Below, one piece after another: positions 1 to 43,306 of a DNA stretch of 43,306 nucleotides. The DNA is from SAR202 cluster bacterium. GTDB taxonomy: Bacteria; Chloroflexota; Dehalococcoidia; Lucifugimonadales; VGZY01. The stretch lies in the NCBI GenBank assembly GCA_016872355.1, contig VGZY01000018.1:1-43306 (forward strand). The letters are read 5' to 3'. Made by a program: the position numbers and the translations under genes. Each line of letters begins with the position of its first letter. Position 1 is the first letter of the stretch. Below the pieces are notes generated by a model that saw only the letters and a list, made by a program, of their open reading frames with translations, ran no database searches and was not told where the DNA came from.

Positions 1-17
1 GCCCCTCCAGAACAAGG
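1..17. repeat. Terminal direct repeat, left copy (same as 43290-43306)
   Basis: The first 17 bases are identical to the last 17 bases of the window. Joining the two ends through this overlap extends the minus-strand transposase frame without a break. This fits a circular molecule, a circular assembly graph, or two copies of one insertion sequence. Confidence 0.85.
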
Positions 18-70
18 TTCAGTATCTGTGCTCTCTTCGCTTCTCGCTCGGTCAAATGTAGTCCTCTCAT
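1..70 (-). pseudogene. Insertion-sequence transposase, N-terminal part, cut by the window edge
   Basis: Read on the minus strand from the ATG at 70-68, this gives about 23 residues starting MRGLHLTEREAKRAQ and ending LVLEG at the window edge. Joined to the right end of the window, the frame continues as RCEASKAAELMGVGERHVWR and on through an RYRQEGL segment. That pattern is a helix-turn-helix DNA-binding domain like the N-terminus of ISNCY-type and related transposases. Upstream of the start are two 20-bp direct repeats typical of a transposase-binding IS end. No catalytic DDE domain is present in this window, because the other piece stops after about 53 codons. I call it an IS remnant; the family assignment is from memory of motif style only. 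Confidence 0.55.
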
Positions 71-72
71 GG

Positions 73-119
73 ACTGACATATTCACTGAGCAGTTACCTA
101 CTGACAATATCACTGAGCA
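73..119. repeat. Pair of 20-bp direct repeats at the IS end
   Basis: ACTGACATATTCACTGAGCA at 73-92 and ACTGACAATATCACTGAGCA at 100-119 match at 17 of 20 positions and are offset by 27 bp. They lie just upstream of the transposase start, where some insertion sequences carry repeated transposase-binding sites. They probably mark the outer end of the element, so the chromosomal flank would begin shortly after 120. Confidence 0.6.
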
Positions 120-141
120 AAGACATCAGCACGTCCCGTTA

Positions 142-171
142 TTGACCCTTTTTGCGGGCCGTTGATACACT
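142..171 (+). promoter_or_regulatory. Probable sigma-70-type promoter for the tRNA gene
   Basis: TTGACC at 142-147 and TACACT at 166-171 are separated by 18 bp. A transcript would start near 178, about 16 bp before the mature tRNA. The -10 box matches consensus at four of six positions. Confidence 0.45.
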
Positions 172-193
172 AGGGGGGCTAACCGCCCAAGAC

Positions 194-270
194 GTCCCTG
201 TAGCTCAGGTGGATAGAGCAGCTGCCTTCTAAGCAGTTGGTCGCGGGTTCGAGTCCTGCCAGGGACGCCA
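194..270 (+). tRNA. tRNA-Arg (anticodon UCU)
   Basis: A complete cloverleaf can be folded by eye. The acceptor stem GTCCCTG (194-200) pairs fully with CAGGGAC (260-266), followed by discriminator G and an encoded CCA (268-270). The D-stem is GCTC/GAGC. The anticodon stem GCTGC/GCAGT encloses loop CTTCTAA with anticodon TCT at 228-230. The T-arm has the usual GGTTCGAGTCC core. It reads AGA (and AGG by wobble) arginine codons. It lies about 75 bp from the IS remnant. No integrase gene or partial tRNA copy was seen, so there is no sign of tRNA-targeted integration beyond this proximity. Confidence 0.95.
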
Positions 271-555
271 ACATCCCCAGAAACCCCTCCGGGGCTTCGC
301 CTCCGCACGGGCAGGCAACTGACGTCTCTCCTCCTCATACATGGGATCGATGACCGCCCCGAGTAGCCCTTCCATTTTGGCCCTAAATGTTACCGCCGTC
401 TGGGTACCTGCTTTCCTTCGCTCCTCTCAACTTGTTCACTCCCATGACGCAGGCGTGACGGAAACCGTCGCGCCTGTCCTTTTACCCTCGGGGCGTGTAG
501 AGTAGTTGTATAGTTCGCTTCCTGCGAATCGTGACGGATTTCGGAGGTCCGGGAC

Positions 556-2085
556 ATGCCGGAGTCTTACGAGGGTAAAGTGAGGGCGCCTGAGTTCCCG
601 TCCGGCCTGGACTGGATGAACTCGGACCGCCCGGTCGCGCTTAGTGAGTTTCGCGGCAAAATTGTCATCCTGGACTTCTGGACCTTCTGCTGCATTAACT
701 GCATGCATATCCTCCCGCAGCTCGCAAAACTAGAACAGAAATACCCGGATGAGCTCGCGGTGATCGGGGTCCACTCGGCAAAGTTCATGGCGGAGAAATC
801 GAGCGAGGCCATACGCCAGGCGATACTCCGTTACCACATTGAGCACCCGGTCGTTAATGACAAGGACTTCACAATATGGAGATCGTACGGCGTTCGCGCA
901 TGGCCGACCCTCATGTTCATCGATCCCGAAGGAAAAGTGATCGGCCGACACCAGGGCGAGATCTCTTTTGATTCACTGGACCGTGTGGTGGCGGATATGG
1001 TGAGGCAGTTCGACTCCAGGGGCATCCTTGACCGGCATAGGATCAAGCTGACCCTCGAGAAGGACAAGGAGCGCGACCGCCCTCTCTCCTGCCCCGGCAA
1101 AGTCCTCGCGGACGCCGCTTCCGGGCGGCTCTTCATCGCGGACTCGAACCACAACCGCGTCGTCGTCGCAACTCTGGACGGCGTGGTGACGGACGTTGTG
1201 GGCAGCGGTCATGCGGGCCTCGCGGACGGAGACTTCGCATCGGCCGCGTTCAACAACCCCCAGGGAATGGCGATAGACGGCGACGCCCTGTATGTCGCCG
1301 ACGCCAGGTCACACGCCGTGCGCCGGATCGACCTTGCGGCAAAGTCCGTCACCACAATCGCCGGCGCTGGCGGCCAGGCGATGCGCCTCCATCGCGGCGG
1401 CCACGGGCCTGACGTGCAGCTCAACTCTCCTTACGACCTTGCGCTGCATAACGGCGCGCTATTTATCGCGATGGCAGGCTTCCACCAGATATGGAAGATG
1501 GACCTTGCATCCGGCCTCATCGGGCCGCATGCCGGCTCCGGCACAGAAGGCATCGCGGACGGGCCGGCGGCGGAAGCGATGCTGGCCCAGCCGTACGGGA
1601 TCGCGACAGACGGCGACGCTCTCTATTTCGCGGACAGCGAGACGAGCGCCGTCCGGCGGGCGGACATCCACGACGGCGGCGCGGTCACGACTATCGTCGG
1701 GACGGACCTCTTCCAGTTCGGCGACGCGGACGGCGTGGGAGAGGACGCCCGCCTCCAGCATGTGCAGGGCCTTGCCCTTCACAATGGGCTTCTTTACATC
1801 ACGGACACCTACAACAACAAGATCAAGACCGTCGACCCTGCGACCCGTGAGGCGGTGACATTCGCAGGCGATCGCGACCCCGGCATGTCCGACGGCGCAT
1901 TCCACGAGGCACGGTTCTACGAGCCGGCCGGCGTAAGCCCTGCACATGGTAAGCTGTACGTGGCAGATCCGAACAACCATGCGATACGCGTAATCGACAT
2001 CCCCACTCGATGGACCAGAACCCTGACCCTGGACTGGAGTCGCTTGCCGGAAGCGGCCCGGACAGGGGCCACAGGGGGCCGCTGA
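556..2085 (+). CDS. Thioredoxin-like protein fused to an NHL-repeat propeller (NHLRC2-like)
   Basis: The 509-residue product has a thioredoxin/TlpA-like fold at about residues 10-155. It carries the cysteine motif WTFCCINCMH (CCINC at 45-49) in place of a plain CxxC, and a cis-proline in AWPTLMF (Pro117). Residues about 180-495 hold repeated NHL blades of the LFIADSNHNRVV and LYVADARSHAVR type, forming a beta-propeller. The domain order and the CCINC motif match the NHLRC2 family, whose substrates are poorly known; a redox or protein-interaction role is inferred. No signal peptide or membrane helix is visible, so it is probably cytoplasmic. The start is chosen from GGAGG at 543-547, eight bases before the ATG. 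The next gene on the same strand is also a thioredoxin-fold protein. Confidence 0.88.
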   Translation: MPESYEGKVRAPEFPSGLDWMNSDRPVALSEFRGKIVILDFWTFCCINCMHILPQLAKLEQKYPDELAVIGVHSAKFMAEKSSEAIRQAILRYHIEHPVVNDKDFTIWRSYGVRAWPTLMFIDPEGKVIGRHQGEISFDSLDRVVADMVRQFDSRGILDRHRIKLTLEKDKERDRPLSCPGKVLADAASGRLFIADSNHNRVVVATLDGVVTDVVGSGHAGLADGDFASAAFNNPQGMAIDGDALYVADARSHAVRRIDLAAKSVTTIAGAGGQAMRLHRGGHGPDVQLNSPYDLALHNGALFIAMAGFHQIWKMDLASGLIGPHAGSGTEGIADGPAAEAMLAQPYGIATDGDALYFADSETSAVRRADIHDGGAVTTIVGTDLFQFGDADGVGEDARLQHVQGLALHNGLLYITDTYNNKIKTVDPATREAVTFAGDRDPGMSDGAFHEARFYEPAGVSPAHGKLYVADPNNHAIRVIDIPTRWTRTLTLDWSRLPEAARTGATGGR

Positions 2086-2187
2086 CAATATCGGCGCGGC
2101 TCGGAAAGGCGGGTGGCCCTGCTTTGACCGCCTCAAATCGCCTCGCTGTATCTGTGGCGCCACCGAAAAATCACCCAGAGGCGCGTA

Positions 2188-4236
2188 ATGCTCAACAGAC
2201 TCATCAACGAAACAAGCCCTTACCTTCTTCAGCACGCCAACAACCCCGTGGACTGGTACCCCTGGGACCCGGAGGCGTTCGAGAAAGCCAGGGCCGAGGA
2301 CAAGCCCATCCTCCTCAGCGTGGGCTATTCCGCGTGCCACTGGTGCCACGTGATGGAGCACGAGTCGTTCGAGAACCGCGATATCGCCAAGCTGATGAAC
2401 GACAACTTCGTCTCGATCAAGGTGGACCGCGAAGAGCGGCCGGACGTGGACTCCATCTATATGTCCGCAGTGCAGGCCATGACGGGCCGAGGCGGATGGC
2501 CGATGACGGTGTTCATGACGCCGGACGGCAAGCCGTTCTACGGCGGCACATACTTCCCTCCCGAAGACCGCCGCGGCATGCCCGGCTTTCCGCGCGTGCT
2601 CCAGGCGCTGGCGGAAGTCTACCGCGAGAACCGGGGTGAAATCCTCAAGACCAGTGGCCAGCTGATGCAGCACATGCGGCAAATGGATATCACGTCCAGT
2701 AGCCGGGACCCGCTCACGGACTCCATTCTCAACCAGGCCTTCAGCGGGCTGGCGAAGGACTTCGACGACAACTACGGCGGCTTCGGGTACCAGCCGAAGT
2801 TCCCGCAGCCGATGACTTACGAGTTCCTGCTCCGCCACTACGCCCGCACGGGCAGCCCCACGGCGCGCGAAATGGTCGACACGACTCTGGACCACATGGC
2901 CATGGGCGGCATCTACGACCAACTCGGCGGAGGGTTTCACCGCTACTCGGTCGATATGTACTGGCTTGTGCCCCATTTTGAGAAGATGCTTTACGACAAC
3001 GCCCTTCTCGTCCGCCTCTACCTGCACGCATACCAGGTCACGGGGAAGCCCCTTTACAGAAGGGTTGTGGAAGAGACGCTGGAGTACATGCAGCGCGAGA
3101 TGGTGTCGCCCGAAGGCGGCTTCTACTCCGCCCAGGACGCCGACAGCGAAGGCGAGGAGGGCCGCTTTTTCCTCTGGCGTCCGGACCAGGTGCGTGGCCT
3201 CCTTGGCGAGGAGGACGGCGATCTCGTAAACGACTACTACGGCGTCACTCCCCAGGGCAACTTCGAGGGTCGCAATATCCTCAGCGTCGCGGTCGACCCG
3301 GAAGCCTATGCACGTTCCAGAGACATGGCCCCCAAGGCGTTCCAGGAGCTTCTCGACGGCCTGCGCAGGCGGCTGCTGGAGGAGCGCTCGAAGCGCATCG
3401 CGCCGGCACGCGACGACAAAGTGCTAACCTCGTGGAACGGGCTGGCTATCACCGCGTTCGCCGAGGCGGCGCTGGTGCTTGGGCGGCCCGAGTATGCCGT
3501 GGTCGCCGATCGCGCGGCCACGTTTGTCATGGACAATCTGCGCCAGGATGGCCGTCTCCTTCGGACGTTCAAGGACGGGCAGGCCAAGTACAAGGGGTAC
3601 CTCGAAGACTATTCGTTCCTGGCGTCCGCTCTGCTGCAGCTACACGAGGCCTCGTTCGACCGTCGCTGGCTCGATGACGCCATCGGACTGTGCCGGCAAA
3701 TGGTTGAGCTGTTCTGGGACGCGGGGGCCGAGAAGTTCTACGACACCGGCGCGGACCACGAGGCGCTTGTCCTCCGCCCGCACGATATCTCGGACAATGC
3801 AATCCCTGCAGGCAGCTCAATGGCCGCGGACGTGCTGCTGAGGCTTGCGGTCATCACAGGCGACGCCGACCTGCGCGAGAAGGCGGCGGCGGCCCTCCGC
3901 GGCGTGCGCGAGCTCATGTCGCGCGCCCCCAGCGGGGCGGGCCACTGGCTCTGCGCTCTGGACTTCTACCTCTCCACGCCGAAGGAGATCGCCATAGTCG
4001 GCGAGCCCGGCGCGCCGGATACGATGGCCCTCCTCGCGGAAGTGCACAACATGTACCTCCCCAACCGTGTGCTCATCGGGAGCGACGGCGGCCCAGTCGG
4101 CGCGGTCGAATTGCCGCTCCTGGAGTCGCGCACCATGGTGGGCGGCAAGGCGACGGCGTACGTGTGCGAGCACTACGTGTGCCAACTGCCTGCAACCGAC
4201 CCGCAGGCGCTTGCCGCCCAGCTCGGGGGCGATTGA
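2188..4236 (+). CDS. DUF255 / YyaL-type thioredoxin-domain protein
   Basis: The 682-residue product begins [20 protein letters not shown], the hallmark opening of the DUF255 family (bacterial YyaL, mammalian SPATA20). The N-terminal thioredoxin-like domain (about 1-165) carries the CHWCH motif at Cys50-Cys53, followed by [10 protein letters not shown] and GGWPMTVF. The remaining ~500 residues form an alpha/alpha-toroid related to N-acylglucosamine 2-epimerases and glycosidases, including [10 protein letters not shown] and [11 protein letters not shown]. The length is normal for the family. The biochemical role is not established; a redox or carbohydrate-related function has been proposed from the fold. 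A GAGG motif precedes the ATG. The 102-bp gap from the upstream thioredoxin/NHL gene and the shared strand suggest joint expression. Confidence 0.92.
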
Positions 4237-4330
4237 CCATGTGCAGGCTGAGATAGCAAGATTGCAGTGCATCCGGTATATCTTGATATCCGGTCCCGAA
4301 TACACCGGCGCCGCGACTCTAAGTGCCATG

Positions 4331-4521
4331 GGCGAATGAATTCGCCGCTGGGGGCGCGTGGTCTGCTTTGCAGGCCACGTCGCCGGATGTCCGCCTTCGC
4401 GGACAATGAAGAATGCCTGGAGCATCATGCTCCGGGATGATCGGATCGTCCGCGAAGGCGGACGTTTGGCGTCGTTCATCGCGAAGCGATGTACGCGCCC
4501 TCAGCGGCGAATTCATTCGCC
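4331..4521. repeat. Nested 191-bp palindromic element
   Basis: The outer arms 4331-4358 and 4494-4521 are inverted copies matching at 27 of 28 positions. Inside, 4389-4404 and 4448-4463 are perfect 16-bp inverted copies. At the centre, GGAGCAT and ATGCTCC pair around one base (4419-4433). Small independent hairpins sit on each side: GTGGTCTGC/GCAGGCCAC with a TTT loop (4358-4378) and CATCGC/GCGATG with a GAA loop (4477-4491). Folded RNA or cruciform DNA would be a long branched stem. It resembles a mobile, non-coding palindromic intergenic repeat; whether other copies exist cannot be told from this window. Confidence 0.85.
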
Positions 4522-4560
4522 AACGGCCTCTCGTGCCACCCTGGGCCATCCCCCTTCCCA

Positions 4561-4651
4561 CCTGAGCGGCAGCGAAGGGTCTACGGGCGCTGCCGGCGTG
4601 CGGTCGTCCAAATTGCAGGCACGGTTCTTAGACCCTTCGCTGCCGCTCAGG
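4561..4651. repeat. Second inverted repeat with 23-bp perfect arms
   Basis: The arms 4561-4583 and 4629-4651 are exact inverted copies (CCTGAGCGGCAGCGAAGGGT begins the left arm), separated by 45 bp. Weaker pairing extends outward to 4558 and 4655. The sequence style is that of REP-like intergenic repeats. It lies 40 bp after the nested element and could also work as a bidirectional transcription stop between convergent genes. Confidence 0.8.
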
Positions 4652-4855
4652 GTGGCAGTACTTGTTACGGGTTATTGCTTGTATACCATTGGTCGCTATG
4701 TCATTGCGCCTATTAATTTCTTACCCCGATAATTCGCGGAAATCGCCACGAAACAATTTCCCGACCATCGTACTCCATCAAAGCTATTTCGCGTTTAAGA
4801 TAGCGTCTTATGTGCAGGCGAGCACACGCCCCGCAGCGCAGAATCAAGCGGGGAA

Positions 4856-5893
4856 TCAAGGGGTATTCGTGCGTGGTTTGTCCTCGCGTGCGGCGCGGAG
4901 AATGGTGTGGGTGTAGGCGGCCCTGTAATCGAACTCAGGCAGCGCGTCGAACTGCACCAACTGCTCGTGAAGGACCTTCCACTGCTCGTCCGTCATCCAA
5001 CCGAAGCCGTGCGCCCCGGTGACGGGCCCGAAGGCGTCGGCCATCTCCGCCTGCAGCATGAAGCGCTGGTGGTCGCGGTCCTCCTCCGGCGCGTACTTCA
5101 TGACCACGCTCACGGCCCCGTCCGGGTCCGCCTGGATGTCCTCCATCGCCCTCAGAGTCGCCCGCAGGAAGCGCGCCAGCCGGTCGGGTGAGCCCGCGAC
5201 CATGTCCTCCCTCGTGATGAACGTCAGACCGATGTTGTCGACGCCGAAATCCTCCGGCGACCATTGCAAGACCTCGAAGCCGAGGCGTCTGATGGTGTCC
5301 GGCTCGTTGGACTTGAATACCGCGAGCAGGTCTACCCTGCCCTCCGTGAGAACGCGGACGTCGAAGCCGGCGTTGACCTCGCGGATCTTCGACCGGTCCA
5401 CCCCGTTCGCGCTGAGCATCGCAAGGTAGTCGGGAGGGACGGATGTCCTGTAACCGAAGGTCTTGCCTTCCCAGTCCTTCGGCGTGCGCATACCGGAGCT
5501 CTCCAGGGCGACGTACGCCTGCTGGCCGCGCTGGCCGAACAGGGCGAACGCTACTACGGGGAGGCCCGGATCTGCCCGCCGCTTCAGGACGGAAGAGGCG
5601 GCGGCGGTGGTCACATCGACGTCGCCGGACATCAGCAGCTTCAGGTGCTCTCCGGTTGCGGCGTGCCGGATTTCCACGTCCAGCCCTTCCTCCCTGAAGT
5701 AGCCCCGCTCCTGCGCCACGTAGACAGCTACGAACGGCAGGTTGGCCTGCGGCTTGAAGCCGGCCATGAATACGAGTTTCTCCGCCGATTGCAGTGCATC
5801 CGCCGCGGGGGACGGTCCCGGCGTGGCGTCCTGCCGCTCGGCGCACGCCGTCATGAGAACCAGCGCCAGGCTTGTCAGCAGCAGTCGCATCAT
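4856..5893 (-). CDS. ABC transporter substrate-binding lipoprotein, SsuA/THI5-like
   Basis: The 345-residue product begins MMRLLLTSLALVLMTACAER. This is a lipoprotein signal with lipobox MTAC, so Cys17 would be the lipidated residue. The mature part is a periplasmic-binding fold of the SsuA/TauA/THI5-like (NMT1) class. It shows the typical opening NLPFVAVYVAQERGYFREEG, then LLMSGDVDVTTAAASSV and a central KTFGYRTSVPPDYL. The ligand may be a sulfonate, nitrate or pyrimidine-type precursor; the sequence does not decide. The start at 5893 overlaps the permease stop by four bases (ATGA), which supports it over an upstream extension and indicates translational coupling. It is the last gene of a three-gene importer operon. 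Confidence 0.87.
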   Translation of the reverse strand: MMRLLLTSLALVLMTACAERQDATPGPSPAADALQSAEKLVFMAGFKPQANLPFVAVYVAQERGYFREEGLDVEIRHAATGEHLKLLMSGDVDVTTAAASSVLKRRADPGLPVVAFALFGQRGQQAYVALESSGMRTPKDWEGKTFGYRTSVPPDYLAMLSANGVDRSKIREVNAGFDVRVLTEGRVDLLAVFKSNEPDTIRRLGFEVLQWSPEDFGVDNIGLTFITREDMVAGSPDRLARFLRATLRAMEDIQADPDGAVSVVMKYAPEEDRDHQRFMLQAEMADAFGPVTGAHGFGWMTDEQWKVLHEQLVQFDALPEFDYRAAYTHTILRAAREDKPRTNTP

Positions 5894-6687
5894 CGTCGTT
5901 GCGCCTGGCGGGACTCGTGCCAGAAGAGGGTACGGCCCTCTGCGTAGGCCGTGAGCGCCGTGAGCGCCACGCCGATGGCGGCCAGGACGACGATCGCTGC
6001 GAACAGCGTGGGCATGTCGATATTGTTGTGCGCGACGATGATCACGCTGCCCAGGCCGCGGTCGCCGGTGAACCACTCGCCCACCACGGCCCCGATGACT
6101 GCCAGGGGCACCGTGATGCGGAAGGCGGCGAACAGGTACGGCAGCGCGCTCGGGAGTCGCAATTTGAGGAAAATCTCGACCGTCGAGGCCGAAACGGAGC
6201 GCATGAAGTCCAGCGCGCCGGAGTTGACGGACCTGAAGCCGGCGATCGCGCTCACGAGCACCGGGAAGAACGTGATGAGCGCCGCGATGAGCACCTTGGG
6301 GAACGACCCGAAGCCGAACCAGATGACGAACAGCGGCGCGACTGCGATCACCGGCGTCACCTTCACGAGGAGCGCCAGGGGGTACAGCGTGCGCTCAGCG
6401 GCCCGCGAGTGCGCCATTACGGTGGCCGCCGCGACCGAGGCCGCGCATCCCAGTGCGAAGCCAGCCGCGGCCTCTGCGAGCGTCACCGCGCCGTGGCGGG
6501 CGAAGTGGCCGGGGCGGTCCATGAGGCGCGCAGCGATGTCCGAGGGCGCCGGGACAACGTATACCGGCGTGCCCGACAGCCTTACCCAGATCTCCCACAC
6601 CGCCAGCACGGCGAGCACAGCGGCGACCGGCGCGGCGACGTCCACAAGCCGGCGCGCCCCGCGGCCCCTATCCTCGCGCTGCGGCAT
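5890..6687 (-). CDS. ABC transporter permease, NitT/TauT (SsuC-like) family
   Basis: The 265-residue integral membrane protein has about six helices. The first is near residues 18-36 (VAAPVAAVLAVLAVWEIWV). The cytoplasmic coupling loop reads SASTVEIFLKLRLPSALPYL, matching the EAA-loop region of binding-protein-dependent permeases. PVIAVAPLFVIWFGFG and GEWFTGDRGLG are typical of the SsuC/TauC/ThiX class. It would form the membrane channel for the neighbouring binding lipoprotein and ATPase. Its first 20 bases overlap the end of the ATPase gene, and its stop overlaps the binding-protein start by four bases, so the three genes are tightly coupled. Confidence 0.9.
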   Translation of the reverse strand: MPQREDRGRGARRLVDVAAPVAAVLAVLAVWEIWVRLSGTPVYVVPAPSDIAARLMDRPGHFARHGAVTLAEAAAGFALGCAASVAAATVMAHSRAAERTLYPLALLVKVTPVIAVAPLFVIWFGFGSFPKVLIAALITFFPVLVSAIAGFRSVNSGALDFMRSVSASTVEIFLKLRLPSALPYLFAAFRITVPLAVIGAVVGEWFTGDRGLGSVIIVAHNNIDMPTLFAAIVVLAAIGVALTALTAYAEGRTLFWHESRQAQRR

Positions 6688-7468
6688 ACGCCACCCCCGC
6701 GGAAAGGCTGTCCTTCACCCGCCGCACAACGGCCATGAACTGGGCGCTGTGCTCAAGAGAGTCGTCGCGAGGCCGTGGAAGGTCAACGGGAATGTCATCA
6801 AGGATCCTGCCCGGCGACGGCGACAGGACGATCACACGGTCGGACATGCTCACCGCCTCCGCGATGCTGTGCGTGACCATGAGCGCCGTCGTGGGCGAGG
6901 CCTCCCATACCCTGAGCACCTCGTACCGCATGGCGGCGCGTGTAAGCTCGTCTAGCGCGCCCAGCGGCTCGTCCATGAGCAGCACGGCCGGCCTGAAGAC
7001 GACCGCGCGGGCCAGTGCGACGCGCTGCTTCATCCCGCCGGAAAGCTCATGTGGGTAGAAGGACCGGAACGCAGAGAGGCCGACCGCGTCTATCATGCGC
7101 TCCACGGCCGCGCTGGCGTCCTCGCTTCGGCCCGCCCGGTTGACATGGAGCGGCAGCGCGATGTTGTCACGAACGGTCCGCCACGGCAGGAGACACGGGT
7201 CCTGGAAGACGAAGCCGATCTGCTTGCCGCGCTGCGCCTCGCGCGGAGGCTTGCCTGCTATGGTGATCTTCCCGGCGGACGGCGTAATGACGCCGCCCAC
7301 CGACTTCAGGAGGGTCGTCTTCCCGCACCCGCTCGGGCCGATGATGGAGACGAATTCGCCTGCCGCCACGGAAAGGCCGACGCCGTCCAGCACAGCCGGC
7401 CCGCGCCCTTCGCCGGGGCGATAGCTGTGCGAGAGTCCGCGGATGGCGATGTGCGGCGGCGCTTTCAT
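6668..7468 (-). CDS. ABC transporter ATP-binding protein, NitT/TauT (SsuB-like) family
   Basis: From the ATG at 7468 the product has 266 residues. It carries a Walker A motif GPSGCGKTT (about 44-52), a Q-loop in FVFQDPCLLPW, the signature LSGGMKQR (about 141-148), Walker B VLLMDEP (about 162-168) and the switch histidine in MVTHS. The LLPW after the Q-loop is typical of the nitrate/sulfonate/taurine class. An in-frame ATG at 7501 would add 11 residues; I prefer 7468 because homology starts right after it, though no clear ribosome site marks either. It is the first gene of the importer operon and is divergent from the hydrolase gene at 7520, leaving a 51-bp shared upstream region. Confidence 0.92.
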   Translation of the reverse strand: MKAPPHIAIRGLSHSYRPGEGRGPAVLDGVGLSVAAGEFVSIIGPSGCGKTTLLKSVGGVITPSAGKITIAGKPPREAQRGKQIGFVFQDPCLLPWRTVRDNIALPLHVNRAGRSEDASAAVERMIDAVGLSAFRSFYPHELSGGMKQRVALARAVVFRPAVLLMDEPLGALDELTRAAMRYEVLRVWEASPTTALMVTHSIAEAVSMSDRVIVLSPSPGRILDDIPVDLPRPRDDSLEHSAQFMAVVRRVKDSLSAGVAYAAARG

Positions 7469-7486
7469 GGCGGGCCAATCTACTCC

Positions 7487-7513
7487 TACAATGGGTATCA
7501 TAGCATCGGAGGG
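7487..7513 (+). promoter_or_regulatory. -10 candidate and ribosome site that fix the TTG start at 7520
   Basis: TACAAT at 7487-7492 could be a -10 box with a transcript start near 7499. GGAGGG at 7508-7513 lies six bases before the TTG at 7520 and is in the right place to select it. No good -35 box was found. Confidence 0.45.
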
Positions 7514-7519
7514 TACCTG

Positions 7520-8233
7520 TTGAAGCTCGGCAGGCCGGTCCACATTGCAGAGGGCATCTGGCAGGTGCGGGCGCTCGGCTCGCGCGTGACCGCCGTGGAG
7601 AGCGGGGACGGCCTGCTGCTTGTGGACGCCAGCTCACGCGGCAGCCTCGCGCCCATCAGGGACGGCCTCGCCTCCGCCGGGCTCCCGCTGGACCGGGTGT
7701 CGCTCGTCGCCGTGACGCACCACCATCCCGACCATACCGGCGGGTTGCGCGAGCTGGTGGATGCGACCGGCGCACCCGTGGCGGCGCACCCTGCTGACGC
7801 CGGTGTGGTGAGCGGCGCCGTGCCCGCGCCGAACCCGTTCCGCCGCCGTTACGCCGCCCGGATGTCCGGCCCGGCCGTCGCGAGGCTGAACGGACGCGCC
7901 TGCGAGGTGGTCTACGAGATGCAGGACGGCGCGGCCGTGCCCGGCTTCGACGGCGTCGTCGCCATCCACACGCCGGGCCACACGCCCGGGAGCGTGTGCA
8001 TCTACTTGCCGGACAGGAAGGCGCTGATAGTGGGCGATGCCCTGCAGAACCGGTTCGGCCGCCGTCTTAGCCCGCCATCATCCTTGTTCACCGAGGACGC
8101 GGCGTCGGCGATGCGCTCGCTGCGGCGGCTACTGGAGCTGGAGTTCGAGACGATCGTGTTCAGCCACTTCCCGCCGGTCCGCAGCGGGGCGCGCGATGCG
8201 CTAAGTGCGATGCTGGAGGGGCGACGCCGCTAG
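7520..8233 (+). CDS. Metallo-beta-lactamase-fold hydrolase (glyoxalase II-like)
   Basis: The TTG start at 7520 is preceded by GGAGGG and gives 237 residues. The metal-binding motif VTHHHPDHTGG (His67, His69, Asp71, His72) is present. It is followed by HTPGHTPGSVCIY (third metal-site histidine), IVGDAL (bridging aspartate) and FSHFPP (final histidine). The order is that of a binuclear-metal glyoxalase II/MBL-fold hydrolase; the substrate cannot be assigned. No signal peptide is visible, so it is probably cytoplasmic. Longer in-frame upstream sequence runs antisense through the ATPase gene and is not believable as coding. The stop shares the four bases CTAG with the stop of plsY on the other strand. 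Confidence 0.88.
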   Translation: MKLGRPVHIAEGIWQVRALGSRVTAVESGDGLLLVDASSRGSLAPIRDGLASAGLPLDRVSLVAVTHHHPDHTGGLRELVDATGAPVAAHPADAGVVSGAVPAPNPFRRRYAARMSGPAVARLNGRACEVVYEMQDGAAVPGFDGVVAIHTPGHTPGSVCIYLPDRKALIVGDALQNRFGRRLSPPSSLFTEDAASAMRSLRRLLELEFETIVFSHFPPVRSGARDALSAMLEGRRR

Positions 8234-8808
8234 CCGGCCTGCCGGAGGTGCTGGTTGCGGTACTGCACGCGCGCCTTGAGAAGCACGATGCCGCCCGCCA
8301 GCAGGACGCCGAAGACGCCCACAGGGTCGCTCTGGAGCGCCCATCCGGCCAGGGGGGTTACGATGAAGTACGACGCCCCGGTGTACCCGGCGTTCCGGGT
8401 CGCCACGAGCACCAGCAGCGCGATCACGGCCCCCACCGGCACGCCCAGCGGCGCCAGGCCCGCCGTGGTGCCCATCGCAACCGTCACGCCGGTGCCGCCC
8501 TTGAAGCCCTGCGTGACCGGGAAGATGTGCCCCGCCAGCACGGCCGCCATCGCCACCAACCCCACCCACGACGGCCACCCCATCAGGTAGACCGGCAATG
8601 TAGCCGCGAGCCCCTTCAGGATATCCAGTCCGAAGACCATCAGCCCGAACTTGCGCCCCGCCTCGCGAAAGATGTTCGCCGCGCCAGGGTTGCCGGTGCC
8701 GACCGTCCTGATTTTCACCCCCGCGCGGCGCGCGACCAGGTCACCGGCAGGCACCGTGCCGATGAAGTAAGCGATGATTGTCCAGACGACGATCAGCGGC
8801 AAGCCCAA
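8230..8808 (-). CDS. plsY: Acyl-phosphate:glycerol-3-phosphate acyltransferase PlsY
   Basis: The 192-residue membrane protein has the PlsY signature segments in order: IGTVPAGDLVARRAG near the N-terminus, RTVGTGNPGAANIFREAG (about 34-51) and GHIFPVTQGFKGGTGV (about 93-108), with about five hydrophobic helices. It transfers an acyl group from acyl-phosphate to glycerol-3-phosphate, the first acylation in phospholipid synthesis, in the cytoplasmic membrane. The start is TTG, supported by GGAG six bases upstream. It lies 51 bp after the last lipoprotein gene and is probably the distal gene of that operon. PlsX, its usual partner, is not in this window. Confidence 0.93.
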   Translation of the reverse strand: MGLPLIVVWTIIAYFIGTVPAGDLVARRAGVKIRTVGTGNPGAANIFREAGRKFGLMVFGLDILKGLAATLPVYLMGWPSWVGLVAMAAVLAGHIFPVTQGFKGGTGVTVAMGTTAGLAPLGVPVGAVIALLVLVATRNAGYTGASYFIVTPLAGWALQSDPVGVFGVLLAGGIVLLKARVQYRNQHLRQAG

Positions 8809-8859
8809 GACGCTCTCCAGATACGCAATGTGCGATTCTCTGCGTTGTAGTTAGCTATG

Positions 8860-9942
8860 TTATGGTATCTCGGCGGCGTTGTCCACTACTTCTATTTTGA
8901 ACTGATAGGCAATGTCGCCGACCGAGAATTTGGCAAGGAATTCCAGAACATATACGCCCGGCGGCAAGTCAACATTGAAAGGCTTCATCAAGTCCGGGGT
9001 GATCACCGCCTGTCCAGTCATTAGCGGGGTTGCCTGCGCAACCGTATAGACACCGCCGGAGATATTGGTGACTGGTAATTCCGAGACAGCTTCAATGACA
9101 ACCTCTCCACCTCGCTTTACGATCACCGGAGTCGCGTTGGCGAAGTCCGGCCAGCGTATAACGTCCCCACGCCTGCGCACGCCCTGGCCGATGGGCCAGC
9201 AGTGGCTCCCTGCCCGCCCGCCGTCCACAACGTCGCCGTACCTGATCTCGAATCGCGGCAACGGAGGTGGCGGCGCAACGCCTCCCGAAGGAATTGGCCC
9301 GATAATAACTTGTGGCCGGTCTCTGTACTTCACTTCCAACTTGAAGTCGTACAGCGCTGAAACCATCAACCACTCTCCGCGCACGGTGAGAGAATACACG
9401 CCCGGGTACAGGTCCACTTCGAGCGGCCCGCCGGAGCCGAACTCTATGAACTTGATGTCCGTATCCAGCCAGGGGGAGCTTTGAGATACACGGGATATCC
9501 ATCCAGACAGGGTAGATGTGCTATACCCCTCCGTGACTTGGAACGCAATGGACTCACCTCCAAAGACGGAAACAGCGCGCGCCGCATCGAATCCCTCCCA
9601 GGGTGCTAACGTGGCACACACGTTGCCCATGTAGACGCCGGATTCTTGTTTAGGGAAGTACCGGCATTGTACCCTGCGATTGCCCATAACCCGGGTGTCT
9701 CCGAAGTGGACGAACAACGAAGGTAAGTCAGGCATCGGCGTTGCGGGCGGCAAAGGCGTCAGCGCCCCTTGCACCCCGGAAGGCGGGACATACCAGATGC
9801 TGGAAGGATCACTCGTCCACGGCGTCGGCGTGGGCTCAGACGTCGCCGCCGGCAGCGGCGTCCACGGGTCGGCGGCTGCCGGCGAACATGCGGCGATCAG
9901 CCCCGAGAGTGCCAACGCGACGATTGTGTACAGCGTTCTCAA
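8860..9942 (-). CDS. Lipoprotein with two type-A domains (uncharacterised)
   Basis: The product has 360 residues. TTG start with GGAG five bases upstream. The signal is MRTLYTIVALALSGLIAACS with lipobox IAAC (Cys19), then DPWTPLPAAT and a Pro/Thr linker. Two copies of one ~125-residue module follow (about 76-204 and 229-353). Both have an opening x-GD-x-R/V stretch, a central aromatic/Gly-Ser-Thr segment and an ending of the form LEVDLYPGVYSLTV / FNVDLPPGVYVLEF followed by Y-x-F-K-(I/L)-EV. The second has the SHCWPIGQG segment. I call this module A; it looks all-beta and I cannot give it a family name. The protein would be anchored outside the membrane. A, without the rest, recurs in the genes at 10666 and 11331. 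Confidence 0.8.
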   Translation of the reverse strand: MRTLYTIVALALSGLIAACSPAAADPWTPLPAATSEPTPTPWTSDPSSIWYVPPSGVQGALTPLPPATPMPDLPSLFVHFGDTRVMGNRRVQCRYFPKQESGVYMGNVCATLAPWEGFDAARAVSVFGGESIAFQVTEGYSTSTLSGWISRVSQSSPWLDTDIKFIEFGSGGPLEVDLYPGVYSLTVRGEWLMVSALYDFKLEVKYRDRPQVIIGPIPSGGVAPPPPLPRFEIRYGDVVDGGRAGSHCWPIGQGVRRRGDVIRWPDFANATPVIVKRGGEVVIEAVSELPVTNISGGVYTVAQATPLMTGQAVITPDLMKPFNVDLPPGVYVLEFLAKFSVGDIAYQFKIEVVDNAAEIP

Positions 9943-9992
9943 AGTTGCTCCTCGACACTCGCGGCCGGCTCAGACCAAAATTGCGCCCATGG

Positions 9993-10514
9993 TCAATCGA
10001 AGCTGGTGCTGCCGCCTTGCCCCATGGCATGTATGAGCATTCCGATGCCGGTCCAGACAAGGTATACGCCTCCCGTAATGGCAGAAAACACATGGAGCCC
10101 ACGAGGGACAGGAGTGCACGCCTTCAGGTGTCGCGCGTACTCGTCAATAATGGCCTCGCGCCTGCCAATTACTACCGCCCCAACCACAATTAGCGCAAGG
10201 CCCATGATCGCCCAGGACACCCTTCCCACGGTTTTGAAAACAGAACTGCTCTCGATGCTGGGCGGGATGCCTGGCAAAGCCTCAATCGCAACAAGTCCGG
10301 CAATGGCGGCCCACGCGGCAAGGACGACTATCCCGAAGACGAACGCGCGTCGCCTGGCGCCGTTCCGACCGGCAACAGCCGTTGTCGCAGACTCATAGGG
10401 TCGCTTGGCATAAAGTAGGGCCGCAACATAAGCTCCACGCCGCTTAACACAAGACATGCCAATGTACAACGTAGCCAGAGCGACGAGTATCAATTCGATA
10501 TTTGGGACGAGCAT
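9993..10514 (-). CDS. Four-helix membrane protein, unknown function
   Basis: The 173-residue product has four hydrophobic segments: about 6-23 (IELILVALATLYIGMSCV), 57-80, 96-119 and 142-168. Arg-rich loops lie after helices 1 and 3, such as KRRGAY and GRREAI. The ATG at 10514 is preceded by GGAG with a five-base gap, so translation is well supported. I do not recognise a family. It sits inside the lipoprotein array, between the single-A and double-A genes, and could be a membrane partner of them, but this rests on position only. Confidence 0.72.
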   Translation of the reverse strand: MLVPNIELILVALATLYIGMSCVKRRGAYVAALLYAKRPYESATTAVAGRNGARRRAFVFGIVVLAAWAAIAGLVAIEALPGIPPSIESSSVFKTVGRVSWAIMGLALIVVGAVVIGRREAIIDEYARHLKACTPVPRGLHVFSAITGGVYLVWTGIGMLIHAMGQGGSTSFD

Positions 10515-10645
10515 TTGCTCTCCAGCCTGGTAGGTGTTTCAGAAATCATGAGGCCGGAATTGCGAAGCGCCGTGTCGAGAAAAAACCCGCCATTAGGCGT
10601 GTGAGGCTTCGCACAACCTCCATGTTCGTCGCTCAAATATGGGAT

Positions 10646-10672
10646 GGGTATCCCGGCGGCGTTGACTAGTAC
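10646..10672 (-). pseudogene. Out-of-frame remnant of a type-A domain end
   Basis: These 27 bases match 22 of 27 bases in 8863-8889, the C-terminal codons of the double-A lipoprotein. Read on the minus strand in another frame they give VLVNAAGIP, against EVVDNAAEIP there. They overlap the last codons of the single-A gene. This suggests that gene once continued into a second A domain, most of which was deleted. Confidence 0.5.
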
Positions 10673-11334
10673 CCTAACGGCGCCGTCCTTGGCGACGGTC
10701 TCGGGTGAGGCGTCGGCGTCGGATGCGGTATGACGTCCAACCTGAAGTCGTAATATACCCTGCCGTTGGGCCACGTGCCTTTCAAGATCAGCGCACAGGA
10801 CGACGGAAAGAGATCAACCATGAGCGGCTCACCGGAGACAATCTCCTTCATCATAGTGCCCGTCTCAAGCCAGGGCGTCCTCTTCATCGCGATGTAAATG
10901 CCGCCGGTGATGGTTGAAGTCGAATAACCATCGGATAGGACAAAGGTCAGCATATCGCCGCTCAAGACCGGCACCGGGCGCGCGGTGTCGAAGCCGTCCC
11001 ACGGCGCGAGCGATCCGATCTGGGCATGGGTATACGTGCCGTCCTCTTTGACTCCGAAGTACCTGGCCTCCACGCGCCTGTTGCCCAGCACCCGGCTGTT
11101 GCCGGCCAGAACGTACATCCACGGCAGGTCCGGCTCGGCGGTCGGCGCAGGCAGCGGCGTCACAGGCTCGCTCGTCGGCGGCGGCTCCATGGCTGTCGCT
11201 GTGTGCGCCGGCAGCGGCGTCCACGGCTCGGCCGCCTGTGCGGAGCACGAGATGGTGAGCATTGCTAAAGCAACCAGTGGCAGCGCACCGAAGAATCCGA
11301 GTCCGGTTGGCCTTCTCGGAGCTATCGCCCTCAC
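10666..11334 (-). CDS. Lipoprotein with one type-A domain, probably C-terminally truncated
   Basis: The product has 222 residues. The GTG start overlaps the previous gene's stop by four bases (GTGA). The lipobox is TISC (Cys30), followed by SAQAAEPWTPLPA and a second VTPLPAPTAEPDLPW copy. One A domain spans about 72-201 and is closest to the first A domain of the gene at 8860: both share RVxGNRRV, APW(E/D)GFD and GYSTST. After it comes PHPTPTPHPRPSPRTAP, a linker that normally leads to another domain, but the frame stops at once. Remnant sequence of an A-domain end lies out of frame just at the stop. The protein may still be exported and functional with one domain. Confidence 0.75.
   Translation of the reverse strand: MRAIAPRRPTGLGFFGALPLVALAMLTISCSAQAAEPWTPLPAHTATAMEPPPTSEPVTPLPAPTAEPDLPWMYVLAGNSRVLGNRRVEARYFGVKEDGTYTHAQIGSLAPWDGFDTARPVPVLSGDMLTFVLSDGYSTSTITGGIYIAMKRTPWLETGTMMKEIVSGEPLMVDLFPSSCALILKGTWPNGRVYYDFRLDVIPHPTPTPHPRPSPRTAPLGY
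11207..11249. repeat. 43-bp lipobox-region block, copy 1 (copy 2 at 12376-12418)
   Basis: The block matches 12376-12418 at 42 of 43 bases. Both encode the lipobox Cys and the following SAQAAEPWTPLPA segment. More diverged copies lie in the genes at 8860 (near 9841-9890) and 12467 (near 13078-13130). Nearby coding sequence is far less similar, which points to recent duplication or gene conversion of the signal region. Confidence 0.8.
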
Positions 11335-12470
11335 TCTATCACCTCAATCAGGAATCGGGCCGTCGCCGCGCCAACCGGCCAGCCCGCATGTACGTCGAGC
11401 ACGTACCTCCCGGGAGGGATATCGAGGCGGAACGGGCCATTCAGGTCTGGCAAGAGCACCAGTGAGTCACCTCGTGGCACCGGCTGCGTCGTGCCCGGGT
11501 AGATCCCGCCCGTCAGCGAGTCGGGCCCATCGTGCGCCTCCACCTGCACCTGGACCAGAGCGCCCTTCTTCACCCTGATTGGCTCCCCAGCGGCTATCCG
11601 CACCCAGCTATCCGTGTTCTCGCAGCTCAGGCCTTTGGAAGCGGGTCCTGCCCAGCAGTAGCTCGTTATCTCGCCCACCGTCGCGAGGCCGTCGCCGTGG
11701 CGCAGGCTGAACGACGGGAACGGATATGTCGGGTACGGAGTCGCCGTAGGCGTGGGCGTTCGGGTCGCCGGGTCCCGCACTGCGTCCTCTATGCGTTTGA
11801 TCAGCTCCGCCTCCGAGATGCCTTCCACGTCTGCCATATGCCAGGAGTACATCCCAACTATCTGCACCCTACCGTCCACTATCTTGAGCCGGTACACGGA
11901 GGAAATGTTTATGTACGTGTTCGGCAGTTGCCCGACCGGCCCCACGAGCAAAATGAAGCGCTCGCCGTCCTCCATCGGAAACAAGCGGCATTCAGAGCGG
12001 TGAAGGAGCGTGAAGCGCCCATTTCCGGCGCCCTTGAAGTAGCGGTCGACCTCAATCTCGTAGGTCGTGAACCACCCAAAGGCCAATTGCTCAAGGTCTA
12101 CCGTCAGGAACTTCGATTCGTTATTGACGTTTCGGACCGGCAGCGTGGAGACGACGAGCGTGGACTTCGTTACCGCCTCGAACAGCGGCATGGAATTGTC
12201 GGGACCCGTTCGGAGGCACGACGGTCGGATAGCGGGAAACGGCGTCGGCGTCGGCGGCGCTGGCGTGCGGGTGGGCCTGACCTCCGGCGCCCGCGCCTGC
12301 GCCGCCGGGGCCGGAGCGGCGGGCGGGAGCTGCACAAGCAACGGTCCCGGCGTAGCCGAAGGCTCTGCAGTCGCCGCCGGCAGCGGCGTCCACGGCTCGG
12401 CCGCCTGCGCGGAGCACGCGGCTAAAAGGCACGCGCCGACGGCAAGAGTGACGACCAACGTCACTTTCAT
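11331..12470 (-). CDS. Lipoprotein with a type-B domain followed by a type-A domain
   Basis: The product has 379 residues. The ATG at 12470 overlaps the upstream gene's stop (ATGA), which fixes the start. The lipobox is LAAC (Cys19), then SAQAAEPWTPLPAATAEP and a Pro/Ala/Thr linker to about 80. Residues about 94-231 are the second module type, B: an N-terminal LFEAVTKSTLVV segment, a YEIEVDRYFKGAG strand, a cysteine in the SECRLFP segment, GERFILLVG, and a final LIKRIEDAV helix. After a TPTPTATP linker comes a full A domain (253-378) with YCWAGP, IRVKKG and FRLDIPPGRYVLDV. B recalls TIMP/netrin-like OB folds ('VFVGKV...KG...C...GERYLV'), a weak inference. This is the only gene in the array joining B to A. 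Confidence 0.82.
   Translation of the reverse strand: MKVTLVVTLAVGACLLAACSAQAAEPWTPLPAATAEPSATPGPLLVQLPPAAPAPAAQARAPEVRPTRTPAPPTPTPFPAIRPSCLRTGPDNSMPLFEAVTKSTLVVSTLPVRNVNNESKFLTVDLEQLAFGWFTTYEIEVDRYFKGAGNGRFTLLHRSECRLFPMEDGERFILLVGPVGQLPNTYINISSVYRLKIVDGRVQIVGMYSWHMADVEGISEAELIKRIEDAVRDPATRTPTPTATPYPTYPFPSFSLRHGDGLATVGEITSYCWAGPASKGLSCENTDSWVRIAAGEPIRVKKGALVQVQVEAHDGPDSLTGGIYPGTTQPVPRGDSLVLLPDLNGPFRLDIPPGRYVLDVHAGWPVGAATARFLIEVIE
12376..12418. repeat. 43-bp lipobox-region block, copy 2
   Basis: Partner of 11207-11249, with one mismatch. It encodes the end of the signal peptide and the first mature residues of the B-A lipoprotein. Confidence 0.8.
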
Positions 12471-13174
12471 TGGGCCTGCTCCCTTACCGACTTCCAAATA
12501 AGTCCGATCAACTCGTCGGCGGGTATTCCCTCAAGCGTCCGCATTGGCCCGGCATTGGGGCTTACGATGTGGACCACATCGCCTCTAAGATCGAAGTGGA
12601 ATACGCTCGATGCGTTGACAAATATGTGCGGTGCCCCATGTACCGGGCGCAAGAGCATTAACACCGGCCCTTCGCCTTCGACAAGGTACTCTCTGCATGG
12701 GGAAGAGAACCTGGCGAAAGTGATACTGGCCGGGCCTTTCCCTTTGAGATATCTAACGTCAACCAGCTCGGTCAGAACAAGTCGCTGAATTGAGTCCACG
12801 GTATGTCCCAGCATAACAAGCTCGTCCACGTTCGCCCTGCCTGGCATTGGACTCCCGATCACTATGGCCGTAGAGGACGCCACTGCCTGCTCGAGAGTCA
12901 TGTAATACCACGGTACGAAGTCATAGGAACAATGTACTGTCGGTTGGGGTGGCTCCGGTAGCGGCCGCGCGGGACGCGGCATCGCCGGCTTTTCCGGCGG
13001 CCCGCTAGTGGCTGCGGGTTCGGGAGGCGCCGCTGTAGCCGCGATGCTGACCGGGAGCGCAGTCACGGCGGGGCTCGTCGCCGCCGGCAGTGTCGTCCAG
13101 GGCGCTGCGGCCTGCGCGGAGCACGCGGCGGCGGCGAGACCTCCCACAGCAAGAGCAAGCAACCTGTGGACCAC
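12467..13174 (-). CDS. Lipoprotein with one type-B domain
   Basis: The product has 235 residues. The GTG start at 13174 has GGAG about nine bases upstream. The signal MVHRLLALAVGGLAAAACSA has lipobox AAAC (Cys18), followed by APWTTLPAATSPA and a Pro-rich linker to about 80. The B domain (about 82-234) shows MTLEQAVASSTAIVIG, DVRYLKGKGPASITF, a cysteine in SSPCREY, GEGPVLMLLRP and the closing LIGLIWKSVREQ helix. It has two cysteines (VHCSYD and SSPC) that could pair outside the cell. Its function is unknown. The stop overlaps the B-A gene start by four bases. Confidence 0.78.
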   Translation of the reverse strand: MVHRLLALAVGGLAAAACSAQAAAPWTTLPAATSPAVTALPVSIAATAAPPEPAATSGPPEKPAMPRPARPLPEPPQPTVHCSYDFVPWYYMTLEQAVASSTAIVIGSPMPGRANVDELVMLGHTVDSIQRLVLTELVDVRYLKGKGPASITFARFSSPCREYLVEGEGPVLMLLRPVHGAPHIFVNASSVFHFDLRGDVVHIVSPNAGPMRTLEGIPADELIGLIWKSVREQAQ

Positions 13175-13187
13175 TTAAGCACGCTCC

Positions 13188-13982
13188 TCACTTTGAGGAC
13201 GCCTCAATGCGGGATATTAACGCATCGACGGACATGCCACGAACGTCGGCCATCTTGTCGGTTCCCTGCCCCACCACGATGGCCGTTCCGCCGGAGATGT
13301 CGATGTAGTTATCGACCGTCACCCGGAAGTAGGCGTCGGTAATCTGCGTATGGTGGCGAAGAAACACGATAATCCGGCCTTCCTCCGGAAGCGGGTACCG
13401 GCAGTCCGGCATTCCTGACCGCCTGACGATTCCGTTCGGTTGCGCCATGATGAACTCCTCGAACTGCAGGACTTTCACCCTGGCGTCACCTTCGTCTTTC
13501 AGATACTTTTCCACTCCGACCTCGTATAACACGACGCGGGCAGTCAACCCGGGGCCTCCGGCGGATTCCAGCCTTTCCTCTCTCCCAATCAGCTTCCCGA
13601 GCACGACGATCGCGGAGTTCGCGACGGCCTCCTCCAGCGTTACGTACATTTCGCGGATGAAGTCTCCAACGGCCTGCGTGCATGGCGTGGGCGCCGGCGT
13701 GGCCGAAAAGGCGAGGACTGTTGGCGTGGAAACCGGAGTTGCGGAAGCCGAGGGCAGAGGAGTTGGGGTTGGCGTTGGCGTCATGATCTGGGCGGGTTCG
13801 GTGGGGACCGGGGTCTCAGGTATGGCTGTGGCCTGGACCAAAGGTGTAGCCGTTGGAGTGGGCATACTCGCTGCTGGTATGGCAGCCTCTCGCGTGGGAG
13901 TGCCCGGCGCATCCGAAACGCAGGCTACCATCAACAGCAGCAGTAACGGTCCACTTACCGATACCTTTATGGCATTGTGCAT
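13188..13982 (-). CDS. Lipoprotein with one type-B domain, first gene of the array
   Basis: The product has 264 residues. The start at 13982 is chosen because it gives a good lipoprotein signal, MHNAIKVSVSGPLLLLLMVA then Cys21. An in-frame ATG at 14042 would add 20 polar residues before it. A long linker rich in TPTPTPTPLPSASATP (about 24-105) leads to the B domain. That has YVTLEEAVANSAIVVLGK, VLYEVGVEKYLKDEG, a cysteine in MPDCRYP, EEGRIIVFLR and a closing ALISRIEASSK helix. The frame stays open upstream antisense to the VPS10-like gene, but that part has no coding character. It is divergent from that gene with about 130 bp between them and is probably transcribed first in the operon. Confidence 0.77.
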   Translation of the reverse strand: MHNAIKVSVSGPLLLLLMVACVSDAPGTPTREAAIPAASMPTPTATPLVQATAIPETPVPTEPAQIMTPTPTPTPLPSASATPVSTPTVLAFSATPAPTPCTQAVGDFIREMYVTLEEAVANSAIVVLGKLIGREERLESAGGPGLTARVVLYEVGVEKYLKDEGDARVKVLQFEEFIMAQPNGIVRRSGMPDCRYPLPEEGRIIVFLRHHTQITDAYFRVTVDNYIDISGGTAIVVGQGTDKMADVRGMSVDALISRIEASSK

Positions 13983-14111
13983 TTGAGTTACCCAATCCCG
14001 GGAAATGCGTTGCGCCAAATCGTCCCAAATGTCGAGCCTCATTGCGCCCTGCCCTTCACCGTGCGAAAATACCGCGCAACCTGTACCTGAGAATACGAGA
14101 GGAGACGCCGA

Positions 14112-17100
14112 ATGGTTTCCATAAAGCCGACTGTCGACCCTTCCATGCTCGGGACGTTGCGGTGGAGGAACATCGGCCCGCACCGCGGGGGCCGCGTCGT
14201 GGCCGTCGCGGGACACCCCACCGAGTACGCCACCTTCTACTTCGGCGCGTGCGCGGGCGGCGTGTGGAAGACGGACGACGGCGGCAACTACTGGCGCAAC
14301 GTGTCGGACGGCTTCTTCAACACGGCGTCCGTCGGCGCAATCGCCGTCGCGGAGTCGGACCCCAACGTCATCTACGCCGGAATGGGCGAGGCATGCGTCC
14401 GCGGCAACGTCGCGCAGGGCGACGGCGTCTACAAGTCCACGGACGGCGGCGCCACATGGTCGCACGTGGGGCTGGAGCTCACGCGGCACATCTCCCGCGT
14501 CCGGGTCCACCCCGCCAACCCGGACATTGTGTACGTCGCCGCTCTCGGCAACATCTTTGGCCACGATGGCAGCCGTGGCGTGTTCCGGTCGGTAGACGGC
14601 GGGCGCACCTGGGCGAAGGTGCTCTTCCGCAGCGAGAAGGCGGGCGCGTGCGACCTGGTCATGGACCCGGCGAACCCCCGCGTGCTGTACGCCGCAACGT
14701 GGGAGAACCTCCGCCGTCCCTGGAACTTCTCCAGCGGCGGCCCGGACAGCGCTATCTACAAGACAGAGGACGGCGGCAATACCTGGAAGGAGATCACCTA
14801 CGCCCACTGCCTGCCCAGGGGGCCGCGCGGCCGCGTCGGCGTCGCCGTCGCACCGAAAAGGCCCGGCCGCGTGTGGGCGATCGTCGAGTCGAAGGACCGC
14901 GGCATCTACCGCTCCGACGACGGCGGCGAGTCGTGGGAGATGCTCACGAACTCCGCCAACCTCCACCAGCGGCCCTGGTACTACAGCCACCTTGTCGCCG
15001 ACCCCATGGACCCGGAGACGGTCTATGTCGTCGGCTCGAAGATGTACCGATCGAACGACGGCGGCCGCACCTTCACTGAGGTCACGACGCCGCACGGCGA
15101 CAACCACGACCTCTGGATCGACCCGCGCAATACGCAGCGCATGATCAACGGCAACGACGGCGGGGCGTGCGTGAGCTTCAACGGCGGCGCTACCTTCTCC
15201 ACCATCTACAACCAGCCCACCGCGCAGATATACCGAATGGACGCCGATAACCAGTTCCCCTACAAGGTCTACGGCACGCAGCAGGACAACTCCGCCATCA
15301 GCGTCCCCAGCCGCTCCTACAAGGGCGCAATATTGTTCTCCGAGTGCGAGTTCGTCGGCAGCTCGGAGAGCGGCCAGGTGGCCGTGCACCCCTCCGACCC
15401 TAATATCGTCTTCACCGGCGCGATCGGCAGCTCCGACGGCGGTGGGGACGCGATGCTGCGATACGACAGGCGCACCGGGCAGACGCAGGTGGTGTCGGTA
15501 TGGCCGGAGTACGTCTGGGGCTGGGGCGTGCAGGACCACAAGTACCGCTTCCAGTGGACCTACCCCCTGCTCTTCTCCCCCCACGACCCCAACACGATTT
15601 ACGCCGCCGCGGAGGTGGTGTTCCGCTCGACGGACCAGGGGATGAGCTGGAAGGCGTTCACGCCGGACCTTACCCGCAACGACCGTACGAAGATGGGGCC
15701 GTCCGGCGGCGACATCACGCACGACACGACGTTCGTGGAGCATTTCGGGACGATATTCTCGTTCGCGGAGTCGCCGCACAAGAAGGGCGTCTTCTGGGCA
15801 GGCTCGGACGACGGCCTCATCCACATCTCCAAGGACAACGGCAAGACCTGGAAGAACATCACCCCGCCGGGCCTGCCCGAGTGGTCCACGGTGAACATGA
15901 TCGAGCTTTCGCGCCATGACCCGGCGAAGGCGTACGTGGCGGCGACCCGGTACCGGCTGGACGACCACAAGCCGTACCTGTTCAAGACGAGCGACTACGG
16001 CAAGACCTGGACGAAGATCGTGAGCGGCATCGACGACCGCAACTTCTCACGCGTGGTCCGCGAGGACACGGAGAAGCCCGGCCTGCTGTACGCCGGCTCC
16101 GAGTACGGCATATACGTCTCGTTTAACGACGGCGAGTCGTGGCAGTCGCTTCGCGGCAACCTGCCCGCCGTGGGCGTTCACGACCTCAAGGTCAAGGGCA
16201 ACGAGCTTGCGGCGGCGACGCACGGCCGCTCGTTCTGGGTGCTGGACGATCTTGCCGTGCTGCGGCAGGCCGCCGACTCGATACGCGGCGAGGCGGCGCA
16301 CCTGTTCGCTCCGGCGAGCGCCTACCGGCTGGCGCCGGACATGGCCGCGGGCCGCACGACGGGACCCGGGACGAAGTACATGCTGCGCCTTGGCGCGGCG
16401 GCGCTGTGGCACGAGAAGAAGCACCCCAACGGCGACGTGGAGGAAGTGTTCCTGGACGCCGGCAAGAACCCGCCGGAGGGCGTCGTCGTCCACTACTACC
16501 TCAAGGACAGGCCCGAGGGCGAGGTAACGTTGACGTTCCAGGACGAGGCGGGCAACACCATCCGCACCTTCACGCCGAAGCCGCCGGAGGAAGCGAAGCC
16601 CTCAACCGGCCCTGCGCCGGTGGCAGGCAGCGCCAGGTCAAAGAAGCGCTCCGAGAAGTTCATCCACGTGGAACCAGGCATGAACCGGTTCGTGTGGGAC
16701 ATGCGCTACCCGGGCGCGACCCGCATCAATGGGCAGGGCGACATCGATCCCGGCCACGTCGGGCCGTACGCCGTGCCCGGCAGGTACAAGGTCACGCTGA
16801 AGGTCGGCGTGAAGAGCTACACGCAGCCGTTCGAGCTGGTCAAGGAACCGCGCATCGCCACAATCGCCGAGGACTTCAAGGCACATTTCGACCTGCTCAT
16901 GCGGATCCGCGACAGGGTGACCGAGACACACGAGGCGATCAACCGCATCCGCTCCGTCCGCCGCCAGATCGAGGAGTGGTCGGAGCTTGCGAAGGGCAAG
17001 GAGCCTCTGGCCGCGCTCCGCAAGGACGCGGAGGGCATCTGCGCCAAACTCTCCGAGATCGAAGAGGAGCTAATCCAGACAAAGTCCATCGACGGCATGG

Positions 17101-17324
17101 ACGTCATCGCCCTGCCCACCCGCATCAACGCCAAGATATCGGAGCTTGCGTCCGTCGTCGCCAACTCGGATACGCGCCCAACCAGACAGTCGTATGATGT
17201 ACTGGAGCACCTCAGCGCAAAGCTGGCCGAGCAGACCGACAAGCTGAAGGCGCTGATAGACGGCGACGTGGCAAAGTTCAACATGGAAGTGCGGAAACTG
17301 AATGTGCCGGCGATAGTGGGGTGA
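14112..17324 (+). CDS. VPS10/sortilin-like BNR-repeat propeller protein
   Basis: The 1070-residue product starts at an ATG preceded by GAGGAG. It contains at least ten Asp-box (BNR) motifs of the SxDxGxTW type, including KTDDGGNYW, KSTDGGATW, RSVDGGRTW, KTEDGGNTW, RSDDGGESW and KTSDYGKTW. These span roughly residues 45-680 and build a large (probably ten-bladed, VPS10-like) propeller. The last ~300 residues include a beta-rich part (FVWDMRYPGATRI, VPGRYKVTLKV) and a helical segment rich in EAINRIRSVRRQIEEW. The family is common in environmental bacteria and usually annotated as glycosyl hydrolase or sortilin-like; no enzymatic activity is established. No signal peptide is visible, which is unusual, since many relatives are exported. 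Confidence 0.9.
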   Translation: MVSIKPTVDPSMLGTLRWRNIGPHRGGRVVAVAGHPTEYATFYFGACAGGVWKTDDGGNYWRNVSDGFFNTASVGAIAVAESDPNVIYAGMGEACVRGNVAQGDGVYKSTDGGATWSHVGLELTRHISRVRVHPANPDIVYVAALGNIFGHDGSRGVFRSVDGGRTWAKVLFRSEKAGACDLVMDPANPRVLYAATWENLRRPWNFSSGGPDSAIYKTEDGGNTWKEITYAHCLPRGPRGRVGVAVAPKRPGRVWAIVESKDRGIYRSDDGGESWEMLTNSANLHQRPWYYSHLVADPMDPETVYVVGSKMYRSNDGGRTFTEVTTPHGDNHDLWIDPRNTQRMINGNDGGACVSFNGGATFSTIYNQPTAQIYRMDADNQFPYKVYGTQQDNSAISVPSRSYKGAILFSECEFVGSSESGQVAVHPSDPNIVFTGAIGSSDGGGDAMLRYDRRTGQTQVVSVWPEYVWGWGVQDHKYRFQWTYPLLFSPHDPNTIYAAAEVVFRSTDQGMSWKAFTPDLTRNDRTKMGPSGGDITHDTTFVEHFGTIFSFAESPHKKGVFWAGSDDGLIHISKDNGKTWKNITPPGLPEWSTVNMIELSRHDPAKAYVAATRYRLDDHKPYLFKTSDYGKTWTKIVSGIDDRNFSRVVREDTEKPGLLYAGSEYGIYVSFNDGESWQSLRGNLPAVGVHDLKVKGNELAAATHGRSFWVLDDLAVLRQAADSIRGEAAHLFAPASAYRLAPDMAAGRTTGPGTKYMLRLGAAALWHEKKHPNGDVEEVFLDAGKNPPEGVVVHYYLKDRPEGEVTLTFQDEAGNTIRTFTPKPPEEAKPSTGPAPVAGSARSKKRSEKFIHVEPGMNRFVWDMRYPGATRINGQGDIDPGHVGPYAVPGRYKVTLKVGVKSYTQPFELVKEPRIATIAEDFKAHFDLLMRIRDRVTETHEAINRIRSVRRQIEEWSELAKGKEPLAALRKDAEGICAKLSEIEEELIQTKSIDGMDVIALPTRINAKISELASVVANSDTRPTRQSYDVLEHLSAKLAEQTDKLKALIDGDVAKFNMEVRKLNVPAIVG

Positions 17325-17796
17325 GTGGGGGTGTTTCCCCACCCGGACAGCCCCACAACAGGGGTACAGGGTACGGGGTACGGCCGAACAGCCATCACGC
17401 TCACCCGTCCCGATGGGGCATCGCCCCGATGCATCGGGGTCTCCCGTCAAGCACAGGAGAGGAACAATACAGACAGCCGACACCCTCTCTGTCCCGCAAA
17501 TCCGGGACATCTCCCCCTGAGGGGGAGAAACGTAAGGGGGCAGGGAAGCCGGGTTAGGGATCGACGATCGGGCCTACGGCCCGATGACTTGGGAGTCTGA
17601 GGGCTTCGCCTTCAGTGGGGTACGGGGCGAAGCCCCGTGTCTTCTTCTTCCCCTTCCGCCGAAGGCAGGAAGGGGTTTGGGGGATGGTCCCAACACCCTC
17701 CCAATTCGCCGGACACACCACTGGCGCGGCGCTCACCGTAGACACTGCCTGCCCGGCCCACATTAACGATATTTCGAAGGACGACACACCGTTACC
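17325..17796. repeat. 472-bp gene-free stretch packed with short hairpins
   Basis: No coding frame is supported. Perfect or near-perfect short hairpins lie at 17325-17342 (GTGGGG/CCCCAC), 17424-17439 (16-nt palindrome), 17491-17508 (GTCCCG/CGGGAC), 17511-17527 (CTCCCCC/GGGGGAG), 17567-17585 (ATCGGGCC/GGCCCGAT), 17622-17638 (ACGGGGC/GCCCCGT) and 17650-17675 (CCCCTTCC/GGAAGGGG). The pair at 17491-17527 combines the same two hairpin types as the repeat inside the next gene. The first hairpin directly follows the VPS10-like stop and could help end its transcript. Confidence 0.75.
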
Positions 17797-20148
17797 ATGT
17801 CAACAACAACCCAACCCAACTTCAAGGTCGTCGGCGCCCGGCCGGTGAGGCACGACGGCGTCGAAAAAGTCACCGGCAGCGCTCAATACGGTGCGGATAT
17901 CTACCTGCCGGGGATGCTCCACGGCAAGATACTGCGGAGCCCGCACGCCCACGCGCGCATCGTCTCCATCGACACGAGCGCCGCGGAGACGCACCCGGAC
18001 GTGCGCGCCGTCGCCACGTGGCGCGACCTCCCACCCGCACCACCCATCGCCAGGACCGTCCTGCCCAACCAGACGCCGCTGGACAACGTGTTCGCGAAGG
18101 ACAGGGCGCTCTACAAGGGCCACCCCGTGGCGGCCGTCGCGGCGACGAGCCTCCACGCAGCACAGGAGGCGCTTGCGCTGATCAGGGTCGTTTACGAGCC
18201 GCTGCCGGCTGTGACGACCATCGAGGAGGCGCTGAAGCCAGACGCGCCAGTGCTACACCCGCACTGGCAGCCTTTGCCGAGCATCGCGGCGCTGCCTGAG
18301 AAGAACAACATCGCCGCGCACCAGCGCCACGTCATCGGCGACGTCACGGCCGGCTTCGCAAAGGCCGACGTCGTCATCGAGCGAGAGTTCCGCACGAAGT
18401 CCGTCCACCAGGGTTATATCGAGCCACATGCGTCAACGGCAAGATGGGACAGACCTTTACCGAATTCTCCTCTCCCTCTGGGAGAGGATGTCCCGATTCT
18501 ATCGGGACAGGTGAGGGACTCAGGCCGCCTTACCGTATGGACGTGCAGCCAGGGCCACTTCGGCATACAGGAGCAGCTTGCGAAGCTGCTCGCGCTGCCG
18601 GTATCTCAGGTCAGGATCATCCCCACCGAGATCGGCGGCGGCTTCGGCGGCAAGCTGCAGCCGTACCTTGAGCCGGTGGCGGCCGCGCTGGCGAAGAAGA
18701 GCGACAGGCCGGTCAAGATGGTAATGGACCGGGCCGAAGAGCTCGAGGCAACCGGCCCCGCGCCCGCGACTCACGTGAAGGTGAAGCTGGGCGCGACGAA
18801 GGACGGCCGACTGGTGGCCGGCAAGGCGCAGATATTCCTGGAGGCCGGGGCGTTTCCCGGTGCGCCAATGGCGGCCGCGCTGGCGGCGGTGTTCTCCGCG
18901 TACGCCATCGAGAACACGGAGCTGGACGTCTACGACGTTGTCACCAACAAGCCGAAGTCGGCCGCGTACCGCGCGCCCACCACGCCGTGCATGGCCTTCG
19001 CCGTCGAGGGAACGATGTCCGAGCTTGCCGAGACCCTCGGCATGGACCCTATCGACCTGCGCATCATGAACGCCGCCAGGCCCGGCCAGCGCCGCGCGGA
19101 CGGCCTCATGAACGGCGCAATCGGCGCGATGGAGGTCATGCAGGCGGTGAAGTCGCACCCGCACTACACCGCTCCGCTGGGAGGAGAGGGGAATAAGGGC
19201 AAAGCCGCCAGTTTCGGGCGGGGCATCGCCATCGGCTTCTGCCGAAACAACGTCGGCACCGGCGCGGCCGTCGCCAATGTGCTCGCAGACGGCACGGTCG
19301 GCCTGGTTACGGGCGCCATCGACATCGGCGGCACGCGCACTGCCGTCTCCCAGATGCTCGCCGAGGCGCTCGGGATAACGGTTGACCGCATCAACCCGTC
19401 GATCGGCGACACCGACTCCATCGGCTACACGACGAACACGGCGGGCAGCAGCGTCATCTTCAAGCTGGGCCACGCCGTGAACGACGCGGCGAACGACATC
19501 AAGCGCCAGCTCAGGGAGCGCGCGGCGAAGGTGTGGGGCGTGCCGCTCGACGCCGTGGAGTACTCTGACGGCGGTCTGCGCCACAAGTCAGACGGCGAGT
19601 TGAAGCTCTCGTTCAAGCAGATCGCCGCGATGCTCAACGAGACCGGCGGGCCGGTGGTCGGCCGCGGCAACCTGGCGGCGACGGGCTCAACCGGCTCGTA
19701 CTCCGCGAATATCGTGGACGTGCAGGTGGACCCGGAGACAGGCAAGGTCAGGATTCTGCGCTACACCGCGCTGCAGGACGTGGGCCGGGCGATACACCCG
19801 TCTTACGTGGAGGGGCAGATACAGGGCGGCACGGCGCAGGGCATCGGGTGGGCGCTCAACGAGGAATACTTCATGAGCGCGGACGGCAAGATGCTCAACA
19901 CGAGCCTGCTGGACTACCGTATGCCCACGGCCTTCGACGTGCCGATGATCGAGGCGGTGATGATCGAGGTCCCGAACCCGAACCACCCCTTCGGCGCAAA
20001 GGGCGTCGGCGAGGCCAACATCTCCCCGCCCATCGCCGCCCTCGCGGACGCCATCTACCACGCCACCGGCGTCCGCCACCGCAGCCTCCCCATGAATCCG
20101 GGGAGAATAGTGAATAGTGAATTGAACAGCCGGATCCCGGTCCGATAA
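17797..20148 (+). CDS. Molybdopterin hydroxylase large subunit (xanthine dehydrogenase/CO dehydrogenase family)
   Basis: The 783-residue product opens with VGARPVRHDGVEKVTGSAQY, has the GGGFGGK cofactor motif at 280-286, AYRAPTTP near 390, and the catalytic glutamate in GAKGVGEANISPP (Glu739). AYRAPTTP is not the AYxCSFR motif of true form I CO dehydrogenase, so CO oxidation is unlikely; a hydroxylase of an aldehyde or N-heterocycle is more plausible. The FAD and 2Fe-2S subunits are not adjacent, so it must pair with proteins encoded elsewhere. Residues about 219-242 are an insertion encoded by a palindromic repeat. The last ~13 residues (IVNSELNSRIPVR) are encoded by another inverted repeat. 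Confidence 0.88.
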   Translation: MSTTTQPNFKVVGARPVRHDGVEKVTGSAQYGADIYLPGMLHGKILRSPHAHARIVSIDTSAAETHPDVRAVATWRDLPPAPPIARTVLPNQTPLDNVFAKDRALYKGHPVAAVAATSLHAAQEALALIRVVYEPLPAVTTIEEALKPDAPVLHPHWQPLPSIAALPEKNNIAAHQRHVIGDVTAGFAKADVVIEREFRTKSVHQGYIEPHASTARWDRPLPNSPLPLGEDVPILSGQVRDSGRLTVWTCSQGHFGIQEQLAKLLALPVSQVRIIPTEIGGGFGGKLQPYLEPVAAALAKKSDRPVKMVMDRAEELEATGPAPATHVKVKLGATKDGRLVAGKAQIFLEAGAFPGAPMAAALAAVFSAYAIENTELDVYDVVTNKPKSAAYRAPTTPCMAFAVEGTMSELAETLGMDPIDLRIMNAARPGQRRADGLMNGAIGAMEVMQAVKSHPHYTAPLGGEGNKGKAASFGRGIAIGFCRNNVGTGAAVANVLADGTVGLVTGAIDIGGTRTAVSQMLAEALGITVDRINPSIGDTDSIGYTTNTAGSSVIFKLGHAVNDAANDIKRQLRERAAKVWGVPLDAVEYSDGGLRHKSDGELKLSFKQIAAMLNETGGPVVGRGNLAATGSTGSYSANIVDVQVDPETGKVRILRYTALQDVGRAIHPSYVEGQIQGGTAQGIGWALNEEYFMSADGKMLNTSLLDYRMPTAFDVPMIEAVMIEVPNPNHPFGAKGVGEANISPPIAALADAIYHATGVRHRSLPMNPGRIVNSELNSRIPVR
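18469..18508. repeat. Two back-to-back hairpins inserted in frame in the hydroxylase gene
   Basis: CCTCTCCC and GGGAGAGG pair around TCT (18469-18487), then GTCCCGAT and ATCGGGAC pair around TCT (18490-18508). Both stems are 8 bp with a 3-base loop. The repeat sits in an approximately 24-codon segment (about 18451-18522) lying between TARWD and GRLTVWT, two stretches that are adjacent in relatives as I know them. It leaves the frame open. Similar hairpin types occur in the gene-free stretch just upstream. Confidence 0.8.
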
Positions 20149-20179
20149 TTCACTATTCACTATTCTAAATTCACTATTC
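20105..20179. repeat. Inverted repeat at the end of the hydroxylase gene
   Basis: GAATAGTGAATAGTGAATT (20105-20123) and AATTCACTATTCACTATTC (20147-20165) are exact 19-bp inverted copies. A further partial copy, AATTCACTATTC, lies at 20168-20179. The left arm encodes the C-terminal residues of the hydroxylase, and its stop codon (20146-20148) overlaps the right arm. The position between convergent genes would suit a bidirectional terminator; the AT-rich sequence differs from the surroundings. Confidence 0.85.
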
Positions 20180-20180
20180 C

Positions 20181-21827
20181 TCACACCCCCACCGCCCACC
20201 CATCCCTCCGCGGGTCCGCCCCACCGTGATATATGCCGGACTCGGGGTCCAGCAAGAGGCAATGGCCTCCGCCGACGCGGTACGGCCACGGCTCCATGAT
20301 GGTGATCTCGTGGCCGCGCATCTCAAGGTCGCGCCGCACGTTGAGCGGGACACGCTCCTCCATGTGCACGTTCCTGCCGGAGAACAGACGGAATAGCGGC
20401 GCCTCTATCGCCTGCTGGATGTTCATGCCGTAGTCCAGCACGTTCATAACCATCTGCGCCGTCGTGTGCGTGATTCCCCAGCCCCCGGGCGTCCCTATCG
20501 CCGCGTAGAACTTGCCGCCCTTCAGCGTGATCGTCGCGGAGTACGGCGAAGCGCCGCGCCCGCCGGGCCTGATCGCGTTCGGCGCGCTGGGGTCCACGTC
20601 GAACACCATGGACATGTTGTTGAGGAAAATGCCTGTGTCGCCAACCGCCAGGCCGCAGCCGAAGTAGTGGCCCAGCGACTGGGTTATCGACACGACGTTC
20701 CCGTCGCGGTCAGCCACTACGAAGTGCGTCGTGTGCCCGCCGCTGTGCTCCTCAGGCGACCCGCCTGAGATCGCGCCGGCCGGCCGGGGCCGGGCGTAAG
20801 ACTCGCCCTCCACCGCCGCGGCCTTCTCCATGTCAATGCGCGCCCTCTGCTTCGCCGCGTAAGCCTCCGACAGCAGCCCCGCCACGGGCACCATCGCGCG
20901 CGAGGCCTCCCCTGCGTATTTGATGCGGTCGGCGACGGCGAGCTTGCACGCCTCCACCTGGATGTGCAGGCTGTCCGCATCGCCGTGTCTCAGCGCCTCC
21001 GGCCCGTATCCCTCCATGATCTTGAGTGCTTCCAGCACCTGGAAGCCGCATAGCTCCGGGGCCGTGGAGAATACCTGGTGGCCACGATACTGGGTGCTGA
21101 CCGGGTCGGCCCACTCCGGCCTGTACGTGGACAGGTCCTCGTATGAAAGGACCCCGCCCGCGCGCTGGGTATGCTTGACGATCCTGTCCGCGAGCTCGCC
21201 GTTGTAGAAGACCTCCCTGCCCTGCCTGGCGATCTTGGTGAGGCTGGCCGCAAGCTGCGGCATGACCACCTTCGCGCCTGGTCGCGGCGCTCGGCCGTTA
21301 TTGGTTAGCAGGATTGCCGCCGATGTGGGGAACGGCCGCAGTCGCCACGCGAAGTAGTCGGTACGGTAGTTGTTGGCGTAGGTGAATGGGAATCCGTTCC
21401 CAGCGTAGTCAATTGCGGGCCGGAAAAGGCGCTCACGGTCCTTCGTGCCGTATTTCTCGTGCAGCATGAGCCATCCGGCCACATTCCCCGGCACAAGCGG
21501 CGCCATCGCCCCAAGGTCGAGGGCATCCAGCTTGAGCCCCTCCACCTGCAGGCCGAACGGCACGCGCCCGCCGAAGTTCAAGGTGCGCACGCGCCGCTCC
21601 TTCGCGACATACATCACCGCCGAGCCTGTGCCGCCGATGCCGGACATGTACGTCTCGGCAACTCCGAGCGTCGCAGCTACTGCCACGGCGGCGTCGAACG
21701 CATTCCCGCCTTCCGACAGCACCTCCATTCCCGCCTGAGAGGCAAGCATGCTGCCGGAGGAGACCATGCCGTTCGCGCCCATTACCACAGGGCGTGTCGG
21801 CGGTGGGAACTTGTGCCAGTTGCGCAT
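20181..21827 (-). CDS. ggt: Gamma-glutamyltranspeptidase
   Basis: From the ATG at 21827 (AAGGAG upstream) the product has 548 residues. The N-terminal half shows the family opening GMVSSGSMLASQAGMEVLSEGGNAFDAAVA. The autoprocessing site is HSGGHTTHFVV, with Thr366 as the expected nucleophile that splits the precursor into large and small subunits. GTPGGWGI near the C-terminus matches the substrate-site glycine motif. The enzyme cleaves or transfers gamma-glutamyl groups, for example of glutathione, or acts as an acylase. No signal peptide is visible, unlike most periplasmic GGTs, so it may act in the cytoplasm or on a non-glutathione substrate. It is divergent from the amidohydrolase gene across 85 bp. 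Confidence 0.92.
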   Translation of the reverse strand: MRNWHKFPPPTRPVVMGANGMVSSGSMLASQAGMEVLSEGGNAFDAAVAVAATLGVAETYMSGIGGTGSAVMYVAKERRVRTLNFGGRVPFGLQVEGLKLDALDLGAMAPLVPGNVAGWLMLHEKYGTKDRERLFRPAIDYAGNGFPFTYANNYRTDYFAWRLRPFPTSAAILLTNNGRAPRPGAKVVMPQLAASLTKIARQGREVFYNGELADRIVKHTQRAGGVLSYEDLSTYRPEWADPVSTQYRGHQVFSTAPELCGFQVLEALKIMEGYGPEALRHGDADSLHIQVEACKLAVADRIKYAGEASRAMVPVAGLLSEAYAAKQRARIDMEKAAAVEGESYARPRPAGAISGGSPEEHSGGHTTHFVVADRDGNVVSITQSLGHYFGCGLAVGDTGIFLNNMSMVFDVDPSAPNAIRPGGRGASPYSATITLKGGKFYAAIGTPGGWGITHTTAQMVMNVLDYGMNIQQAIEAPLFRLFSGRNVHMEERVPLNVRRDLEMRGHEITIMEPWPYRVGGGHCLLLDPESGIYHGGADPRRDGWAVGV

Positions 21828-21873
21828 CGCGAGACTCCTTCGAAATAACGTGTGGCGCACCGGGCGCGCCACC

Positions 21874-21905
21874 TGCTACAATTTAACGCGACGAATCAGG
21901 AGGTG
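21874..21905 (+). promoter_or_regulatory. Extended -10 promoter and ribosome site for the amidohydrolase
   Basis: TGCTACAAT at 21874-21882 is an extended -10 element, giving a transcript start near 21889. AGGAGGTG at 21898-21905 is a strong ribosome site that decides the GTG start at 21913. No clear -35 box is visible, which an extended -10 can tolerate. Confidence 0.55.
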
Positions 21906-21912
21906 CCGTTCA

Positions 21913-22914
21913 GTGTCCCAGACGCAGGCTTTCGACTACCGAGCCGACGACAGGCAAGTATGGGAGGAGGACCTCGACTCCTTCGTGCCGAAGCGCGTGT
22001 ATGACACTCATATCCATTTGTTCAAGAAGTCGGAGATTGCCCCGGCGGCCCTCGCAGAGGTCCATTTCGAGGACGCAGATTTCAACAGGCTGAAGGCATG
22101 GACCTCCACGATTATGCCCGGCCGCGAAGCCCACTTCCTCGTGCTGGGGACGCCGTCCAAGGGGTCCAATACGAAGGCGCACAACGACATGATGTTCAAT
22201 GAGGTCCGCGCGGACCCGCTGTCAAGGATGAACAGGCTTACCACGCCCGCCTGCACACCCGAAGACATTGAGCGAGATTTCCGAAGGGGCTTCGTGGGCC
22301 TGAAGGTCTATCGCATCTACGCAACGAGCGGAAACGCGAAGGACTGCCGCATCCACGAGTTCCTGACGGAGCCGCAGATGGAAGTCGCCAACCAGCTCGG
22401 GATGTGGGTCACCCTGCACCTGTCGAGAGAGATGGGCTGCGGCGACGAGGAGAACCTCAAGGACCTGGAGAACTACACGAAGAAGTACCCGCGGATCAAG
22501 TGGATCCTCGCTCACTCGGCGCGCAGCTTTATCTGGAAGCCGATACGCCTGGCAATCGACCGCCTGCGAGCTATGCCGAATATATACTATGACCTGTCTG
22601 CAGTCTGCGAGGTGAGGGCCTTCACAACCCTGTTCCAGCAGGAAGACCACAGGCGAATCTTCTACGGGTCCGACGGCATCGACTCCACGGGCTACCACGG
22701 GTATTACGTGCCGTTCGGCCACGCGTGGCAACAGGTGAAAACCGATAAGCTTACGATGCACCCGCTGACGACGAACAGGCGGCCCATCCTGTGCATTTAT
22801 GAGCAGCTACTGGCGATGAAGCATGCAGCGGAATACGCCGGATACACAAAGGACCAGATAGAGGATATCTTCTGGCGCAACGCCGTAAAGGCCCTGAAGG
22901 TCGACTGGAAATAG
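21913..22914 (+). CDS. Amidohydrolase-family TIM-barrel metal-dependent hydrolase
   Basis: The GTG start is fixed by the AGGAGGTG ribosome site and gives 333 residues. The metal-binding HxH motif is in YDTHIHLF (His33, His35). Later come TLHLSREMG, ILAHSARSF and a terminal metal-type aspartate in YGSDGID, in the order expected for the amidohydrolase-2 superfamily. Members hydrolyse or decarboxylate small cyclic or carboxylated substrates; the substrate here is unknown. No signal peptide is visible. It is divergent from ggt and ends just before a 30-bp perfect palindrome. Confidence 0.88.
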   Translation: MSQTQAFDYRADDRQVWEEDLDSFVPKRVYDTHIHLFKKSEIAPAALAEVHFEDADFNRLKAWTSTIMPGREAHFLVLGTPSKGSNTKAHNDMMFNEVRADPLSRMNRLTTPACTPEDIERDFRRGFVGLKVYRIYATSGNAKDCRIHEFLTEPQMEVANQLGMWVTLHLSREMGCGDEENLKDLENYTKKYPRIKWILAHSARSFIWKPIRLAIDRLRAMPNIYYDLSAVCEVRAFTTLFQQEDHRRIFYGSDGIDSTGYHGYYVPFGHAWQQVKTDKLTMHPLTTNRRPILCIYEQLLAMKHAAEYAGYTKDQIEDIFWRNAVKALKVDWK

Positions 22915-22945
22915 CCTTCTCACGGCTACCCTCGGTGAAAAAGAT

Positions 22946-22975
22946 AGTGGGCGGTCGGCATGCCGACCGCCCACT
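22946..22975. terminator. Perfect 30-nt palindrome, bidirectional terminator candidate
   Basis: AGTGGGCGGTCGG, CATG and CCGACCGCCCACT together form a perfect palindrome between the convergent amidohydrolase and anti-sigma genes. On the plus strand an A-run (GAAAAAGAT) precedes it, which reads as TTTTT after the hairpin for minus-strand transcripts. It therefore best fits a terminator for the anti-sigma gene and may also serve the other strand. Confidence 0.75.
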
Positions 22976-22999
22976 GCTATTCATATCCCTTTCGCTTCC

Positions 23000-23830
23000 C
23001 TAGCCCCTGGCCCTGGCAACCTCCACCTTCGTCGATTGCGTGAGGCGCTTCTTGATCTCCGGCCGCTCACCCTCCATCACCGTCTCGCCGGAAGGAGCGG
23101 CGCTGCCCCCCTCTCCCTCCACAGTGACCAGTATGCGCTCGGCCATTGTCAGCTCCAGCGGCATTGTGAAGATATCCGTTTCCGCGCCTGAAGGCACAAA
23201 CGTGCCGATGGAAACGCGCCGGTCGCCGGAGGCCTGCCAGACCTGGTACGCGCGGTCCCTGGGAAGCCTGGGCAGATTTTGTACAAGCAGGTACGCCGTC
23301 TCACCGTCGTCCGACTGGACAAGGCTGCCCGTGGCGACGGGCGCGCTGCCCGCGCCGGCGAGGTTGTACACGGCTGCGCCGCCTGCCATCGCGCTGAGGA
23401 GATTGTGCTGCGCCGCGGCCGTGTGCTCCCTGTCCTTGAACCGCAAGTACACCCCGGCATTCCACACCGTCATGCCCACGGCCAGGAGCGCCAGCATGGC
23501 AACCGCCACCACCCAGCTCTTGCCGGACATCCACCCCTGATATGCGTCGCTGCCCGGAGAAGGACGAACGGCAACCGCGGGGTTGGGCCTGACGACGGGC
23601 TGAGGGCTCGGCCTCGGCTCCCTCGACTCAACGGCGACGAAGCTCAGGGACTCGCCGTGAATATATTGCTGAACAAGGCCCCGGCAGGTCGTGCAAACGT
23701 CCAGGTGAGTGGAGTATTCGCGGCTGTAACGAGGACTGAAGTTGCGGTTGAGGTAGCCGGATGCCAGCCTTTCCAGCTCGCGCGTCACCGACCCGTGAGT
23801 CTGGTCTGTGCTGAACGGTAAACTGTTCAT
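23000..23830 (-). CDS. Anti-sigma factor, RskA C-terminal domain type
   Basis: The product has 276 residues, with a very strong GGAGGAGG ribosome site. The N-terminal domain holds a zinc-finger-like HLDVCTTC motif (His42, Cys46, Cys49), as in ZAS-type anti-sigma domains. A Pro-rich linker leads to one membrane helix at about 105-128. The outer domain has the RskA pattern AYQVWQASGDRRVSIGTF and ILVTVEGEGGSAAPSG. It should hold an ECF sigma factor at the membrane and release it on proteolysis. No sigma-factor gene is adjacent on either side, which is unusual because such pairs normally form one operon. Confidence 0.85.
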   Translation of the reverse strand: MNSLPFSTDQTHGSVTRELERLASGYLNRNFSPRYSREYSTHLDVCTTCRGLVQQYIHGESLSFVAVESREPRPSPQPVVRPNPAVAVRPSPGSDAYQGWMSGKSWVVAVAMLALLAVGMTVWNAGVYLRFKDREHTAAAQHNLLSAMAGGAAVYNLAGAGSAPVATGSLVQSDDGETAYLLVQNLPRLPRDRAYQVWQASGDRRVSIGTFVPSGAETDIFTMPLELTMAERILVTVEGEGGSAAPSGETVMEGERPEIKKRLTQSTKVEVARARG

Positions 23831-23857
23831 CTCCCCGCCTCCTCCGCCTCTGTTTCA

Positions 23858-23881
23858 ACTACGTATGCGACTACGTATACT
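23858..23881 (-). promoter_or_regulatory. Tandem 12-bp repeat with TACGTA cores upstream of the anti-sigma gene
   Basis: ACTACGTATGCG (23858-23869) and ACTACGTATACT (23870-23881) form a tandem repeat, each with the palindromic hexamer TACGTA. A third TACGTA lies at 23976-23981. The pair is 28-51 bp upstream of the start codon, in an AT-rich island (about 23850-24040), where a promoter or operator is expected. Confidence 0.45.
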
Positions 23882-24038
23882 AATATTTCGAGACTAGCCG
23901 CCGGTGCTTCGTCCATAATATACCTAGATAAAAAACATACCTGCAATCGGCGTTTCGGACTATTTTCAGTACATATACGTAGACAATTATTACTGGCCGT
24001 GCGGTGTCTCGCAATATTTACGAAATCCGTAAGCGCCA

Positions 24039-26147
24039 TCAGCGGACGCGGATGGCGCGCACCTGGTTGTTGAGGGAGTCGCAGATGAGGAGATGGTCGC
24101 CGTAGAGGAGGAGCCCACGCGGCTCGTTCAGCCGGGCGGAACCGGCCAGGACGCCGTCCGCGAGGTCGCCGGGAGTGCCGCTGCCGGCCACGGCGGCCAG
24201 CTCGCCGCCCGGGACGATTCGGCGCACGCGGTGGTTCATCGTGTCGGACACGTACACCGTGCCTTCCGGCGAGACCGCCAGGCCGAGTGGCTTGTTGAAG
24301 TATGCCTCCGCCGCCCTGGCGCCGTCGGGGCTGAAACCGGCCTTCCCGCAACCTGCGACCGTGGAAATAGCGCCTTCCCTGCTAACCCGCCTCACAACGT
24401 GGTACGCCGAGTCCGTGAAGTAGAGGTTCCCTTCGCCGTCGAAGCGGATCGCGCTCGGCGCGCCGATCCTCGCCCTGACCGCCGGCCCGCCGTCGCCCGA
24501 GTACCCGGAAATGCCCGTCCCCGCAACGGTGGAAATCGTATTGGAAACCGCATCGATCCGCCGTATCCGCCCAACCGGGTCCCCAATATACAGACTATCG
24601 TCCGGCCCATACCCCACGCACTGCACCCTCGTAAAACAGGCCCCCATCGCCGGGCCGCCGTCTCCGCGGTCGTGGGCGAATGAGGAGCCGGCGATGATCC
24701 GGATGACTCCGTCTTCGTCCACGCGCCGGATGAAGTTGTGTATCTTTTCTGCAATGGCCACCCTGCCGCGGGAGTCCACGGCAACGTCGTACGGGTTGCC
24801 CAGCCACGCGGAGGCGGCGGACCCGTTTTTGTCGCCGCCGAAAGCCTTGGCCCTCGTGCCGGCGAACGTTCGTATGAGCCCCGTGCGGGGGTCGATTGCC
24901 CGGACCCGGTGACTCCACTCGTCCGCGACGTAAACCGTGCCGTCCGGGCCTGCGGCGAGCCCTGCCGGGCTGCAGAGGAACGCTGACCTCGCCGGTCCGC
25001 CGTCGTGCACGCTAGTCCCGCCCAGGACCGTGGTCACAATGCCGGTCCGGCCGTCGTACCGGCGCGTCCTGCCGGACTGGTCTCCCCAGAAAAACCGTGC
25101 CGTCTTCGTCCGCCCAGATGCCGGCCTCGCAAGCGTTGCAGTGCGTCTGGTTGCCGGGCAGGCCCTCTTCACCCCAGCCGGGAACGCCATTGCCGACGAG
25201 CGTGGAGACGATGCCGGTCCCGGCGTCCAGCTTGCGGACGCGATAGCCCCACTTCTCGCCCACGTAGATGTTGTCCCGCTTATCGATGAACAGGGAGTCA
25301 GGCCACTGCAGCCCTGCCTCATCAGCCGGCCCGCCATCGCCCTTGGAGGTGAATGCGCCGGTGCCGAGGGCCGTCGCGACCAGGCCGGTCCGCATTTCTA
25401 TCTTGCGGATTCGGTGATGCTCGCAGACATACATGTCACCGCGAGAGTCGAAAGCTATGTGCTCCGGGTAGTACATCGCCGCGTCCAGGGCGTGGCCGCC
25501 GTCCCCGTGGTAGCCGTAGAGCGACAGCCGCGCCCCCGCAAATGGCCGGCTTGCGCCGCGCTCTGAGGCGTAGTGGCGGGCGTCCAGGCCGGCGAAGCGG
25601 GTGATGATTCCGGTCCGCGCGTCCACCTTGCGGATGTTGTTGCCGAACTCGCTTGCAAGGTACACATTGCCGTCAGCGTCCACCCCAACCCCGCAAGCGA
25701 CGTCCGTCTCGGCCTCCAGCGCCGGTCCGCCGTCGCCGCCCCTGCCAGCTTTTCCGGAGCCGGCTACACGCGTAATTATGCCCGTCCTGTAGTCGATCCG
25801 CCGGACAGTGTTGTTCCACAGGTCTGTGAAGTAGACGTTGCCGTGCCGGTCCTGGAAGAGGTCGTGGGGACCGGCAATGCGCGCCTCCCCAGCGCCGGGC
25901 CGCCGTCGCCGGCCGCGCCCTTGACGCCGTCACCGCAGAAGGTATGGAGGATGCCTTCCCTCTCTATCCGCCAGATGCGGTGCGCGTTGTGGTCGCCGAT
26001 CAAGAGGTCGCCGTCTGGCCGCCGGACGATGCCCTGCGGCCAGCCGGCATCCGCCTCGGCCGCCTGGATGCCGTCCCGGTAACCCTGCCCGGCGATCGTG
26101 AAGATAGTGCCTGGCTGGAGGCTGCCGAGCGACTTCAAGATCGGCAT
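24039..26147 (-). pseudogene. NHL-repeat propeller protein interrupted by two opposite frameshifts
   Basis: The gene starts at an ATG (26147) with GGAGG upstream, opening MPILKSLGSLQPGTIFTIAG. NHL blades run through three frames. Near 25887-25890 (CCCC) one base seems missing: adding a C restores GGPALGEARIAGPHDLF. Near 25090-25094 (AAAAA) one base seems extra: removing an A restores ADEDGTVFWGDQSGRTRRYD. With both corrected the frame is continuous to the stop at 24039 and gives 702 residues, almost wholly NHL repeats of the form GDGGPA...P.G....GN.Y..D....RVR.ID..TG.I.T.AG. The conserved product outside the two sites argues for sequencing or assembly errors; genuine decay is possible. It follows the SelA-like gene by 13 bp. 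Confidence 0.8.
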
Positions 26148-26160
26148 TTGGGCCTCCGGG

Positions 26161-27297
26161 CTAGCGGGCGGTCATAATCTCGCGGATTCGCCGAACGATG
26201 ATCTCGGGCTCGCCGTCCTGAAGGGTAACAGGGCTGATGAAGAAGCCGCCGGTGAAGAGCTTGTTGACTACTCGGATGGAGGGGTCCCCGCTTGCCATGC
26301 GGTCTACAAGGTCGTCGGTCGACAGGCGGTGCTTCGATGAATCACGCTTGACCACGACGCGGGGCAGCGTGGTGTCGAACTCCAGGTGTTCGGGCTCGCC
26401 GGGCTCCGCCACGGCCGTCAGCCCCGGCACTTTTGCCACTTCGGACGCAATGTACTCCGCCATGGACAGCCACTTGCGTGTGAGGGCGTCAAAATCCGTG
26501 TCCACAAACAGCTCGAGCGCGGTCACCAGGCCGACGATCTCCTCCTTGGAGACCTTCGCCGGGCGGCCTATCGCCGCGTATGGGGACGCGTTGAGCGTAG
26601 CCGCCTCAATGAACTCTTTCTTCCCGCACAGGATGCCGCTGGACTGCGGCCCGCGCACGCCTTTGCCGCCGCTGAAGCACACGAGGTCCGGCCCCATCGC
26701 GACGAATCGCGTGAGGTTCTCCGGCGGCGGGAGCATGGAAGCGGCGTCCACGATGACCGGGACACCTCGCGAATGGGAGATCCTGACGACTTCCGGCATC
26801 GGCAATGCGCCACCCGGCCGGGGGCCGATGACATATGCAACAGCGGCGGTCCTGTCATTTATCGCGGACTCGAGCATCCATTCCGTCGTATGGTGCGTGT
26901 CGCCGATCATCACCAGCTTCGCGCCTGCGGCTCGGAAATTTATTTCGTAGCCGATGCGATGGGCGTGGTGGATGATGATCTCGTTCTTCATCCCCTCGGT
27001 GTCCGGCAGGCGGGATATCTTCGCCGGGTCCTTACCGGCGATGCACGCGGCAGCCTCCAGCAGCATTGCTGCCGAAGCGCCGGCCGTCACCATGCCGGCC
27101 TCCGCGCCGGTAAGCTTCGCGATGACTTCGCCCGCCTTGCGATTGAGCTCGTAAATATCCACATACGACCGGGAGGCCTCCGCCATCGCCTTGACGACGG
27201 CGTCGGGCATCAGGCTGCCGGAGACCCCTGAACGCCAGGAGGCGGCGTTGATGATGGGCCTGACACCCAGCCTGCTGTAAACGGAATTTGAGGACAT
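26161..27297 (-). CDS. SelA-like PLP-dependent enzyme (D-glucosaminate-6-phosphate ammonia-lyase family)
   Basis: The 378-residue product is a fold-type I PLP enzyme. The Schiff-base lysine is in FSGGKGVRGPQSSG (Lys212), with the cofactor-binding aspartate in VIVDAAS (Asp184). The opening SRLGVRPIINAASWRSGVSG and ELNRKAGEVIAKLTGAEAGM are typical of the SelA/DgaE-like family. Close relatives act as D-glucosaminate-6-phosphate ammonia-lyases or related dehydratases; true selenocysteine synthase is larger and would need tRNA-Sec partners. It follows the cupin gene by 18 bp and precedes the propeller gene by 13 bp, so it belongs to a five-gene operon. Confidence 0.85.
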   Translation of the reverse strand: MSSNSVYSRLGVRPIINAASWRSGVSGSLMPDAVVKAMAEASRSYVDIYELNRKAGEVIAKLTGAEAGMVTAGASAAMLLEAAACIAGKDPAKISRLPDTEGMKNEIIIHHAHRIGYEINFRAAGAKLVMIGDTHHTTEWMLESAINDRTAAVAYVIGPRPGGALPMPEVVRISHSRGVPVIVDAASMLPPPENLTRFVAMGPDLVCFSGGKGVRGPQSSGILCGKKEFIEAATLNASPYAAIGRPAKVSKEEIVGLVTALELFVDTDFDALTRKWLSMAEYIASEVAKVPGLTAVAEPGEPEHLEFDTTLPRVVVKRDSSKHRLSTDDLVDRMASGDPSIRVVNKLFTGGFFISPVTLQDGEPEIIVRRIREIMTAR

Positions 27298-27315
27298 CGA
27301 AAGGACACCCCCGCC

Positions 27316-27675
27316 CTACTCGACTTTGGGCTTACCCCAGATTATGACGAGCTTGAGAATTTCGTTACCCGTGTTGCGGAAACCGTGGTCCACCCCGGGA
27401 GGCACCATGATCGCGTCGCCGGCCTTAACATCAACGTCCTTACCGTCGCACCACATCACACCCTTGCCCTGCGTGAAGTAGTAGATCTCCTCGAGGGCGC
27501 TGTCGCCGCCATGGGTGTGGCCGCCCTCGCTCACGCCGGGCTGGAGCTCCCAGACCTCCATCCGGATAGGGAGGCGGCTAGACTGGCCGAAGAACTTCCT
27601 CCGGGTGATCTCGCCCTCCCCGTGGTGGATGTTCATCGAGACGACGTTGCTGCTCTCATTTTCCTTGTAGTACAT
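27316..27675 (-). CDS. Small cupin-domain protein
   Basis: The 119-residue product is a single cupin barrel. The first motif, GGHTHGGDSALEEIYYFTQG, supplies His53, His55 and Glu62 or Glu63. The second, GDAIMVPPGVDHGFRNTG, supplies His97. These four form the usual metal site. The ATG at 27675 is chosen because the domain begins right after it and GAGAGGG lies upstream; the longer open frame runs into the permease gene. Function could be a sugar or small-acid isomerase, dioxygenase or ligand sensor. The neighbour is a SelA-like enzyme, which hints at sugar-acid or amino-sugar metabolism. Confidence 0.87.
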   Translation of the reverse strand: MYYKENESSNVVSMNIHHGEGEITRRKFFGQSSRLPIRMEVWELQPGVSEGGHTHGGDSALEEIYYFTQGKGVMWCDGKDVDVKAGDAIMVPPGVDHGFRNTGNEILKLVIIWGKPKVE

Positions 27676-27692
27676 TTCTGCCCTCTCATCGG

Positions 27693-30677
27693 CTAGTCTA
27701 TAAACCGCAGCGCCTCGGCAGGATAGACCATCGAAGCTTGCCTTGCCGGAAGGAATGTTGTCAATAGGGACGCCAGGTAGGCCACGACTACGACGACGGC
27801 TATGTTCATCCATGGGACCTCGTAGCTCGCGCCTTCGAACTCCCGGGATACTTCCGCAACTATCTGCACAGACAGGCTCGCGCCCAGGGCGACACCAAGC
27901 GCGATGCCGAGGAGCGCGATGAACGATGACTCGAGAAGGAATGAGAGCTGTACCTGCGACTTCTGAAAGCCCACGGCCCGGAGCATGCCTATCTGCTGTC
28001 GACGTTCAACGACGGACCGGGCGGCAATTACCCCGAGTGCAGCGATGCCGACAACGAGCCCGAGGCTCATGAATCCCTGCAAAAGGTTGTTGATCATCAG
28101 GTTCGCGTTCACCTGTGTCTGAAGGAACTCGTCAAGCGACTCCGTCTGCGCCCCGTTTTCCAGGAACGCAGACTCGATTGCCCGTGACATTGCGAAGGCG
28201 TCCGCGCCATCCCTCACCCTGACGAAGTACCTGAGCCTCGGCACCGGCTGACCGATCAGCCCTTCGACCGTCTCCATAGAGGAGGCGAAGCCGAATGAGC
28301 CAAGGAACGCTGTCTGCTCTATCACGCCGATCACCCGCAGGCGGCGGGTGTTCCCCGTGAGTTCGTTGGTCACGTCCACGAAGATGTCGGCCGGAACAAC
28401 TTCGTCCTCGCGGAAGAACCCCTCCAGCCGGAACGTTGGTCCACCGGCATTAACATCGTAGTTTCGCCTGGCAGGCACTATGAATGACGAAACGACGGCG
28501 GTGTCCGGCTCGTTCTGGAGAGCCATCCATACATCCCTGTCGGTCTCGTAACCGGCCGCCTTCTGGGAAATTTTGTACGTAATATGCTCCGAATACCCCC
28601 GGTCCAGCCCGTCGAAGGGCATGTCCTCCGGTTCCTTCTCAGAGCCGACCTGCCTGGCCTTGACCGCCACCGTGGCCGTGCCGGCGACCGCCTCAATGTC
28701 GTTGCGGTCCACGCCAGGTACGCCGAGAAGCGCAGACTCCAGGTCCTGGACGGGGTTTGTGTACCCTGTGTTAATCATGATGTCAAAGCCCCCGCCGATT
28801 CGCCTGTGGTCACTCAGGAGGCCGGCCTGGGAGTGCAGTATGAATGCCATGACGATCAGCGTAAAGATGACCAGTGAGAACATCGCCAGTGTCATGCCGG
28901 TCCTGAAACGGTTTTGCATTGGATAGGACACTGCCGTCTTCAACACCGGCGGCAGGCCGCTGATGCGGCCGAACACCGCCACCACGACCGCCATAATCAG
29001 GTCCGCGTTGTAAACGACGGCCCACACCGCGCCGATTACGACCATCAGGCCGGACAGAAAGAACATCTCGATGGAGGCGCTCAACTCAGGCAGGAAGGTC
29101 TCAGTTACTGAGGCCGGCAGGAGCCACCAACCGACGACTCCCAGACCGGCGATTGTGTAGGCCGCGCGCGTGCCCAGGAAGAAGCGCCGGAGGAGCATGG
29201 GCACGCCGATGATGAGCATCGAAGTCCCGAGCATGAAGGGGGCCGCCTGCTTGCCGCCGAGTCCGCTCATTGCAAACAGCGCGCCGAGGATCAGTATGAC
29301 GATGGCAATGATCAGTCCGCGCCCGCTCTTTCGGTGGACCTTCGGGTCCGGAATATCTCTGATAGCGCGGATGACGTTCTGGCGGCTCGCGCGCCATGAG
29401 GCCAGCACGACAATAAAGAAAGTGAACGCCATTCCGAGCGTGTACGAAATAACGAGGCTCTTCCAGTTGAAGTAGAAGACGAGGTCAAGCTCCGGCCCGT
29501 CGAACTGCCCGATCGCCGCCGCGAGAAGTCGCACCATCACCCACCCGACGACGATTCCCAGCGCACTGCCCACAGCCGCGGCGATAAGCGAGTACAGGGC
29601 GCCTTCGAATGCGAACAGGCGCATCACCTGCCCCTGCTGGGTGCCTACCGCCCTGGCGATTCCGAGCTCGCGCTTCCGCTCCGCGGCAAGCATGACGAAT
29701 ATTAGAAAGATCAGCATGATGCCAGCGGCTACGGAAAACTGGCCGAAGAGGAGGAAAATACCGGCGAACGCAGAGCCAAGCTCGTTCGCAGTATCCAGCG
29801 CCTCCTGCTTGACCTCGCGCACCGCCAGGCCGGAGCCTTCGAGCGCCGTCTCCAGTTTGTCCGAAAGCGCCGCCGCCGCATCCGCGCCGTCGATCTCTCC
29901 GCCTGTGGTGGAGATGATCACGGAGCTGATTCTGCCCGCGCGGCCGGTCATCTGCTGGAGAGCTTCAAGGGGCATGGCTATGGACTCGGCGCCGCCTGGG
30001 TTCGCACCGGACACGTAGATTCCGGCTACCGTGAGCGTGGTGGGCTCCGGACCAAGGAAGAGCAGGAACGACTCTCCCTGATCAACTTCGATTTCGCTTG
30101 CCAGGTCCTGGCTTACGTAAACACGGCCGGGCGCGAGAGAGGATAGCGAAAGCGTCGAGCCGTCAGCGGCCGTCAGCCTGTCGAACGCCCCCATTCGGGC
30201 CTCATCAAAACCCAGGACGGAGACGTTCGGCTCACTGAGCCGGTTGGACGGGGAGACAACTGGGGCGGTCTCCGTGAGAAGCGGCGCTATGCCGCCGACG
30301 GTGGAGTCGCCGGCCAGGGCGGCCTCTACTTCCTGCATTCGTGAAGCATTGAAGGTCGCCGAACGACCGGTAACGTCGGTGGCCTCTGAAGCCACCAACA
30401 GGTCAACCTGCCCGAGTTGCTTAACGGCCTGTACCCGGATCGAATACGTCATCGTGTCGCCCGTCGCAAAGGACGCTGAGAACAGGAGGGTCGCGAGCAT
30501 CAGGCCGATGATTATCAGCACAGTCTGCGCCCTGCGCCTGGGGATATTCCTGACTGCCATCTTGAATAGAACGGGGTTGCGCATCGCCATGAGCGCCACG
30601 ACCGCCGTCCCGGCGATGAAGATTACCAGCAGTATGACCATGAGCTGGTCAAGGGGGATACCGAAAAGCTTTTCCAT
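27693..30677 (-). CDS. FtsX-like ABC transporter permease (two FtsX domains)
   Basis: The 994-residue product starts at the ATG at 30677 after GGGAG. It has an N-terminal helix (about 6-30), then a long helix after RNIPRRRAQTVLIIIG, a soluble MacB-like periplasmic domain, and a first FtsX block around MLAAERKRELGIARAVGTQQ. A second soluble domain follows, and a C-terminal FtsX block around ARSVVERRQQIGMLRAVGFQ. This double arrangement matches large LolC/E- or MacB-like exporters or mechanotransmission permeases. It works with the ATPase encoded 17 bp upstream. The cargo is unknown; lipoproteins or peptides are possibilities for the family. Confidence 0.9.
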   Translation of the reverse strand: MEKLFGIPLDQLMVILLVIFIAGTAVVALMAMRNPVLFKMAVRNIPRRRAQTVLIIIGLMLATLLFSASFATGDTMTYSIRVQAVKQLGQVDLLVASEATDVTGRSATFNASRMQEVEAALAGDSTVGGIAPLLTETAPVVSPSNRLSEPNVSVLGFDEARMGAFDRLTAADGSTLSLSSLAPGRVYVSQDLASEIEVDQGESFLLFLGPEPTTLTVAGIYVSGANPGGAESIAMPLEALQQMTGRAGRISSVIISTTGGEIDGADAAAALSDKLETALEGSGLAVREVKQEALDTANELGSAFAGIFLLFGQFSVAAGIMLIFLIFVMLAAERKRELGIARAVGTQQGQVMRLFAFEGALYSLIAAAVGSALGIVVGWVMVRLLAAAIGQFDGPELDLVFYFNWKSLVISYTLGMAFTFFIVVLASWRASRQNVIRAIRDIPDPKVHRKSGRGLIIAIVILILGALFAMSGLGGKQAAPFMLGTSMLIIGVPMLLRRFFLGTRAAYTIAGLGVVGWWLLPASVTETFLPELSASIEMFFLSGLMVVIGAVWAVVYNADLIMAVVVAVFGRISGLPPVLKTAVSYPMQNRFRTGMTLAMFSLVIFTLIVMAFILHSQAGLLSDHRRIGGGFDIMINTGYTNPVQDLESALLGVPGVDRNDIEAVAGTATVAVKARQVGSEKEPEDMPFDGLDRGYSEHITYKISQKAAGYETDRDVWMALQNEPDTAVVSSFIVPARRNYDVNAGGPTFRLEGFFREDEVVPADIFVDVTNELTGNTRRLRVIGVIEQTAFLGSFGFASSMETVEGLIGQPVPRLRYFVRVRDGADAFAMSRAIESAFLENGAQTESLDEFLQTQVNANLMINNLLQGFMSLGLVVGIAALGVIAARSVVERRQQIGMLRAVGFQKSQVQLSFLLESSFIALLGIALGVALGASLSVQIVAEVSREFEGASYEVPWMNIAVVVVVAYLASLLTTFLPARQASMVYPAEALRFID

Positions 30678-30694
30678 CTTGGGCTCCCAAGTCC

Positions 30695-31402
30695 CTAGCG
30701 CTTGTGGTTGGAATCGTCGCTCTCTATCTTCCCGTCGCGCATCCTGATAATGCGCGCCGCGCGGCTGCCGACCGCAGGATCGTGAGTTACAACCACGAAT
30801 GTCTGCCTCTTCTCTTCGTTGAGACGGCACATCAGGTCCATGATGTCCTTCGAGGTCTCGCTGTCGAGATTGCCGGTCGGCTCGTCCGCCCACACGATCG
30901 CGGGCTCATTGACCAGCGCCCTGGCGATAGTGACCCGCTGCTGTTGCCCGCCGGACATTTCGGCCGGGCGCTTCGGCGCCTGGTCTTCCAGGCCCACGAG
31001 CTCCAGCATGGCCTGAGCGCGCTTGCGGGCGTCCTTTGGGTTGACGCCCGCCACAAGCAGGGGCAGCTCCACGTTTTCGACTGCGCTCAAAACCGGCAAC
31101 AGGTTGAAAGACTGGAACACAAAGCCCATCTTCTCGGCCCGGTAGCGGGTGCGCTTCTTGTCGGACATCTGGTGAAGGCTGGCGCCATCGATTTGCACAT
31201 CTCCGCCCGATATGTCATCCAGGCCGGAGAGGGTGTTCAGGAGCGTCGTTTTTCCGCAACCGGAAGGCCCCATGATGGCCACCATTTCTCCGTGCCTGAT
31301 CTGAAGGTCCACACCGTTCAGAGCGTGTACTTCAACCTTACCTGTGCTGTATGTCTTGGTAAGTTCTTTAGCCTGGATAATAAGGTCTTTCGAGTCCTGC
31401 AT
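30695..31402 (-). CDS. ABC transporter ATP-binding protein, LolD/MacB type
   Basis: From the ATG at 31402 the product has 235 residues; GGAGG lies five bases upstream, and an in-frame GTG at 31414 has that ribosome site inside its codons. Walker A is GPSGCGKTT (45-53), the Q-loop [12 protein letters not shown], the signature MSGGQQQR (149-156), Walker [13 protein letters not shown] (169-180) and the switch His [15 protein letters not shown] and FNLLPVL are typical of the LolD/MacB/FtsE group. It powers the FtsX-like permease encoded just downstream. It heads the five-gene minus-strand operon ending with the propeller gene. Confidence 0.93.
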
Positions 31403-31580
31403 ATGCGCCTCCACGTAGGTCCGGTCAGACTTCTCGCGAAAAAGCGAACAACCATTATTGTATCAGATTTGCCCGTGGCCGAACGGGCCGGATTTGACGC
31501 TTTGACGCTTTTGAGGTTAACGGGTAAGCTTATTACATGTTCCGACTGTGTCCGGCAATTCGCTTGAAGGAAACCCACAA

Positions 31581-32087
31581 ATGTGCGAGCTCTGCGACGT
31601 TCAGGAAAACTGGGCGGTCTCTCTGGATGAGATTGACGACACGGACCTGGACCCCGACGCCGAGTACGCGTGCGAGTGGGTAGCGGACCTGGAAGGGGAC
31701 GACGCGGAGGGCTCCGAAGCCGATGATGTCGATGACCTGGGCGAGATGTGCGGCAAGCCCGCCACGTGGGCCGTCTTTGAGAAGTACGTGGAGGAGCACT
31801 ACTGCTCGCGCCACGTTGCTGAGAGCCAGGCAGAGCTCGGCGAGGCAGGCAGCAACGGCAACGGGAATGGCCACGTGCACAGCGAGGAAGAGTACGAGCC
31901 GGACGTTGAGTTTATCCCCATTCGCAGCCGGAGCGAGCGTTGCGACTTTGTTGAGGTGGGGGGCGGATTTGCCGTGCGCCCGTGCGGCAGGCCGGCAACG
32001 CACGCCGTGATGGTTGTGCAGCAGTTCTACCAGTGCGATGAGCACACGCCTGAAGACGAGTACCCGAGGATGGAGACTGTAGCCTAG
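31581..32087 (+). CDS. Acidic protein with a duplicated C..CGxPAT..C..H motif, probable zinc binder
   Basis: The 168-residue product starts at the ATG at 31581 (GAAGGA upstream). It opens MCELC (Cys2, Cys5). Two copies of one motif follow: C31, MCGKPATWAV (C57), then CSRH (C75, H78); and C121, PCGRPATHAV (C135), then CDEH (C152, H155). The order C-x(13 to 25)-CG-x-PAT-x-AV-x(~12)-C-x2-H looks like a treble-clef or zinc-ribbon site, used twice. Between them is an acidic, Gly/Asn-rich linker (SNGNGNGH). The protein is strongly acidic. I know no named family; nucleic-acid or protein binding is possible. It is divergent from the ABC ATPase gene and is followed by a small membrane-protein gene. 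Confidence 0.72.
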   Translation: MCELCDVQENWAVSLDEIDDTDLDPDAEYACEWVADLEGDDAEGSEADDVDDLGEMCGKPATWAVFEKYVEEHYCSRHVAESQAELGEAGSNGNGNGHVHSEEEYEPDVEFIPIRSRSERCDFVEVGGGFAVRPCGRPATHAVMVVQQFYQCDEHTPEDEYPRMETVA

Positions 32088-32104
32088 CCGCCCGGAGGAA
32101 GCCG

Positions 32105-32317
32105 ATGAGACGAATAGCAGGCAGCAGACTGCATGGGCTGGCCACCGCCGCGTCACTGTACATCCTGGGGACCGCCGCGCTGGGCGACGTGATTACTTAC
32201 CTCGTGATGGCGGTGACGGTAATAGTCATACTGGTTGCGATCACGATTGTTCAACGGCTGGTGCCGCGCCCGGGCGACCGGCGCAACTGGAAAGAGCGTC
32301 TCAGAGGCCGCTTCTAG
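32105..32317 (+). CDS. 70-residue membrane protein resembling part of MgtC/SapB
   Basis: The short product has a strong GGAGGAAG ribosome site and lies 17 bp after the previous gene, so it is probably expressed. It has two hydrophobic stretches (about 9-30 and 31-50) and a basic tail PRPGDRRNWKERLRGR. The segment LHGLATAASLYILGTAALGD resembles the VRGLTTAASLW-type helix of MgtC/SapB proteins, but the rest of that family's ~150-residue domain is missing. It may be a degenerate piece or simply a similar helix. Its end lies 4 bp from the end of the convergent glycosyltransferase gene. Confidence 0.6.
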   Translation: MRRIAGSRLHGLATAASLYILGTAALGDVITYLVMAVTVIVILVAITIVQRLVPRPGDRRNWKERLRGRF

Positions 32318-32321
32318 CCCG

Positions 32322-33737
32322 TCAGATAGGCGTAGCTACGTAGCCTGACTTGCCATTCGCGGAAGGAGGAACGTCCGCCTCTACCGGAGGGCTGGTCTCC
32401 TCCTCTGTCTGTCCTGCCTGCTCCCCACGGTCAGCCTGCCCCGCGTTCGGGACGACCCCCTCCCTTGACGGCACCGAGAGCCCGATCTCGCTGAGGAACG
32501 GCAGCAGCACACGGTCGATTACCGCCCGCCAGGTGTACTTGGCCGCCGACCGCCGCGCCATGCGGCGCATCTTGGTCGCGATCTCGCCGTAACGGTGCTG
32601 GTACAGGTACGACGCGTGGTGAACGATCTCTTTCGGGTCGGCTGACTGTATCGAAACCGCGTCGTAACCGGGCGTGGCGTAGTCCTCTCCTGTGCTACCC
32701 ACGAAAGCAATTCCTCCCACCACCATCGTCTCCAGCCCCACCAGCCCGAACGGCTCGATGCCGCTGTTGGCCAGCACTGCGTCCACCGCCCGGTAGAGCA
32801 CCTTGCGCTGCGCCATAGAGAGGTATACCTGGAAGTCGATCACGTCAGCGTTGATCGCCGGCGCATTAGCCTCAATCATCGCTCCCGGCTCCTGCCCGGA
32901 CCAGTGCACGGGCGCGGTGCGCATTCCGTGCTCGCGTATGCGGGCCAACACCTCGAGCTTGTGGTTTTCAACTCCCCCACGCGCCAGCAGGAGAGGCCGC
33001 AGTCCCATCCGCTTGAGCTCCGCCGCGGCGTCTGCCGCCATGAGCCACCGCTTGTCCGGGTCCCACCTTGCTACCTTGAGCAGAGACAACCTGTTCCACA
33101 GCAATGCCGATAGCTGCGACACCGACCGACGGTCGATCGGGTCCAGCCACTCGTCGGCGATTCCGTTCGGCAGGACGCGCGCGTCCACCCCGTACTTCCA
33201 CATCTCGTGCTTCATGTACCGGCTGACTGTCGTCACTGTGCATGAACTCTTGAGGGAGTCCCAGTTGATGCGGTGGAATGAGAAGGTGTTGTTGGCGTTC
33301 CAGAGGACCTTAACGTTGTCTTGCCACCCGCGCTTGCGCACCACCTCGGCGAGGTTGATCACAGCGGTAGCGGTCTGCCACTCCTCCGCCATCACCATCA
33401 CCTGGCCGCCCTCTTCCACCTTCTTTGCCAGCAGCTCCGTCTCCATCCACGAAGGCAGGGACTTGTCCCAATCGGCCAGCTTGGCCTCTTCGCCGTCGTA
33501 AACGCCGGCCGGGTGGTACCGGCTGATCCACTGGCACCACCGGTGGAGCACCAGCTTCCCGTTCTCCAGGGTCTCGTGGCCGGACAGGTAAGGCTCGCCT
33601 ATGAAGAAGAGATGCGTCTCGAAGCCCATGCGTGACAGCACCTGCGTCAGCTCAGTGACGCGGCTGCCCAGGCCGCCTCCGCAGGAATAGTGGTCCGGCC
33701 CTTCAAAGCTTACAACTACAAAGGTAACTTCACCCAT
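32322..33737 (-). CDS. GT-B glycosyltransferase, glycogen-synthase/GT4-like
   Basis: The 471-residue product has the N-terminal glycine loop CGGGLGSRV (about 19-27), the linker VLPNGIADEW (about 188-197) and a phosphate-binding region KVARWDPDKR (about 221-230). The nucleotide-sugar signature is EPFGLVGLE (Glu328 and Glu336, the E-x7-E motif). These are diagnostic of GT-B retaining transferases. The donor and acceptor are not determined. The last ~50 residues (GQADRGEQAGQTEEETSPPV) look disordered and are not part of the fold. No signal peptide is visible. It is divergent from the DUF1800 operon. Confidence 0.85.
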   Translation of the reverse strand: MGEVTFVVVSFEGPDHYSCGGGLGSRVTELTQVLSRMGFETHLFFIGEPYLSGHETLENGKLVLHRWCQWISRYHPAGVYDGEEAKLADWDKSLPSWMETELLAKKVEEGGQVMVMAEEWQTATAVINLAEVVRKRGWQDNVKVLWNANNTFSFHRINWDSLKSSCTVTTVSRYMKHEMWKYGVDARVLPNGIADEWLDPIDRRSVSQLSALLWNRLSLLKVARWDPDKRWLMAADAAAELKRMGLRPLLLARGGVENHKLEVLARIREHGMRTAPVHWSGQEPGAMIEANAPAINADVIDFQVYLSMAQRKVLYRAVDAVLANSGIEPFGLVGLETMVVGGIAFVGSTGEDYATPGYDAVSIQSADPKEIVHHASYLYQHRYGEIATKMRRMARRSAAKYTWRAVIDRVLLPFLSEIGLSVPSREGVVPNAGQADRGEQAGQTEEETSPPVEADVPPSANGKSGYVATPI

Positions 33738-33851
33738 AATCGCACCGCGCCCTGGCGTTCACCCCGCACTCGGGTATACCCAGCACCCTATAGCATAACG
33801 GCGCTTGCCGGCTGAAAAGGAATCGGTCAAGAAATCGGCATCCCCTGATTC

Positions 33852-33880
33852 TTGACGCAAGGCCACTGCCTTTTTATAAT
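33852..33880 (+). promoter_or_regulatory. Near-consensus sigma-70-type promoter for the DUF1800 operon
   Basis: TTGACG at 33852-33857 and TATAAT at 33875-33880 are separated by exactly 17 bp. A transcript would start near 33887, leaving a leader of about 50 bases before the ATG at 33938. This is the strongest promoter match I found in the window. Confidence 0.8.
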
Positions 33881-33937
33881 TTGCTTTTATCAATTATGGG
33901 CTGGAATATTTGGATTTCCGCGCCGGAGGCAGCGTCA

Positions 33938-35374
33938 ATGGCAGAACAAGATGTGCGATTGATGGGACACCTAATGAGACGGGCCGGCTTTGGGGCCAGC
34001 AGGGATGAGCTTGAGCGGCGCGCCGCCAAAGGCTACCAGGCGACCGTCACCGACCTGCTGGACACCGACGCCCCGGACGGCATACGCCACGACCTTCTCC
34101 GCCGCTACCACCCTGACTACTCGGGCTTCATAGGCCTCTCCGGAGCCCATTCGTACTGGCTCTACAGGATGCTCAACTCCAACACACCCCTGCTTGAGAA
34201 GGTGGCACTCTTCTGGCACAACGTGTTCGCCACGGGCTACGCCAAGCTCACTCAGGGTAAGGTCCTCATGGAGCAGATCGCCACGTTCCGAAAGCACGGC
34301 ATGGGCGACCTGCCGACCTTGCTTGTGGCGCTCTCCAAAGACCCTTCGATGATTATCTGGCTGGACAACCAGGAGAACCACAACGGCGCGATCAACGAGA
34401 ACTACGGCCGGGAGCTGCTGGAGCTCTTCTCCATGGGAGTCGGCAACTACACCGAGCAGGACCTGAAAGAGGCCGCCCGCGCCTTCACGGGCTGGACGGT
34501 CGCGAACACCGAATACGTGACGATGAAGGCCCGCAACGACTCGCTATGGCCTTATGGCCGCAGCGCATTCGAGTTCGAGTACCGCCCCAAGGACCACGAC
34601 AACGGCACAAAGACCTTCCTTGGCCACAACGGGCGCTTCAACGGCGAGGACATTGTCCAGATCATCTGCAGGCAGCCCGCCACGGCGCGCTTTGTCGCCC
34701 GCCACATGTACCACTTCTTCGTAGCTGACGAGCCGCCTGTGCCGCAGTGGCCCTACCAGCCGCCGCGCGACCCGCGCGCCATCGACATACTGTCACAGGC
34801 CTACTTCGAGGGCGGGTACAGCATTCGCGAGATGCTCCGCGCCCTGTTCACCTCGGACTTCTTCAAGGACAAGTCCGTCTGGTACGCCAAGGTAAAGAGC
34901 CCGGCGGAGCTGGTTGTGGGTACGCTCAAGATCTCAGGGGACCTTCGGAAGCCAGACCCCCGCATGCAGCAGATGACGGGCGAGATGATGACGATGGGCC
35001 AGACGCTCATCAACCCTCCCAGCGTCGAAGGCTGGCACCAGGGCACCGAATGGATCAACACCGGCTCATCCATGGACCGAGTCAACTTCTCCGCAAAGGC
35101 CATCGGCGACATCACGCGCCCGGGCGTCAATGAGATGATCGGCAAGGTCATGGCCGAGGCCGGCGGCAAGGCCTCGCCCCGGGATCTCGTCGAGAGATGC
35201 CTGGACCAGATGGGCGCCGTAACCGTCTCGGACAATACGCGAAAGGCGCTCGTGAACTTCGCGGCCAAAACGCAGGGGGCCGGAGGCGCGCAGCCGAACG
35301 GCGGGCTGGATGAGAAGCGCGTCGCGGGCATCCTGGAGATGATCGCGGCTTCGCCGGACTACCAGAGGGGATAG
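33938..35374 (+). CDS. DUF1800 family protein
   Basis: The 478-residue product starts at the ATG at 33938, placed eight bases after GGAGG. It opens MAEQDVRLMGHLMRRAGFGA, the standard DUF1800 beginning. It continues with KVALFWHNVFATGYAK, NENYGRELLELFSMGVGNYT and RAFTGWTV, all typical of the family. The function of DUF1800 is not established; it is commonly encoded beside DUF1501, as here. No signal peptide is visible, so it seems cytoplasmic. It is the first gene of a three-gene operon with a 41-bp gap to the NHL gene. Confidence 0.92.
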   Translation: MAEQDVRLMGHLMRRAGFGASRDELERRAAKGYQATVTDLLDTDAPDGIRHDLLRRYHPDYSGFIGLSGAHSYWLYRMLNSNTPLLEKVALFWHNVFATGYAKLTQGKVLMEQIATFRKHGMGDLPTLLVALSKDPSMIIWLDNQENHNGAINENYGRELLELFSMGVGNYTEQDLKEAARAFTGWTVANTEYVTMKARNDSLWPYGRSAFEFEYRPKDHDNGTKTFLGHNGRFNGEDIVQIICRQPATARFVARHMYHFFVADEPPVPQWPYQPPRDPRAIDILSQAYFEGGYSIREMLRALFTSDFFKDKSVWYAKVKSPAELVVGTLKISGDLRKPDPRMQQMTGEMMTMGQTLINPPSVEGWHQGTEWINTGSSMDRVNFSAKAIGDITRPGVNEMIGKVMAEAGGKASPRDLVERCLDQMGAVTVSDNTRKALVNFAAKTQGAGGAQPNGGLDEKRVAGILEMIAASPDYQRG

Positions 35375-35415
35375 CGGCTCACACGGGACCAACACCACCG
35401 CTGGAGGAATGACGC

Positions 35416-36438
35416 ATGGCCCTTTCGACCGCTCGCAAGCCGTTCCTGAAATACAGCTTCACCCTCGGCATCGCAGCCATGGAGGGACGGGGGTTCTATT
35501 ACCCCACCGACCTGGCCTTCCGGAACGACGGCCGCATATACGTGCTCGGCAGGGGCCACGACGGCGACACGCGCGGCGTTCAGGTCCTTGCGTGCAATAT
35601 CGATAGCGAGTATTTCGGCAAGTTCGCGTCCCATGGCAAGGGGCCCGGCCAGTTCATCTGGTCCACCGCCATCGCCTGCGACAACGCGGGCAATATCTAC
35701 GTGGCCGATGAGTACCTGAATAACATCTCCATCTTCTCGCCGGACCACAAGTTCATCACCAGGTGGGGCGAGCAAGGCACTGAGCCGGGGAAGTTGAACG
35801 GCCCCTGCGGCCTGTCTTTCGACTGGGAGGGGAACCTCTTCGTCGTCGACCACCAGAACAACCGCATCCAGAAGTTCACTAAGGACGGCGCCCTGCTGCA
35901 GTGCTTCGGCCACGAAGGCCTTAACTACGGGGAGTTCAACCTCCCTTGGGGGATTTGCGTACCGCGTTACGGCGACATTTACGTGGCGGACTGGGGCAAC
36001 GACCGAATCCAGCAGTTCGCGCCGAACGGCACGTACATCGCCAGCTACGGCCGCTCCGGCGACGGCGACGGCGAATTCAACCGTCCCTCCAGCATCGCCG
36101 TGGACGCGCAGGGATACATGTACGTGACCGACTGGGGCAACCACCGCGTCCAGGTACTGGACCCGGAGGGGCGGTTCGTCCAGAGCCTGCGCGGGCAGGC
36201 CACGGCCTCGAAGTGGGCGGAGGAGTTCTTCCAGAGCAGCTACGACGAGGGCCGGGCGCGCGCGCAGTCCAACCTTGAGCCGGATCTGTCCCCCTACAGC
36301 GGGGACCCGTACGAAGAGTCCTGGCACATGGAAAAATACTTCTGGGCGCCCGTTTCCGTAAAGGTAGACAGCGCCGGTCGGGTGCTCGTCGTGGAGCGCA
36401 ACCGGCACAGGATCCAGGTATACGAGCGGGCGAAGTAG
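35416..36438 (+). CDS. NHL-repeat beta-propeller protein
   Basis: The 340-residue product starts at an ATG preceded by GGAGG. Most of it is NHL blades such as NIYVADEYLNNISIF, LFVVDHQNNRIQKF, IYVADWGNDRIQQF and MYVTDWGNHRVQVLD, probably a six-bladed propeller. A non-repeat stretch (about 260-310, SKWAEEFFQSSYDEGRARAQ) interrupts before the final blade. No signal peptide, so probably cytoplasmic. Propellers of this kind usually bind partners, and some relatives are lyases; I see no evidence for catalysis. It lies between DUF1800 and DUF1501 genes, 27 bp from the latter. Confidence 0.88.
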   Translation: MALSTARKPFLKYSFTLGIAAMEGRGFYYPTDLAFRNDGRIYVLGRGHDGDTRGVQVLACNIDSEYFGKFASHGKGPGQFIWSTAIACDNAGNIYVADEYLNNISIFSPDHKFITRWGEQGTEPGKLNGPCGLSFDWEGNLFVVDHQNNRIQKFTKDGALLQCFGHEGLNYGEFNLPWGICVPRYGDIYVADWGNDRIQQFAPNGTYIASYGRSGDGDGEFNRPSSIAVDAQGYMYVTDWGNHRVQVLDPEGRFVQSLRGQATASKWAEEFFQSSYDEGRARAQSNLEPDLSPYSGDPYEESWHMEKYFWAPVSVKVDSAGRVLVVERNRHRIQVYERAK

Positions 36439-36465
36439 GCTTTTCAAGACCGACAAGGATGGTGA

Positions 36466-37611
36466 ATGATGGCTACCGGCAACGGGACCAGGAAGCGCTC
36501 ACTCGTCGTTGTGCAGCTCTCCGGCGGCAACGATGTGCTCAACACGATCGTCCCTTACACGGACGGCCTGTACCACGACTTCCGCCAGTCGGTGAAGGTG
36601 GAAGCGGACAAGGTAATCAAGCTGGACGACCGATTCGGGTTCAACCCGAGGCTGGCGCCGCTCAAGGGGCTGTGGGACGAGGGGAAGATGGCGATCATCA
36701 ACGGCATCGGCTACCCCAGCCCGAACCGCTCCCACTTCCGCTCTATGGATATCTGGCACACCGCTGAGCCGGCGAAGATCGGCAACGACGGCTGGCTGGG
36801 ACGGGCGATACGGGACCTGGACCCGCGCGGCGAGAACGTGCTCACAGGCGTTAACTTCGGGAAGGGCCTGCCGCGCGTCCTCTCCTGCAGCGGCGTTCCG
36901 GTGGCCTCGGTCGGCGGCAACCTGGAGACCTACGGCCTGTTCCCGGACAAGCAAGACGAGTGGCTGCGGAAGTACGCGCTGGACTGCTTCTCGGAGATGT
37001 ACGGCGGCGTGGACGGGCGGGACGCCGTGCTGAGCTTCCTGGGCCAGACGGGCACCAGCGCCCTGCGCGGGGCGGATATCCTCCGGACGGCGCCTTCGAA
37101 GTACACTTCGTCCGTAGAGTACGGCTCGGACCCACTGGCGCAGAGCCTCAAAAATGTCGCGCAGGTCATGTTCGCGGGCTTCGGCACGCGAATCTACTAC
37201 ACGCAGCAGGGCAGCTACGACACTCACGCCGACCAGGCGAACACGCACGGCAAGCTGATCACCCACGCCGCCGCGGCGATCCGCGACTTTCTGGACGATG
37301 TGCGCGAGCACGGCATGGAGGACGAGGTGCTGGTCTTCGCGTTCAGCGAGTTCGGCCGCCGCGTGAAGGACAACGGCGACGGGACGGACCATGGCTCAGG
37401 CGGGTCTGCGTTCATCTTCGGCGGCGGCGTCAAGGGCGGCATGTACGGCGAGTACCCGTCGCTCAGGCTTGAGGACCAGCTCGACGGCGACCTCCACTTC
37501 AACAACGACTTCCGGTCGACCTACGCCACAATCCTGGAGCAGTGGCTGGGCCTGGACTCGAAGACAAACCTCGCCGGCACGTTCGAGCAATTCGATTTCG
37601 TGAGGAAATAG
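36466..37611 (+). CDS. DUF1501 family protein
   Basis: The 381-residue product starts at tandem ATGs (36466, 36469) preceded by AAGGA. It shows the DUF1501 elements LVVVQLSGGNDVLNT, FGFNPRLAPLKGLWDEGKMA, GIGYPSPNRSHFRSMDIW, GSYDTHADQ and FSEFGRRVKDNGDGTDHGSG. These resemble alkaline-phosphatase-superfamily metal sites. DUF1501 proteins normally carry a Tat signal; here the catalytic-like domain begins almost at residue 10 with no signal, so export is not evident. It completes the DUF1800-NHL-DUF1501 operon. It is convergent with the aldolase gene, 19 bp apart. Confidence 0.92.
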   Translation: MMATGNGTRKRSLVVVQLSGGNDVLNTIVPYTDGLYHDFRQSVKVEADKVIKLDDRFGFNPRLAPLKGLWDEGKMAIINGIGYPSPNRSHFRSMDIWHTAEPAKIGNDGWLGRAIRDLDPRGENVLTGVNFGKGLPRVLSCSGVPVASVGGNLETYGLFPDKQDEWLRKYALDCFSEMYGGVDGRDAVLSFLGQTGTSALRGADILRTAPSKYTSSVEYGSDPLAQSLKNVAQVMFAGFGTRIYYTQQGSYDTHADQANTHGKLITHAAAAIRDFLDDVREHGMEDEVLVFAFSEFGRRVKDNGDGTDHGSGGSAFIFGGGVKGGMYGEYPSLRLEDQLDGDLHFNNDFRSTYATILEQWLGLDSKTNLAGTFEQFDFVRK

Positions 37612-37630
37612 GCAGTAACGGCCAGCGGCG

Positions 37631-38422
37631 TTACCGCCCCTCGATAACGCCACGCAGCGACTCCGCGTTGCGCTTCCAGTAGTCGTACAGGATGTACAGG
37701 TCCGTGCCCAGCGAGAAATGGCGCACGCCCATGTCGAGGTACCGCTTCGCGGCGTCCAGGTTGCGGACGCCCACGCGGGGGTGAACGCCCTTCGCCAGCG
37801 CCTTCTTTATCATCGCGTCCTGGACCTTCTGAACCTCCGGGTCGCGCGCCTGGCCAGGCCGGCCGATGCTCATCGAGTAGTCGTTGCCGCCGAACACCAC
37901 CATGTCCACACCCGGCACTTCCAGAATCGCGTCAAGGTTCTCCACGGCCTGTCGTTTCTCTATCATCAGCGCCACAACGCAGTCTTCCAGCGCCTGCACG
38001 TAGTCCGGCGTGCCGCTCTGGAAGAAGTACTTGTAGAAACGGCGGTCGCCTGAGCCGTGTCGCCCGCCCGTCTGCGGCGTCTCCGCGCGCACGGCGGTCA
38101 CGCACTCCTTCACGTCCTCAACAGTGCGCACGTCTGCGAACAGAATATTCTGTATCCCAGACCCTATGGCCCGGGTCGCGACAAACGTCCGCGGCTCCTG
38201 GTCTATCTTGATCATCCCGGCGATGTTGTGCAGCTCCATCGCCCTCGCCAGGTTGTCCAGGTCGTGGAGGTCGTACGGCATATACTCCGCCTCCACCTCC
38301 ACGTAGTCGTAACCCCCGGCGTAGCCGAGTATCTCCACCACGTCCGGGGAAAAGACCATGATGTTGGTGCCCACGCTGGGCTTGCCGGCCTTCATCAACT
38401 CGCGAAGTCTGTTAGGGCGCAT
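37631..38422 (-). CDS. HpcH/HpaI-family aldolase with altered active-site residues
   Basis: The 263-residue TIM-barrel protein matches the HpcH/HpaI class II aldolase family, which splits 2-keto-3-deoxy acids to pyruvate or a ketoacid and an aldehyde. The metal ligands appear conserved: Glu155 in LMIEKRQAVENLDAI and Asp181 in VVFGGNDYSMSIG. The usual catalytic His of the EHxP segment is Tyr47 here (VEAEYMPYD). The usual substrate-binding Arg of the VRV strand is Lys72 (MIKID). It therefore probably belongs to a divergent subfamily with another substrate. It lies 17 bp after the DppC-like permease gene, in the same operon. Confidence 0.85.
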   Translation of the reverse strand: MRPNRLRELMKAGKPSVGTNIMVFSPDVVEILGYAGGYDYVEVEAEYMPYDLHDLDNLARAMELHNIAGMIKIDQEPRTFVATRAIGSGIQNILFADVRTVEDVKECVTAVRAETPQTGGRHGSGDRRFYKYFFQSGTPDYVQALEDCVVALMIEKRQAVENLDAILEVPGVDMVVFGGNDYSMSIGRPGQARDPEVQKVQDAMIKKALAKGVHPRVGVRNLDAAKRYLDMGVRHFSLGTDLYILYDYWKRNAESLRGVIEGR

Positions 38423-38439
38423 GGAGGGATCTCCGGATG

Positions 38440-39612
38440 TTATTTATACGGGTCGGCGGCGTCGCGCAGGCCGTCGCCGACGAAGTTGAACGCGAGCACC
38501 GCCAGCGTGACCGGTATGGCCGGGAACGTGAGCCAGGGGTACAGCGCCACGGTCTGAATGTTCTGCGCCTCCTGGAGCAGCACCCCCCAGCTTAGCGCCG
38601 GCGGGCGGAGTCCGAGGCCAAGGAAGCTCAGCGCCGTCTCGCTGATGATCATGAACGGAATCGCCAGTGTCGTTGCTGCGATCAGGTGGCTCGTGAAGTT
38701 CGGCACCATGTGCTTGAAGATTATTCGCCTGTCCTTGGAACCGGAAAGCCGAGCCGCGGTGATGTAGTCCTCCTCGCGGAGAGAAAGGAACCGCCCTCGC
38801 ACGACGCGCCCCAGCTCGGTCCACAGGAAGAGCGAGATTATTATGGTGATCGCTAAGTAGATACGGTGCACGCTCCAGTCCCTCGGCACCGCCGCTGCCA
38901 GCGCAATCCACAGCGGTATTGTGGGCACGGAGCGCGTCACCTCGATGAGGCGCTGGATGATCGTATCCGGGATGCCGCCGTAGTATCCGGAAATACTGCC
39001 GAGCACAACACCCAGCACCAGGCTGGCCGCAACGCCGGCAAGTCCGATGGTCAGCGACACACGCGTCCCGTGCACTATGCGCGAGAGCTGGTCGCGGCCG
39101 AACAAGTCCGTCCCCAGCAGATACGGTGAAGTCCGGTCAGGATCGCCCACGACGCCGATAAGGTGACGGTCCGTCTTGATCAGGCCGAGAAGTTTGTATT
39201 CGTAGCCCCTTGCGAACGGACGGACAGGGAGCTTCTTGCTTTCGTCGTATGTAAACACGCGGGCGAAGGTCTCAGGGTCCCTTCGGCCCGTGACACTGAT
39301 CACATGCGGATTGAAGCCGTTGTCGAACCAGCGAATGGTCTGCGGCGGCATGTACGCGATCGAGGCTTGCGATTGCCTGGGGTTAGCGCTCGAAAGGAAG
39401 TCCGCGAATATTGCTATCAGGTAAAAGCCGAGAATGACGAAGGCCGAAATCAGCGCTAGTTTGTGGCGGCGGAACTTCCACCACATGAGCTTCCACTGGC
39501 TGGCTAGCGAGACCTTCTCTTCCTGCTTGAGGTTCTCCGCCGTACGCTGGTCCGCAGCTTCCGCTGCGCCTGGTACAGCTTTGGGTAGCTCTTGCTCGTG
39601 TTCCTTGACCAT
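38440..39612 (-). CDS. Dipeptide/oligopeptide ABC transporter permease, DppC/OppC type
   Basis: The 390-residue product has a polar N-terminal tail of about 45 residues, then a first helix at about 52-72 (ALISAFVILGFYLIAIFADF). GTDLFGRDQLSRIVHGTRVS is the diagnostic DppC segment before the transmembrane core. The coupling loop is YITAARLSGSKDRRIIFKHM, followed by AIPFMIISETALSFLGLG. It forms half of the membrane channel with the DppB-like protein encoded 3 bp upstream. The ~80-residue loop between helix 1 and GTDLFG is longer than in typical DppC. The matching ATPases (DppD/F) are not in this window. Confidence 0.92.
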   Translation of the reverse strand: MVKEHEQELPKAVPGAAEAADQRTAENLKQEEKVSLASQWKLMWWKFRRHKLALISAFVILGFYLIAIFADFLSSANPRQSQASIAYMPPQTIRWFDNGFNPHVISVTGRRDPETFARVFTYDESKKLPVRPFARGYEYKLLGLIKTDRHLIGVVGDPDRTSPYLLGTDLFGRDQLSRIVHGTRVSLTIGLAGVAASLVLGVVLGSISGYYGGIPDTIIQRLIEVTRSVPTIPLWIALAAAVPRDWSVHRIYLAITIIISLFLWTELGRVVRGRFLSLREEDYITAARLSGSKDRRIIFKHMVPNFTSHLIAATTLAIPFMIISETALSFLGLGLRPPALSWGVLLQEAQNIQTVALYPWLTFPAIPVTLAVLAFNFVGDGLRDAADPYK

Positions 39613-39615
39613 AGT

Positions 39616-40611
39616 TTATTTCACCAGCCTTATTCGAGGGTCCAGGAGCACCAGCAGCACGTCGGAGATAAACGTGCCTATGACTGTGAGGGTGCCCAGG
39701 AGGAGCACGATGGTGCTTGCCATGAACATGTCCTCCGTGCGGAGCGCCCGCAGGAGCAGCGGCCCAACGGTGGGGAGGCTGAGCACCACGGAAACGATGA
39801 CGCTGCCCGAAAGCAGGAACGGCAGAACGTAACCGACCGTGCTGACGACAGGGTTGAGTGCGACACGCACCGGGTACTTGAGAATGAGCTTGATCTCGGA
39901 CATCCCCTTCGCGCGCGCGGTCAAGACGTACGGCTTGCGCAGCTCATCCAGCAAATTGGCGCGCATGATGCGTATCAGGCCAGCCGTGCCGGACGTGCCG
40001 AGCACTATTGCAGGAATCCACATGTGAGACAGAAGGTCCACAACGCGCCCCATGCTCCAGGGCGCATTGATGTAATGGGCGGAGAAAAGCCCGCCCACGC
40101 TCATGTCGAAGTAGAAGTAGCCGATCCAGAGCAGCGCCAGCGCCAGCAAGAAGTCCGGCACAGCCAGCCCAAAGAAACCGACAAATGTCGCGACATAGTC
40201 GCCGATAGAGTGCTGGCGAACTGCGGAGTAGATTCCGATTGGAACTGCCAGGGACCAGGTTAAAAGCACGGTGGCAAAGGCAAGAATCGTCGTGAGCAGC
40301 ATGTGCTCTCTGACGATCTCCATCACGGGGCGCTTGTATTCTAGGGAGATGCCGAAATGGCCCTGCAGCACGAGCCAGAGCCACTTGAAATACTGGATGA
40401 ACACCGGCTGGTCAAGCCCGTATTGCGCTCGAAGCGATTCTGCAATGTTTTGCGCCGCCTCGCTGTTGGCTACATCCGGCCCAATCACGAGGAGAATATA
40501 TTGGGATACGAAGTCTCCGGGTGGGAGCTGAACAACGAGGAACGCAAGTATTGAAATCGTGAATATCGTGAATACAGCGTAGATGGCCCGCCGTATAAGA
40601 AACTCAATCAT
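39616..40611 (-). CDS. Dipeptide/oligopeptide ABC transporter permease, DppB/OppB type
   Basis: The 331-residue product opens MIEFLIRRAIYAVFTIFTIS, the classic DppB first helix, followed by a polar loop containing AESLRAQYGLDQPVFIQYF. HFGISLEYKRPVMEIV matches the family's GxS motif region. The coupling loop is YVLTARAKGMSEIKLILKYP. About six membrane helices are visible. It pairs with the DppC-like permease. A 137-bp gap with strong hairpins separates it from the upstream binding-protein gene, which may lower its expression relative to the binding protein. Confidence 0.93.
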   Translation of the reverse strand: MIEFLIRRAIYAVFTIFTISILAFLVVQLPPGDFVSQYILLVIGPDVANSEAAQNIAESLRAQYGLDQPVFIQYFKWLWLVLQGHFGISLEYKRPVMEIVREHMLLTTILAFATVLLTWSLAVPIGIYSAVRQHSIGDYVATFVGFFGLAVPDFLLALALLWIGYFYFDMSVGGLFSAHYINAPWSMGRVVDLLSHMWIPAIVLGTSGTAGLIRIMRANLLDELRKPYVLTARAKGMSEIKLILKYPVRVALNPVVSTVGYVLPFLLSGSVIVSVVLSLPTVGPLLLRALRTEDMFMASTIVLLLGTLTVIGTFISDVLLVLLDPRIRLVK

Positions 40612-40661
40612 GCTTTGGCCTCCTGTTCGTCAGACGGTAGCCTGCGCCGTCGCATCAAACA

Positions 40662-40690
40662 GCGCACCCGGTTTGCCGGACCGGGTGCGC
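40662..40690 (-). terminator. Strong hairpin between the binding-protein and permease genes
   Basis: GCGCACCCGGT (40662-40672) and ACCGGGTGCGC (40680-40690) form an 11-bp stem with a 7-base loop. A second, perfect 7-bp hairpin lies at 40723-40737 (GTCACCA/TGGTGAC). No U-run follows on the minus strand, so it may protect the 3' end of the binding-protein transcript or attenuate rather than fully stop transcription. Confidence 0.6.
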
Positions 40691-40748
40691 ATATTCACTA
40701 ACTGCCAGCGTTGCGGCAGGCCGTCACCATTGGTGACACCCCAGCCAC

Positions 40749-42968
40749 TTACTGGCCGGCATCGTTCTTGCCGCCCTCGAAGAAGAACTGTACCGTCCTT
40801 CCGATTCCTTCATTCTGGAGCAGCGAGACGTTCGGCGCCTTCAGAGGCACGTTCTTGAAGTTGTTCTTCATCACGATCACGCCGTTGAACGCGGGCGTAT
40901 CGCCCACGAGGCCGACGTAGTACTGCTGGTCGATAACTATCTTCTGGTTCTCGATGTAGTTCGCGGCCCGATTCTCGTACTTTGTGTCGTTGGCCGAATC
41001 GTTAAGCACCTTGATGCGCCGGAGCTCAGCATTGTACGGTTCGACTGACGGCAGGCCGCCCTGCTGGGCGTTGTACCACGCCGAGATCGCCGGGAAGGCG
41101 GAGCGGCCAAGGGCGAAGTTGAGCGGATGGCGGTCGCAGCACGTGTCCACCACAACCTGGTGAAGATTGTTCAGGCGGCGCTGGCCGAAAAGGTTAACGT
41201 CTTCTGCCTTGAGATTGACCTTGATTCCTACCGCCTCCCAGTTCTCCTTGACGATCTCGGCCAGCGTCTTGAAGTCCAGGAAGTACTGGGATATGTAGAC
41301 CACTTCTATGGAAAGAGGGCCTTTGCCGTCCGTTCGAAGCCTGAAGCCGCTGGAGTCCTTCTTGTCGAGGCCGATGGCGTTCAGCATTCGGTTGGCCTCC
41401 GCGAGGTCCCGCTTGGTGTACTTGGACTCGTAGTCTGCGCCGGGGTAGAACGGGTGGCCAGCGGAGAACGTGGCCTGCTTCTCTTTGCCCGTGCCGAGGA
41501 ACAGCACCTCGTTCACTGTCTTCCGGTCCATCGCAAGGGATATCGCAATCCGGAAGTCCTTGTTTTGTATCCACTTCTGCACTTCAGGGTCGGCGGCTTC
41601 GCTCGGGTTGCCCATGCCATAGGTCTGGTTGAAGCCGATGCCGGCCTGGATGCCCTCCTGCGGCCAGAACCTCAGCGAGTAGTTGCCGCGCGCCGCATTC
41701 TCGCGGTATACCGGCACCTTGGTCATCAGGATGTGGCGGTGCTGGAAGTCGATCTCGCCGGCAATGGCCTTCAGGTTAAGCACCTCGGTCTCGCCTATGA
41801 GCTGCATGGAGATCTTGTCGATGTACGGGAGCTGGTTGCCGGCCGGGTCAACCGCCCAGTAATACGGGTTGCGCACGTACTCGAGCAGCTGCGAGGTTGC
41901 CGGGCTGGTCATCTTCCAGGGCGCCAGGACGGGCAGGTTCAGGTTGCGCTGGGCGTCCATCTTCTCCTTGAAGAAGAGGGGCCACGTCTGGAAGCCCGCG
42001 GCCTTCGCCATATTGTCCACCGCGGCGCGGTCATTAAAGTCCTTGTGGAACTGTTTCAGGTAGTGCGCCGGGGCGTATGGAGGCCAGCCGGTGCGACCGT
42101 GCAGCGAGAGGCCGCCGATGCGGTACGAGGCCACTTCGTCCATAAAGCCCCTTTGGGACTTGTCGAAGACGAACTGGATGGTATAGTCGTCGACCTTGAC
42201 GAACTTGGGCGCGAGTGCCGTGTAGCCCATCCTGCCATTGCGGCCCGGGTTAAGCTCAGCGTCGTTCAGGATGTACTCGGAGGAGAACATGAAGTCATCA
42301 ACCGTAAACGGGGCGCCGTCCGACCACTTCACGCCCTTGCGGAGGTGGAAGGTATACACCATGCCGTCGGGGCTCTCCTCCCAGGACTTCGCCAGGTTCG
42401 GCATGAGCGTCGTGCCGTCCAGGTCGTAGTAGACTAGGGCGTCCATCATGAGGCGGTCGGCGTTCTGGCCGTCGTTTGGGCCGGTGAACGCGCGCCGCCA
42501 CGTGCCGCCGTACTGGCCGATCTTCTCGACTACTGGCACTACCATTACGTCGGAGGGCTTGGGGAGCCGCTGCTCGACGGGAGGCAGAGTTCCGGCCCTG
42601 ACCTGTGCGGCGAGCATGGGGGCCTCTGAGAACTTCGTAACGGCGGGGCCGGAGTAGATGAATGAGCCTTTGAATGCTGCGGGGGCCGCTGTCGCAGTCG
42701 CCTGCGGCTTTGCGCCGGAACCGGTAGTCGCTGCGGGGGCCGCTGTCGCAGTCGCCTGCGGCTTTGCGCCGGAACCGGTAGTCGCTACGGGGGCCGCTGT
42801 CGCAGTCGCCTGCGGCGTTGCGCCGGAAACGGTAGTCGCTGCGGCCGTCGGCTGTTGGGCCGGCGACCCGGGGGCGGAAGTTGCAGGTGTATCGGACGTA
42901 CACGAAATCGCCGCCAACAGCAAAAGGCCTGCCAGAACTAATCGCCAGTGTTCCAAAAACCTCTTCAT
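40749..42968 (-). CDS. Dipeptide/nickel-type ABC transporter substrate-binding lipoprotein (family 5)
   Basis: The 739-residue product starts at the ATG at 42968, eight bases after AGGAGG. It has a lipoprotein signal [20 protein letters not shown] followed by ISC (Cys23). A long linker made of three 18-residue repeats ([17 protein letters not shown]) follows to about residue 98. The mature fold is a family-5 extracellular binding protein, seen in [36 protein letters not shown] and a typical C-terminal half. It is larger than standard DppA/OppA (~530), partly because of the linker. Peptides, sugars or other solutes are possible ligands. The permease genes follow on the same strand. Confidence 0.92.
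42676..42837. repeat. Three tandem 54-bp units coding for the lipoprotein linker
   Basis: Units at 42676-42729, 42730-42783 and 42784-42837 are nearly identical at DNA level, with a fragment of a fourth beginning at 42838. Each encodes an 18-residue Ala/Thr/Pro/Gly linker unit and keeps the frame. Copy-number change by slippage would lengthen or shorten the tether between membrane anchor and binding domain. Confidence 0.9.
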
Positions 42969-43158
42969 CGGTCTTGCCTCCTAGTCGCAATTACTTTTCG
43001 AGTTTGGTGGGGCCGGACTATGAGCCTGAGTACACGGACGAGATCGGAAGGGTTGGGTTTGGTGCTATGTTCTTGGGACTGTTGTGGACACGAAATAGGC
43101 ACCCGGACTGTTGGATTCTAGATTGTGCCTCATATCTGGAGTCGTTTGAAGCGGTTAA

Positions 43159-43187
43159 TTTATCACATATTTCAAACACAAAGTCAA
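43159..43187 (-). promoter_or_regulatory. Probable promoter for the peptide-transporter operon
   Basis: On the minus strand TTGACT (43187-43182) and GATAAA (43164-43159) are 17 bp apart, with TGT just before the -10 box. A transcript would start near 43152, leaving a leader of about 185 bases before the binding-protein start. The leader (42969-43150) shows no gene that I can support. Confidence 0.55.
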
Positions 43188-43200
43188 GGGCATAAGCAGA

Positions 43201-43306
43201 CAGGCCCTCCTGCCTGTACCGGGACAGCATTCTCCACACATGTCGCTCGCCGACACCCATCAGCTCAGCGGCCTTACTTGCCTCGCAACGCCCCTCCAGA
43301 ACAAGG
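43201..43306 (-). pseudogene. Transposase helix-turn-helix fragment, right-end piece
   Basis: Read on the minus strand from the window edge this gives LVLEGRCEASKAAELMGVG, then ERHVWRMLSRYRQEGL. After this the similarity to a transposase stops; the frame runs on into the promoter sequence at 43159-43187 and further as unrelated residues. Its first codons repeat the last codons of the piece at 1-70. Together the two pieces give about 53 codons of an IS transposase N-terminal domain. The catalytic part is gone, so the element cannot move on its own. Confidence 0.6.
43290..43306. repeat. Terminal direct repeat, right copy
   Basis: Identical to positions 1-17; see that entry. The overlap lies inside the transposase frame. 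Confidence 0.85.

Follow-up and report, generated by a model that had tools for sequence, protein, structure and literature searches.

Which function can be assigned to a row of five related lipoprotein genes in the genome of a SAR202 cluster bacterium? The genes are located between positions 8860 and 13982 of the window, by which we mean the whole analysed stretch of 43,306 nucleotides. A preliminary description had reported five lipoprotein genes on one strand, built from two recurring modules (A and B) in the arrangement B, B, B-A, A and A-A in the order of transcription. Five minus-strand ORFs were confirmed within this region, and the arrangement was borne out with three B and four A copies. 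P0001 (13188..13982, minus strand, as for all genes of the row) codes for a lipoprotein in which a long linker rich in Pro and Thr accompanies a single module B (B1, residues 101-264, bases 13191-13682). P0002 (12467..13174) combines a PWTTLPA leader with one module B (B2, residues 81-235), and P0003 (11331..12497) is the B-A protein (B3, residues 92-243; A, residues 259-388), for which the ATG at 12470 is a more likely start than the TTG at 12497. P0004 (10666..11334) has one module A (residues 69-203) and P0006 (8860..9942) is the A-A lipoprotein. Between the latter two genes, within the array, lies P0005 (9993..10514), which codes for a membrane protein of roughly four hydrophobic helices; Pfam and NCBIfam gave no match for it and PHROGs no significant one. 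The plsY gene for glycerol-3-phosphate acyltransferase (8230..8808; PF02660, E 3.3e-30) is a neighbour outside the array proper. Both P0005 and plsY share the direction of the lipoprotein genes, as had been described.

Several 4-base overlaps of stop and start codons had also been reported. These were found at two junctions, namely ATGA at 12467-12470 (P0002/P0003) and GTGA at 11331-11334 (P0003/P0004), whereas the other junctions along the row from P0001 to plsY are separated by gaps of 13, 151, 50 and 51 bases. Tight coupling is therefore suggested for P0001 to P0004 only. A search for a terminator between P0004 and P0005 gave a stem no better than those of shuffled sequences (z -1.3). All five lipoproteins have a signal peptide with a terminal lipobox-like Cys, read by eye and not by a predictor (MVAC, AAAC, LAAC, TISC and IAAC), as well as long Pro/Thr-rich linkers. 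The PWTxLPA segment described for most of them just after the lipid-anchor Cys is present in four of the five and absent from P0001. The five proteins would accordingly be lipid-anchored and, as far as the lipobox alone indicates, exposed on the surface.

For analysis of the paralogy, pairwise alignments of the modules only were scored against 300 shuffles. The B copies align with z values of 20 (B1-B2), 22 (B2-B3) and 17 (B1-B3), and the A copies with 63 (A4-A6a), 26 (A3-A6b), 9 (A3-A6a) and 7 (A3-A4). All pairs of A with B stay below z 3, the highest being B3-A6a at 2.6. Each module thus aligns within its group far above shuffles and not across groups, in line with the proposal of two recurring modules, and A and B appear to be unrelated, with no convincing similarity. 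Two types of A occur. Type 1 comprises P0004 and the first A of P0006 (60 of 133 residues identical), type 2 comprises P0003 and the second A of P0006 (44/126), and the latter A also resembles P0013, a protein from another family of the order. Departures from the sequence signatures quoted earlier for the modules include P0004, which lacks PPG as well as both Cys of module A, and P0003, which reads YFKG.

That the modules are unnamed was upheld, since neither A nor B gave a match above the curated cut-off in Pfam or NCBIfam. Sequence searches of Pfam, NCBIfam, PHROGs and the PDB yielded nothing credible, and the weak matches fell in low-complexity linkers, ubiquitins or an arbitrium receptor. 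In profile searches of the genome, A copies were found only in this cluster, and the same was observed for B. An identical gene order, suggested as a check of the array, did not turn up in searches of 98 and 250 genomes from the order, a draw that contained no other representative of family f1. Among the genomes searched, 13 of the 250 from the order have module A, as do 7 of 294 from the class and 12 of 301 from the phylum; each count includes the window's genome. In a genome from another family of the same order (G062), a module A lipoprotein even has the same DPWTPLPAAT leader. The lipoproteins of other Chloroflexota, with the pattern YCW...C...DLxPGxY...YxFxIEV, share the Cys pair, the CW motif and the C-terminal motif with the A modules of the window. 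Those examined contain a single A or, often, an A with a different second domain, and tandem A-A and B-A were encountered only here. Judged from these sequences, module A is a widespread unnamed lipoprotein domain of the Chloroflexota; recurring across the phylum, it merits a family entry. In several Chloroflexota families (loci L047-L054 and L065-L070) module A precedes another conserved domain, likewise unnamed, C...SL.DP.RTA.D..N..GCKFNKPI... In a further lipoprotein (genome G232, L032:1060-1920), A is joined to another segment, WPDACLG...CLQAITPGYQV...YHTD, apparently a separate unnamed domain.

Relatives of module B outside the window are sparse and distant. One of them is P0011 of genome G085, with a sequence identical to that of Candidatus Lucifugimonas marina JH1073; Lucifugimonas belongs to the same order as the window's genome. 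Another is located in Thermalbibacter longus (L062:3995-4508), where the record has a frameshift that divides it into two halves, both of which align to B. A genome-wide DNA scan for B relatives returned only two loci because the alignment has few conserved stretches. A profile made from only the two outside relatives finds P0001 of the window (E 1.7e-5), which is independent support for the presumed homology of the B domains.

The preliminary description had guessed at a TIMP/netrin-like OB fold for module B, and structure prediction supports this. The NTR fold consists of a five-strand barrel of the OB type with flanking helices. An initial AlphaFold model, of the B-A protein P0003 with six window sequences, was weak (mean pLDDT 60); even so, its B part gave matches to TIMP-1, agrin NtA and complement C345C domains. 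For B only, a model predicted from P0002 together with the two outside relatives had a pLDDT of 79.4 and a pTM of 0.78. With this model, Foldseek returned agrin NtA first (E 4.4e-4, prob 1.00) and TIMP-1 next, and the best 50 rows of VIA-align were all NTR-type domains. Agrin NtA aligned with Z 10.8 and 2.9 A over 111 of 128 residues, followed by TIMP-1/2/3 with Z 8-10, PCOLCE with 8.3 and complement C345C with about 7-8. No NTR protein was found by sequence search of the PDB, so the relation of B to NTR domains rests on predicted structure. Module B is thus predicted to have an NTR fold, i.e., a barrel like those of the TIMP-1/2/3 N-domains, agrin NtA, the PCOLCE NTR domain and complement C345C. 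It differs from these known domains in sequence (5-16% identity) and in being part of a stalked bacterial lipoprotein. There is no conserved His in module B.

Module A resembles a beta-sandwich of the Ig type, at lower confidence than the fold of B. The A region of the B-A model, with a core pLDDT of 75-89, matched LPMOs, RhoGDI and Ig-like domains. Its Cys pair is kept in 13 and 12 of 14 rows, which suggests a disulfide. With VIA-align, AA9/AA10 LPMOs were the best matches (Z up to 9.7, 3.2 A over 119 residues), as would be expected if module A were an active enzyme similar to polysaccharide monooxygenases. However, a conserved His is absent across the 14 A modules, the stalk precedes A so that signal cleavage would not free an N-terminal His, and RhoGDI matches similarly (Z 7.8). 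The LPMO match therefore signifies only a shared sandwich, and an enzymatic A of this kind is extremely improbable. As an AA9/AA10 LPMO, module A was rejected, the histidine brace with its N-terminal His being missing.

We consider it probable that the array encodes lineage-specific, lipid-anchored and non-catalytic binding proteins on Pro-rich stalks, which have diversified within the lineage. The lipoprotein signal would direct their export, and the N-terminal Cys would hold them at the membrane. A long Pro/Thr-rich stalk would then display one or two compact heads, the NTR-fold B and/or the Ig-like A, the latter with a Cys pair conserved in most relatives. The most likely targets of the heads would be macromolecules outside the cell or in its envelope, and proteins or secreted proteases would be favoured as ligands because these are bound by well-studied NTR domains. 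Duplication, joining of B to A and loss of one A may account for the diversification. We infer the display outside the membrane, the absence of catalysis and the binding role of the heads; a common fold with NTR domains does not establish the function of B.

NTR and TIMP-like domains are known mainly from animals. TIMPs inhibit via the free N-terminal Cys of a CxC motif, whose amino group chelates the zinc of the metzincin, and the TIMP N-domain has six Cys in three disulfides. Protease inhibition by this mechanism, one of the two roles guessed at earlier, is contradicted by the B copies. These read CTQ, HCS and SCL, CxC being absent, and B begins some 60-80 residues past the lipid-anchor Cys. 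In P0011 of Lucifugimonas a CDC is present, but it is likewise internal. Only two Cys are conserved over the three window copies, in contrast to the six of TIMPs. With their internal position and no CxC, the B copies have no access to the zinc-chelating mechanism, and canonical TIMP inhibition by B is unlikely. In the literature searched, Tim of Listeria (LMRG_00714) is the sole bacterial case with an NTR/TIMP-like domain, by fold prediction; it is a lipoprotein which is cleaved by its partner metzincin Mtz, and its authors found no prior record of a TIMP-like protein in bacteria (PMC8235301). Like Tim, the B proteins of the window are bacterial lipoproteins with a predicted TIMP-like domain. 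Unlike Mtz-Tim, the array has no adjacent metzincin, comprises several paralogues and includes a fusion to module A. An array of NTR-fold lipoproteins in SAR202-related Chloroflexota would broaden the Listeria case and offers a testable family.

Could the B heads nevertheless be TIMP-like regulators, which inhibit a secreted metzincin or are released by it, as in Listeria Mtz-Tim? A genome search for HExxHxxGxxH gave two matches, on contigs C6 and C51, and a reversed-pattern control gave an equal number; the motif is absent from C18, the window's contig, and from the surroundings of the examined B relatives. The C51 match lies within no ORF of at least 150 aa in its frame, whereas that on C6 (HELGHFIGLGH) belongs to a credible matrixin segment (PF00413, E 2.6e-8). 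At this locus, separate from the array (L078:946-2382, about 33685-35121 of contig C6 in the same genome, G000), P0015, a secreted or membrane-anchored protein distantly similar to module B, lies 21 bases downstream of the matrixin-like frame. A zinc-ribbon ORF, transposase-like by eye, is located upstream of this frame. P0015 gave no significant BLASTP match to B. With hhalign, the B profile scored 32 against P0015, compared to a mean of 13.1 and a maximum of 23.7 for 150 shuffles and to at most 19.2 for ten unrelated proteins, which makes P0015 a probable distant relative of B. No relatives of P0015 were found in viral contigs, plasmids and phages. The matrixin and P0015 pair resembles the Listeria mtz-tim arrangement, and the predicted fold of B is nearest to those of agrin NtA and the TIMPs. 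With P0015 as a probable relative of B, a role connected with proteases can be envisaged, for the array by analogy only. On the other hand, the matrixin-like frame has one in-frame TGA in its upstream part, and the published TIMP likeness of Tim is based on Phyre2 (PMC8235301). Taken together with the missing CxC and free N-terminal Cys of B, this leaves regulation of a metzincin by the B heads unlikely, although it is the foremost alternative to the preferred reading. Adhesion, the other role guessed at earlier, is less likely again; here the heads would act as adhesins or envelope organisers that bind glycans, peptidoglycan or other cells. Agrin NtA, the closest structural match of B, binds laminin, A is a sandwich-type domain, and a lipid anchor with a long stalk fits such a display, but the array proteins contain no glycan-binding family recognised by Pfam or NCBIfam. 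Quite improbable is the wider proposal that the array represents expanded bacterial TIMP-type regulators of secreted metalloproteases, of the cell's own or of neighbouring cells, with some of the NTR heads fused to Ig-like domains. If true, it would make the TIMP-metzincin logic of animals a wider bacterial theme.

Evolution by duplication, fusion and loss, close to the duplication, fusion and fission proposed earlier, fits the domain types and a putative remnant at the 3' end of P0004. A 53-base leader repeat encoding CSAQAAEPWTPLPAAT occurs in four genes whose heads differ, with 83-89% identity. Its reference copy is located in P0003 (12370..12422, minus strand), and further minus-strand copies are found in P0002 (13077..13129, encoding ACSAQAAAPWTTLPAAT, with 89% identity to that of P0003), P0004 (11201..11253, 87%) and P0006 (9842..9894, 83%). 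Between the leaders of P0003 and P0004 the same codon is used at 12 of 15 identical residues, compared to 23/57, 18/42 and 11/48 in homologous heads. The higher codon sharing in the leader, although based on small numbers, suggests that leaders were exchanged or converted after the heads had diverged. At and beyond the stop codon of P0004, out of frame, lies a minus-strand copy (10647..10672) of the C-terminal end of P0006 (8864-8889), with 85% identity over 26 nt. The alignment score of 33 was reached by none of 1000 shuffles, and one control region scored 29. This P0006-like piece suggests that P0004 was once an A-A gene which lost its second A, the 3' piece being a possible remnant. Adjoining the array on the opposite strand (window 14112-17324), a Sortilin-Vps10/BNR repeat protein of 1070 aa is encoded (PF15902, E 5.7e-35).
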